Positions 1 through 64,000 of a stretch of 64,000 nt of DNA are shown one piece after another (position 1 is the first letter of the stretch; every line of letters starts with the position of its first letter). This DNA is from Gyromitra esculenta (Eukaryota; Ascomycota; Pezizomycetes; Pezizales; Discinaceae), in the NCBI GenBank assembly GCA_038503075.1, contig JBCAML010000013.1, forward strand, positions 1 through 64,000. Direction: 5' to 3'. The translations under genes were made by a program, and so were the position numbers. The notes beneath the pieces are model-generated. The model saw only the letters and a list, made by a program, of their open reading frames with translations, searched no databases and was not told the origin of the DNA.

Positions 1-98
1 CCCTAAACCCTAAACCCTAAACCCTAAACCCTAAACCCTAAACCCTAAACCCTAAACCCTAAACCCTAAACCCTAAACCCTAAACCCTAAACCCTAAA
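1..98. repeat. Telomere, 14 perfect CCCTAAA heptamers
   Basis: Fourteen exact copies of the heptamer CCCTAAA run from the first base, followed by CCCCCGG and unique sequence. The G-rich strand would read TTTAGGG towards the chromosome end, so the window starts at a left telomere. This heptamer is the Arabidopsis-type repeat; most filamentous ascomycetes have the hexamer TTAGGG. The array is seen directly; its real length may be longer than the sequenced part. Confidence 0.97.
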
Positions 99-506
99 CC
101 CCCGGATTAGGAAGGTGGTACAACCCTTGGCATCTTGGCACGGAACGGAACGGATGTTATCTCCGAGCCGGCTTGGCGTCTTGGCGTCGGACTTAGCGCC
201 GGCCGCCGAGATCGCCGCCGACGCCGACCCGGGCCAAGGATAGCCGACCGACCAAACAGCCGCCCCCTGCACGTAACACTGCATCGTGGCCGAGTGCATC
301 ACCCACATAGTATCACCTGCATGTTTCTGGGTTTACCCCAACTTCTCCCGCATACCCGGATATTAGATCACGCCTACACAGGTTGAGATTACCCAAAAGA
401 GTAACCAAACTCTGCCGCCGCTAGTCAATCAAAATTGCATCATCCCAGCTCGGCCGAGAGGCCTTCCCCTCGGATCCCCCTAACATCCACATCCGCCAAG
501 AGGGTT
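99..506. other. Subtelomeric sequence without a gene
   Basis: GC-rich at first (around 180-240), then mixed sequence. Short open frames exist on both strands but none resembles a known family or has a plausible exon structure. I see no gene here. Confidence 0.6.
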
Positions 507-820
507 GTATATATCCCTGACTGTCTCAGCTAACTGAGGAGTCTAGAAATCAGACAAAACCTCGTAGACCTTCAACAACGCACACGGTCTTAGCTTTCAA
601 CTACCCTTCCTGACTCCTTACCGCGACTATTTCCAGGAAACTAACGTCTCCCCTTCACATAAGTATATATCCCTGACTGTCTCAGCTAACTGAGGAGTCA
701 GGAAATCAGACCAAATAGAGTAGACCTTCAACAACCCACACGGTCTTAGCTTTCAACTACCCTTCCTGACTCCTTACCGCGACTATACCCAGGAAACTAA
801 CGTTTCCCCTCCAAATAAGC
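507..820. repeat. Tandem pair of about 156-bp subtelomeric repeats
   Basis: Two adjacent copies begin with GTATATATCCCTGACTGTCT at 507 and 663 and both end near a block reading CAGGAAACTAACGT. They differ by scattered substitutions and small indels. A third, more diverged partial copy lies at about 6932-7058 on the other side of the retroelement. They may be LTR-derived or a subtelomeric family; the sequence does not decide. Confidence 0.8.
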
Positions 821-892
821 TGAGGAGTTCTCAAGGAGCGAGATTCTCGTCAAGCTCTCAGGTATCCCCCGAGATAAGCAGTGCTACTTGAA

Positions 893-1319
893 CGAGTCTC
901 ACGGTTCGATCCCAGTCTAAGCCCTTCTGTATCCCAGAAGGTGAGCAGAGCTACTTAGACGAGGAACGTTGCGATAAGAGTAACAGAGTGTTTCTACAGG
1001 TCCTACGGGGTCTAACTCAAGGCGAGTTAAGTGAGAGAATGTCTTTACAGCGACGGCGACAGCGAGGATTCTGAGGTAGAATCGAGATAGTATTAAAATG
1101 ATACAACAGAAGTAAAGTGAGAACGTTGCTTAGAAGGAGAAAGAGAAAAGGACACAAGCGAAGAAAATCCATCTCTTTAAATACCCCGCTTTTCAACCAA
1201 CATGACTCATACCTACAAATAACCGACAACAGCCAAAACACAAAGACATTATAACTTTTAACCGAAACCACAATCCCTTACTAAATCCCTGACACAACTA
1301 ATCCTTTGTATCCGTGAAA
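893..1319 (-). repeat. Chromovirus LTR, distal (3') copy
   Basis: This segment matches 6172-6584. From about 1085 to 1318 the two are essentially identical, while the first 190 bases differ by many one- to three-base indels. The coding domains between them read on the minus strand, so this copy is the 3' LTR. Just before it, 860-897 and 917-963 form a small direct duplication (pattern GTATCCC...GAGCAG.GCTACTT). Exact ends are approximate because I could not find clear TG...CA termini or a target-site duplication. Confidence 0.85.
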
Positions 1320-1324
1320 GTTCT

Positions 1325-1589
1325 TCAAGCGTGAGCTCCTGCGAACGAGAGGTAATTCCATGGGAGTAATGCGAGAAAGCGTCGAGAGCAGCAGTGTCTT
1401 GAGTCTTCACCGGTTGTGGGGTGAGCATAACCTGTCCATTCGACGAGTCTGTTGTTTTTCCACGATATCTTTCGTCGATCCAAGATATTTTTCGATATAG
1501 TATTCTTGGCCATTAACAACAACAGAACAGGAGGAGGAATTATTTGACCGGGAAGGGCATCTTGGGCAGCGGGTTTCAGTGAGAAACAT
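1325..1589 (-). pseudogene. Chromodomain remnant at the end of pol
   Basis: Two overlapping minus-strand frames together give a chromodomain. One carries VVVNGQEYYIEKYLGS, the typical entry into the fold. The other carries RLVEWTGYAHPTTGEDS, the usual Leu-Val-x-Trp-x-Gly-Tyr core. A frameshift lies between them. In chromoviruses this domain follows integrase and directs integration to particular chromatin. The position next to the 3' LTR agrees with that. Confidence 0.75.
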
Positions 1590-1958
1590 GAAAGACGGGA
1601 TGATATTTGACCGAACTTGGGAGGTCGATCTCGTAGCAGGGCGACACTATTTTCTTTATCGCGTAGGTCCCATCCATTTCAGTCTAATTTTCTGGCATTA
1701 CGGGTAGTTCGGATATTCTTCATTGATATAAAGACTTGATCCTTAACTTGGTAAGCCGGGCGGGTGTACGGTGTTTATTCGTAGCGGTTTCTGGATATCT
1801 TGAAGAACTCTTATCTGAGTTCGTAGATAGTCGTAGAGTTCTTGCATCGTTTGGTGAACGAGCGCGTCCAGGCTTTGTACACTGGCTTTAGTTGGAAGGA
1901 TCGTGGTATCGAAACGAGGATGGTACCCATAGTTAGCGAAAAAGGGGAAACTTTGGTG

Positions 1959-2616
1959 CTACTGACTCGTTATTTGCCGAAAACTCATTGGCAACCACTT
2001 AACCCAATCTTCCTGTTGATAGGATACATAGGAACGCAGGTACTGTTCCATCACGGCATTCAATCTCTCCGTTTGTCCATCGGTCTCGGGTGGAAAGCTG
2101 TCGACATTCGAGCTTGGATTCCAAGTCGTTGGCGGAAGGTCTCTCGAAGTGCGCCGTAAACTGAGTTCCTCGGTCGGATGTAACAAAATTAGGTAAGCGT
2201 GTAGCTTCCAGATATGTTGTAGATAGAGGTCCGCTATATCTCGGGAATTAACAGTAGTGTTACAGGGAATTAGGTGTCGCATTTTCGATAAGCGATCAAC
2301 GACTACCATAATCGCATCATAACCATCTCGATTCCGGAGGCTGTGACAAAGTCCATTGAAATCTCTTGCCAAGGACGGTTTGGGATAAGCGAAGAAGGAC
2401 GCCTTGGGTTCGTTGGGTCGTAGGTTTCTTTCTGCGTATATGACGCTTACGAACGTCTGCCGATTGATTCTCGCATTTTTTGGCCAATAGAAGACACAGA
2501 AAGAAGTTCAAAGGTCTTGTCTCGTCCTGGGTGTCCTGTGGAATATCATGATGTCTTCGAATAAGCTCAAGTCTAAGAGGATCGAAATCGGGAACATGAA
2601 ACATTCTCGATAACAT
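1959..2616 (-). pseudogene. Integrase remnant
   Basis: The minus strand reads DFNGLCHSLRNRDGYDAIMV then VVDRLSKMRHLIPC, and further on a PPETDGQTERLNAVMEQYLR stretch; both are hallmarks of the retroviral-type integrase core of Ty3/gypsy elements. The zinc-binding part lies upstream in a second frame (2317-2616). At least two frameshifts break the domain, so no functional enzyme is expected. Confidence 0.88.
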
Positions 2617-2730
2617 GGGAGCGCTTGATTATTACTGCATTCGCTTAGGGTAATTTCCTTTGACTGTTGTTCTTTATTTTCCAAATCTACGAGTATTTTT
2701 TGAGGGAATCCATCAGTATCATAACCTTCT

Positions 2731-3350
2731 TTAAAAGGCGTCCAGTTCAGAATGCGCTTCATTTGACAAAGAAGCCGACAACAAACTTAGCTTTGGATCT
2801 ACATTCTCCTTCTTCAACACCACTTGGCTTTGGTGTGCCAATCTTTCATCCCCTTCCTTGGGAAGGTCTCCTGATCTTCTGGTTAATGCGTCGGGTTTTC
2901 CTCCTTGGGTACTTGGGCGATAGGTGATTACAAAATCGAAACGAGAAAGGTATTCAACCCATCGTGCTTGGCGGCGATTCAACTGTTAAGTGCTCATAAA
3001 GTACTCGAGGTTCTTATGATCACTGATTACGTCGATAGGGTGTTTCGATCCTTCAAGCTAGGGCACCATTCCTCGAATACCCTAATGATAGCTAGCATTT
3101 CTTTATCGTATATCTCGTAATTGCATTGTGGTGAATGTTTTTTCGAGAAAAAGGCAACTGGGTGTAGGATTCCAGCGTCATCATATTGTGAGATCCTCCG
3201 GATACGAAATCAGAGGCATCTGTTTCCAAGATGATCTTCTTATCCGGATCAAAATGGATAAGGATTGGGGCAGTGGTAAAAGCGTGTTTTAGATTTTTGA
3301 AGGCGATATCTGCTTCAACGGTCCATTCGAATACAATTCCTTTCTTGGTG
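2731..3350 (-). pseudogene. RNase H remnant
   Basis: The frame ending at 2731 reads [20 protein letters not shown], followed by a [10 protein letters not shown] segment. This is the standard end of the Ty3/gypsy RNase H and its linker to integrase. Its N-terminal half (a [21 protein letters not shown] stretch) is readable between about 3120 and 3350 in other frames. Broken by frameshifts; not expected to be functional. Confidence 0.82.
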
Positions 3351-3715
3351 AGTGCGAAGTGAGAGGAGAGAACTTAGAAAATCCCAGGATAAATCGACGG
3401 TAGAAATTGGCGAAGCTAAGAAAACGAACATCTTTTACGCTTTTCGGTGTTATTCTCGCACTTTGAGTTTTTCTTCATCCATTTTAATGCGTCAGTAAGG
3501 ATAAGCGCAGATCTTGGTTGTCTGTACTTGAATTCGCATTTCTCGAACAAGTAGGATGTCATTGTTCTTGACGTCTGCGATCATACGTACATGAATCGAT
3601 GTTCGCAAATGTATCGCTATAAATCGGATGTCATCAGGTAAGCCGTACAGAATATATCCAAATATTCGATAAGACAATCATTTACAAATCATTTGGAAGG
3701 TTCCTGGGGCATTGG

Positions 3716-4273
3716 TTAGGCGAATGGCATGACTTGATATTCGTATAAGCCGTAACGGGTACGGAAGGCTGTTTTCCACTCATCTCCTTCCGCAATGCGT
3801 ACTTGATGATAGCCGTCTCGAAGGTCTAGTTTGGTATACCATTGTGCTTTGGCTAATCGATCTAGCGTTTCTCTGATGAGCGGGGAGGTATACCGGTCCT
3901 TGACAGTGATTGCATTTAGGCCTCGATAGTCCACGCAGAGTCTCAATGAGCCGTCAGCTTTCTTTACAAAGAGGACGGGGGATCCGGCAGGGGAAGAACT
4001 GGCGCGAATAAAGCCCTTTTCCAAGTTATCCTCGATGTATTTTTTGAGAACAATAAGTTCCTCTCGGGACATTCCATAAAGGGGGCCAAACGGTGCGTCT
4101 TTGCCTTCCATTAGCTGTATCTTATGATCGTACGAGCGTCGTGGGGGTAAGCCTTGGGCTTTGCTTTTATCGAACATATCTAGGAATTCGTGGTACTTGG
4201 ATGGTATCTTTGCCTTCCATTCTTCCTTGCTGGTTTTTTCCTCTAGGATTTTATTGATCTCGTAGAGTGACAA
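3716..4273 (-). pseudogene. Reverse transcriptase remnant (fingers and palm)
   Basis: This is the longest open piece of pol, 185 codons. It contains the fingers motif [20 protein letters not shown] and the palm entry [20 protein letters not shown], both diagnostic of Ty3/gypsy reverse transcriptase. It stops just after the YQVMPF motif. The catalytic YxDD box would lie downstream in the damaged stretch 3350-3715, where reading frames change repeatedly. Confidence 0.92.
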
Positions 4274-4340
4274 TGACAGCCGTAAAGAGCTGCCACAGAG
4301 TCCCTAAGCTGGCGACACCACAACGACACGATACGTTGCC

Positions 4341-4740
4341 CTAAGAAATGACGGACCCAGTGTGTTTGGTACAGGGGAAGTAGGGGCACAGGCGGGTGGT
4401 GCAGAGTTTAGAATTAAACTCAATGCGTTTATCGGCGAAGTGAAGGTGAACATCATGATGGTTCATCCAAGGAATTCCTAATACTTGGGGATAGTGTCCT
4501 AGTTGGGTTACAAAGCAGGGGGCTTGTTCCTGGTGTTGTTGGATGGATAAATTAATGTTGGCGAGGTGAGTAATCTGAGAGCAACTGCGGCCATCGATCA
4601 CTTCAAGTTGTGCAGGGTATTTTTAGAGGAGAGAGTGGTAGAGAGTGGTGACTCGCGAAATTCTTGTCGATGAATGCAAATCCAGAAGCTCCAGTGTCTA
4701 ATAAAGCGTGTGTTTTGATGATTTTATTATTACGAAATGT
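4341..4740 (-). pseudogene. Aspartic protease remnant
   Basis: The minus-strand frame shows QVLGIPWMNHHDVHLHFADK, the typical end of a retroelement aspartic protease (Leu-Gly-x-x-Trp-Leu/Met). Upstream, near 4680, a frame contains sequence compatible with the ALLDTGASG-type active site, but in another frame. A remnant between gag and RT, as expected for the element. Confidence 0.65.
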
Positions 4741-4874
4741 TGCATGAAACTACAAAATGTTCCCCATCTAACCGATCCTCCACGCTTAAACTAAAACTGA
4801 AAACCCGGAAATTGAAAATGCAGACAAAGGAGAGAACGGAACCAAGGCAGGGTCACTGGTCAGCCTTGGTTGGA

Positions 4875-5863
4875 CTAGTTTAAAGCCTCGCTTGAGGCGC
4901 TGGCGGATTCTAAAGAAAAACTGAGTGAGAGGCGGTGGCGGTAAGGAGGAGGCCGGAGGCGTGCGGTTACGGGTGGTGCGGTGAGCCTCTCATCGTTGGT
5001 TTGCTTTGGGGCGGAAGGGCAGTTGGCATAGGAGTGATCCGGGCGGCGCAGAACATGCATTTGCGTGGAACGGCGCCATTGCTTCTCTTCTTCCGATAGC
5101 TTCCTTCTGCTGTGTAGTGTATCTTTGGTGCGAGGGCGAGAAAGGTTATAGTACGTCCGAAGGAGAGATCCATGTAGGCCCCTGGTACAAATGACGAGCA
5201 GGGACAAAAGGGGTCGTTGCGTGGAGGCGCTGAATTGCCCCATATTTTCTGTTTCGTTTCTCTGCGCCGCGGCTCGGATGCGGTTGTCCATTCGGGTGAG
5301 AACTAGAACCATGTTGTCGAGGGTTGTGGGGGTAGCGGCGGCGACCATAGCTTCCTTCAGTTCTTCCGACATACCGTGTTCGAGGGCATCCATCTTTGAG
5401 TTTTCACAAAGTTCAATTGCTACGATGCGCCGAAAATCTGCCAAGTAGGCGGAGAAGTCTCGTTTGCCTTGCCTGAGCGTTACCGACGGGGAGTACATCC
5501 CCGTGGTCGGAAGTCGCCGAAAGCGCGGTTCACGGGCGAAGGATAAGGCGGTATGCGGCGAGTCGGTCAGGCCAGAAGCGCTCAAGGGCCGTGATCACAC
5601 AGCCGAACTTGTTAAGGCTGCTCGCTTCGCCAGGTTGATTGTATAGAGAATCATGGCGAATCTGTCTCGGTTAACTGCAAGTTTTGAGCGAAGTTGGAGG
5701 ATGAAACCAGGGAGAGCTTTCTTTCTGGATCCGTCAATTTCTGGATCCGGCATTCGTTCGGAGCGGTGGATGGTGGCTGATGGCGGTGGCAGTGATTTTG
5801 GTGGGGGCGGGGGAAGGGAGAGGGCTGCGCGGGCTTCGTTTCGTTCACGACGTAGTCGGTCAT
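4875..5863 (-). pseudogene. Gag remnant
   Basis: A 236-codon frame (4875-5585) contains a capsid-like helix-rich stretch, including FSAYLADFRRIVAIELCENS. Near its end is a Cys-rich segment (CMFCAARITPM) where a CCHC zinc knuckle would be expected, though its spacing is disturbed. A second frame (5651-5863) probably holds the gag N-terminus, separated by a frameshift. The call rests on position in the element more than on sequence identity. Confidence 0.65.
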
Positions 5864-6171
5864 GAGGGTTGAGGCGTCGACCCGTTGGTGCTTGTTGTTG
5901 AGCGTGATGGTTGGCGTTGTTCGTTTGGATTCGGGCGGTGTTGAGGCTTTATTTCAATTTCTTGTGTTTCCTTGTAAAACATCAATCTGATCTTCGAGGC
6001 TGATTGAGTTCCCGGAGTCGATTATCTCAACGGGGTCATCTCTATAGGCGCGGCGAATCTTCTTTTGTAGGGAAGCGGGGTGCGGTGACGGCGGCTCCTT
6101 CAGAGGAGGAGGGACAGGGCGGGGAGCTCATTGTTGCTTTGGCGTAGGAGGTGTAGATGGGACAAGAACGT

Positions 6172-6584
6172 AATCTCGCGGTTCGATCAGTCAAAGCCCT
6201 TCGTATCCCAGAAGGTGAGCGGAGAGCTACTTAGACGAGGAACGTTGCGATAAGAGTAGAGTGTTTACAGGTCTACGGGGTCTAACTCGGCGAGTTAAGT
6301 GAGAGAATGTCTTTACAGCGACGGCGATACGGGATTACGAGTAGAATCGAGATAGTATTAAAATGATACAACAGAAGTAAAGTGAGAACGTTGCTTAGAA
6401 GGAGAAAGAGAAAAGGACACAAGCGAAGAAAATCCATCTCTTTAAATACCCCGCTTTTCAACCAACATGACTCATACCTACAAATAACCGACAACAGCCA
6501 AAACACAAAGACATTATAACTTTTAACCGAAACCACAATCCCTTACTAAATCCCTGACACAACTAATCCTTTGTATCCGTGAAA
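6172..6584 (-). repeat. Chromovirus LTR, proximal (5') copy
   Basis: Matches 893-1319 and, given the minus-strand coding order, is the 5' LTR from which transcription of the element would start. It is slightly shorter than its partner because of several small deletions in the first 130 bases. The last 230 bases are nearly identical between the copies. No convincing primer-binding site was recognised next to it. Confidence 0.85.
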
Positions 6585-6585
6585 A

Positions 6586-6935
6586 CGAGAAACTAACGAC
6601 AAGAGGGTGTACGAAGATTCTACAGGCTCTACCAGTGGTTCAAGTTATGATAACTTGAAGACGGCGACGGCGAAGGATTACGAGGTGTAATCCGAGTTTG
6701 TATTCGTAAAATACTGTGAGTATACAATAGAAGACGTTGCTTAAAGAAAGAAGAAGGAAAAGTACAACAAGAGGGGAAAACCCTTCGCTTATATACCATA
6801 TCCCAACTCTTTCGATGACAAAGACATGACTCATTGTAATAGGAAACCCATGGAAACATAAGGAACAAACATCAAAGCGCAACGACCATGTACCCATGTA
6901 TCCGACCCATCAATAAAACATCCATCCATGAAAGG
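6586..6935 (-). repeat. Diverged LTR-like copy abutting the chromovirus LTR
   Basis: Directly beside the 5' LTR is a second segment with the same order of landmarks: a CTCTACC/TAACTC block, GACGGCGACGGCGAAGGATTACGAGGTG, a TATACAATAGAAG block, CGTTGCTTA with AG-rich sequence, and a TATATACC/AAATACC block before CATGACTCAT. Overall similarity is clearly lower than between the two LTRs. It looks like a solo LTR, or the edge of an older element of a related family. Confidence 0.6.
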
Positions 6936-7058
6936 AGTCTAGAAACAGACAAAACCTCGTAGACCATCAACATCCCACACGGTCTTAGCACTCTTACCTC
7001 TACGACTCCTTCACCGCGACTATCTCCAGGAAACTAACGTTTCCCCTTCACATAAGCG
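6932..7058. repeat. Third copy of the subtelomeric repeat
   Basis: The block GGAGTCTAGAAACAGACAAA...CTCGTAGACC...CACACGGTCTTAGC...CAGGAAACTAACGTTTCCCC matches the tandem pair at 507-820 with substitutions and small gaps. Copies therefore bracket the whole chromovirus region. Confidence 0.75.
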
Positions 7059-8334
7059 GAATCACGTGACAAGGATTGGTGAGAGTGGAGCGAGGTCACA
7101 TGATGAGGGTTAGGGGTGTCGGGATATGGGTTGGCGGGGTGATTCTTTATATCCTTGGCGGGGTCGCGGCTTTTGTACATGATCACGACCCTACTACCAT
7201 TCACTTCTTTACATTTTTTTCTTATTCTATATACAATTCTCTACTCTATATACGGGTATCTACTACTATTAGGTCTACTTTTTGGCACAATATTCGGGGG
7301 CTCTCGCCCCCACTACTGAGCATGCTTTTGATGTCGCTCGCAGACGTTGTCGCAGACCCATTAGTGATATGTCCCTAGGAAAGACCTACCCGATGGGTGT
7401 CCGCGTCGACACGCCCTCCTACCACGAAGGGAATACGATGTCAGATCTCGAGGTTACTGATAGGACGTCCCTACCGTCCGACCACAACGTTTAGGAGCAT
7501 ATCAAAACCGCTGTTAAATGTTGTCTTGTTTTCACCATCTCTCTTGTCACGCAGCTTGGAGCTACCCGCGCCAGCAGTTAGCAGGTGTTATAGAGGACAT
7601 AGACAGAGTGCATCTAAAAGCGTACGGGGGGTAGAGTTGGAACGGCTAGGATGCTGAGCCACAGCGATTAAGTTACAAAAAACGATTTATCAGTATCCGG
7701 TTATTCCAACCACGCCGCCGATACTCTTGTACGTACACGCAGGAGCTTTAGGGGTTTTGTTTTTATTTTCCACAAGGGATAGATCAGAAAAGATTAAACT
7801 ACGCTTAGAGCGCATGAACCGTTACCATATATTTCGCCTTTCGCCTTTCCTTAGTACCTATGTACCTATTACCTCTTTGCGAGATTTACAGATTTAGTCG
7901 GTGAGCGGGAGAGAGATGGCAGCAGAAGCGAAGGTTCATAAGTTTCTATATGTTACAAATGATTTCAGTTCACAGGGATCAGGAGGCCTGGACTTGTATT
8001 GCACAAAAAGATAAATTAAAGGGAGTGCGAAATAAAGAAGTCAACCCTCGTTGTTAACGGAAGGGCGCCCCTTGCAAGGCGTTGATACATACAGTGGTGG
8101 TTCTTTGAATTCCGCCAGAAAGCCTTTGTAGGCTCTTGGGCCACCAGACAAAGAGAGCATGTAAAGACAAGACTTGGCATGAATTATGTCATCCTGATCG
8201 GATGGGAATGCTGATTATGTAAGCATGCGCCAAGATCGCCCACTTCATCGCCAACGTCCTCCCTCCTCCCTTCATCCGTCCCCCATCAACCCCCCATTCT
8301 CGGTGCTGATGCGCCAACCCTCCTCGCCGTCTTC
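7059..8334. other. Intergenic; no supported gene
   Basis: Open frames of up to 100 codons occur on the plus strand, but none has family resemblance. A perfect short hairpin GGGGGCtctcGCCCCC lies near 7299-7314. From 8215 the frame entering the next gene stays open without an ATG, so an upstream exon of that gene may lie here. Confidence 0.5.
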
Positions 8335-10385
8335 ATGTACACCTTCGACGAGGTCACTCGGCACTGCAACGCCTACTTTGAGCGCCCCTCCGATCAGTGG
8401 AGCTACGAGACCTTCGCTGCCCATTTCGCCAGTCTCGGATCGTTCAAGTTCGACGTGCTGAACCACAAATGGATTAAAGCTCTTGGTGCCATCGAGTCTT
8501 CCCATGGCGAAACGCGTGCTCGACGCAAAAAGGCGAGGTCGTTAATCGACCGCTTGAAAACCCTTTCGGTAACTATCTCCTCCTCTCCCCTTTGTATGTG
8601 TCCTGGCGTTGGGGTCGGTTAAGTTTGTCTGGGTTGCGGTTACTCGCTTGCCTTGCCAACGCTGGTCCCCCAGGGGTCGACGGCCGAGTGCCAGTCCTCT
8701 TCCTGGTCGCGGATGCCAAACTGGCGTTGGGGCCCAGACAGTCCCGCTTTTCCGGTTCGGCTATTCGCTTGCAGTGCCAACGCTGGGCCTCCCGGGCGCA
8801 GAAGACCTGCGTGGTATCCTGGTCTTGCTCGTCGGAGGTTGATTAACGGTCTCGATGACGTGTAAACAGCATCAGAGGCGGCAAACAAGATCTAGGGCTT
8901 CGGTGGGCGCGGATATAACCCGTCGCACGATCGTTCACGGCGATATCATTCATAATGGGGATATCGTGCAGCAAGGTGGTGTCAAAATTGGCGTGGTGTC
9001 GGGGGATAGGGTTATCGCGGAAGGGGACGGAGCTACGATCTCGATCGCTACCACCAAGAAGAGGGTGGCAGACACTGCAGCCGTCGGGCTATCCAAGCGA
9101 CGAACGAGAAGTAATCCGGTAGACGCCAGCCCGTTGGACGATGTCCCCTCCCCTCCCTCCTCTCCAACTCCGTCACCGCGGTACAGCCCCGTGCCTCCCT
9201 TCGGTGAAGATCCCTATTCCGACTTTGGCGAATTCGCCTACGATACAGTGTTTGTCACCACCTACCTCGCAATGCCACAGGCAAGCAAACGTCGGTTCGA
9301 AACGGGGAAAATTCTCGAAGATACGATCTTCCACCACGTCCGTCCTACCCCACCAGGTTCCAAGTGGTTGAAGGGGAATCTGATCCTACGCTGGATCGTT
9401 GATTTCGACGACGCTGAGGTCAAAAAATGGTTTACAAAAGACGAGAGAACGGAATTCAAGTCCTGGGAACCTCCACTACCACCGCGCGACCCGGCGTTTG
9501 AGTATGCGGTCGGAAGATTCCCGAAGGTAGAGCCCCGACCCTGAGCGCTATACACACCTATCTCCAAATCGCTATAATAACACTTACTGCAGATTCCCAC
9601 GTCCTTCGAGGAGCTCTGGGACATCACAGAATCTAGATCTCGCCCTGCCAATGAACCCTTTGTAGAAGCCCGTCATTGCACCGCCATTTATAGCAACAAT
9701 GCTGTGAACTCTATGTTCGTGAAATCCCCTATTTCCTCTCTTCCAGCGCTAATCCGCATGCGCTCCCAGTCTTGCTATGATCAGATCCTACAGCACTTGC
9801 CCCTGGCTCGGCCCGCAGGACCTCCGCGAAGGCTGGTTCGCAGGCATCTGGCAACCCCTCATCGACCGTTGCCTCCACTGCATCCCGTCTCTCTCGGTTT
9901 TTCGCACTGAAATCAAATCCTCTTCCTCAAACGCCAAGTCCCGACTCGACGCCATTTTTCGCGCTCAGCTGGCCGACGCGGTCGTGTACGAACTTGGCTG
10001 TATTGAGGTCGCACGCGTTACCGCCGCAACACCTGCGGGCAAGGAGGAGGTGGACGCATGTAAGCTGGTATGTGCGCTCCAAAATATGCTCCATGTGCTA
10101 GAGCACAGCGTACATGGGGACGAGGATGTCATGCGCAGGGTACAGATTGTCGGGATACAGAATGTGGGCTTTAAGATGAACGTGTACACGATGCACATGC
10201 TCGGACGTCATGTTGCTGTGTTGCAGAAGGGAGTGGGGCGGTCTGTACCGATGCAATTGAGTGATTTTGGGGGAATCGTTGAGGTGATGCGGTCGGTGGT
10301 TAGGGTTAAGGGGATTGTGGAGAGGAGTATTGGAGCGGTACGAGAGTGGGAGGAGAGGAGGAGGAGCGAGGAGGATGTACTTTAG
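8335..10385 (+). CDS. Conserved-looking fungal protein of unknown function, four exons
   Basis: I do not recognise a named domain. My model has exons 8335-8568, 8870-9526, 9593-9714 and 9770-10385, all frame-consistent, giving about 542 residues. Intron 3 ends with a CTAAT branch and CAG; intron 1 is long (301 bp) and GC-rich. The first part (YTFDEVTRHCNAYFERPSDQ) precedes a basic stretch. Then comes a repetitive, beta-like segment with HGDIIHNGDIVQQGG, followed by a Pro/Ser-rich linker. The C-terminal 300 residues are helix-rich and contain STCPWLGPQDLREGWFAGIW and CALQNMLHVLEHSV. That region resembles widespread fungal hypothetical proteins with a WLG.xDL motif (recalled, not searched). The start is uncertain: no in-frame ATG exists between 8215 and 8335. 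Confidence 0.72.
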
Positions 10386-12426
10386 GTTGGGAACAGGGGT
10401 TTTGGCTAGGGCTTTAGGAGGGTTTGGGTCTAAACTCCCACTATATATAAAACCGATTATATAGGGTAAGGCTAGAATATTATACTAATTAAATAATCAT
10501 AAACAACGTCGAGGTGTAGCTGATAGGAAAATAGGTTCGGCCTATGTTTAGCCTTTGTTTTTTGTCATTAATGAAGCCCATCGATGTAGATTAATCTACA
10601 TGCTCAGAGCTTCTATGTGGCATCACATCTTCACCAATGCGTGGCATCGGCTAGGAATAAATATTAGGTGTTAAGACGAACCCGAGTGATGCATCATGAC
10701 TCTACTTCTCTAAAGTGATAGTCATAAGAGCAGTCTAGCTTTCGGGGATAGCCATGGCGGAACTAAGAGCCTGCGATGAAGAATAGGTGGTTATTGTCTA
10801 CCTGTGCTTGTGATGTTTTAGCAGTAGCATATGGGTGACGATCAGCGAAAACCCCGTATCGCAACAATAACATCAACGCCAACAAATTGTATAAATCAGT
10901 ATTACACAGGATAGATAATATTTTGAATAGTGTAGAATTAATTTATTAGGAGTTTTTGGGGGTCTTTTGTTATTTGGGGTATGGAAATGGAAAAAACCTC
11001 TCTTTTTTTTTTTTAAGCTTATAATCCAGAGGTGCATTCAGTGAGGCTTCTGAGAATTTGATGTGGCCAGTTGCGGCCGTTGTCTTCAGTATTGAGAGCA
11101 TTTAATATCTTTCTTCAGTTGTAAAAAAAACTCGCTACAATAGGCAAAGCTAAATGATTTTACTAATACCGCCCACCAAAAGTCATCCCAAAACCATGAC
11201 AACCAACAGTTCATCATCTAGTTTTGCAGAATCAAACACTGAAGATGTTGTATTGGTGGCCAGGTGTGATACAGTATCAGTGGTCGGGTGGGATCATGGG
11301 TGGTGGTGATGGTAGTAGTGGATTGGGGTGGTTGTGTTTTAGTGAGGTCATGGGCACACAAAAGTTTCATCAGGACAGCAATAATCGATTTAACAAGTTC
11401 CTAGAAATGTATCTCATTTATAGACAGAGCTATATCTTTTTTCTATTTACTCAACTCTATTTTTTGTTGCTGATCAGCTTTGGATGAGGTTTTCTCGAAG
11501 CTGGCCACAGCCGCGCTATGGGGTTTTCCCTAACCGTCACCCATATACATATATAGTAATTTGCAAACCGTAATTTGGTCTCTTACCGAAGATTTTACAC
11601 TTATTACCACTTCCTGTACCGGAGGATTGGTTACTAACAATTCTATAACCCTGCCGGGCCTTTTTCTTTGTTTTCCCCATTGACGTCGATCTGGTAATTG
11701 AATACAACAACCTCTTTGTTGCCGCCGAGATTTTTCCTCTTTTGCCATATTGCGTAACCACGGCAGCATCACCAACTATTTTCTTTTACTCTAACTTTCG
11801 CCTCCTCAGAGCAACACTTAGTTATTGATATTGTTTTCAGCGTGCATTTTATTTTATTAGAGTAGATTACATACTCGTTTGGCACGAGAGAACCAAATAT
11901 ATATCGTAAGTTTTACCGTCAATTGAAAAATTCATCCCTCAGTTACATATCTAGCATCCATTTCCTTTATCGAACATCTGCGAAAGCGGTGGTACGGCAG
12001 CGATATTAGTGCAGAGGGGCGCAGCTTTGTTACCAGTCTAGATCTTCCTACCCTCCGAATACTGACTTCCCTTAGCTATATATTTCTAACTAATTTTAGA
12101 CGTCCGTACGCGTGGGCTGATTCTAGCAATATAGCTTACTAGAGAGTTCTTGGACGTACACGTTAGCGGCAAATGACTTGGATATTTATGCTCCATATTC
12201 TCTGATCATAGCACGGACACCTTAGGTTTAACTCAAATAAATTTAAGAATTAGATATATAAGCTTAAGTGTTGACATGCATGAGTATCTGACACTACTCG
12301 AGAATTTAGACAAAATAAATAACACATCAAACTGCCCACAAAAGAAACTCCCAAAGCATAAGTAGTTGCTAATATAATAGCTCCACCCCCATAGTCAGTT
12401 ACCCTTGTCATCTAGCTGTACCTTAA
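10386..12426. other. Intergenic, AT-rich; no supported gene
   Basis: About 2 kb with only short unrelated open frames. A poly-T run occurs at about 11006-11015. I see no coding pattern, RNA gene or element. Confidence 0.6.
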
Positions 12427-13034
12427 TTACAAAACAATAACCGCCAACCCCGCACCCAATGGCCATGACACATTATCATTATCACCCTCTGATACTACTT
12501 CAAACCCTAGAGTTGTTGCAGACGCTGGGCACGGAAATGTCGGCGTTGGCCCATCCCATGTTCCCACAGATCCATCTGGAGTGACAGTAAAGATTCCATA
12601 TGAGACATTCCTATAGGGCCGACTTGTATATGTATTTGAGGCTGAGATAGGACCGCCGACGCTGAAGAGCTGCACTTTCAGCGACCCGGTGGAAGGCCAA
12701 CCGTTTGCAAAAGAGAAGCTGCAAGTTTTGCCAGCGTAGCCACCGGGGAAGGGATAGGAGAGGAGAGAGTTGGTCTCGTGTTGGATGCCTAGTTCGGTGA
12801 CCTAGGGGAATGTTAGTATTGTTGTTCAGTTCTCTGGCGAGTATGTGGTTGGGAGCTTACCCTAAAGACGTAGACGTCACCTTTGACGGTACCCTTATCG
12901 GGGGTAAAGATGTTGACGGCCAAAGATGGGTGGAATGTCGCCACAGAGCGCTCCTCGATCTCAATCTCAGGAACTGGAGCTGAAGATACGAAGCCAGCGA
13001 TGGCAAGAAGAGTAGTGAAAATGGCCAATTTCAT
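12427..13034 (-). CDS. Secreted protein with But2-type C-terminal domain
   Basis: Two exons, 12861-13034 and 12427-12801, joined in phase 0 across a 59-bp GTAAGC...TAG intron, give 182 residues. The N-terminus MKLAIFTTLLAIAGFVSSA is a clear signal peptide with an AxA-like cleavage region. The C-terminal half has the pattern of the fungal But2 domain: a Cys-containing CSFSFANGWPSTGSLKVQLF stretch, then PDGSVGTWDGPTPTFPCP and a final SWPLGAGLAVIVL strand. Such proteins are usually small, extracellular and of unknown function; the name comes from a ubiquitin-like-protein binder in yeast. Nothing suggests intracellular action here. Confidence 0.85.
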
Positions 13035-14901
13035 ATTGAGTGCGTGGATGTTGGAAGACGGGAGAAACTGTTGGAGATTGCTACAAAGACTTAGGATGTA
13101 GTAGACTGTTGGTTGTCTGAGTGAGTGAGAGGAAAAATACAGCGGGGGATTCGAGAGTATTTATCTCAATTTCAGAAACAGTGGGCTGAGGCTTTTTTTT
13201 CTTCCAGGCTGTGATTATTGATAGAGGATAGTAAAAGCTCACCTCACCTTCTGTGTTCCCATTACTCTTAAATTGCAGAGTGATACCATTCGTTCTAAGC
13301 ACGATCTCCATACCCAGCTACTAAGCATTGAGGTGGTGGGTCGATAATAGAAATTAGCCTGGGCGCAGTCACACTACTCGTAAATGACTGACGCTTGTGC
13401 ACCGGGCTGGATCCGTGCCCCATACGCTTTTTGCAATTTTGTATGATATGCAGAGCTAGCCTGGTGCAAAACGCCAGTCAATTACGAGTACAATAGCTTT
13501 AGAGCATGCAATTTTTTTTTCCCTACCAAGCGCAGGGCATCGTGAGAACTCTTGTATTACAGGTCATATGGTGTTTTAATGTTCACCCATATATGCTATA
13601 TTTAACCCTATTTTTAAGACTTATCCTGCTACTGCGGCTCTTGGGCTCGAGGAGATCGCTGCTCGAGCAGTAAGGATTCCTTCCGATTCGACCGCTTCTT
13701 GTGACTGTGTTTCTAAATTTAAGATCCTTCAGCTTATGGTGACACGGAATTGTAGTGACACAACCTTATGTGATACAACGCTACCACATAATTGGAACTT
13801 ATTGACTACTCTACATGCCGATATTGCTTGATTCAAATCGCGGGGAGATTTCACTTGAATAGTATGAGCGGAAGTGTAGTTTTTACTAACCGTATACAAA
13901 CTGGCGGGTTGCGCAAAGGTGGCTTTCGCTGTAACATTATGGAGCCAGATCTTCAATTCCCAAGGGTTTCCTAGACGTCATCCTCCCATATAAACCTTTT
14001 TAACACAAACCTCTCTTGATCTAATAACTAAGTGAACCAAAGCTCAGTCAACGCGCAAACGGATATCGGCACGATTCCGGGGCTGAGTAACATTCAACAT
14101 GTGGCGAGGATATCAGCGGATCATGTTGCATGACGCCCTAATGCGAAATACCCAATATTCCCGCTACAGCACGCGATTTCCCTTCGTGTCTGTTGTACCA
14201 TGCGTATTAGCTCACTTCAGTAATCGAGTTACTCTTAAAATGAGAGCACGCAGCCACGGTACTTTTATAGCCGACAAACTAGGTTCTCTCTCTCTGGTAA
14301 TACATCCTATAATTGGCACGATGCCGAAGCTGAAAGGTTTCGGACTCAACTTGAGGCTGCTTTACCCACCACCGTACACACTGCTGGGGATCGGGAACCT
14401 AGCGGGCATTGTCGTCATTCGTTATAATTAACCTTAGTCCGTTTAAAAACGATGGCAAATGCTCCAGGAATTTAGTACTCAAAATGTAAGCTGTTAGAGG
14501 GCCTTGGTCAATTGGAGGGTAAGATGAATTGCAGATTTTTGGGCTAGAAAACCCTACATGTCATTTGTATGTTCGGGTACTAAATGTCTTCTCTGAGTTG
14601 ATGTCGCCATTGGACACTAATCATATCCAGAGTAATAAAAAAGTCCCTAAAATATCGTAAAGAAGCATCAAATAGTCCAACCAAACCCTTGCAAGCTCTC
14701 TCATGTAATTACAGAGAGTGAGTTAAGCGGAGGATTAGGTATACGATGCATACGGCTTACCTTAACAAGCAACGGCATCGTGGGTCGATGTCCTAGCGCA
14801 AGAGCACTAGGGGAGTAAGACAAGTATAATTAAATATAGTAATATTTTATATCGAGCTATTTATCAAATTAGGCACTAATAGCCGATTGAGGCTTAAGCT
14901 T

Positions 14902-15030
14902 GTACTCGCAACAGGCATAAAGAATCCGAAAATGCAAGCGCAAACAAACCGGCCAAGCACTAAATTATGGAGAATCAAAAATTATTACCAGCAAAAGCCA
15001 TTTTCGGGTTCTTTATGCCTGCTGCGAGTA
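14902..15030. repeat. 31-bp inverted repeat with 67-bp spacer
   Basis: ACTCGCAACAGGCATAAAGA continuing to 14932 is the reverse complement of 15000-15030 with two mismatches in 31. It could fold into a long hairpin or be the ends of a small foldback element. The spacer contains no gene. Confidence 0.85.
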
Positions 15031-15522
15031 ACTAACTATCCTAATATGAGGGACATTATTATAAGCCCAGGCTAGCCCACCCCTGTAGATAGTGGTTAAA
15101 GCCAATTCTTCTATCGACTATGTCTTGACTAATATAATATGATACTCGTATTTCTAGGATAAGGATTATAGTTCTAGCTATAACTATATAAAGTAAAATG
15201 TTCGGGAAAACAAGGGAGATCCTTCGCACGATGGTACACTGTTAGGTGGAGGATGTGACAAATACGCTATAGCAGTGTGTAAACAGCCCACATCACTGTG
15301 TAAAGATTTTACTACTATTATGGTTGAGTGCAAATAGCACAGTCTGAGTGTACCCATTTTGCAATATGTGTAGGGTGATAAATTACCCTCAAATTGTGTT
15401 GGCCAGCCACTTCACATAACTATACCGCGAAGACAGGACTTAGTAAATCCGAACTTGAGTTAAATTTAAGATGTTAAACCCAATCAAAACGGCTCAAGTC
15501 CATTAATACTTATCAATCCCTG

Positions 15523-15591
15523 CAACTGGTAGTCTAATGGTTTAAGTCTTGCACATTCTAGCGAAACAGTTATAGGTTCAAACCCCCTTCT
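15523..15591 (+). other. tRNA-like sequence with A and B boxes (degenerate)
   Basis: TAGTCTAATGG at 15530 fits an RNA polymerase III A box, and GGTTCAAACCC at 15574 fits a B box at about the right spacing. The acceptor and T stems do not pair, so it is not a functional tRNA as read. It could be a tRNA pseudogene or the head of a SINE. Confidence 0.35.
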
Positions 15592-15712
15592 AGCTATATA
15601 TTTTCCATTCACCGATCCTGCCACCAACACTAAGACATTGTGGACAACACGTATTTTCATTCAGACTATGTCTGTTTTGCGCATCTCTTTATCAATCTAG
15701 GCCTAGTGATTA

Positions 15713-15932
15713 GGCTGCACATTTTTTGCATACCTTTTGCACATCTATTGCACGCTTTGGCACACTTCTTGCACGCTTTTTGCCTGCTTTTGACACATTT
15801 CTCTCACACCTTTTACATGCTTCCGGTATATTTTTTTACCAGACTTTTGCATACCTTTCATATGACTTCTGCACATGTTCTGCATACCTCTTACATGACC
15901 ATTGCACACCTTTTGCGCATATTCTATGCAGA
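15713..15932. repeat. Degenerate 11-bp minisatellite, about 20 units
   Basis: About twenty consecutive units of near-constant 11-bp length follow the pattern TTTTGCAcacc, for example TTTTGCATACC at 15724 and again at 15845, TTTTGCACATC at 15735 and TTCTGCATACC at 15878. Units are diverged but the period is kept. A long plus-strand frame through it is a by-product of the repeat. Confidence 0.8.
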
Positions 15933-18660
15933 ACTAGCCTTGCACATTTTATATCCACAGAGATTGTGTGGGGGAATAAATGTATTACCCATGCACTGCC
16001 ATTGTACCATAGTGCTGGGGGTACCACGTGCACCAGAAAACTACAAGACCACGAACTATACGTTTCCCATTCACCACACGCACATAATCCTTTCTTACTT
16101 TCACAAACTTCTTACCTGGCGCAATATACCTGAGAAATAGATCAGTGGAGGTCTTCTACGAAAGACCGAGCTTCTATTAGCTCAGTAGGCCTGCGAGTAA
16201 AGTAGATATACATAGTTATATACCTGAGCTTAAATCCACACTCGAGGCTGCTCAATTGATCAAGCACCAAACTGGTTTCTATATGATTGCTACACGCTAT
16301 CTTTAAATTCAACAAATACCGTAAATTATCGTTAGTAACGAACTCGACTAGGCCAGGCTATAACTAAATACTTGGATAATATCTTCAAGTAAAAAAGGCA
16401 TTGATCGACGCTTTGATTTCTGCTGACACGCAGTATTCACCTCAAAGGGTTTCGAGGTCAGGCTGATTTAGAACTAGCTAGGTTAGTTCTTTATCACCGA
16501 GACTTTCTACAGTTTTCTCAGCTGGTAGTAGATAAATATTTTTAAGGGCCGGCTGAATTTAAGCAATCGTATCAACGAGAGTAACAATGCTGTATTACTA
16601 AGCTATTTTTATCATTCGAAACCGGCGATCGAGATTTAGGACTTCGTTTACACAATAGGTACTATTCATATACTCTTCGATCAAACCTCTCAGAGCACTT
16701 CGAACACGTAGAGAGTGGGCCTCAATAGGCGGTTCGTCCTATAGTAAGTTAATGGTCGCTACGCGTGGTATCGTGGACTGCAGTGGTTTAATAACATAGT
16801 GGCACAATATCTTAGCAATAAGGAACAGGAACACGGGATGTATGTGCATTGGGGCTCAATTATAACCAATAAGTAGTTGGGCACTAACGTGTATTTCGTC
16901 CATCCAACCAATGTAAGATACAATAGTAACCTAAATTTACCTCTCCTCCCATTAGATATAATGTTGTAACACATATGCATGCCCAATCAGAAAAAAATAG
17001 TTATTCAATAAATCAGTGCAGCAACACACTTACCGATATCGGGACAACTAAGTTCATGATTAGCATTTTAACTAACGCCGCAAAATCACCCACCTATTTT
17101 CTATTGTTATTTGAATTAAATTTTCCCTATATATACAGAACGCGAGCTGGTGTGATATGTGGTTAAAAACCGTCGACTCTGCCATAGATTTAGTTCTCTA
17201 ACCGGTCGCTAGTTGCAGGCTTAGTAAGAAATGACAAAAGTGAATTAGCAATGCAGATCTAAGTTTTTAGGTGTAGAGAACATATATTTCTAATTTCGCG
17301 TACTTATCGTAGCTTTGTTTTCAAGGTTAGCGTATTCTGTATGGCGAACCTGGCAAGGTATTCGTAGGTTAACCCTCAATGCTCTCTGACGTATGGCTAC
17401 TCCACTCGCCCTATCGAGACTTATAACTTAGTTGGCCATGGTCAACTATCGTCGCGTTGCTAATTGTTAATATCTGGATCGTTACCGACCCTGATTTTAA
17501 CCGTAAATTTCCGCTTACCAATAATAGCTTAATAGCCAAGAGCTTCATCTTCATGAAGCTAATATGATATAAAATATGGACAAATGTATAATTATTCTGA
17601 ACCCTTTAGTTATAACAGTCTCCAAGGGATGTCGATGATGAAACTGTGAGAGTAGGAATGGGAGATTTGGAATTAGATCAATGATTGAAAACCAGTGGGA
17701 TAGTCTTTCCGAAGGTAGCGTACAGCACTGGCGGAGAGAAGTTCAACCTAGGGATGAGAAGAAAAAGGGGAAATTGGTATGTTGGGCGTTAGGGGAGGAG
17801 GAGAGGAGAGGAGAATATGTAAGCCGAGATCATTTTTTGAGGGGATTGGGGTAGTTTTGTTTTTTATTGTGTTGTGCTGTTTTATGGTTGTGCTTTTGCG
17901 TTTTAAGGGCACCATAACCTACAGGTTGTATGTATCCATTGAATAAACAAATAAAGAATAAGCCTCCAAAGGATCCAGGTTAGCGGTAGCTACCTCATAT
18001 TAAAATCTCCGTATTTTTTTATTTTGTTATTAAGTAGGAGACTTAAAGGCGGGACGAATAACGTCCCAGATTCGTTACCGACCATGAGATACGTAGCAAA
18101 CAGCAGTTCTTAGTAGTGTAAAGCAATCAAAGGAATAACTAGATTCGGCGAGTGATATATAATGATTCAGAGTTTGGGTTCGCGCAGAAACAAACCCGTT
18201 CGTAGACGCGGACTGGGAGATTGCTGGGAGTGAATCCAAGATTTATAAGACGGTATTTAGTGTATGCGGACATGTGGAGATGGATACCTTGGTGGCCATT
18301 AATTGTGCAGGCGCGGTAGCTTGCGAGAACGTGTGGGTAGGGTACGTACTCTGCTCTTGAGCACTCTCTAGCTGGGCGGGGCCTATCAACGAGTGGAATC
18401 CTATGAGCCTACGTGTAGATAATCTTTCAATCTAAAAGGTCCGTGTCCGTCCAACGTTCAGCATATCATATTAGTGGACAATTAGGAGGGTTCAGTATTG
18501 AAAATTTAACTTAAGCAATACAGACCCCCCTAAATAGCATCTCATTGGCTCGAGGGATCCTGCAAGAAGAAATGAAAGTAAATATGGTAGATTCGTTTGA
18601 TTTACGAAGTCATGGCTTTTACAACGAGATCTCCACCACCTCTTAAATATTTCTTTATCT

Positions 18661-20064
18661 TTAGCAGCCCATACAATAACCAACGCCGTCAAAAGTATTC
18701 ACCATCTGACTTCGGATTTCTGTTCGGGCTTCTGGGTCAGTGATCAAATATGTCGCTGAATATCATTGGTTGCTTGTGGAAACACTTACACCTTCAACCC
18801 ACATGGAGTCGTGGATCGTCGTGGGGGATCCTGAAGCTAGAGCCTTTACTTCACGAGCTTCTAAGCCAGGAATGGACTCTGCGAACGCCTGTGGTGATTC
18901 CCGGTAGGTTTTGAGAATCTCGGGATCCAGACTTAAACTCTCCGTCACCTTTTGCATGGCCGGAGACGCGCAATACGGCCTGTAATCGGCTGAGATAGCG
19001 CCCTTTTCAAGAGCGGCGACGGCACTAATCTCCTGTGGTCCGTATGTCTCCTCCTCTAGTGCTAAATAATGGTGGACGGGAAGAGGGGGAAATTTTGGCG
19101 TCTCGTCTGGGCCCGCTTGATGACCGAGGACGATCAATTCTCCAGCGGGCGAAATTGGCAACAGGTCCTTCGGGGGGAGGTATAACGTGCAATTGGGTGT
19201 GATTTCTTTCTTGATATCTGCCTTGTACAGATCCGAGATGGTGTGACGGTTGATGACAGGGTCCTCAAGTGGTGAGACCGCGGCCATGTAGCTTACTATT
19301 GGATGATCCGGTCCGTAATCCTTTTGAAGTCGATCGACTAGATGGTCGAATTTCTCGTTCTAGATTTCAAAGCTGCCGGTGAGTAAGGAGACCTGAGCAC
19401 GGTTGGCCCACACTAGAACGGCAAACTCACTTCAAAGGCGGTGAAATTGTACTTCCAGTGTCCGAAACAAGAAGCCTGGAAGATCACGACATGACAGGAG
19501 GTAGCAAGTGGCCGAGCGCGATACACGATATCCGACGCTTCGACGAGCTGAGCCCCCGGGAAGGACGGGTTAATAAGCAAATCTGCAAACAAGCAATCCT
19601 CGGCTGATATACCGGGCAACATGCGAGCAGCATAGCCTTCATTTTTGGCGATCGCAATGGCACGGCGAGAAGGGTGAACGAAAATGCCCGGGTGGCCGTA
19701 AAAGACAGCGACGACGTTAAGTCCTTTCCGAACTTCGAGCAGGATGACCTAAACCCGGATGATTTTTAGCCCTGGGGATAATTGAATCGGAAAACGGGAC
19801 TGAGAATCCACCGACCTCAGCCATTTGAACAAAGGCATCTGGCCTCTCCTTCAGATCCGAATAATATCCGTATATATCGATTGCGTTTTTGTTTTTACGT
19901 TTGATGAAGCCTTCAGTGGAGGGATCGCAAACACAATAGAGCACCGTGTCGGCCCTCTCGACGTGCATCACCGCCTCAAGCGTGAGCTGGGAAACACTAC
20001 GTATTCCTGAGCCCACGACGACCAGACTGCCCTTCTTGGCAGATGACTGCGATTGAGCAGACAT
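18661..20064 (-). CDS. Borosin-type peptide alpha-N-methyltransferase/precursor (OphMA-like)
   Basis: A fused enzyme-substrate: the N-terminal SAM-dependent methyltransferase methylates backbone amides of its own C-terminal core peptide, which proteolysis later releases. Exons, all minus: 19816-20064, 19431-19748, 18792-19359 and 18661-18731, joined in phases 0, 0 and 1 for about 401 residues; OphMA of Omphalotus has about 417. Seen: SAM-loop VVVGSGI (16-22), KNKNAIDIYGYY (57-68), FYGHPGIFVHPS, and MLPGISAEDCLFADL of the tetrapyrrole-methylase fold. Near the C-terminus are a SIPGLEAREVKALASG clasp-like segment and a short Gly/Val-containing tail that would be the core. OphMA catalytic Tyr63, Tyr66 and Arg72 are matched by Tyr65, Tyr68 and Arg74, but Tyr76 is Phe78. 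The coding sequence is intact. Last-exon splicing is the least certain part. No recognised tailoring genes lie beside it. Confidence 0.9.
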
Positions 20065-21893
20065 AGCTATAGTAGAGTGGGAGAGAGATTGTAGATTGCG
20101 ACAAAGTTGGAATTGTGGCTCGCGCTGTATTGGTATTTGTCTGAAGTTAAGACGAATTCGTACTTCTCATGCTTGAGTAGTTCTTGAAGGTTGGGGTCGG
20201 CCCGTTTTAAGGACGCGGTATGCTACCCATGTTGTTGCTCATGCGTCTGTCCTTGGGGCTTCTTCACCGCCGATTTCTCTTTTATCGAGCGAAACGCTTT
20301 TTTCTTGACTAATATAAACGGAAACGTTCCCAGGTAGCGATACCGTATTATCTTGGTAAATACGAAAACAGCCGGGACGGACAGAATCAAAATACTTAAA
20401 AAAAAAAATCTCCAGATTTAGAAGCCTGGTTTCTTATTAGATGTTCAGGGATCCACTTCTAGTGTCGTATGTACTGATGAAATAAGACCCGCCTGCCTCG
20501 TGGGTTAGGTGACGAGACTATGTGGCTCACGCAGAGAGCAGGCTTCTGAGTGGTTGAATAGATCCTCCTTCGCCACTGTCAATACCACATTGGGGTTAGC
20601 TTGGGGCAGTGCAGGTCTTATTTTGACAGTACATACGGTACTTTCAGGCAGTTTAGTGGGATTTGTGAAGGCCAATTTAAAACTACCTGGCCTGGTTGTG
20701 TTCAAGATTGATGAGATAATACGGTACTGATGATATGATGAAGTTAGCCCCAGCGTTAGGTAGTTGGTAAAAAGGAAATGTCATGGCAATGGAAGACACT
20801 AAAACCGATACAACTTGGACTGGCTGCAGTTCTTTCTATAAACGTTCATGTTTATCTCGCATCATTTGCCATGGGGGTGGAGACTGCATAAGAAAGGATT
20901 CCCGTTGTAGGGCTCTTGGCATGCGGGGTCGTTCGAGGGCTCGAACTGGCAAAAACAGCAGAAAATCTTCCTTCCTTTTTTATCCTCAGCACTCATTTGT
21001 GAGGGATTAACCCCTCATCATTTATGTCGTCATATATGATTGCTGATAAATCCAGTTCGCGGGGTAACCACGGGGGGCTTCAAGAGGGCTCCAGGCGAAC
21101 TACATACCACAACCAGCGCGCTGATCATCTGAATTGTCTGCATGAGAAGGCTCATCGACACTTTGTAAATTGGACGCATATCCGTAACGATGGAGGGGGT
21201 TTGGCTTGCTTCTTCTAGGAACTGCCAGAAGACATCTGTTTTAGGAGCCCATCGGGGGTAAAGGCATACATGCACTGTGGATCAAAAATCCTTGGATGCA
21301 GAATGACTGGCTATACTTGAGAATTTCAGAGTGCTGAATCCGCGCATCAGTAATCGCACCATTTCTGCATTTCGATTGCAATTGCAATTGGTTGGAGAGA
21401 AAAATATACTCCTATAGCCAGGTGGTCTTGATACTGTCCTGGTAGATCTGACAGCCAAACGGGCTTTTGAAGCTCTGGCTCTTGGGGCGTTTCTATTGGT
21501 TGGGCTACTGTATATATAATGCTTGCTTTCGCCTGCATCTCGTTCAGCATCCTAATCTCAGATAATACCCGATCGTGGTCTAAAACTCCAACATCTCACC
21601 ATGGAGGTCTCGGAAGATCCGCGCACCCCGATTAGCATCTGAATAAGAAAGTGCACCACCAAGTCTCAGCAAGCAGTTGAAACCAATTATCTATGGGACG
21701 AGTGACACTCTGTGAGCCGATTAGCCCCCGGAATAGCTCTGAAATCACCACCTTCAGTCGTAAATTTACAGAAATCCTTTAGAGAATATCAAACATACAG
21801 TCATCCGACAATCCAAAAACTCGATGAAATGGAATGAGAGCATTGAGGTGACATGTAAAGAGATTTGAACCTAAAAAACTGTAAGGCATGTAA
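20065..21893. other. Upstream of the borosin gene; no supported gene
   Basis: A run of A residues lies at about 20397-20408. Minus-strand frames at 21030-21275 and 21347-21550 are weakly protein-like (WAPKTDVFWQFLEEASQTPS) and may be decayed exons of the ankyrin pseudogene or another gene, but I cannot name a family. No divergent partner gene is apparent within the first kilobase upstream of the borosin start. Confidence 0.5.
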
Positions 21894-22925
21894 CTATAAA
21901 GCACCAGCTCCCACTAATGGATCAACCCATTCTTGAGTCCCTCTCCCCTGCCACCCACGACGCTGTTTTACTAGACGATTCTGCATTGACCAACTCTGCC
22001 CGAATAGCAATCGATTGATGATTGCTAAGTAGCCCCCTTCATCAGCCGCATGCAAGGCTGCTCCCCAGATGGTGTTTGCATTCGCGTTCACACCGACGTT
22101 GCTCAAGAATAGTTGGTTGGGCGTTTTCAGATGGCCCTATGCAGCAGCTGCTTGTGATGCCGCTGGGACTGCTGGTTTCACCGTACCCGACGTTTGGGTT
22201 GCATCGACACCCGCACCACTCTCCAGCAATCGATTCACCGCTCGTAGATGATCTCGAAAAGCAGCTGCCTTCAAGGCCGTTTCCCAGACGATGCTTGTAT
22301 CTACGTTCACATCAGCCCCTCTCGATCAGCCAATCAGCCAACTTGAGTTGACCTTTGGTAGCTGCAGCCACCTTCCGCTGCTGCTTGCAGTACCGTTCGC
22401 CGGCGATAGTCGTCTGATTGCTTGGCATTAACATCTGCACCGTTTTCGAGTAGCCTGTAGAGCACCTCAAGATGGCTCTCTGTGGCTGCGGCTTGTAAGG
22501 GCGTGAGGTGGTGCGCTTGAGTGTTGACATTAGCGTTTTTCCCATCAAAAAGTCGACTATTTCGAGATGGCCGCCTGCCACCGCCGCCTATAACGCAGTC
22601 TGCCTCGAAGCTGCGGCTTGTAGGGCTGTCATGCCGAAAGTATCCCCAGGCTGAGGGTGATCAGTATTTACAAGTTCGACCAATCGATTCACTCTCCCGA
22701 GATAGCCTTCTTTAACTACTGCTTGCCACGCTGTTAACCCAAACCTTGATCCTTCAGGTTCTTCTCTGGGCGCAGTGACATGTTCGAGCAAGCAGCTGAG
22801 TACTCTGAGATTACCTCCTGCCACCGCTGTTTACAGTACGGTAAGACCGCATATCGCTGCTGGTAAAGCATGGATATCGGCTCCCACTCTGAGCAATCGA
22901 CCCACTACCTCGAAGTAACCCCAGG
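21894..22925 (-). pseudogene. Ankyrin-repeat pseudogene
   Basis: Reading the minus strand from 22925 gives successive ankyrin units: YFEVVGRLLRVGADIHALPA, AVAGGNLRVLSCLLEHV, AVAGGHLEIVDFLMG, LKLADWLIERGADVN, LRAVNRLLESGAGVDA, and ALHAADEGGYLAIINRLL. In-frame stops interrupt it near 22833 (TAA), 22588 (TAG) and 22136 (TAG), and there is at least one frameshift in 22312-22580. Two of the stops sit where related units have Gln in an LQxAV motif, so they look like CAA/CAG to TAA/TAG changes. Such proteins in fungi often carry an F-box or NACHT N-terminus; none is recognisable here. Confidence 0.88.
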
Positions 22926-24559
22926 CTCTCCACAATCTTTGAACATGCGAAGCAGTGGCTCAATATATCCACAAGTCAAGACAACGTACTATGCCGTAGC
23001 TTCTACATTTTCAGCCCATCTTGAATTGTTTCTGTTGAGTCTAAGATCTCGTTAATGGAAGGAACAATAGCCGAGAAGAATCCCGTGAATATTCCCTGCG
23101 CAAATATTTTCTTAACAGGTGAATCCGAAAATATTACAACGCTAGGAACTTCTTGGGGCTTAAAGGCGCCAATAAATTGACAAATTGGGGTCGACCTCTC
23201 TATCGCAATATCTTGAGGGTTCATGTCAAGTATAACTAGATTATGACTACCCATCCATAGCACGAATAGCTTTTGATAAACTAGATGTCTTGGCCAAACA
23301 AGTATCTTAGCAACTGTGTGGATATCTCTCAAGTCCCCTTGCTCGGGAATAATATCTCCTTTTCAAAAATAGCTTTCTTCCTCTGCAAATTGCAACTTCC
23401 ACAGTGACAAAACGGCCACAACGCTCTGCCTCATACTTGAGCCAACTCTCCATTCCCCTCGGTGGTCGGACCTCACCCACCCGAACAACCCCTCACCCGG
23501 ACAGTTCATGATTGGTTAATATTTGGTTGGGTATACCTACTTAGCCTACAAAGAAGCCAGTTGCAACGCTAGAAGCTTTCCTATTTCTGTGAGTTGTCCT
23601 GGAGAGGGGGTGTCCGGGCCGCGGGTGTACCGCGAAGACGTCTACATAATTCTCCTCCATACTTAGGGCATGAAGAACCATGTTAGTCGAGACATTTGAA
23701 GCTTGCAGTCTAACTTACCAATAAGAATTCTTGGAAGAGAGAACTCAGGTGTGACATCCAAGCTCTATTCCCCTCGCGGGCACTAAGAAAATTGGGTAGC
23801 AACCCATCGACTAATCCACACCATGTCAGAGAGATGAAACATCTGGCTCGGTATTTTGTTTCCAGGCACTATAAAACAGCTGCTTAAAATTTCAAGCTCA
23901 GTCGGGACCGATTCCGCCAACAAGAGGCAGAGGGACTGGGCATACCACAGCCCACCAGCAAACCCACCACCCAAGCTAATCACAATCACGAGATACCTTT
24001 AGATTTGACATGGATGGTGAGACAGAGTACATACAGCACTGGGTAGGGCTTGTGTGGTAATCCCTGCTATCCCATCATACCCGCCAGTTACATTGTGCTA
24101 AAGTGGTAACAAGGTATATTAGTGCCACAATACCATATTACTAATAAAGTAGAGGCTTGGCTTCGAAAATTAGGGTAAATGATCAGTGCGCAGGAAAAAC
24201 TGGTAAGCTTTTGTTTCTTGGGTCGTGAGCCGGTATGGTATATCCGGTAGATGAACCGTAGTGGAATCACTCCAACAGCGACACAATTCTACAATTTTAT
24301 TACCGCGTAGCAGCCATATATGAAAAACCGCCTAGCTAATCACTCCTCCTTGAATATGGACTAGATAGCGCTCAGGAGGTTCTTGCTAGCTGGCCGCTTG
24401 ATAAACCTCAAGTGCAGCCACTTAATTCTAATTGCCCCTCAAACTTTCACTGAAGTAGTGATATAGCAGGTTGCTACAGTGGAGGGTTTCCCAGACATCC
24501 ACATCCCCTCCTCACTCTTCATATCTGCGTTCCCAACAACCCGACCGAAGGGTCGCCGT
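22926..24559. other. Decayed sequence, possible gene relics on the minus strand
   Basis: Minus frames at 23003-23332 (VVIFSDSPVKKIFAQGIFTG) and 23783-23989 (LGGGFAGGLWYAQSLCLLLA) look like coding relics, perhaps the N-terminal part of the ankyrin gene. I cannot assign a family, and splice-compatible joins were not found. Confidence 0.4.
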
Positions 24560-24609
24560 TCATCAAGCTCCTATCGCCCTCAAAATGCATCTACTTCTCT
24601 CTTTATTCC

Positions 24610-25290
24610 CTCTACTATCTCTCTGTAAATTTCTCAAGCGCACCCACAATCTCCACCAGGATTCTATCACAATGTCCCATATACGATTCCCACAGGTAAT
24701 GGTCACCGAAAACCTCAAACAACGTACATCCAAGCGCCCATGCGTCACTCGGGGCGCCGAATTCTTTATACTTTAGCAGTACCTCCGGCACCGCAATGGA
24801 TAACGGGGTATGGCTTGGATGGTGGTCCCCCTTCAGCACGATGGCCTCCCGAAGTCCACAATTCGTACACTAACGTCCGTCAAACAGTGCTGCACGAGCA
24901 TCGACGGTCTCGGTCACAAGGCAGCGGTGGATACCACTCGAGCTGGTGATAGTGAAGAGATTGCGGAAGATGAGCTAGCGGCCTGGATGATCTTCGCAGT
25001 TGTCGCCGCTGCCAGTGATAGAGACGGGCGCGATGGGTTGACGAGGCAGTTGAGGAGTTGGAGAGTGATGATCACGTCATCGGACGGGGCGTTATTTGCA
25101 CAGAAGAATTTAAGGAAGACGAGGCGGACATTACGAAGATCGCGCATAAGTCACACCGTAGAGTACGTGCCGTGGCCAAATTTGCGGACGGCGTCGCCGA
25201 CGCTAGCGGGGTAGTAGCCGCCGATGATGTAGCATTCAAGATTTTCGACTTCATCGGCCACGGGCTCGTAGAGGCATTGGTGGGCGGGGG
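24610..25290 (-). pseudogene. SRPK-like protein kinase pseudogene
   Basis: Pieces of an SR-protein-kinase-type domain appear in order on the minus strand. The N-lobe entry is IIGGYYPASVGDAVRKFGHG followed by TYSTV. A TGA then stands where the conserved Trp (VWL) is expected, followed by LMRDLRNVRLVFLKFF. Next, in another frame, come a DNCEDHPGR segment and TITSSSGIHRCLVTE, and finally PEVLLKYKEFGAPSDAWALG plus GDHYLWESY near 24640-24780. Several frameshifts and the nonsense codon make it non-functional. Active members phosphorylate Ser/Arg splicing factors; fungi often carry many decayed copies. Confidence 0.87.
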
Positions 25291-25844
25291 AGGCATGTCG
25301 GGCGGCCTGGAGAGTCTACACTCTGTGTCATGTATCTGTTCCGACTGATATCCCAGGAACGTCCGTTTTAGAATAGGTTGGCCTATTCATAACTACGGCC
25401 CACCCACAAAGTGGAGCTAGTAGATGACCGATATCCGACAAGTTCGAATATACTAGTACTCGATTTTGAGGTTTTGCACTTTGTATACGAAATAGCTCTT
25501 CTAATGAATTTTACCAGATGCCAAGTCGCTCCATTGGTCAATAGTTGACGGTATATTGTACTTTGGAAATTGATTGTTTGATTTGTAAATTCTAGAGTAC
25601 ACGGGACGAAACATCTATATATACCGTCACAACCATTCTCGGGGCCACCAATTGCAAGTGGTTCTGTGCTGCGGTCTCCCGAGTCGGGGAGTGCGTCGGG
25701 AAACTTCCTGTTCCTAATGGGAGATGGTATATCTAAGATACAAAAGTTAATACCAGTCTTTTTGGAGATATCGATAATTCTGTGCCCGAATGAGGGGTCT
25801 ACATAATAATCAGAGGACTCGAGGCCAAATTAGAAAAGTCCAAA
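25291..25844. other. Intergenic; no supported gene
   Basis: Only short, unrelated open frames. Nothing recognisable as an RNA gene or repeat. Confidence 0.55.
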
Positions 25845-26947
25845 ATGAAATCCGTTGATTACGCCGCGCTTGTTAAAGAAGCGCATAAAGAGCGTGATAA
25901 ATTGCTGAAGAAACTGGACGAGTCCCAAAAAAATGAGGAATCGAGTCACGAAAGATTACGGTTATCCGAGAAGCGACTGAACGTACTGCAAAAGAGCTAT
26001 GATTTAGCATTAGAACGAATAGCAATGCAAAAACTCAGTATCAAAGAGCTCACGGTAGAAATATCACGTTCTGTCAAGACCAATGATACGACCACCAGAG
26101 ACGATGGTTACTTTGAGAACCTATTTGCCGGTATTGAGGGTACTATAGGTCAATGGGTCTGCCGGAGTTCCCCTAGCTGGCGAAGATTAAGCCACGACTC
26201 TCTCTCATCTACCGTTCGAGATTCCCTAAAGGCAATTGTCTTCGACTATAAAGCATCTGTACATTCTACACTCAGGGCAGAGGAAACCGAGGGAGCTATT
26301 TTGGGGAGATTGCACGCCCATGTCTTCAATCCCACCTTTCTTCAAACGATCCAGGAAGAAAGGTACGATATAGAACATACATCCAAGACTCTTAGGGGAA
26401 CGTGTAAGCCTTTTGAACCCCCACATATGTTTCAAATGGTTTCTAAACACGATAACACACGGTGGATAGGCCCCGAGAAACGAGAATGGCATTCTCGAAC
26501 AGTCGGCATGATCCTCGAGAAGCATCATAATGATGACGACCTTTGTCGTAATATTAGGGCTTAGAGAAGGATCTTCAGGATTGCTTTAGTTTTATGCTAA
26601 AAAGAAATGGCGAGGAACAGCGCCGCAAATCATTACTTGCTATCATTAAGCAGGTGGTTAAGATACAATCAGAGATTCTTAGACAAGTATCATTCTTCGA
26701 GCTAACACACATCAAACCAGGGGCATTGTATGATCCCCACATTATGGATGACATATCTAGTCTAGTTGATGAAGATGAGACGGGAACCCAAGTATTTGTC
26801 TTTCCGCCAATATTGCGTTTGGAGAATTGGCGAGGATGGCAACTATTCAAACAATGTTGTTGTATGCAAGGGAACTGCCGTTACTATGCGTTCATGATCT
26901 TCGGACGCCCTGAAATCCACAGGAGCTTTTTCATTTATTTTCTTTAG
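25845..26947 (+). pseudogene. Coiled-coil protein gene broken by one frameshift
   Basis: The first frame (25845-26564, 239 codons) starts with a Lys/Glu-rich coiled coil (residues about 8-80, with heptads such as LLKKLDESQKNEESSHERLR). A globular part follows with FAGIEGTIGQWVCRSSPSWR. It ends at a stop after LCRNIRA. The second frame, open from 26558 to 26947, continues with GLEKDLQDCFSFML and IIKQVVKIQSEILRQV in the same helical style. A shift of one base near 26550-26558 would connect them, and no plausible intron exists there. The layout resembles a large family of fungal hypothetical proteins; function unknown. It may be a fresh pseudogene or a base error. Confidence 0.65.
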
Positions 26948-27056
26948 TCAATAGACACATTCCCAAAAATTAGCATCGAGAGGCCTAGGAGTATTTCTTA
27001 TTCTCCTTCCACTACCTTCTCACAGAACGCCTGATTTCCTAGTCATTCTATTGCAG

Positions 27057-27257
27057 TCTATGCTAGATAGAGGATGCACACACGTAGAGGCGCTTCTCCC
27101 GTTTATTTACCCAGCTTTCATTCCGAAACCCAAGAGCCTTGTAATTTGCAATTGCTGCAAGAGAGACTTTGTTAAAACCGCCAAATTACAGTATTACAAG
27201 CATAAGCAAGATTACTTGCGATGCACAGTTAATTGTAGTCATGCTGATACGCGGTAG
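27057..27257 (+). other. Possible 3' exon or gene fragment with a CxxC motif
   Basis: A frame begins directly after a good acceptor (CTATTGCAG at 27056) and encodes 66 residues including LVICNCCKRDF, a CxCC pair. It may be the last exon of the frameshifted gene upstream, but no matching donor of the right phase was settled. Confidence 0.35.
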
Positions 27258-27357
27258 GAATGATTGCAGTGACGTTGATGGTACCACCTAGAAGAGAAAT
27301 AGATAACTTACGGCTTTAGAGTAATTCAAGAGTTATCTTAAAACCAGCAAAAAAACG

Positions 27358-28215
27358 TATCCCTTAGACCGTAACCCAGTTTCGGTCCCGCTTGGGACCG
27401 GTAATTTTGACCATATACAAGGGTATTTTCTCAACAGCTATCACTCTAAAAAATTTGTAAATTTTTTAGATAATGAAATACCACCTGGATAATGATTATT
27501 TTGCATCTCACCCTTAAAGAAGCATATTTCTGGCCATTGATGTTGGCATTTGTGGAGGCTTGGCGCTATTTTTCTAAAACTGCGAAAATACAAATGGCTC
27601 TGGGCCTTCCTGTACTATGTAGTAAGCCTCAGAAATTTCAAGCTTACAGATTAGTATTAGAGCAACAAATCTAGCTAGTATACAAACATCTTATTGTATT
27701 TGTAGATTTGTAGGTTATAGAAAATTAAGATTGTACCCAGGAAAAAACTCAAATTTTTTAATTCCTAATATTACACTACTGTGGGTACTTTTCGTCATGA
27801 CACCAAAAAACCACTACCTTTCTCCCATGCCACCCCACACATGCAAAAACAATAAATAGCCTCTGCAATCGAAAAATTGCAAAGTTAATCTAGCTAAGTA
27901 TTCTATAGATAAAAATGGGAAAAAACTCTCTTCTTGTGGGGTTATAATTGCTTTAGGTACTGTTGACATAGGCTTAATTTACACCAAAAGTGCGCTGGCT
28001 TGGCATAGTTGAAGCCTTACTTTCAAAATTCTCTCTAGAGCTCTACAAATTTACTAAAAAATATGAGAATTTCATTGAAGGCTAACTATCTTCTTCTGAG
28101 TCTTTCAGTTATAAAATCAATGGGTATCTAGGGGGTAGTTGCTGCACTGTTGATGAAAGTCTGAAAAGTAGGTAAAAACCGGTCCCAAAAGGGACCGGTT
28201 ACGGTTTAAGGGATA
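27358..28215. mobile_element. Non-autonomous TIR element with TA ends (about 858 bp)
   Basis: The left end TA-TCCCTTAGACCGTAACC...GGTCCC...GGGACCGG and the right end CCGGTCCC...GGGACCGGTTACGGTTTAAGGGA-TA are imperfect inverted repeats of about 45 bp. Each contains its own GGTCCC/GGGACC hairpin. Both ends abut TA, as for Tc1/mariner-type insertions. The interior is AT-rich and has no transposase; a 60-codon frame at 27492 has no family resemblance. Superfamily assignment is inference. Confidence 0.8.
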
Positions 28216-29477
28216 TGTTCCGTTCTAAATACCAAGATCTGAGATTTGCAAATCGAACAACCCATTGACAAAGTAGAATACACTATCTACAAATATTGAT
28301 AAATGGTACAACCCCACATCTGGTACAGCCCATACTAGAAGGGCTGTTCCATTCCAAAGTGCAGTACCTCAAAATACATGTAAAGTTTCAATTGGAGATT
28401 TACGAGACGTTTCGAGGCTCGGTAGTAAGAACAAGGCTTTCAGGTAGAGAGCGCATTTGTTAACAGAGGGATGTTTCGATTTTTGAATGCTTGTGTTCTT
28501 GAAAAATGGAAATATTGGGATTTGGCACAAACTTTGTTCCCGGAACACTCCATACCAAAAGCTCCACTATTTGACAATCTTGGTAAATGACTCGTTTGCT
28601 TTGCAAATCCCAGAACCTGGCGTATGGGATGGAAAATATATTTTCAGCCTTAGTGACACCAGTATATCAGTATAGAGTCACATTCGGGTTATCAGGAGGA
28701 TCGAAGGTTTGGGTTCGAATCGCTCTAACAGCACATATGCCGGTGCTTCCTACAGCTAAAGAAAGTGCCCCTGTCCCTGCCTGCCCCGAGGTGGAATCTT
28801 TTGTCGCTAAGGCTTGGTTGTGGTGTTTCTTTCCCCTCTGTCGGCACATATTTGATATGTAAGTTGTTTACGCGCTTCAAGTCGGGATCTAGGTACAACT
28901 CGACTATTCTATGTACTAACACCATCCAATGTTTTTCTAGGCAGCTACTAGATGATCATATAAACTCATAATTATCCTTGGAATCTCGAGTGATCCTTGC
29001 TCGCTTCCCCAGAGAAGCTAAACTCAAACAAACCAGGGACACTTAGCACTTTAGTTATTCCTGGATTAATAGGATATTGATCTATCCAACGAAGACGAAA
29101 AAAAGCCCCTTCAAGAGTTCAGCGAGTCTAGCTGTATACTCTTCCCAGTCGCGAAATATGTACAGGAACCGTCTTAGCACAGAAGAGATCTGAAAATCCT
29201 AGCTAGGAGAAATCTAATCTATGATATATATTATTGCTTTGGTCACGCAATGCAATCATTACACATACGCTAGATTAAATACGGCATGTATATACATTTA
29301 ACTATTGAAATTATCGAACCGCAGTATCAAACCGAAATCGACTATAGCTACATCCCTACTGCTCGCAGTTAATGCGTTATCTATAATACAAAAAGAAGGC
29401 TGAGAAGCAGTGAACCGAGCTTAATCATCAGTACAAGTGCACACAATTGTCGGCCGACAGCACACTATCAATCATCA
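28216..29477. other. Intergenic; no supported gene
   Basis: A plus frame at 28587-28862 and overlapping minus frames have no family resemblance. GGTTCGAATC at 28713 resembles a B box, but no A box precedes it at tRNA spacing. The last 250 bases are probably the 3' flank of the RBR gene. Confidence 0.5.
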
Positions 29478-31946
29478 TTAGTATTTCTCAGCAGGCACTG
29501 GTATCCATCCTGATAAGGCTTTCCTTTTCTCCTCCTCGTTGGACTTTGCCAACTCCTCCATTTCCTGTTGCTTTTTATCCCTTACAGCTCTTGTAGCTTC
29601 GAACCACTTTGTGTCGGCGTACTGATGTCTCGCCAAATCTTTCATCTTCATCAGTCCAGTCTGCACATTCACCTCACGAGCCCTAGCCATATCTGATTTC
29701 AATTGTGCCAGTTGTGCTTCGAATCGAATCGTGAGCTCCGTCAATTTACTTTGCTGTTGCTGATGGAGGGTATTCATTTGCTCCGCCTGTGTTACGTTGA
29801 ATCTCTCCATGAGGATTCTCTGCCTCTCTTCTCTGTTTGGTCGCCCCTTGAGATGTGACTGAAGGCTGAACCAATATTCGTCCTCATCAGCTACTTGTTG
29901 TCTGTCCAATTGTTCGCGATCCTGTTGCATTAGGATCCTCTGCTCTTTCAACTCATTTTCCCGCCTTTCCTCAAGAAACATCGTATCCGCAGCGAGCTTC
30001 CTTTGACTCTCCGCTTCGCACATCATACGCTCTGCTGTAAGCTTTTCCCTCTCATGCCAATGTCTCTCACTAAGCATTTCCCATTGTTTTCGATAGAGAC
30101 TATCGATCTCTTTTCTGAGATGATCGTACTTCGTTTTGACTATCCTCAGCCACTCTTCCTCCATTGCTCTCTCCTGCTCCGCAAGTCGTTCTCTTTGCCT
30201 GGCTTCTTCCCGTACACGATGTTCAGCAGCAATCCTTAATGCATCCTCCCTTCTAATCCGCTCTTCCTCTTCTCTACGGATCATGGCTTCGGCCGCGGCT
30301 ATTGCAGCTCGGACTTCCGCTTCCTCTCGTTCCTGGGCATCCTCTGGCAAATTCTGTACTTCCAGGTAATTTTGATTTCCCTCATCGTTGCAGGCACAGG
30401 TTTTCCACAGTGCGCCACAGATGTAGCAAAATTCGGCGCCACATTTACTACATTCAGTGAGAAATTCTCCCTCTTTTTTAAACTAGAATGCCGGTATAGA
30501 CCTACCAAGTCATATGCTCACATCCCGAAGAACGTTCAACTAGAGTACGACACTGAAAGCACCGGCGCCATCCTCGACGTTCACCCTCCTGCAGCGTGGC
30601 CTGCAATGCGAAATCTTCAGGACAATCTTCTTGGGCTGGATGTGCGGCACTTCGACAGGTCTTACACACGGCCACCTTACATCGGGGACATGAAACCTTG
30701 ACAGCTGTGGTGGGTGGTATCCATGCAGAACACGATGGTTGTGGACAGTATATCCTACTATCCGGCGGTGTTGCGTATTCTTTCGCTTTTTGGCTATACG
30801 CCTGGTAGTCCTTCCTCGATAATGCACTCTTAATGGTCCTGAGGGGAATTTCTTGGATGCAGCAGCGCGGAGGCCAAAGGGACTCGTCCTGAATAGCAGT
30901 TCTGCGATAATAATTAGCAAGCACGAATAAAGCTTTACGCTGGTACCACAAATCTCGCTCTTCTGTGAATTCCATACTTGACCAGTGTTTCGAAGCAGCA
31001 ACGGCAATATTTATGTTGGCACGCCAAAGTCACCAACTTCCGATCCTTGTGGTCATCCATACACGAAGAACACTCACTTATTTTAGCCAATTCATGAGTT
31101 AGCTTTTTCAGGATCCCATACACAAAAAGCAATACTTAACGGGTCAACCACCAACCTTTCACTTTTTCGTTTACTCAAAAATCTCCGAATCTGCTCTGCA
31201 CGAGGGGATACCGGCATAGGCACCACGGTTTGATCGCTCGGAGGCAGATGTGAGAAGTACGTGTATGGTGAGTAAGCGAGGGAGCCAACTGTTATGAACT
31301 CCTGTTTTACACCCAATCGTCTTTTCGATCCCTTCGAGCTCGATGAAAAAATGGAACCGGATAGCGAACGAGTATCTGTTGGTGAGCTAGGTGACGTTGG
31401 ACTCTCCAGCTCCACCGCACCCCTCGTGTCTGATAATGTGGAATTCACGGATATGCGAGGCCTGTGTTTAGACGTTTCTGGTTGTAGCGAGGACAGGACT
31501 TGGATGCCATCAACAAAAACCTCCGGAGCAAGTTCACCGTAGTCGGGCTTCTGTAGCCTCGAACCTATGTCCGTCGTCACCGTCGCCATCGAGTTGATAG
31601 ATTCTTCCGTGGCAACTTCATTCCGCAGAGTCCGCAAGACACCATCAAACCAATCAGCAAAAGAACTTTCTCCCAAACTGCATCTTTCCTTGTCGGTCCA
31701 AATAAGCTCTTTTGGCGGATCGTAGCGCGTCCACCAACTCCCTGAAAGATCTTCATCTGAAAGAAGACTCAGATCGATTCCAGAAACGGGCTCTAGGGTG
31801 CTATACACTTCTTCGACTCCGGACGAGGAACTCGACGCTTCCAGGTTCTCTACTGGAGCTGCAGCCCCGATAACCTCTATACCCTTCCCTTTAGGGCTCG
31901 AGGACAGGATTGGAGGTTCCGTGAGTATAACATTTAAACTCTGCAT
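29478..31946 (-). CDS. RBR-type (RING-IBR-RING) E3 ubiquitin ligase
   Basis: Exons 31141-31946, 30978-31076, 30506-30901 and 29478-30447, all joining in phase 2, give about 756 residues. RBR ligases take ubiquitin from E2 onto a RING2 Cys and then pass it to a substrate. Seen in order: a Ser-rich N-terminal region (1-265); RING1 with ECSSCMDD and CQHKYCRCC; the IBR with CPQPSCSAW, CPRCKVAVCKTC and HPAQEDC; and RING2 with CFQC, GCEHMTCKCGAEFCYICG and CAC. After RING2 comes a 300-residue Glu/Arg/Gln-rich coiled coil (RREEEERIRREDALRIAAEH). The likely catalytic Cys is the one after HMT, and its codon is split by intron 3. Intron 1 (GTTAAGT...AAG) uses a less common acceptor but is the only join that keeps RING1 in frame. 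Substrate unknown. Confidence 0.9.
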
Positions 31947-32943
31947 CGTAGATTTAGGTCACCAGAAGTAATTTGCCGCTGCGTAGAAGCCAAGAGGTTA
32001 CCGAGAGAAATTAATTAAGTATAAACCAGTGCTCTGCGCGGCAACAAAGCTCTTATACATTGGACTCGCCAGAGTTGGGGCCTCTTAGGATCTGGGTAAA
32101 CACACACATCAATTCGCCGGGATTTACGAACTGGGGCTCTTCGATGCACAGCCATAAACCTGCCCCCGAAAACGTTTTATCATTCGATACGATGAGCCAT
32201 GTGTTCTGCCTTGATTGTCGCACAAGACCAAGCAAGCGTGCCATAATATACTACCACCTTTCTTGCACTCCATGATATAGTAATAGCACAAAAGCGGATT
32301 ACGGCGGTAATCTCTTCGCCGTCAGTTGATCAATCCAGCCAGAACAGATCTCATATATCACGGATCCCAATTTGTTTATTAAGACCTGGGACTTCCAAAG
32401 TCAAGATTCATGAATATCTTTACAGGCCCAGAGACTTGTAGTTCCTAGTTTAACGTAGTAAAGCACTGGTGTTCCGGATGCTGCCAGAGCTGCGTGGCGA
32501 GGTATGGTGGGGGGCGAAGCAGCAAAGAAAGAAATGTCAGGGACAGTTTGACCCACGTGCCCCAATGGATGGGCGCGATAAGGCAAGAGAAGGGGGTGCG
32601 TAGGGTGAGGATACAGGTAGTTTAATCCATCCAGTGTGCCTGTCTCGAGCCACGTCCAGGACACTGCTGGCTGGTGACCTGCCAAAGCTCCTGTCACGGT
32701 GTTACGGGGAGTTTGTCACGTAACACACGCAAAGCTTATTTCCCGGTTACCCTGCTCTACATGCAGTAAGGCAGACTCGGCGGCCAGGCTGCCTGTATCG
32801 CTGCAGGGATTCTCGCAGGGTGAGGGGCTCTTCTCTCCTCGACTCTGACCCAAGACTCGATAACGCGACCAACACATCTCATCTTGTACCACAGTCCCCA
32901 CTCGAATCCAGCGCCAAAGTCCCACAAGTCCATCGATCCAGAT
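31947..32943. other. Divergent intergenic region
   Basis: Lies between the 5' ends of the RBR gene (minus) and the WW gene (plus), so it should hold both promoters. Short frames on both strands have no family resemblance. Confidence 0.55.
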
Positions 32944-33443
32944 ATGAGTCTCAAAGAAAGGTTTAGCAACTTCAGAGCCGACCTGCACGAGCTCAAAGCC
33001 GCAGCTCAAGCTCACAACGTAGCTTCCTACGAACCCCCACCAACCAACAGTCCAAGTTCAAGTAAGCCTGATGAGGGTGCACTCGGAAACCCCTCCATCG
33101 CCAACAGCACCACAATCCAGGCGTCTTCGGATGCCACGGTAGTGCAGCCTGGGTCAACTGCCACCACTACAGTTCAACCATCTTCAGATGCTACTATACT
33201 GCCATCCGAACTCCCCGCTACAGAGGCTTATATCCTTCCGCCTCCGCCACCGAGAAATCTGCCTCATGGCTGGACCGCAAGGTATGATAAGAAGGAGGGC
33301 AAGTTCTGCTACTCGCACGGAGTAGGTAGCAAAAAAGAGCAGTGGGAGTTTCGTAAGGAATTCCTTTTTCCATTACTCGTATCAGAAGAAACGACGTAAC
33401 CTATGCACCAGCTGACCAATCCCGTGTCGAGCCTCCCAGCTAA
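32944..33443 (+). CDS. Small WW-domain protein
   Basis: Exons 32944-33352 and 33412-33443 join in phase 1 over a 59-bp GTAAGG...CAG intron, giving 146 residues. The chosen ATG starts MSLKERFSNFRADLHELKAA, an amphipathic helix; a 20-codon upstream extension in frame lacks support. A Ser/Thr/Pro-rich linker follows (residues 38-105). The WW domain is LPHGWTARYDKKEGKFCYSH...QWEFP at the C-terminus, with both signature Trp and the final Pro. That Pro is created only by the splice, which supports the intron. The second aromatic block reads FCYSH instead of the common WYYV. WW domains bind Pro-rich peptides; partner unknown. Confidence 0.82.
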
Positions 33444-35382
33444 TGAAACACTCGATGAAAAGCCAATCGAAGGCCCTGCGGCCGAGAGCGCTTCGTGAAT
33501 CCCAGAGTTGCTGTTCTTGTACTAGAAGCAACGAAACGCGCGCGCAAAAAGCCATATGCATATGCTTTATTATAGTTCTGGTACAATTTTTTTATCCAAA
33601 GATCAGTACCCATGCATACAGTGACACTATACAATCAATAAGAACATAAACTATTCAACAAAGAGGTTACAATATATATATCGATACCTTATCAGCAAAC
33701 CCTATACATGTATACGTAGCATCACGAAGCTAACCAATAATAATGGTATCACTGGATTAGATTAGCTCTATTGATATTATTTTGATTTATTAGAGTGTTC
33801 TAGCACATTTAGTCGCCCCTAACGTCTAACCCAGTCCTAATACACACGACAGTCCAAATAGCGGTTACTTGGTGTAGAGGGCTTGGGGATTAACACAGCC
33901 AAGATTAAATACGCTTCCGAGGCTACGAAAATCATGGCGCTAGAACGAACAGCCTCAGGCCCAGTATATAACTATGTAGGCAACCCCGATCGATAAATAT
34001 TTCTTGTTACCGTACTGTGGCACCTAGGATGCCGTGTGTGGCAGTGGAAGATATCGCGAAAGGTTCCACATGGTAGCGCGTGTGCACCCCACCCCCAACT
34101 TTTAGTACTAACTCTCAGACGCTTCTAACCAGAGCAAGAAATCGCTATCTCCCTAAAACACAACATAACCCTAATCCGTCCATTACTCCATTCATCATCG
34201 TAGAAAGTAGCTTATAGAGCTAGGGCTTATAGTTATAAAATCGAAACATAATCCAAATAGTCAGCTCCAGTAAGCCACCAGAAGCAGGCAGGCAGCTAGC
34301 TGCAGTCATTCACTCAAAGGTACCCTTACCGGTTGCAAATAAGAAAGCAAGGGTAGTTTCATTAACAGGTATCCATATATGCACGCAAAAAAAACCAGTA
34401 ACAAATACCAGTACAATATATATATGGTTTAGGGCGTATTTCCGATAGGCATCTTGGCGATGCGGTTCACGCTCTATCACTCGCACGGACCTAATATCTC
34501 TATAGCATTAAAATTAGGCAATCGACACTCCACTCACTTTACTTGATTCGAAATATTCTCAAGTTATTCTTTCTTGGTAATATGTTCCAGGAAGGAAATG
34601 TCCCATAATTTCAATATGGACATACCTCCCAAGCCACGGCCACTTGACCGGAAGGTAAAATCGGGTTTCACCCCAGCTACATTTTACCGCATATTATAAA
34701 CTTGGCGACTCGGCATGCATGCATGCATAATACGAATGGAACGTCAAACCCAAGTCCGGATATCTAATACATATGTCCAACTAATCTAAGGCTAAACTAC
34801 ATGTATTTCCCAGTCCCGAATACTTACCCTCGGTAACGTACCGGATCGGGTTAAAACGGACTTGCGTCTTTTTAGTTGATCAATCGCATCCAGCTACATA
34901 CATGTATGTACGATATTAGAAGCACTTATTTCTCTACACCTCTATTTACTGGTAAAACTCGGTTCTTCGTGTATTAGCTAGAGTTCTTGACATATTGAGT
35001 TTTTCTTGTGTGCTCCCTAGGCCCATGGCTTAGATACAATGTAGTTACATGTATATATGAATTTGAGCTCCGAGGATCCAGAAAAATATAACGTATTTAC
35101 GTATAAAAATTAAACACCTAGAAAACTTCCCCAAACTCATCCCTTATATTCTCTCTCAAGACTAAAAAGGAAAAAAGGAAAAAAAACACCATACATTATA
35201 TCTACCTCTCAGCCCCTAGCTCCAGCATATTTAGAGATGAAGGGGCTAAGAAATAATGCGTAAGGAATGAATATATATGACCGACGGTAGAATATATATA
35301 AATAAACAAATAAAAACTCAAATCCACAATATTTACGCAAATAGAAAGAAAAGCCAAGATAGCAACCGAACATTTATACATA
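33444..35382. other. AT-rich intergenic; no supported gene
   Basis: About 1.9 kb with small low-complexity patches (for example GCATGCATGCATGCAT near 34713) and no coding pattern. Both flanking genes end here (convergent), so it probably contains two 3' ends. Confidence 0.55.
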
Positions 35383-36320
35383 TCAAGCCTTGCAAGCCTC
35401 CGTGATCAAGTTATCGCTGGGAGGGGCATGGAGATCGTTTTGAGTGTAGCGAGAGTTGAACTTCATGATCGCTTTAAACTCCTTGTACTTAGTGAGTGAT
35501 ACGGCGAGTGGTGTCTCCGCAACGAACCAAGTGACTGCTTCAGTGCAAGGGGGGGTGGTCAGGGAACCAGCATAGGTAAAGATTTTGGATCTTTCAACAG
35601 ATGCCATGATAGTTCTACGGAACAGGGTCAGCAAACACGAAGTAAAGCAGAAAACAACCAGCAAGGCCAGGCTAATCAATCGGGGCAACATACGATAGGA
35701 TGATCGGAAGTTTTATGGGAGAATCGTTTAGCTGCGTGACCCCCGTGACGTTGTGTAAGACAATTCCATCCAAAAACAGGTCACTAGTAATGGCAGTGTC
35801 GAAGAATACGCCCACCACAGCAATAGCCCCAGCTATTGACGAAGAATTCTGTCAGCGACCTTCGTACTGCCAAGACGAATAATTAGAACCCACTTTCAAC
35901 ATGCTGGTGGACTAGATGAACCTCTAGTGGGTAGTGTTCCAGATTCAAGCGATGCTCGCTCGGCGTATGGAAATGAAACTGGAGTAATTTATATTCCTCT
36001 CCACCAAGCTCCGCAGTCAAGTTGTCCTTAGGAGTGAGCTCTATAGTATGACCGTTGTTCTCGATATCGAATTCGGCCGCCGTAGGGTACCCCAGGGTGG
36101 CGTTGCTAGTGGCAACATCGGGGCTGACGTTGATGGGAGATTGTTGCTTCCCTTGAGCGCAGGCAGAGTTGGTTGAGTCGAGTTTGTGCCAGAGGAGAGG
36201 ACCAGTCTCCCCGGTGTACGACCAAGTGGCAGACCCAGTTGCACGTTTATAGATACATGCCGACGTCAAAGAGGCGAAGGATGTAAAGAAAACAAGTGCG
36301 CTGATCAAGAAGGATTGCAT
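35383..36320 (-). CDS. Secreted alpha-class carbonic anhydrase
   Basis: Zinc enzyme converting CO2 and water to bicarbonate, here extracellular. Exons 35901-36320, 35694-35848 and 35383-35614 give about 268 residues. The N-terminus MQSFLISALVFFTSFASLTSA is a signal peptide. Family marks are QQSPINV (residues 59-65), the zinc ligands in LLQFHFHTPSEH and EVHLVHQH, the AVVGVFFD strand, and SLTTPPCTEAVTW near the substrate pocket. The three expected His ligands are present. Intron 1 is weak: the only phase-0 donor is GTTGAA at 35900, with acceptor ACAG at 35849 (52 bp). The better-looking GTGGGT donor would break the frame. Intron 2 (GTATGT...TAG, 79 bp) is standard. Neighbours give no pathway context. 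Confidence 0.92.
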
Positions 36321-39254
36321 ATTGTGCAGATTGGAATGCTGATATTCAAAGTCAACAAGTAGTCAACAAAAAGAGCAACTAAATGCACATGTACTTACAA
36401 ATATACGATGAATTTCAAGAGCGATAAGTGTAATGAGCAAAAATTGAAGCTGATATATGATGTTGTTCGGGTATCACAAGAGATCGGGCGAATGGCAACG
36501 AATGTGTAGATTTTTTTAAAAGCCCGAAAGGGGGGGGGGTATTTATATTGAAAAGGGGGGGTAGGTCTTGCAATAGCAATAATAACCCAAATGCAAAGGC
36601 CTTGCAGCTTGAAAGAGAGACTTGTAAGAGAGAAAGAAAAGAACTAGGACTATCGTGAAAGTAGCTTGGAGTAACGAAATAAAAGCTGGCGAAAGAAGGA
36701 ATTGGGCACGCTTATGAAGGTCAACACGAAGCAGAATGCCGCAGGGGTCCCAGGGGCACCTTCGCTGCGCACCCCTGTACGCGGATCGTTTACCAGTCGG
36801 TAATCACTGTCATTTTGTCCCCATCCGTTCGCTTCCCCGATTAAGGCGAGTGATAAGTGCAGCAGCACCGACCGAATACCCAGTCTTGGCCCTCGGTCGG
36901 TCGTGTTTCTCCCGTGAAGTGACAGGACTGGACTACACACACCAACAAGATCCCCCATATCTGCTCAACGGGCTATACTAGTAGTGATTTTTCAGCTGGA
37001 GGCCTCTGCAGAGCACACAATACCTAAGCGATGCACCTCAAAACTCCATAGCCAGATTGAATCTACAATCATAGATCCGTGTACGTAGTAGAGTACGCAG
37101 CGGACGAGGCTGGGGCCGTAAGTTCATGATATGTCTACTCGCAGCCCTAAGCTTGGCACACAGCCGATCAAAAGCCACAAAAAACAACAAAACTCCTTTT
37201 TACTTCGCCTTTTTGGGCCACGCACCACCGATGTGGAGTAATCCTGTTTCCCGCCATTCTCTGGGAGGGGCACGCGGCAGATGTGGTCTTGCAATTGGTC
37301 ACATCTCCAACAAAGATCTCTTGACGAACGGATGCTTCCGCGACAAGTCACGGAACCCATAGGAATTGGGTGCATCAACGTGCGCCTAAGAGGCACCGCG
37401 GTCTTCATAAGAACATGAACCGCAACCAAAGACCCCAGATATCGACCAATAGACCTACTAATCAGTAGAGTAGGCATAGCAGGCACCAGCATTTACGGCG
37501 CGCGTTTTGCCGGAGGGTGTCGTACAATAGACGAGGAGTCTGTTCAGAAATTAAAAGAAAGGTGAAAGACCCAGCCCCCCGTACAGTGGGCGAATTAAAA
37601 GCAGCATGGTTTGTTTTTTTGCTTCGTTTTCTTCCAATACTATCATGAGAAAGATCAACACCACTGTGTTGAACGCAGGCTAAAAGCGCTCTGCGGTGAA
37701 TTGCTGGTAGCGTCATCCACCGACACGTCTGGAGTTCTGAAGTTGTGATGAGAAGTGGAGACACGATCTGGGCGTCCCACTTCATGGAATATGCACACAT
37801 ATATGATATCCTCTGTGGTTGGTAGATGCACGACTAGACATCGCGGCTACTATTTCCGTCAATTGCTTCAGAAGGAAACAAGCTTTATGCAGCAGCCAAC
37901 CAACCCCGCACCCACCCTGCAGAGGCTAGACAGGATGTGAGGTGTCGTCAGGGATCAGATCTCCTCGTTGTTTCAGAAGATCACGTACCTGCTCTGGTCT
38001 TGCAATTGTGTAAACACGTCAAGACGTGATGGACACGTCTCTCATCTTGGAGCCAGACATCTTGGGCATTGATTATTCCCATGTCCAGCTTCGATTCATG
38101 ATTGCGCATTGCTTCGTTATCCGAAACCGGATTTTTCTGCAAAAGTCTAGGAGCGTTAGTCGTTAATCTGTATGTGCATTTCTCCCTTTTCCTTCTGCGC
38201 AAGGAGAGAGATATCTCAGAAACAGCTAGAACCGTATCGTGAAGCCTGGTGACCTAGCACGCTCCCCCAAGCCACCGCTTTTCTTGCCCCAGGTCTTTTA
38301 CCCGTCAAGCTGAATAAATCAATTTTCTCATAAAATAGAAAAGCGCAGCACCGGATGCAAGCCCATCCGGTCCGAAGTAGCGTAAACAATCGATGTGACG
38401 CGGCTAGATTGGAAAAACGACTGGGAATCTTCACGGTACATCACTCGACGAGAGGAACCTGTCTTGTGGAAAGAGGATGATGGCAAGCCGCCTAGTCAAA
38501 TCCCTCCAATCGGAGGACTGCTCGTGAGATGAGGGTCTCCAATGGTTTTCTCGGATGCCAATCAGCCTCTACCTAATTCCAGCTATTAGTGGTATGTTGG
38601 GTGGCTGGGGCGTTTGAGTGGCTTGGGAGAGTTCTGGATACGTAACCCTCCGTGCCTCAGTGCTCATGGGACAGCTCGACACCAAGCCGACAGGCTTTGC
38701 CAGGCCCAAAGACTAAATATCGATGATACTGCGGCCAACCAACGCTCTAACAATCGTGATCAGAAACCACAGCATGGATGCATGCGCACTCAACTATGCA
38801 GACAGCCACACTTCTATCTGTGAGGCGTAAATAGCCACGGACGGGATCACGGAGACCGTGCATAAGAACACTTAGAGTAATCAGTATTTCTATTCCGTAC
38901 CCACTTATTTTCCGGAGACGAGCAATCGCTGGGGAACACTCCAAGGTAAAGATCCTCAAGGGGCGGGTATGAAGAACTGCAATCGTCAAGATGTTTAAAT
39001 CATCCTCCATCACTCGATCTGCTGACTACGCAGTAATAACAGTAACGCGTTCCCCAGGCTTGGCACTCTCGACACGAAAACGCGATCAGCCAACTGATTT
39101 TCTAAACCTTTCCCCAATCCCCCAACCCACCAAATCACATCCCTCAACCGGACAGGATCCGTAATCCACGGGATCTCCCTTCCCCCGCCTGTGATCGAGG
39201 CAGTATCTGCTACAGCTCCTACGTCCATACGCCAATCTTGGAGAAAACGCGACA
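36321..39254. other. Long intergenic region upstream of carbonic anhydrase and Arp9
   Basis: Nearly 3 kb between two divergent genes. Many short frames occur on both strands without family resemblance. The part near 36330-36640 is the carbonic anhydrase promoter and includes the G-runs listed separately. The last few hundred bases before 39255 should hold the Arp9 promoter. Confidence 0.5.
36529..36567 (+). repeat. G-run pair in the carbonic anhydrase upstream region
   Basis: A run of 10 G at about 36530-36539 and a run of 7 G at about 36556-36562 are separated by TATTTATATTGAAAA. They lie 210-240 bases upstream of the carbonic anhydrase start. Single-strand G-rich structure is possible, but a homopolymer artefact in length is equally likely. 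Confidence 0.55.
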
Positions 39255-41727
39255 ATGCCTCCCTTTCGAGATGACCATATTCTCGTGCGTCCCTCGTTCC
39301 CCTCCCCAGCTCTCCCCAGTTGTGAGTGTCATTGCTTATTCCCTCCTGCTCATCCTCTAGGTAATCTATCCCGGCTCGCAAACAATCCTTGCCCAGCTCG
39401 GCCTGCCCGAGTCGTTCACTCCCGCCAAGGTTCGCATTCCTAGCCGCATGTTTCCAGGAATCGAGGAGGGGACCTGGACAGCAACTAAGATCCGTGAAGC
39501 GCGCGAGGGCGAAAAGGAAGATCTCATCGCGAAGCAGAAGGCCGCGATGGGAGTGGACCAGGACGAAGACGAGGGCGACGAAGACGACGACGAGGAAGGT
39601 GAGGAAGGTGAGGAAGGCGTCGGAGAGATAAAGTCTACGGGTGACGGTGTGTCTGGGAAATCGCCTACGGAGGGCGCTGAGGGTGCTGCCGAGGAAGGCG
39701 ACACGGTTGCGACCATGCATGATACGCCAGACGAGTCGAAGAAAGAAGGGACCTCCGTGGCGCCAGCCAAACTGAAAATGCAGGATTCAGCTGTACCGGA
39801 AGGGGATGAAGGGGATGGGGAAGGAGATGACGACGAAGATGATGATATGGGTGAGGAAGGAGTTTATGTTGAGGATGACGATGATGAGGAAGGCGCTGTT
39901 TGGTGCATGAAGGAGGGCAAAGTTGTGGATTGGGGATGCTTTTTCGCGCTGCTGTGAGTTTCAATTGAGTTTCTCCACTCGTTGTTTTGATTCTCTATCT
40001 ATCAATCGATCAATCACGGCTTTATTTCGTTGGACGGTGCTAACAGCTATCTTAGACAGCATGTCCACGAAACAATCAACCCAACATTCCACACCCCCAT
40101 TTTGATGCTCCATCCGCCAAATTTCTCGTCTCGTGATAAGGAACAGCTCACGCAGTTCGTCTTTGAGAAGCTCAAAGCCCCAGGCTTCGCGCTTATGGAT
40201 GCATCCCTTGCCGTCCTCTGGGCATACGGCGTCTCCACCGCCACCATAATCGACGTCGGCTACGAAAAGACTGACATCACTCCAATCCTCGAATTCATTA
40301 TTCAAGAAAGAGCTCGGGAGTCGGTACCTGGCTGGGGAGGCGATGCGATGACGAGGCACCTCGCGAACTTGTTACCGGACATGAAGCTCGAGGAAGTGGA
40401 GCAATTGAAGAAATCGGCTATTTGCGAGATCCTGACTTCTGGCTCTTCGCTTCCAACGGCCGACTCCGTTAATGCTACGATCGCAGCTGGCGAGAAGAAT
40501 AGAAGGGCGACAGAAATCGACGTAATGGATTTGGACGTTGAAGATGAGGAAGGAACTTTCAACGTTGCTGCCATCGTGGCCGCGGGAAAGACGCATGAGT
40601 TTTTGGCGAAGAAGGAGAAGGAAAAGCGCGGGGAGTTTGAAAGAAGACTACCTAACCGGGAAAGAGAGAACAATACCTTTTGGGTGGTTGAGAAGAAGAA
40701 GCCTGGTGAAGAAGACCTAGTTATCGACGAACCGCTTTCTGCCATCACCGCCACAGCGCCGCCTCTACCTCTGCCCGGGGCCGTTGGACAACCCCCAGCG
40801 ACTGAACCGGCAGCTCCAGCACCGGCAACAGAGGCGGGGGCAGAGGCTGCACCTGTCGAGGGTGTTGATGCCACGGTCCCTGCTAACCCACCCGTACTCC
40901 CGCAACCCCAAACAAACCCCCCTGATGAGGAGACAGTCCGCCGACAGAAAGAGAAAGAGAGGCGTAAAGAAGAGAAACGGGCGGCAGCCGGTGGTCTCCC
41001 CCCGCTCGCTGAAGATGAGACATACCGGGAAGTTGAGGTTGGCGTGGAACGTTTCCAGGCTGCCGAATGCGGTATTCTACATGCTCTTGCCGATAGCATC
41101 TGGCGTGTTATCGCAAAGGTTGAGGATGTCTCACGGAGAGCTGAGCTCTGGGAGAGTCTCATTATCGTTGGCAACGGATCTAAAGTCAAAGGTACTTTTT
41201 GTCTCACTCTCTCGGCGCTTCGCGTATTGCTTGTCTAACAGTTCTTTGGCACTGCAGGTTTCAAAGAAGCTCTTCTAGCTACGGTTCAATCTAAATACTA
41301 CATCTCCCCATCTTCCGGGACCATTTTCTCCTCGGAGCTCCCTTCTAATCTCTCAACGCCTATGGCCACTGGGGCGTCTACGCCTATCCCCCAACCCCCT
41401 TCATCCGCTGCAGGCCCCTCTCAGCCGAACCCGCTCCTTGTCGCGGCAACCACCCACAATAGCCATCAACAAAATCCCTTCAATCCGATGATGCACAACA
41501 GCCATCACCATCATTCAGCCCACGGCCAGACCCCCACAACGATCAAGTTTGTAAAGCCACCGGAATACTTCCCAGAGTGGAAAGATGCGGGATTCGAGGA
41601 GGTGGGGTTCCTGGGAGCTCAGGTTGCCGCGAAGGTGCTATTTGTAGTCGATCAAGGTGCGAGCCAAGGGTTTTTAACGAGAGTCGAGTATAACGAGGGT
41701 GGACCAGCAGCGATACACGGCGTCTAG
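39255..41727 (+). CDS. ARP9: Actin-related protein Arp9, SWI/SNF and RSC subunit
   Basis: Four exons, 39255-39284, 39361-39953, 40056-41191 and 41258-41727, give about 742 residues. Introns have clear branch sites (GCTAAC in intron 2, CTAAC in intron 3). The tiny first exon encodes MPPFRDDHIL. It joins in phase 0 to VIYPGSQTILAQLGLPESFT, the actin-like nucleotide-pocket entry. Further marks are HETINPTFHTPILMLHPPNF, ALMDASLAVLWAYGVSTATI, ESLIIVGNGSKVKGFKEALL and FPEWKDAGFEEVGFLGAQVA close to the C-terminus. Arp9 pairs with Arp7 in the nucleosome remodellers SWI/SNF and RSC and binds no ATP in the usual way. Large acidic inserts (Asp/Glu-rich, residues about 75-200) and a Pro/Ala-rich and His-rich insert make it longer than yeast Arp9 (467 residues), as in other filamentous fungi. 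Confidence 0.93.
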
Positions 41728-42659
41728 TTTGGCGCGTGTGAGGTTGCTGGGGGGTGTTGGCATTTTGTTAATTGTATTTTTATACCGCGAAAAGTAGATG
41801 CTTGTGAGTTTGGTAGAGGTAATAAAAGAGAAGGTGCGGAATGCTTTGTATTTGTTGTGCTACTTTACAATAGAAATCTTGTCTTTAGCGAAGAATAGTG
41901 GCAGCGTCTGGCTTACCGTGATGCACTGCAAGTTGTAGTTGACTGTGTCTGGGTTCAGAGGTGGTTGTTTCAGAAGCTCTAGGGATCCTAGAATACTGAG
42001 TGGCCAGTGTCTCCTTGTCGGTTGGGGCTGGGCAACAGCAGCCTCGCTAGACATTGGATCACGGAGGGTCACTCGACGGGCGATATGCTGGCTGACGTCC
42101 AGGATGTAGATCACCCCTGTCGCGCTGGATTACTTTACTGGCATATGATGCCAGCACAAAACCACCAGGTATAGCGAATCCGGAAGGTTCGACATCTGCC
42201 GTTTTCCATCAATACGGGCTCTTGGCTGTAGGTCTTCCATATCACTCGTCCACAACACGACGCTCCAATCAACGCAGCGCTGTACTGGCTGCGCGTTCCC
42301 CGTTCTGTAGCCATAGCCTGTAGCAAATAGTTGACTTTGATCTCAATGGTGGCTGGCTGGTTGTATTGGCAGGGAAGACAGCTCGACTAATATTTATTTA
42401 CTGGCGACGATCACCACCTTCCTGTAACTGGTCAGGATTTGTGCACAGCCTGGCTTGGACAGCCAGAGTTCCTTCCTGTGTAGAGCCGCCAACCGGCTTA
42501 ATCCATGATATAATCTCCGTTCCTTTCCCACCCGCCCACCACTCGATCGTTTTGATCGCCAGCTAGTGTCCGCCATAAGTGATAGCCCTGAAAAAACAAA
42601 AAAACAAAAAACAAAAAACAAAAAAAGCAAAAAACCAGAGCTCTAAAAATTCATCAGCA
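41728..42659. other. Intergenic; no supported gene
   Basis: Minus-strand frames at 41860-42326 show no family resemblance. A purine-rich (CAAAAAA)n-like stretch at about 42590-42633 lies just upstream of the next gene start and may be part of its 5' leader. Confidence 0.5.
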
Positions 42660-43176
42660 ATGATATCAGTTCCCGGCACCTCCACTCTCGCAATCCTTCT
42701 GTCTCTGTCTCTGTCTCTGTCTCTAAGAACACCCGTGCACGCAGCAGCTCGACAAAGCGCCCTCTGCGACCCCGACTCCTGCGCCGCAATCTTCAAAATC
42801 AGCAGCACGTGCGGCTACGACGTCAAGACCCCGAGCGACAGCGACAGCGGGCCTACTAGTATAGCCCACGAAACGCTGGACTGCATCTGTAATTCGAGCG
42901 GGTTTGCGCGCGCCATCCAAGAGTAAGCAAAGCAAAGCAGAGCAGCGAGCGTGGCGCCAGGTCTCTCTTCTAACGAGAATATACCATGATAGATGTTCTC
43001 CGTGCGTCACGGAGGTCGAGGCGCGGGTGAAAGAGTTCGATTTCGGCGCTGCGTGGCAGCGGATTTGTGTTGAGGATGCGGTGGGCTGGTATGATGAGAG
43101 TGGCTTGCCGTTTGATGCCCGGAGCGGGCTCGACGGGTTGAGTGTTCTTAGGCTTGCAGAGGGGAGATGGTCGTGA
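42660..43176 (+). CDS. Small secreted cysteine-containing protein
   Basis: Exons 42660-42922 and 42993-43176 join in phase 2 over a 70-bp GTAAGC...TAG intron with a CTAACG branch, giving 148 residues. The signal peptide core ILLSLSLSLSLRTPVHAAA is encoded by a hexamer repeat. The mature part has eight Cys (for example ALCDPDSCAAIF, STCGYD, LDCICNSSG, ECSPCVTEV, RICVEDAV), enough for disulfides. I do not recognise a named domain. It has the style of fungal small secreted proteins; a role in host or microbe contact would be inference only. The start at 42660 is the first ATG giving a good signal peptide; an earlier in-frame ATG would add a Lys/Gln-rich stretch from the A-rich leader. Confidence 0.82.
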
Positions 43177-44731
43177 TTTGTTTTATTTTATTTTATTTTA
43201 TTTTTGGTGAGGTTTCTTCCTGTCAGGCGGTATGGATGTGGTTCTTCCGGAATTGACACATCTTGTAAGTTTTTTTCTTTCTCTTTTTTCGATATTTCTT
43301 ACTGTGCATGGACTGTTGGGTTTCATCGAAAGGATTGGGTAGGATCTGGGGTGGAGTTTTTTGGGCTTTGAGCTTTGGGGGTGGGGGGTTTGGGAGATAT
43401 CGTGCTGTACATGTTATTCATCTTCTGTAAGAATATTTTTGAATGATGATTCGATCTGCGCACGAGCTGCTGTACCAGAACGCACTTCTAAACCTCCTGT
43501 CGTCCTCTTCGGGTGTTGCGGTGAATTGCAAGAGCCTGAACACACACCCGTTCGAGCTTATGTATTTGGCCCTTGCCTTGAGCCTGTCCGTGTGCAGTAG
43601 TAAGCTCGTGTAGGCAGCAAGGCCCCGCGTACAGGCTGATTTCGTACTGACGGGTGCCGCCAAGGAGGGTAATATTGCAACGAGCAGCAGTTCCGCTTTC
43701 GCTCTCTTGGCAGTCGACAGTCAGCAGCCCGGGTCTTGGCTCGAGATCAGTGCCCGAATCACGGACCGTGCTTTCGCCGAGTGATGGCTGGTGCTGGGAG
43801 GCTGCTCTGGGTGGAGTTCTGGCAGTTGGCAGTACCTGTAGCTATCGGATTATCTACGCAGGCCCACGCACATCGCCGTTGGTTTTGGCGCCAGTTCGCG
43901 ATGGCTGTGCTATCGTTCCAAATTCACTTACTATTAACAAAAAACACTTGTACACGAGAGGTTTCGTCTGGGGATCCCATCTGCTGCTTTCGCTGCCTCT
44001 GGGTGCATCTTATGTAATCTGCTTGCGTTGGGGCTGCCAAGACTCCAACCAACCGCCGCAACAAGTCTAGCGCACTGCCCAAGTCCAGGTCGCGGGCAGA
44101 ATGAGAGACGGACAAGCTGCTCAGCTAAACACCAGTAGACGGCTATCGAGAGGCTTACCTCAGGCGGGCCACTGTCGGGGCTTGCAGTGAGATCCAAATC
44201 CAGATGGCGGCACACTCGCATCTGGCTGGCGCTGGCGATTGATAGGGCGGTACCGCCATCCCGGTTAGCGAGAGGCACGAGTGATTGAGCATGACCCGGG
44301 CCCCCAGGAGGGCGGGGAGCGGAATAGGGCACTGATGGGCGTGCAGAGGTCGAGAGTCCGCGGAGTGTGATTCGCCTTCAATAGTGGAGAGAATAGCGAT
44401 CTGAGGATAGCGCATGCTGGTGCTCGATCGATGCCGTGTAGCCCGGGCCCCAGTCAACATTTCCAAATCAAGGTCTCTGTCTTCAGAACCTCCACGCGTC
44501 GCCCAAGGCTGTCCGCAACACTCAGCGCCTACAATTGGCCACGATCCCAAATTTGGTCAAACGGAGCAGTAGCCTACGTGCTCGACTGTCTCGGGAGCTG
44601 AGACATCTGTTGGTGGGCCATTTCTGGCTGTCCTTCACCCACACACCCGCGGGCTGATCAGCTTGCTTCTTCACCGCCATACCATATCTTCGCTCTGTCG
44701 TGGCTCTCCCATCGTCCTCCAAACACACGAA
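43177..44731. other. Intergenic; no supported gene
   Basis: Contains a TTTTA microsatellite (about 43181-43205) directly after the previous stop codon and several long but unrelated frames on both strands, including minus frames of up to 174 codons overlapping the next gene. None shows family features. Confidence 0.5.
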
Positions 44732-45136
44732 ATGTCTGCTCCCCCGTTCCCCCCCCCTCAAGGGCCGGCCCCCGAGGATCCATCCTACGAGCATCACGCT
44801 GCGTGTCCAGTGCAGACGAATATCGGGCCGCCACCACCAGTGTATATGGTCGCTCCGCCCAACCAAACGCCGTCTTATAACTTCAACATCGAGCAGCCAC
44901 CGCCGTATATACAGCCAAAGGCAGCCGACGAAACAGCAGTGAAGAAACGCAGGATATGCGGGATGACGATGTCGAGTTTTGTGGGGGCAATAGTGATACT
45001 CATCGCCGCGGGGGTTATTGCAGGCGGAGTCTATGGGTACCAGCAAAAGATACAGTACGTGAACCAGTTCTTGCCATCTGCTCCCTTTTGGGTTTTAGAG
45101 CGTTGAACTGACTCTGAGAACAGGCCAAAACTCTGA
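44732..45136 (+). CDS. Proline-rich single-pass membrane protein
   Basis: Exon 44732-45054 joins in phase 2 to a 13-bp last exon (45124-45136) over a 69-bp GTACGT...ACAG intron with an ACTGAC branch; the protein has 111 residues. The N-terminal 70 residues are Pro-rich (SAPPFPPPQGP, IGPPPPVYMVAPPNQTPSYN, EQPPPYIQPK) with PPxY-like motifs. A KKRR basic patch follows, then one membrane span SFVGAIVILIAAGVIAGGVY and a short tail. The PPPPY motifs could recruit WW-domain ubiquitin ligases of the Rsp5 type; this is inference. The tiny exon is the least certain part: reading through the intron would add about 15 other residues. Confidence 0.7.
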
Positions 45137-45924
45137 GTTTTTCTGTTTGACTGCAATGTGTCTAAGCCCGTGATGTTTTCCCCCTTCTGCCCGGCTATAG
45201 CGGCATTGGGCATCTCGGCTGTGGCGTGATTGGTGTTGGGATGGAGTATGGACTTTGGTAATTCTTGTGAAAATACGGAGTTTTTATCGTACGCTTTGGC
45301 TATTTCTTCCTTATCGCATACCATTCTCTGGGAGTTTTGTGTTGTATTTTCAGTTTGTTTGTGGGATTTGGCTTTATGGCTGTATGTAATCTGGGTTCAA
45401 GACGTTCGCTGAGTGTTCTTTTGTCACTCTATATGTGTATTTCCCATCCCTCCAGGCACGGGAGGCAGCTGTAGACGTAGCATGAATCCTTACCATGAAT
45501 CCTTGCGTGTGCTCCCTGGGCGCTCGCTGTGCCCTCTGTTTCGTTTCCACAACCCCCCAAAGGGGGCCAGGGAATGCCAGCGCTCCCCTAACCCTCTCAC
45601 CAGCAAAGCAGAAGCTCGCCAGAACCGGTGCCTGCTCTGGGGGCCGGGAGTGGGAGCTGTGTGCGCGGGATCCCTCTCTGTCCAATAGAGAGGCGCCAGT
45701 CTGGCACAGCGGGCAGATGCACTCGTTCCGCATTCGGGGATCGGAGTGTTGTCTGTGCGTTCGCGGCGGGAGAGGCTCTGCCATCGATGCAGAAAGGCTT
45801 GGCGCGGAGCCTCACCGTGCGGCTAACCGCTTCTGGTCCCTGGCGGACTCCACGGGAGAAGCGGGAATTGGAGCGCTGCAGCGCATCAGGGCGTCTCTCA
45901 GCTGTCTCCCAGGTAATACTCGCC
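45137..45924. other. Intergenic; promoter of the asteroid-domain gene
   Basis: No supported gene. Open frames of up to 165 codons on the plus strand run into the next gene but lack family features. They reflect the GC-rich sequence. Confidence 0.5.
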
Positions 45925-47905
45925 ATGGGGATCCCCCACCTCTACACTCATTTGCGGCCATATGCCCGTCCAGAGTCCTTCCCGCCGGCTGACGGCGGCC
46001 GAAATACTCCCCTCTATATCGATGGCCCTGGTCTCGCATACCATGTCTACCATCTCGCCTTATGCAGCACACCCCTGGCTGCCTCGAATCCGTGGGAATC
46101 TGCGCTTGCCTATCGCGACTTCCAGGCTGCGGTGGTGCTCTACCTGGACTCGCTCCAGGCAGCATCGTTCTCAATGTACCCCTCCTGTCTCTTCTCTCGC
46201 CTCAATCCCACAGTTCAAAAAAAATAAAATAGTAGTAATCTGATTGCAAGGTAGCTGCAAAATCTACTTTGACGGCCACCTCCCGGTGTCCAAGCGTCCA
46301 ACACGCCTGTCACGGCTCAACGACTCCCTCGGGAAGCTAAAGAACTACCATTCCCTGCACCCCCACACCCTGCGCTCCTCCACAGCAAGACAGCACGGAC
46401 AGAAGCTAGATGTGCTGAGCGCAACAGCAACCTACACCCCACGCACAGCCCCGCTATCCGCCCCACCATTCATCCTTGCGGCAATGATCGAAGTTCTGTC
46501 CGCCCACCCCACATACTCCCTAACCGTCTCCACCGTCCCCGGAGAAGCAGAATCGTACTGCGCGCGCGATGCCATCTCCACCAGCGGGATCGTACTGACC
46601 GGCGACTCCGATCTGCTGCTATTCGCATCCCAGACAGACTGGGGCGTGCTGATGTTCAAAGACGTCAACATCGCTTTCCCAGGACCCAGCGTAACCGCGA
46701 TCGTCTTCCGTCCGTGCGCGATGACGGAGTCTCTGGGAGTCGATCTGACGTTCCTGGGGTTTCTGACCCAGTGCGATAGCCATGCGTCCTTCAGCACGCT
46801 GCAGCAGAGAGCGGTGCGGATCGCGGAGCGGAAGAAGAGCGGTGCTGCTGTGGAGGAGTGTGGGAGGCGGTGGCGGGAGTTTGCGGCGGTTTATGCGCTG
46901 CCTCCGCCATGTGATCCTGCTACTGCTCTTAGAGGCGTAGAGCCGCGGATTGCGGAGATTATACAGCAGTGTGAGGAGGGGGAGGAGAAGAAGGACGAGA
47001 AGACCATGTTCCTGCCGTTCCTGTGGGAAGATCCGACGCGCGGGAGTGCGTGGGATGCTGGACGTAAGGTCCGGGCTGCGGCGTACTCACTACTTTTCCC
47101 TGGCGGTGACAGCGTTGGGGAGGTGTGTAGGAGGGGCCAGAGGATCACAGCGGGACTAGTAGAGCGGGTCGAGGATCCTACTAGTTTTGTACGAGCACTC
47201 GTTCAGGGAGAGGATGAAAAATGGTGGATTGGCATCGTGCTGCAGGAGATTGTGGCCGTCTTTGAGCAGCGAGGACAGCGACCACCGGAAAAGAGCATCC
47301 TCCACGGAGTCGCGTACATGCTCTCCAAGCCCGTCCATCCGCCCGACACAAGCTCTGCCAAGACCGCGAGGAAATGGACGTGGGAGAAGATCCAAATATA
47401 CGCCATGGCGCAGGCTGCGTGGTACTCGCTTCTCTTACTGAAGGAAGTCATCCGCACCATCTCCACTTCCGGTGACAGCATTGTCGAGGACGGCTGGCGG
47501 CAGACGGTTGGAAGGCTTCCTGGGGTTTCGGACTGTGTTGACGGAAACCGCTTTCTTGATGGAGCGGCGCTTTGCAGCGAAGAAGGGAAGAAAGCTGTTA
47601 CGAGGGTGATGTCAGCGTACCATGCACGCCTTGAAATTGTAAGGAGAGCAGAAGAGGCAGCGGCTATGGAGGCAGCGATGGAAGTTGATGTTGGATCGAG
47701 CTCAAGCAATGGAAATGGCAAAAGACCCATTGACCTGGGGTCTTGGGCAGAAGCAAGAGGGAGCAAGAAGAAGAAGAGAGGGGGAGGAGCGGGAGGAGCG
47801 GGAGGAACAGGAGGAGGGAGAATAGGGAGAGCCAATGATAACGAGAAGGCAAAGAGGAAAAGCCAATTGAACAATGCGAACATGTTCGCTGCATTGGCTG
47901 GATGA
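45925..47905 (+). CDS. Asteroid-type XPG/FEN-fold protein
   Basis: Exons 45925-46175 and 46255-47905 join in phase 2 (GTACCC...GGTAG, 79 bp), giving 633 residues. The N-terminus MGIPHLYTHLRPYARPESFP is the usual start of the XPG-N-like fold. After the splice, FSICKIYFDGHLPVSKRPTR and then VSTVPGEAESYCARDA and GIVLTGDSDLLLFASQ give the XPG-I region. The GEAE...D and DSD acidic residues correspond to metal ligands in true nucleases. The arrangement matches the fungal asteroid domain family rather than FEN1 or Mkt1. The C-terminus is Gly/Lys-rich (KKKKRGGGAGGAGGTGGG) and may act as a nuclear or RNA-binding tail. Activity in this family is not settled; nuclease function is inference. Confidence 0.87.
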
Positions 47906-48651
47906 GCAGAATAGTCAAGGACTCGGAAATACGCTATGTGAATATTAGATTATCGGGAGTAGTGACGCTGGAAAGGGTTCGTTTTTGATCAATTACCGAT
48001 ATACAAATGTACTAGGATGAATATCGGATGTTTCAGGACCATTTTCTGCGGTATGCGCATCAATAGTGATTCAGGCCTCATGTGAGCCCATACTTGGGGT
48101 AGGTCCGCAATTATTTACCAAACTAGAGCATTAATATGGCTAGTCGGTCTAGGTCCCACGGAATTGACAGAATGTACTGTGCTGTGCACATATAAAAATC
48201 TACAATTTTGGTAACATGTACATGTACTTTTACAAATGCTGGCCAACCAGAAGAGTATTTCGTTAGCTAATTGGACTAGAGTACTAACAACCGGAATTGC
48301 TGCCGCATATAGTTATCTCAGAAGTAGATTTTGAATCTTTACATCTACCGCGGGATTTGTGGGAAGCACGGGCTTGTCACTATATGTATGTACGCAATTA
48401 TAAGCGGGGCTGGATTGAGTTGATGTTGAGAGTACAAATCTGTTTGGTGATGGTGGGGCCTGTTTGTTGGGTGGCTACTTGCATGCCTCTGCGTGGATTT
48501 CCCAGCACTACAAATAACGACTGCCAAGCTATGTAGGTACACACGTGTTTGTTAGGTGCCAAGACCTGTATTCTTGGTACGGAGGTGGGGGTGGGGTGGA
48601 CATCGAGTTCCAATCCACATCACAGCTGCCAGCCAACAACCATACCTCGTC
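47906..48651. other. Intergenic; no supported gene
   Basis: Short frames only. The last 100 bases carry a GGGGGTGGGG-type stretch before the F-box/ankyrin start. Confidence 0.55.
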
Positions 48652-49623
48652 ATGTCTCTGCTGGACCTCTCCAATGAGCTACTCTTGGAAATCGCGGGGT
48701 ATCTTGATCCATACCCGCTCAGCTGCTTCCTCCCCGCTAACCGCTTCGTCGCTCGTCTTCTGACGCCTCTTCTCCACAAATTCGCTCTTGAGGATGTAGA
48801 TGGGGTGCCGGCTCTTTTTTGGGCCATACGGCAGGACCATGAGCCGTTGGTCCAACTCCTGCTGGAGAAGGGTGTTGATATTGATGCGCCGTATAGCTGG
48901 GATCTCTCGACCCCCCTTCACGAAGCTGTGAAGCAGAACCGCAAAGATATCATCAACATTCTACTCGAAAGAGGAGCAAACATCGATGCGCTAGACGCCG
49001 ACTGCTACCCGCCGCTTTTCTACGCCATCCAGCATGAGAAAGAATATACCGTCACCATGTTGCTGGATGGAGGAGCAGACATGTGGTTTGGGGATGAGGC
49101 AGAAAACCCCAGATCTGGCCCAACAGCACTCCATCTAGCTTGTATGAGCAGGAATTATAATATAGTCGAGTTAATTCTACAGGGAGCGTGGGTTAGGGGC
49201 CAAGAAGCGGGGATTGATTGCCAACAGGAGGGAAAGGGGACGGCACTTCACCAGGCGGCGAGGGGCGGGTATGACGATATAGTGCGCTTACTTCTGGAGA
49301 GCGGAGCAAATGTCTCTCTATATGATGCTGAAGGAAACTCGCCACTTCATTATGCGGCTGCAAGTGGGCTTGGGGGGAGTGCAGTCGAGCTTATGTTGAA
49401 CAAAGGAGCAGGTGTTGATGATCTGAACGAGTGCAACTCTTTTACACCACTTCATCTTGCGGTAAAGTATGGGAATCTAGGGGCAGTCAAGGTGTTACTG
49501 GAATACGGTGCGGACACCCAAAAGGACACATACTACGGAATGACACCACTTTCTCTCGCCAAGTCAATCCAATATCAACCTATAATTGATCTCTTGATGG
49601 GTAATATTCTCGAGGGGCAGTAA
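48652..49623 (+). CDS. F-box and ankyrin-repeat protein
   Basis: A single exon of 323 residues. The N-terminal F-box-like motif is SLLDLSNELLLEIAGYLDPY followed by PLSCFLPANRFVARLL. About seven ankyrin units follow: ALFWAIRQDHEPLVQLLLEK, PLHEAVKQNRKDIINILLER, PLFYAIQHEKEYTVTMLLDG, ALHLACMSRNYNIVELILQG, ALHQAARGGYDDIVRLLLES, PLHYAAASGLGGSAVELMLN and PLHLAVKYGNLGAVKVLLEY. Proteins of this build are thought to be SCF ubiquitin-ligase adaptors, with the ankyrin part choosing the target; the target is unknown. The start at 48652 begins directly with the F-box; an earlier in-frame ATG (48556) lacks family features. The decayed ankyrin gene at 21.9-22.9 kb may be a relative. Confidence 0.93.
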   Translation: MSLLDLSNELLLEIAGYLDPYPLSCFLPANRFVARLLTPLLHKFALEDVDGVPALFWAIRQDHEPLVQLLLEKGVDIDAPYSWDLSTPLHEAVKQNRKDIINILLERGANIDALDADCYPPLFYAIQHEKEYTVTMLLDGGADMWFGDEAENPRSGPTALHLACMSRNYNIVELILQGAWVRGQEAGIDCQQEGKGTALHQAARGGYDDIVRLLLESGANVSLYDAEGNSPLHYAAASGLGGSAVELMLNKGAGVDDLNECNSFTPLHLAVKYGNLGAVKVLLEYGADTQKDTYYGMTPLSLAKSIQYQPIIDLLMGNILEGQ

Positions 49624-49946
49624 ACATGTGGATCAGCTCTATGAACCAGATATTTGTGACGAGAATTGCATCAAGTGTTAGTGTTATCACCCCCTGACTT
49701 CTACTGATTTTTCTTATGCAGTCATTTTTGGCACATGGGGCTGCCACTAGATTGGAATTTGACAAATATTCACGCAGGATGTAAACTACTAGAGGCCTAG
49801 AAGGTTTAGTGATTACCAAAGGTTTTCATTCCAGATAACTAAGCGTCAACAAACTCTGAATTTCATAGTAATTATCATCGAGAAAAATAAACACAGCAGC
49901 GCTCCCTCACTTCTCGTCGGTTCTTTCTATGAATGGCGTACTATGT
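49624..49946. other. Short convergent intergenic region
   Basis: Lies between the 3' ends of the F-box/ankyrin gene and the NmrA-like gene. No gene or repeat seen. Confidence 0.6.
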
Positions 49947-50933
49947 TTACTCATCATTCCCCCACCATTTTACCAAGAACTCGGTAATGCTTGTCAACCT
50001 GACGTTCGGCGCTGTCTGATTCAGTGTCGGCTCCACATATCCCTGGTCCTTTGCTAGAGCCAGCTTTGCTTGCCGATAAAACTTTCCCATAATGGTCGAC
50101 TCTTCTGATATCTTCTGCTCCATGTAGGGGATAGAATCGTATTTGACATTTAGTTTCTTCCCTGTGGCAGAGTTAGCAAATTTCAATAGTGTAGCCGGGG
50201 CATCCCTTGAGGGTAACTGACCAGTAATCCTTTCAATTTCGATGACGAGCTCATTGTACGTTGTAATCGACCCCGCCATCCCATTCTCCTCTCTTTCCCA
50301 GACCTCATCTTGGTCCAAACAACTTGCCACAAGCCTGCCGATATCCTGGGTGAGCGTAAAGTTCACTTTCTCATTCCCAGTCCCAGGTATCTCAGCTGTC
50401 CCGCCTGCAATATCAATCACAAAAGGGAAATATCCCAATCCCCCGAACACTTCCTCCTTGACTCCAGGCTTTGGCGACTCGTACGCGAGATAGTTCATGA
50501 ATATCCCAGGGCGGAACGCGGTGTATTGCATTCCCGAGCGCTTTAGGGCCTCCCACACATCTGTCTTAATCAAATCGTAAAGTTCCATGGTCTTGTTTGC
50601 TTCGATAGAAACTGCCCACTCTGATGGTGCGAACCTGCGCACACCGGCACGTTTCGCAGCATCGACCAAGAGGAGCTGAGAGCTTCGAGTGGTTTCGCCA
50701 TCGCCGCCTCCTAGCGTTGAAATAACTATATCGACGCCAGCAAGAGCGGCTGTAAGGGAGTCCAAGGAACTGTAATCGACAATCTGAACAGAGGTATTGC
50801 GAACCGCAAGATCAGGTTGTGCATTGCGGGAGAGGACGACAATGTTGTATTTCTTGGTGGGATGGGTTTCGAGAGCGTTCAGGATGTGTCTGCCGAGGGA
50901 GCCAGCGCCCCCTGCGAGTGCTACTTTGGTCAT
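49947..50933 (-). CDS. NmrA/isoflavone-reductase-like NAD(P)-binding protein
   Basis: An intronless gene of 328 residues from the ATG at 50933. MTKVALAGGAGSLGRHILNA carries the GGAGxxG dinucleotide loop of an atypical short-chain dehydrogenase. It is followed by VVLSRNAQ, DIVISTLGGGD and RRFAPSEWAVSIE, where FAPSEW(A/G) is the hallmark of the fungal isoflavone-reductase-like/NmrA-like group, and FRPGIFMNYL. The catalytic Lys of true isoflavone reductases appears as the K in LIKTDVWEAL. Members reduce small aromatic substrates or act as redox-sensing regulators; which applies here cannot be read from the sequence. Frame upstream of 50933 lacks an ATG. Confidence 0.9.
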   Translation of the reverse strand: MTKVALAGGAGSLGRHILNALETHPTKKYNIVVLSRNAQPDLAVRNTSVQIVDYSSLDSLTAALAGVDIVISTLGGGDGETTRSSQLLLVDAAKRAGVRRFAPSEWAVSIEANKTMELYDLIKTDVWEALKRSGMQYTAFRPGIFMNYLAYESPKPGVKEEVFGGLGYFPFVIDIAGGTAEIPGTGNEKVNFTLTQDIGRLVASCLDQDEVWEREENGMAGSITTYNELVIEIERITGQLPSRDAPATLLKFANSATGKKLNVKYDSIPYMEQKISEESTIMGKFYRQAKLALAKDQGYVEPTLNQTAPNVRLTSITEFLVKWWGNDE

Positions 50934-51477
50934 TTGAGAAGGTTGAAGGCTTTGATGTGGAAGGCCTGAGGATAAACTACAAAAAAAAATAGGAATTATA
51001 GATGTTAATAAAATTAGCCTCAAGGATGCGAAGGAGTGAATTTAGGGTCATACTAATTTGGGCGTCAAAAACAATTCTACTAGTTCCAGACGAATGGTTT
51101 TCGTGGTGTATGAAGTGATTTATCTTTGCGCATAACACCGTCTTTTATAGTGGGAATAGTTAGGATCGAATTGGTCCGGCGGCCTTAATTGCGGAGATGC
51201 GGGATTAGAGTTCCACCGTGGCCGCATCGCACTTCAACTAGTCTCGTCGCCAAACCTAGCTCGTTAGCCCATCAGTGATAGTTCCGTCCACATAGAGGAA
51301 GATTTTCGGTTGTAAGCTGGCTTGGTGGGTTAGTGCGTTTAGTGCGTAAGAGCGGGGACGGCAAGGCGTTAGGCCGGCGGCGACAACAAGCCCTAGCGCA
51401 ACCAATCGGCAACCGTTAAATTCCCGCCGTCGCCCGCCACCATCGGAGCCATCGGAGGCAAATCATACATATCTGAT

Positions 51478-51579
51478 ACTCATGTTGCCAGATTTAAATT
51501 GCGTCATGTGACCAGATTCTGGACCGGTTCTCCATGAGAATCCAGTCACGTGACGCATTATAAATCTGGCGACACGAGT
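51478..51579. repeat. 43-bp imperfect inverted repeat (foldback)
   Basis: The arm 51478-51520 and the reverse complement of 51537-51579 match at about 36 of 43 positions, around a 16-bp loop. Both arms contain GCGTCA(T/C)GTGAC, one of them a perfect CACGTG E-box core. Five of the seven mismatches are transitions. It could be a small foldback element or an upstream regulatory palindrome of the NmrA-like gene, about 550 bases away. Confidence 0.85.
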
Positions 51580-53584
51580 ACAACGAGCTAAACTAATCCT
51601 AATGAACGAAATATAATGAACTGATTAACACGTGAAACTGGAGCTATGTTAAATTCGGCTAAATACTAAAGATCATGTATTATCACCCTGATATTAGCGA
51701 TCTCTGCAGAAGTTCTTCAAATTTGGGTAAACGGACATGAATACCGTAATAATAAAATGACATATTGACAGCGAGCAAGTGAGTGCAAGCCAATACATGC
51801 CTAGAATTATATTTTCGTCGCCAGACCTAACCTACTAGCTAGAATTGTAATTTTGAATATTACCAATCGGGAGGATACTAGTATATATATTAGCTGTGGT
51901 GAAGGAATTCAATTTCCAATTTCCTATAGATAATACGTGCATGAAATGTCGCCAGGTGAGCTGCATGTAAATCTCACGCATGCTTGAGTCTTGTGGAAGT
52001 GAAAGATTTACTCCCTTTAACGCGTGTGATGCTGAGGCCCCTCTAGTGATTGTCACAGCCAGACCTAATTCTGCCCTATTGGCCCCTAAATCTTCTGGTT
52101 TGTTTTAAGAGAAGTAGGTAGATTTAAGGATTACGACAAATAGTGTATTTACTTCGAACAACACCTTCTTCAATTACGTAGCCAACACAGAGAACCCGAG
52201 TTATAGCCCCTTACTGAGGTAATTATCGGGAATCGATTTTCCAACCGTTTGTTTGCAAATGTCCCTCAACGATAGAGTTTCTGCATCACGAAAACGTCCC
52301 AAAATTTTGCGCCTGGTCACAAAAGTTTATTCCGATAAACCTTTTTTAGAAGCAGTCGCAAAGCCTAGCCGACCATTAGCTATACTCCAGAACACAGTTT
52401 CATATGATCTCTAGTGCAAGGCGTATTTTTGAGCTCTTACCTATAGATAGATATCTGTAGCTATCTAGCAGCTATTAAAGATTGACAAATTCAATATTTG
52501 TGTCTCAGCTGAGTGTCAAACTACGAAGCACCCGAATATGTACAGCCTCTTGGATGTGGACTCGAATGAAATAGCTAGGCAAAGGATTCACCATTTCGAT
52601 TACTGAGCCTCGGGAAATCGCACCCAACCACTCTAAACCAGTGATTAACCTAGGCACTGGAACTGTATTATATTGACGGCTACGAGTATTTGCTTAATAT
52701 ATTCCAGGTATTTTTTATTGCAGCTAGATAATATTGTGCTAACGTACGTATACAACATACGAGAGGGAAAAAAGAACTCAGTATCGCAAAGATGGAAAAT
52801 GACCTGTCACTGTGAGGAGACGATTGACTATTGGTGCTACGAAGGGAGCGTGCTGGCTAACGTTACATACCCAATAAAACGTGGCGGTTGGTTGGGCAAT
52901 CACGTTCCCGCTGAATATACTCTTGCCCAAGTATATAGCCAATGCGCATATACATGGAGGCGGTTTCTTACGATTGACATGCTAAGAATCTCATTGGCTA
53001 GTTCTTGTAGCCGTTGTGGATTCCTCCAACTAGAAATCAGTTTTTAGTACTAGAATTCCCTTATATGTTATTTGCCTGCCGTCACATTTTCGATCTTAGT
53101 TATGGGCCTGGCGGTTCGTTTAACAGCAGGGGAGTGTTATGGAAAGTACCGCTGTATATTCACACCAAGTTCAGGCATAAGTTATGAGACCAAGTCCCAG
53201 CGATCCCAAGAATCCAAGTCACCGTGGGCACCCGCCAACCTGCAGTCGACTCACATTTGAGAATTGAGAGCTAGCTAGTCAACAATTGATGATAGAGCTG
53301 GGCGTAGAAATAAAGAGCTGCAGATTTTTAACAGCCGGCATCCAGACATGATGGCTATTGCTTAACTCTCTGAGTTCATACGTTGACCTAAATAACCGGA
53401 CTACCGGTACAAATATGCATGTAGATGCGAAAATTCTCCCTAGGACCCCGTTTTTGCTTCTTATTTCCTGGTTTCCAATACTGCCTTAAGTAGAATTGAT
53501 CTGCCAACAATCTCCGGTTCCCAGCACTGTCTCATATAGAATGGGCTTGCTAAACCTTGCTACGGAGTCTCATTCAGAGTCACT

Positions 53585-54020
53585 GTTGTCCGCAAGGCAT
53601 CGGAGGACAGTTGGGATTCTGTACATGAAGCTATCACAACCGAGCTAGTGACCACCAAATCGTGTTAAAATCATGTCACTTAGTCTCATATAGCTAACAT
53701 TTAGGAACGACCTAAAATCAGCTTAGACACGCCACTCGATCTCTGAACAACTCCTTCACAGGTTAGTGGCGAGGTTAATACCCCGACACAACAATACCCA
53801 ATTTTTCGGATTTTTACGGTATATGCGCAGATACGCAACACCTGTAGCTATAGGTATGCTAGTCTACACTGGTACCATAGTGCCACAAGGTTTCAGAGGG
53901 CAGTTGGAATTTAGTATATGAAGTCATCGCGACCAAGCCAACGACCAAGCCATGTCACCCGGCCTCATACAAGCAACATCTATACGAGCGTTTAGAACCC
54001 GCTAAAAATCCACTAAACCT
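53585..54020. repeat. Diverged direct duplication, about 290 bp apart
   Basis: The segments starting near 53585 and 53873 share, in order, an AGGACAGTTGG/AGGGCAGTTGG block, ATGAAGCTATCACAACCGAG/ATGAAGTCATCGCGACCAAG, CATGTCAC..G.CTCATA, AACAT.TA and CTAAAAATC-like blocks. Overall similarity is moderate (an old duplication). No coding potential. Confidence 0.6.
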
Positions 54021-54534
54021 ATAGAGCTGGGAAAACCATAAGGACTTAGAAAATTTCTTCAGCTATATTGGAGTTCTCCACGACCTATCAATCGATAGCA
54101 CGTACTCGAAACTCGTGGAAAACACGAGGTTACAAGGACAGGATTGACGAAAAAGCCTCAGAGTTATGAGCATGCATACGCGGTGGAGTCGCAGAATTTG
54201 AAATCTCTTTAGAACAAAAAATTAACACCGGCTAAGCCTGAGACCTGCGGCCCCTTCTGCTGGGGGGGTCTGTAGTTGTGGAGCACGGTAGATGGTGACT
54301 ATGTGAACAAAAAAGAATTAAGACAAGGCAAACTAATTATACCCGTCCAGTCTATACTACCCCTAGTCGATCTAAGCTCCCTAGAATCTCGATCCAGGCG
54401 CTGAAATTTTAGCCTTCTTCCTGGCTTAGTCGGACAGATATCTCCTCGCAGGACAGCAGTCGCAGCTCATATAAACTATAATTCCTCCCGCATTTGGGTC
54501 GAGAGATTGTAACAGTTGCCACCACTACAACTCC

Positions 54535-55071
54535 ATGCTATCTTCCTTTTGTGCACTAGAGGTTATTTCTTCCCTGGTTTTAAAAGCATCAATGATTATT
54601 CCAGACATAGAAGTACTTGTGCCACGCGATCTAGCACCACCCGAGTACCCAAGCCCAGACAAACGAAGCCTCAGCAACGGGGAAATAGCAGGTGTTGTCC
54701 TTGGAGTTGTTACTATAATCATTGGCCTTCTTGCGCTCATCCAAGGATGGAAGGACTGGAGCCGGACACGAGAAAACGACGTAAGCTCCTCCCTCCAGCA
54801 CTCTTCTATAACATTCCAAGTAGCTACTTACCAAAACCTACTTTCCGAATACTAACTTCTCTTTGAAAGCTATTAGGGGTGTGGAGTTAGTGAAGCTGCA
54901 ACAACCGGGACAGACCCGAACCCGAATCCAAACTATCGTCTCCAACAACACTTAGAGGATACAAATGGTACGACTGGAACAATCTACAGCATGACGATAA
55001 ACAACATACGAATGTATATCCATCCTATGCATCCGCCCCCGCCCCCGCCCCCCAACACCGACCATGAATGA
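54535..55071 (+). CDS. Small membrane protein with a C-terminal polyproline stretch
   Basis: Exons 54535-54780 and 54877-55071 join in phase 0 over a 96-bp GTAAGC...TATTAG intron with a perfect TACTAAC branch site, giving 146 residues. An alternative start is the ATG at 54592. One strong membrane span, GEIAGVVLGVVTIIIGLLAL, is followed by a charged segment KDWSRTREND. The second exon encodes a Thr/Asn-rich part and ends in seven consecutive Pro, produced by a GCCCCC repeat. I do not recognise the family; short membrane proteins of this kind are common in fungal accessory regions. Function unknown. Confidence 0.68.
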
Positions 55072-55672
55072 CCATCGCACCTCCAGCGGAGGGGTGATAC
55101 CGAGAGTGGGATATTTCTTCTTTGACCTGCAATTTGTTCCTTTATTGTAACTGGGTTTAAGCTATTTCGAGTTGAACTACTATTCAAGCGCATTTGATCT
55201 CTTGTATTGGTAATGTTAACATTAATGTAGCATTTCACGTTCTACACGTATTACGAGTGATGTTTTACGGTCCTCTACGCCCATATTTAGGTGCAGCCGT
55301 AGTACCAGAAGGTAGGGTGCTCTTTGTATGGTAATATACTTAGAAAATGCAAGAATAAGTCAGGATGACTACCGTTTTAGAGTACTCCCGCATTCATAAG
55401 GATGCTACACGAATACAGCACCAATTTCATCTTCCTTTCCCAGTACTGTAGTTCTAACTTCTTGTTGCAGCTCATAGAATGATCTCTTATGATTGAAACA
55501 TAACTATGAGCCTTCGGATTCTACAGGACCATATTATTTCCCCCAGACAAGCTCCACCAATCCTACGCGCCACACCCAAACGCTCTCCCATCTCCTTCAG
55601 CCCAGCTCCCCACTTACACGCAATCCTGAAACGCAGCCCCGAACTCTCCCCACCCGAACATACAGCCCCACA
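55072..55672. other. Intergenic; no supported gene
   Basis: AT-rich, then C/A-rich sequence before the next small gene. No recognisable feature. Confidence 0.55.
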
Positions 55673-55924
55673 ATGTTACCACAGCTCCAAAACCTCTGTC
55701 CAGAAGGCGCCAACTTCCTCCGCGACTTCTTCCAAACCCGCAAATGTACATTCCTCAAAGCCTTCTTTTTGCTCATATTTGTCGTCAGCGAGCTCTCCGG
55801 TGCTTTATTGGCGTGGAAAATGCATAGAGCCCATATGAGAGTGGTGAAGAAGGAGATGAGGGCAGGTGAGGGTGTGGAAATGATGACTATGCGAGTACTA
55901 GGGAAGAGAGGGAGAGCGGTGTGA
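55673..55924 (+). CDS. Small single-span membrane protein
   Basis: An 83-residue intronless frame from the ATG at 55673. It has a hydrophobic span FLKAFFLLIFVVSELSGALL (residues about 27-46) and a basic, Met-rich tail (KMHRAHMRVVKKEMRAGEG, KRGRAV). No family recognised. The frame is open far upstream (to 55493), but that part is Pro/Ser/Thr-rich with no feature, so the ATG just before the hydrophobic part is preferred. Could be spurious; support is the good membrane segment and ATG context only. Confidence 0.45.
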   Translation: MLPQLQNLCPEGANFLRDFFQTRKCTFLKAFFLLIFVVSELSGALLAWKMHRAHMRVVKKEMRAGEGVEMMTMRVLGKRGRAV

Positions 55925-56656
55925 GGACTATAGAGTGGCCTGTGGGGGATTCGGCCTCGTAACAGGTTCTTGCCTATTTAGCGTAGTGAACTACATATAC
56001 TTACACACATACGTGAATAGAACGAACTCTAAACTAAAGACAATTACACTAAGAAAAAGGGGGGAGCTGCGTGTTCTTTTTCTCTACCGCATATTCCAAG
56101 CACGTGCTTGGAATAAATGGACTTCATATTCTCTATCCGTATTCTATCTATATCTTAAACTAAAAAATGTATATATACTTATTCTAGATTATACATAGAA
56201 ATACGTTCTCTAGTAGGATGGTGTGTATAATTGTGTATATTTATCTAGAAAATGATTTAGCTGTGGATTTGGCCCTGACGCTGCTAGAGGGGATAGATAC
56301 CTGCCCGAGTCGATGTGGACAGGTACCCACATATCTTATCTCCTGGACAGATACATGTCGCGAGTCTGACTCTCGTGGAGGTCTGGATCGGGATTGGCTG
56401 CCGCTATATGGAGGATTAACTTGTACTTCAGTACAAGTTTTACGGGGTTTTAACAATGGGTTAGGTTATAGATTTATAGTTGTACAGAAGTACATAGTTA
56501 AATTACAAAACGAGCTTTAATCTAACTATCCTCGAGTTCATTATCCACTTCCACGTCTCACAAAATGCCGATACAATCATACTGCAGCCCGCATCTCCCT
56601 CTTTCCTTCCTCATTAACTGTAGTCCTACAAGTACTAATACAATCTCCTAGCGCAC
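55925..56656. other. Intergenic with two palindromes
   Basis: A perfect 24-bp palindrome TATTCCAAGCAC/GTGCTTGGAATA lies at 56092-56115. A second short one, ACTTGTACTtcAGTACAAGT, lies near 56419-56438. No supported gene. Confidence 0.6.
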
Positions 56657-57347
56657 TTAAGCACTACAGGTATCCGCAATAACAGTCAAATCAACCGCAA
56701 CACAGTTCGTTAAAGTCGAAGTACCGTCCCAATAGATCTGCCAGCTCCCAGTAGCAGCGCTCTCTGTGGCGGCCGGACACGCTTTCCACAAGTTTTCCGG
56801 ACCATTACCGCTGTTGAAATGGAAGAGACCTGAGTCTTCACTGAAGTCAACGGTTGAAGCACCGGTAGGAACAGCGCCCGAATGTGGAATTGTGAACCCA
56901 ATGGGCTTGGACTCTGCAGGAAAGACATAGATGCGCTGGGAGCCAGTTGGGACACCATGGATGGAAGTGAAGGAAGCACCATTAGTACCGCCGGAGACTG
57001 TGATTGGTCAAGAGTTAGTTTTCCATTGATGAGTGAGGCCAGGCTGGTTATAGAATACTTACGGGCGAGCGGCTCGGAGTAGATCGAGTACTTGATGTTA
57101 CCAATGTATGCAGAGCCTAAAGGGAAACGAAATGGTCAATCACACCGCATTGAGTACAATGCTCTACTTGATTATTGGTAAACATACTGTTGGCATACAT
57201 AAGGTTGTTCCACAAAAGCCCATCCAATCCAGTTGTACTGGATTGCAAAGTGAATTTCGACGGGAGCACATCGCGCTTTTCGATGGCAGCCGAGGAAACG
57301 ACAGTGGCAAGAGCTGCCGCGAGAACGCTAGTCATTGTGAACTTCAT
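56657..57347 (-). CDS. Small secreted protein, related to the gene at 59143-59918
   Basis: Exons 57188-57347, 57063-57116 and 56657-56997 join in phase 1 twice (GTATGT...TTAG, 71 bp; GTAAGT...ACAG, 65 bp), giving 184 residues. The signal peptide is MKFTMTSVLAAALATVVSSA, with a possible KR processing site at residues 24-25. The mature part is beta-rich with SAYIGNIKYSIYSEPLA, SKPIGFTIPHSGAVPTGAST and GPENLWKACPA, then SWQIYWDG and a C-terminal Cys. The KPxGxT...NxWxxCP...xxQIxxxG...C pattern is shared with the neighbour gene. It recalls fungal cell-wall/IgE-binding PhiA-like proteins, a tentative family link. Presumably an extracellular or wall protein; function unknown. Confidence 0.83.
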
Positions 57348-59142
57348 TTTGAATATTTAGGCGGGTAAAGAAGCGAGTGACTTTGAGATTGATGGTGAGA
57401 TTTGAATTGGAGGTGGATGGTCGAGATGTGTTGCTTCGAGGACGGGATTGATCAAGCCTTTATATAGGAAATTATAGCAAGCATTTTATTACTGATTATG
57501 AGGCATTGCACCTATCTCATTGCACACTACGATACTCCCGTTTTGTGATGTCAGGAAGGCCTTGGGGAGGGGATTCGGGATCTCGGATGTCCATCTGAGT
57601 AAGATAGACCTTCCTATCAAAAGCGAGACGGTTGGTACTGCTTAATTACTCGAGGATAAAAATAAAGTTAAATGGTTTTTAAGTAATTAGATCGTATCAT
57701 CTAAATGCTTCATGTAAGCAAACCCAGTAACCAGTAGGTCCAGGGCCGAGAGATAAAAGTTCTTTACCCAAGAAACCCTACTCTACATATTCTACTCTAT
57801 TCTACTCTAGCCAATTAGCCCTAACCAACCCAAGTATACCTAGTGCTCGGTTAGAGACGCTCTGCTTTCACGATACCGCCTGTTCCATGAACAGTGGATC
57901 GATCTGACGTAGGGTAGATTAAGGGTTTGGTGCATCTAAATTTAGAACTGATCTAGGCTGGTTTCGGCCAAGCCCGTTGATTGTTGCAGAGAAGTTTCCG
58001 GAAAAGGCATTTCTACACTAGTGGCAACTTTTATCAGATCCCGTTACAGCGACTCTGTGATTGGGTTCAGGTTCGAATTCAATGGCGATGCTTATTTTTG
58101 CACGAATGAAATATACTCTACTGGGTTCACTCTCTTCCAGTAGGCGGATACCATCGCTGTCTGGTGTTGCCGTCCCGTGTGGTACATAAAGTACGGAGTT
58201 TCTCCCTTCCAGGCACAAGTACCGCTCCACAATAATAACTGTAGTATTATCATTTTACGCATGACCACTAGCTCGACATCTCGGGGCTGTAGCCGGTTGC
58301 GCCAATAAGTTTCAATGAATCTCAGCGAGTTCATGGCTACGAGGTAGAGGTACCAAGTACGTTGCATACAACTGGGGGGCTGGAGGGCAAAAACTGTTCA
58401 TGTTCTTAGTCCCAACTCCAATAACAGAGAACCATCGAAACAGATATCTCCTACCCAGGACGAGTCTACGAATTTCTTCGCCTTGTAAACAACTACCATG
58501 AAGGGGCGGTCAAAGGATTCCTACTAAAGTTAGTTTGAGACAACTAAAACTCTCGAATCATCACCCCAGATCACGCCAATTCTTTCCTAAAGAGTATAAA
58601 GAAGGTGGATCCGAAGTTCGATCGACGTCCGACTCATCTACTCTCACTCGATACCCCTCTCGGAGAGAGATACTTTAGGCCTAGATTAATGCTACTATTA
58701 GGAGAAAGCTTTGACTAGTAAGCTTTCCCGGCCAATTCACCGTATGAAAAGGGTCAAGCAACGACGGCAATGGTGGTGCGCCAACCATGAAAACCAGGTT
58801 AAGTACGGCAACCTAGATACGAAGATATCCCTGCTCCATTCGACGAGCATGGTACTGATCCTGTTGAACGTTCTTGGCTCAATAGGTTGCACTCGATCGC
58901 AAACTTAATTTTAAACGGGTCAAGTGAGCAACTATCTTGTAGCATGCTAGTTAAATAGAATCATTCCAAGTAATCTAAGTATTTTAAATATTTATCGATG
59001 GTAAAGAAAGATACTAGGGAGACATTAAAGAGCGATATTAAGCAGATACATCGAGGACCCAGACCCATCCAGATCATTTACAACCTAGCTATTAAATTCT
59101 AAACACTACACTTCTACAAGGGTAATGCGAGCTTATGCGAGC
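57348..59142. other. Intergenic; no supported gene
   Basis: Minus frames at 58018-58367 overlap each other in different frames (WRNRLQPRDVELVVMRKMII) but no family emerges. The first 120 bases include a likely promoter of the preceding secreted-protein gene (CTTTATATAGGAAAT at about 57458-57472 on the plus strand, a TATA-like block). Confidence 0.5.
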
Positions 59143-59918
59143 TTAGCTGGTGGCACTGCAAGCTCCATAAGCCTGGGCTTTCACCTTGGTAGCAACGCAA
59201 CCATCAGGGATTGGGTTTTCACCACCGACGTAGAAGATTTGGTAGGAATTGGTATAAACAGCGGACGGGCATACTGCCCAGTTGTCCTCGCTTTGATAAC
59301 TACACAAGTGTTAGGATTGGACTAACCCAAATAATAAATGGTGGGGTTGTTACCGGAGGTAGCCAGCGGAATCGATAGTAAACCCAGTGGTTGTTGCGCC
59401 AGCGGGAATGGATTGCCAGGTCGTTAGCCCAACAGGTTTGACCCTGTTATCGAGTCTATTAGTCTCTCTCCTTAATTAGATATGGGCTTCAGTTCAGACT
59501 TACTGGTCCGTGAAGATGTACCAGGTCTGGTATCTATCGGCATGGTACGTGAGGAAGCTAAGCGTTCCATCGGAAGCTAAGTTCACTTCAATCGCGATAC
59601 ACATTAGTTTAAATTTTATCGAGAACAAATTTGTTTTCTAACTTACCAATCATAGGTTCGGCAATCTGCTGTGTCTTGACGTTTCCGCTCAACGCACCAC
59701 CTAATGATCAAGAACCCGTTAACACCCTCGAGCTCATTACTGACTCGAAATCAGTTCTTACCGTCCGCTCCATTAACCCACGAAACCCAATTGTAAACAG
59801 AGTTCAGAGTCGTCGAGGGCTCTACGTAGAGACGATAAGACGCGTTTTGGGCAGCGCAAGCTTGGATCCCAGCAAGAACGCCGACGAGAAGGGTCGAGAA
59901 AACTTTAGTGTACTGCAT
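59143..59918 (-). CDS. Small secreted protein, paralogue-like partner of 56657-57347
   Basis: Five exons, 59762-59918, 59647-59700, 59504-59585, 59354-59443 and 59143-59299, give 179 residues; all four introns are 54-61 bp with GTAAG donors. The signal peptide is MQYTKVFSTLLVGVLAGIQACA. Mature landmarks are SYRLYVEPSTTLNSVYNWVS, NGADGGALSGNVKTQQIAEP, DQVKPVGLTTWQSIPAGAT and EDNWAVCPSAVYTNSYQIFY, then a C-terminal Cys pair. The overall plan equals that of the secreted gene 1.8 kb away, with low residue identity. Intron 2 uses an AAG acceptor. PhiA-like family membership is tentative. Confidence 0.83.
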
Positions 59919-62900
59919 TTCGATTGGACAGTTTGTTGGTTATCGGAAACTGGGAGGTAGTGTGTAGTACTAAAGTGAATGTGAATCTGTTGAATGTGGA
60001 GATACTGAACTGTTTGATGGTGAAGGAGTGACTTTGACGAGGAGGAAAGTGGTCGCACATAAAGGCACTGAGGACCGGGAGGTTTTTAAGCTGAATGGGA
60101 TATTAAACTGGATTCGGATAGCTCCCCCCCGAATAAGGTAGGGAAATAATCATCACGGACGTGTAACGGCATGAACTCCTCGTGCTTCCATCGAGTAGGA
60201 CAGTGTATTTTTAGCTGCCACCACACAACTTGAGCTTGGCGTTCGACCACTCCAAAGCACTGTGACGTAAAAATCACTTGACTGGCCGTGTTTCGGTGGC
60301 GGGTCCAGTATTCTTGTAGGGTAGTGGCAAAAAATTTCTCAGACAGGTAAAATATTAGATTGATGCTTGGCGTGCTTTAATTTTCGCAGTTGGCCTCGTA
60401 TTGGTTCCATGCGGGCCACCGAGAGATCAGAGCCACGATCGAATAAAAACAAAACAGAAATTCTAATTATATACGAGTTAAGAGTGAGTAAAATCTACGG
60501 CTTAACGTGAGACTGAAAGACGCAAGTGAGCAACGAAAGCTGAAGGGAAAAAATGATGGGGTGATTCTGACAAACTGTGGGAGAACCGCCATTACACAAG
60601 CCTCGGCTCACGTATGTTCTTGGCGCCTTATGCCTACATGTATGTATGCACTTATAGTACTGAATCTAGATTGGTAGGTATCCCAACTTTACAGCTGTTT
60701 GTGTATATTTTGAGGTACAAGCTAGAGAGCGGGAATAAAATCCTGAAAAAAGACCTACTGGGCAGGGAGTTTTAACCCCCGTAAAAATTGCTCTGGCCGG
60801 AGCGAGCCCGGGGTTTTGCGCGTGCCACGGATGTACTCTAAGACATACTCTATATATACGCGTGATTTTCTATGATTTGGGGAATTCATCGGGGGTTTAG
60901 ACCCCCCTCATACAACATCACCCAACCTCCCTGGCCCATATAAACATCTGTGCGCTTCACCACATAGTTACATGTAGCAGTAACGAAGCCTAGCTACGTA
61001 TACTCAGTGCATGAAACAAAGACTTGGTGTCGAATTAACCCTAAGAACCAAAATCGCGGTTGGAGGTTATAGTAAGCCGAATCGTACTTTATATTCACGA
61101 TCAAGATGGGCGTATCCAAGATTTCCTTATGTGATGTGGTACACGCCCAAAAGCGAGGGTAAACATGACTACATGTAATTTGTGCAACTTTTCGTGATTC
61201 TCCCAAGAAGCAGAGGCGTCCCCACAAAATAACGTTGCTTTTGTATTTTTAGTGGTGGAAGCGAGTTCCCGAGTTCCGACTATAAAGTTCTGCGGCCGGA
61301 GCGTTGCCTATATACTTGGCATTAATTAGGGCTTGACTACTCTAGATGTAGATGTAGAGAATCACCGCGTATTCTATTTCTGTCACCTTCAGCCGCCCCC
61401 TTTACTTTATTGGATCGTCTCTAGTTTACTTTTAAGAATTCTTCTAAGTCTTTCTCAACATTCTAACTAGTAGGCTGAAATTTCAACTTTGTTCAATTCT
61501 TCGATTTCATCTAAGAGTAAATATAAGCGATCTATCGCTTACCCAAAAAAATTTCTCAAATAACGCGAAGGGAACTCAGAGCTGGATTTACGGTTTCTGG
61601 CCTTCCTTCGAGACCTTAAACCTAAGAGATCTCAGTATTGGCGTGTACTACTATCTAGTCTATATAGGCGTATTTTGAATAAAATCGCTTCTGTACTTTA
61701 GTGACAATAGAAAAACGAGGCTTTCGAGTGAGAGGCTATGATCTTCCCTGTTGCCACGATGAGGGCTCTTGTAAGTTAAAGGATTCGATTCACCACTTAG
61801 GGCCTAAGAACCGTACCCATACAGAAAGCGTTCTTACCGTCAGTATGGAAAAAGTAAAAATATATGGATTCTAATCTTTACAGTATCCCTCCCGAAATAC
61901 AAATCACAAAGATCATGTAACTCTATTGTGATCCACGAGGTCTTGAGGAGAACACGCCCGAACGCCCTCAAACTATTCAGACGTATAGAGGTCGGGATTT
62001 GTGTCTTCGTTTATGGCAGTGGCATTTGCAGCGCGACTTACTCGAAACCCCTTAAGCAGATTTCTCAAACTGGTGAGCTTCGAGGCAGAGCATGCTTATG
62101 TAAGTAGGCTGATATACCTGACTCAAGAGACCTTACCAACCACAGTACTCCACCCATACTCTTAATATCCTTCCAACATGATCGTGAAGATAACTTCTGC
62201 ACATTATCAAATCCTTGACTATTTTCTACATAGTCTAAAATCACACCTAGCAAAGGTTCTGTGTTTATTAATAACAGGCTCGGCAGTGGGTACAGACATT
62301 CTCTTGTTTACAGTACGAGCACACGGGATGAATCTGCTACTATATTACTAAGAGATGCTAGCTTGGTTTTAGAGAACAACCGTATTTACCATAGGTTTCA
62401 GCCATTTCTTCAGAATACCACACATATGATGTACCGGTTGGTCCTTTTTGGTACCGAGGCCCACTAAAGAAATACCAGCGAAGATTTTGTGCCCACAATG
62501 GAATAAAGAGCCGGTTGGCTTGTGCTCAGCAACTACATATAGCTGCGGGAGATCGTTATGCCAAAGAGGCACATTAAAACTGTTGCTGGATAGCTGTAAT
62601 ATAAATTTTTGGGGTACGAGGTGACGTTTTTCTACCCAAGTGCAGAAATCATACCTAACATCTAGGGGTTACATACACTGGAGTCGTCCCGTGACGACAC
62701 CTGGAACTACCATATCAATCTGACTTGATTCGATGCAGACGCCACTATGCCTTGATGGGAATGTTGTAGGCTTGGCAAGAACGGCAGGGCTGGTGATTGG
62801 CGAAATCTCCGATCCAAGGTCAGGAAATCACGTGATAGAATCACTTCAACTTTATTTGGACTCAACCAAAATGCCTGGAGGATAAGAGCACAGAACTGAA

Positions 62901-63392
62901 ATGAAATAAGCGACAATTGACTGTCATTTATATAGTTTAGTCTGAAGATACTGAGTGGATTGTTTATCTTAAAGTCTTGACACTGCGATGTTTACCGCAA
63001 AAATGAGGGCTAGGGTTGGCCATCAAAAGTGGCCTGAGCTTTCAGCCAAGATCGACAGACAGGCGCCTCCATTCAGGCCATTCCTCTCGCTTAATTTTTA
63101 ACGGCCGACCCCCCCCTTCATTCTGCTTTCGTCCTTGTAGTTTTCCTCCTCCCAACCTCAACGACACACTCAACTTCTGTAAAAGTTCAACCTCCATCTC
63201 TGCTAGAACCAGAATCATAACAACATTGTATCAAATAACCGATCAAAAGAGTCAATCTCAATCAGTAGGTTAATCATTCCATCCCATTTCATTCTTATCG
63301 CTCGATTGGAAGCTCCTCAGCTATGAACACTCTTTTCTCTCCGTAATTCTATACCATAGATAAAATCTAACAGTAAGTAAACATCTAGCAGA
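59919..63392. other. Gene-poor 3.5-kb region
   Basis: Short frames on both strands (for example 60086-60277, 60994-61227 and 62369-62572, all minus) with no family resemblance or splice pattern. AT-rich throughout. The last 300 bases probably hold the SFH5 promoter and 5' leader. Confidence 0.5.
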
Positions 63393-64000
63393 ATGTCTGC
63401 CGAATATTCCATCTGGCCTGAATTGGAGGGGTCCCATCCCCTGCATGTTCTCCACACTGAGCTCTCTACCCTTCTCGCAGAAGAACCCGCTCACAAAATC
63501 TGGGGCGTTACTCTCTCGCCAGACTTAGACCACTTTTCGACCAAGATCATCTTGCAGAAGTTTCTGAGAGCCAATAAAGGTGATAAAGAGCAGGCTAAGA
63601 AACAGCTCGAGGATACTCTACAATGGCGCAGAAGCTATTTTGGCGAGAATGGTAAGGTCGCCGGTAGTTGGGATGAATCCAAATTTGAGGATTTGGCGTA
63701 TATCACGAGAGAAACCGTCAAGGATGCCGGTGCAGAAGAAGGGAAAGAAGTCATTGTGACTTGGAATATCTATGGCCATGTTAAGGATTTTGCCAAGACT
63801 TTTGGCGACGTGGAAGAGTACCTACCCTAAACCCTACTATGTTATTGGTAGCACCCATTATTAACGTTGTTCTTCTCATTTGTTAAGATTCCTTCGCTGG
63901 CGTGTAGACCTGATGGAACGCTCCATAGAGCTCCTCGACTTGGCTTCTGCAAAGGAACCTATCCCGGATTGGAACACCGAGCAACCCACTGTGGATCCCT
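63393..64000 (+). CDS. SFH5: Sfh5-like phosphatidylinositol transfer protein (5' part)
   Basis: Exon 1, 63393-63817, joins in phase 2 to 63888 onwards over a 70-bp GTACCT...TTAAG intron with a TTAAC branch site; the gene runs off the right edge, so only about 180 residues are seen. The CRAL-TRIO N-terminal helices are visible: HKIWGVTLSPDLDHFSTKII, LQKFLRANKGDKEQAKKQLE and TLQWRRSYF. Exon 2 starts FLRWRVDLMERSIELLDLAS. These fit Sfh5, a non-classical Sec14-like protein; the yeast member binds haem and has been linked to lipid exchange at the ER and plasma membrane. The lipid- or haem-binding core lies beyond the window. Confidence 0.9.

What the first reader, a model, noticed from the sequence alone, without database searches (positions are those of the whole stretch)
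18661..20064. A complete borosin precursor-methyltransferase in an ascomycete chromosome end
The protein has the N-terminal methyltransferase, the clasp-like segment and a short C-terminal tail in the order known for OphMA, the omphalotin precursor. No stop or frameshift breaks it, in contrast to its neighbours. Borosins were first characterised in basidiomycetes; ascomycete members are known mainly as predictions, as far as I recall. An intact gene between a minisatellite region and a pseudogene field suggests it is kept by selection or arrived recently. Its product would be a new N-methylated peptide.
Basis: partly seen in the sequence, partly recalled or inferred. Interest (0 to 1): 0.93.

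Follow-up and report, generated by a model that had tools for sequence, protein, structure and literature searches.

The report
Ascomycete borosin gene, probably broken
Near a chromosome end of a fungus related to morels and truffles lies a real gene for a self-methylating peptide precursor, but a key active-site tyrosine is a phenylalanine and no typical peptide core can be read in frame, so it probably makes no such product.

Summary
The gene is real. Three minus-strand exons (20064-19816, 19748-19431, 19359-18790) encode a fused fungal borosin methyltransferase plus clasp, 55% identical to a Wilcoxina protein and 45% to OphMA, in a supported clade of ascomycete proteins. The host is a Pezizales fungus: RPB2 is 97% identical to Morchella and 95% to Tuber. 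The window starts at a telomere.

That the gene is complete, unbroken and makes a new N-methylated peptide is not supported. None of 284 enumerated GT..AG choices reads the one strongly core-like stretch, ILLTALVIVWAAK, which starts directly behind a TGA (18701-18699). (2) Residue 78 is Phe where OphMA has Tyr76; of the 120 listed relatives 116 have Tyr and none Phe, and OphA Y76F showed no methylation (PMC6108569, passages). A second copy on C11 is decayed further.

Best reading: a degenerating borosin gene with an open methyltransferase-clasp frame and no usable product. Sequence error, unmodelled splicing or an unusual core are not excluded.

The parts
19816..20064 (-). Exon 1: start and first part of the methyltransferase domain
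   Evidence: Open frame, homology to borosins
19831..19833 (-). Codon 78 (TTT, Phe) at the OphMA Tyr76 position
19749..19815 (-). Intron 1, GTCGGT...TTTAG, between QMAE and VILL
   Evidence: homology of the second copy on C11 also breaks after QMAE
19431..19748 (-). Exon 2: middle of the TP-methylase domain (YGHPG, LPGISAEDC motifs)
   Evidence: PF00590 E 1.8e-7, 31.7 bits against cut-off 27.8, for 19440-19748
19360..19430 (-). Intron 2, GTGAGT...ATCTAG
18790..19359 (-). Exon 3: end of the methyltransferase domain and the clasp (borosin-binding) region; ends at 18790 with donor GTAAGT, or 18792 with donor GTGTAA
   Evidence: Alignment to dbOphMA/OphMA chains through residue 372-375
18661..18731 (-).
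18699..18701 (-). TGA directly before the core-like stretch, in the frame set by donor GTAAGT with acceptor 18731 or 18719
18660..18698 (-). Core-like stretch ILLTALVIVWAAK, not read in frame by any of 284 enumerated splice choices
   Evidence: An equally core-like 12-mer occurs in a random 130-nt segment in 167 of 20000 (any frame) and 60 of 20000 (one frame); by hydrophobicity alone 68 and 25 of 3000
1..101 (+). Telomere repeat (CCCTAAA), 14.4 copies
   Evidence: for other contigs

Best explanation
This is a former OphMA-like fungal borosin precursor in an early stage of decay. The methyltransferase and clasp frame is still open. However, the tyrosine that holds the substrate amide in OphMA (Tyr76) is Phe78 here, and the C-terminal core that the enzyme would methylate is separated from the frame by a stop. 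The protein would probably still fold and perhaps dimerise and bind SAM, but release no N-methylated peptide. Shown: open exons, homology, the Phe, the TGA, no read-out of the core-like stretch in the enumerated splice forms. Inferred: that this stretch is the former core, folding, dimerisation, loss of activity and loss of product.
For: Phe78 in the Tyr76 column: 116 Tyr, 1 His, 3 gaps and no Phe in the 120 listed relatives; the solved chain 5n0t carries Phe there too (alignment). OphA Y76F: no methylation after 12 days with SAM (PMC6108569, passages). The copy on C11 still has Tyr there. 0 of 284 splice choices read the core-like stretch. The stretch sits where a core belongs: 14 (acceptor 18731) or 10 (acceptor 18719) codons plus the stop behind the Met of IHDSM, against 11, 12 and 17 residues in P0011, P0003 and P0002. 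The second copy is decayed, with stops. No S9A prolyl oligopeptidase (PF02897) hit in the genome (intron-blind), and no P450 or S9 peptidase hit inside the window.
Against: 379 codons stay open and OphMA Y63, Y66, R72, Y98 and Q172 are kept, so decay is young or some constraint remains. The corresponding change in a bacterial borosin, SonM-Y71F, had measurable though reduced activity (PMC8429565, passage). The core-like stretch could be chance (167 of 20000). Departures at conserved columns (5 of 49) exceed those of P0001-P0005 (0-2) but not those of P0024, P0032, P0071 and P0080 (5-8).
Confidence: 0.62

Rival explanations
1. One reading: an intact working borosin whose short tail (...FDGVGYCMGC) is an unusual core that the enzyme methylates.
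For: Exons 1-3 are open and most active-site residues are kept. Some relatives (P0032, P0033, P0071) have tails without a strongly hydrophobic stretch. Acceptor 18705 joins the consensus donor to this frame.
Against: Phe at the Tyr76 site, with Y76F inactive in OphA (passages). The tail scores -7.4 on a composition scale on which the 18 relatives it was made from score 5.7 to 22.3. The six relatives on short jgi contigs that I looked at, probably transcripts, have 10-mers of 2.3 or more; other short jgi contig hits were not looked at.
Confidence: 0.1
2. A working gene mis-read: a sequence or assembly error at the tail and/or at codon 78, or a splice form not modelled, for example one ending in LPYLLSFLLAG.
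For: The core-like stretch lies just where a core belongs. One form with the consensus donor and a weak acceptor (TATTTAAG, exon from 18641) reads LPYLLSFLLAG in frame. Donors in this genome are loose.
Against: Two separate errors (codon 78 and the tail) would be needed. LPYLLSFLLAG is less hydrophobic (best 10-mer 2.16) than the six transcript-like relatives (2.3 or more), and its acceptor is poor.
Confidence: 0.16
3. A pseudoenzyme kept for another role: the methyltransferase-clasp protein persists without methylation, or acts on a separate partner peptide.
For: Open frame of 379 codons beside a decayed second copy. Split borosins with separate substrates exist in bacteria (PMC8429565, passages).
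Against: No partner peptide was sought; the active-site change speaks against methylation in trans; selection could not be measured.
Confidence: 0.08
4. Not a borosin but a siroheme, diphthine or other housekeeping TP-methylase.
For: Shares PF00590; the genome has two further PF00590 loci, on C14 and elsewhere on C13.
Against: Best hits are borosin-type proteins over 90% or more of the query, clasp included; tree placement.
Confidence: 0.01

Closest known systems
OphMA, omphalotin precursor of Omphalotus olearius (P0010; PDB 5n0q and others)
   Same: N-terminal TP-methylase domain, then clasp; 45% identity over 93% of the query; Y63, Y66, R72, Y98, Q172 kept
   Different: Phe at Tyr76; no typical in-frame hydrophobic core; the protein ends 10-29 residues after the aligned clasp, depending on the splice form
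Hypothetical protein K440DRAFT_650847 of Wilcoxina mikolae (P0001; Pezizales)
   Same: Closest hit, 55% identity over 90%, same clade
   Different: Tyr at the Tyr76 site; its deposited tail also lacks a hydrophobic core, possibly a gene-model problem (inference)
P0002 (jgi contig of 1598 bases, probably a transcript) and P0003 of Aspergillus tamarii
   Same: Same clade, 53% and 50% identity
   Different: Both end in a hydrophobic stretch (TTVVVVVLLI; TVVVVIVILG), 17 and 12 residues after the corresponding Met
SonM/SonA split borosin of Shewanella (PDB 7ltc and others)
   Same: Homologous methyltransferase domain, E 2.7e-38
   Different: Binding domain and core on a separate protein; no fused clasp (PMC8429565, passages)

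Membership tests
Fused fungal borosin (OphMA type) | TP-methylase domain (PF00590) of the borosin kind | tested here: met
   Exon 2 alone passes the Pfam cut-off; borosin hits over 90% or more of the query; tree
Fused fungal borosin (OphMA type) | Clasp / borosin-binding region fused behind the methyltransferase | tested here: met
   phmmer alignment to dbOphMA and OphMA through residue 372-375
Fused fungal borosin (OphMA type) | Substrate-binding Y63, Y66, R72, Y98, Q172 | tested here: met
Fused fungal borosin (OphMA type) | Tyr76, needed for methylation in OphA | tested here: not met
   Phe78; 116 Tyr, 1 His, 3 gaps in 120 listed relatives; PMC6108569 passages
Fused fungal borosin (OphMA type) | C-terminal hydrophobic core peptide in frame | tested here: not met
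Caveat: 16 of 253 models of at least 365 residues read LPYLLSFLLAG, one with the consensus donor and a poor acceptor
Fused fungal borosin (OphMA type) | Automethylation of backbone amides | not testable with these tools
   Needs mass spectrometry
Fused fungal borosin (OphMA type) | Clustered prolyl oligopeptidase and tailoring genes (common, not required) | tested here: not met
   No PF02897 hit in the genome, no PF00326 or PF00067 hit in the window; introns limit such searches
Siroheme / diphthine TP-methylases | Best similarity to housekeeping methylases, no clasp | tested here: not met

The most novel reading that the evidence does not exclude
A natural borosin pseudoenzyme: a methyltransferase-clasp protein that lost the amide-holding tyrosine and its own core but is kept for a role other than making an N-methylated peptide, or that carries a new, Cys/Gly-rich, non-methylated core (FDGVGYCMGC).
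Probability: 0.1. Interest if true: 0.6.

Novelty: new member of a known kind. Interest (0 to 1): 0.3.

Why it matters
It records a borosin gene in a Pezizales fungus close to morels, with two copies that look damaged separately. It also shows that an open methyltransferase-clasp frame is not enough to predict a borosin product: the active-site residue and the frame of the core must be checked. If the protein is kept by selection despite Phe78 and no core, it would be a natural counterpart of the inactive OphA Y76F mutant.

Tried and rejected
Housekeeping TP-methylase: rejected. Gene cluster partners: none found near. RIP as a cause: no clear signal at the gene (TpA/ApT 0.61, other index 1.16; thresholds recalled). 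Rfam: no match at gathering thresholds in the window. sigma-70 scan: not meaningful for a fungus. Species: an NmrA-like neighbour gave no close named hit; RPB2 gave the order. Papers, searches: 'borosin' (32 papers, 30 listed), 'borosin + Ascomycota' (37: 6), 'Morchella + RiPP + genome' (38: 11), 'OphMA / Y76F' (40: 37, 20 listed), 'borosin / precursor / Pezizomycetes', two of three terms (55: 99, 10 listed), 'telomere + TTTAGGG + Morchella' (56: none). No listed title or abstract start names a Pezizales borosin. Passages only were seen in PMC9258550, PMC9233826, PMC11395268, PMC12048977, PMC8429565, PMC6108569 and PMC10455484 (61: no 'borosin'; one Fungal-RiPP cluster, in Sphaerosporella brunnea). 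The other listed papers were not opened; the 2019 borosin survey cited there was not seen. Structure prediction was not run: the spliced protein is not a letter-for-letter translation of the window, which the tool's description asks for. The splice enumeration used exon bounds wrong by one base; it was redone and only the redo is used.

Full report
What is there. On the minus strand a gene starts at ATG 20064. Exon 1 (20064-19816, 83 codons), exon 2 (19748-19431, 106 codons) and exon 3 (19359-18790, 190 codons) join through introns GTCGGT...TTTAG and GTGAGT...ATCTAG and stay open. Exon 2 alone passes the Pfam cut-off for PF00590 (31.7 bits against 27.8). The joined protein hits 1999 proteins at E <= 0.001, of which the best 120 are listed: Wilcoxina mikolae 55%, a jgi contig protein 53%, Clonostachys 51%, Aspergillus tamarii 50%, OphMA 45%. 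In the PDB it matches dbOphMA and OphMA chains at about 1e-104 over residues 4-375 and 7-372, MTase and clasp included. A tree of 34 rows (33 chosen from the 120 listed, plus the first 378 residues of the window protein) puts it in a 9-row clade with support 100/99: the window, seven proteins of named ascomycetes and one unnamed jgi protein (group labels are mine). Four other ascomycete rows (Whalleya, Xylariaceae sp., Nemania, Penicillium) fall elsewhere. The order inside the clade is unresolved; the window's end branch (0.70) is longer than the median (0.49).

Where it is. The window is G000:C13:1-64000 of a 47.1 Mb, 23-contig genome and begins with 14.4 copies of CCCTAAA; the capped listing shows the repeat at the start or at a high coordinate of nine contigs (C1, C3-C10), C13 coming on top. 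RPB2 of the same genome is 97% identical to Morchella sextelata and 95% to five Tuber species; Morchella sextelata and Tuber aestivum, the two looked up, are Pezizales. No Morchella or Tuber name is among the 120 listed borosin hits.

The tail. After the clasp ends in ...IHDSMWVEG there is a consensus donor GTAAGT (exon end 18790). With acceptors 18731 or 18719 the protein ends ...K(PEQK)SEVRW and a TGA (18701-18699). Directly behind this TGA, in that frame, stands ILLTALVIVWAAK (18698-18660). Six relatives on short jgi contigs (P0002, P0013, P0014, P0018, P0022, P0046), probably transcripts, have 2.3 or more; other short jgi contig hits were not looked at.

Chance. In 20000 drawn 130-base segments of the window (those starting inside the gene skipped but counted in the 20000), 167 hold an equally core-like 12-mer in any frame and 60 in one given frame. 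By hydrophobicity alone it is 68 and 25 of 3000, and 39 of 5000 shuffles of the tail. So chance is unlikely but possible.

Splicing. Of 284 GT..AG choices with donors 18900-18500, introns 35-250 and at least 350 residues, none reads this stretch in frame. Of 253 models with at least 365 residues, 16 read a weaker stretch, LPYLLSFLLAG (18590-18558; best 10-mer LLSFLLAGSL, 2.16), one of them with the consensus donor and a poor acceptor. From 20 neighbouring exon pairs of host TCP1 and RNA polymerase genes, 9 gave an intron fitting the expected length within one residue; their donors are loose (GTGCGA, GTGTGT, GTACGT, GTCAGT twice, GTATGG, GTAACT, GTATAT, GTAATA), none is GTAAGT or GTGTAA, and 6 of 9 have G at position 5, as GTAAGT has and GTGTAA has not. 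One more pair fitted within two residues and 10 gave no candidate. The weak donor is thus disfavoured, not excluded.

The active site. OphMA numbering was set as P0010 index plus one; the residues at 63, 66, 72, 76, 98 and 172 then agree with those named in PMC6108569. The window protein keeps Y63, Y66, R72, Y98 and Q172 but has Phe78 (codon 19833-19831) at Tyr76. In an alignment with all 120 listed relatives that column has 116 Tyr, 1 His, 3 gaps and no Phe. PMC6108569 (passages) reports that Tyr76 hydrogen-bonds a carbonyl of the substrate, that Y76F gave highly aggregated protein, and that it showed no methylation even after 12 days with SAM. Against full certainty, PMC8429565 (passage) reports measurable, reduced activity of SonM-Y71F. 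The window protein departs from the consensus at 5 of 49 highly conserved columns; P0001-P0005 depart at 0-2, but P0024, P0032, P0071 and P0080 at 5-8.

The second copy. The genome search found one more borosin-like locus, C11:348423-349326 on the minus strand, in three pieces with 61, 54 and 42% identity. It looks decayed: no ATG in the open frame before the conserved start region, stops in the frame, YGHPG reads YSHPR, and no clasp end was recognised; but Tyr is present at the Tyr76 site. The two copies therefore seem to have been damaged separately (inference).

Surroundings. PF02897 (S9A prolyl oligopeptidase) gives no hit in the genome (an intron-blind search). No PF00326 or PF00067 hit lies in the window. 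Of 20 frames near the gene tested passed a Pfam cut-off (ankyrin fragment 22334-22660; But2 fragment 12427-12801), 3 gave only matches below it (22312-22587 ankyrin, 29478-30482, 12813-13160) and 15 none.

Literature. PMC12048977 (passages) assigns borosins to Basidiomycota; PMC9233826 (passages) treats them before its section on ascomycete RiPPs and mentions a survey with 50 putative clusters; PMC9258550 (passages) reports no borosin precursor from its screens of four fungal genomes (three ascomycete genera and Rhizopogon). Ascomycete homologues are nevertheless in public databases.

Conclusion. The gene is a member of the fused fungal borosin family by domain order and homology, but two features needed for a product, the Tyr76 equivalent and an in-frame core, were tested and not met. 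The most likely reading is a young, degenerating borosin precursor that makes no N-methylated peptide. Reading errors, unmodelled splicing, an unusual core and a retained pseudoenzyme remain open.

Noticed in passing
1-101 and ends of other G000 contigs: Telomere repeat is TTTAGGG (Arabidopsis-type), not the TTAGGG usual in ascomycetes as recalled; 106 forward and 104 reverse matches of a four-unit pattern in the genome.
   Followed up: partly
3716-4303: Reverse transcriptase fragment of a retroelement (PF00078, E 1.5e-14); the frame at 1959-2507 looks integrase-like by eye but had no Pfam match.
   Followed up: no
G000:C11:348423-349326: Second, decayed borosin-like copy.
   Followed up: partly
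22312-22660: Ankyrin-repeat fragments in two overlapping minus-strand frames (one above, one below the Pfam cut-off), perhaps a frame-broken gene.
   Followed up: no
12427-12801: But2 C-terminal domain fragment (PF09792, E 4.2e-6).
   Followed up: no
48556-49623: Ankyrin-repeat protein in one open frame of 355 codons.
   Followed up: no
18558-18590: A second leucine-rich stretch (LPYLLSFLLAG) in the frame of the core-like stretch, over a strong-looking acceptor sequence TTCTTGCAG.
   Followed up: partly
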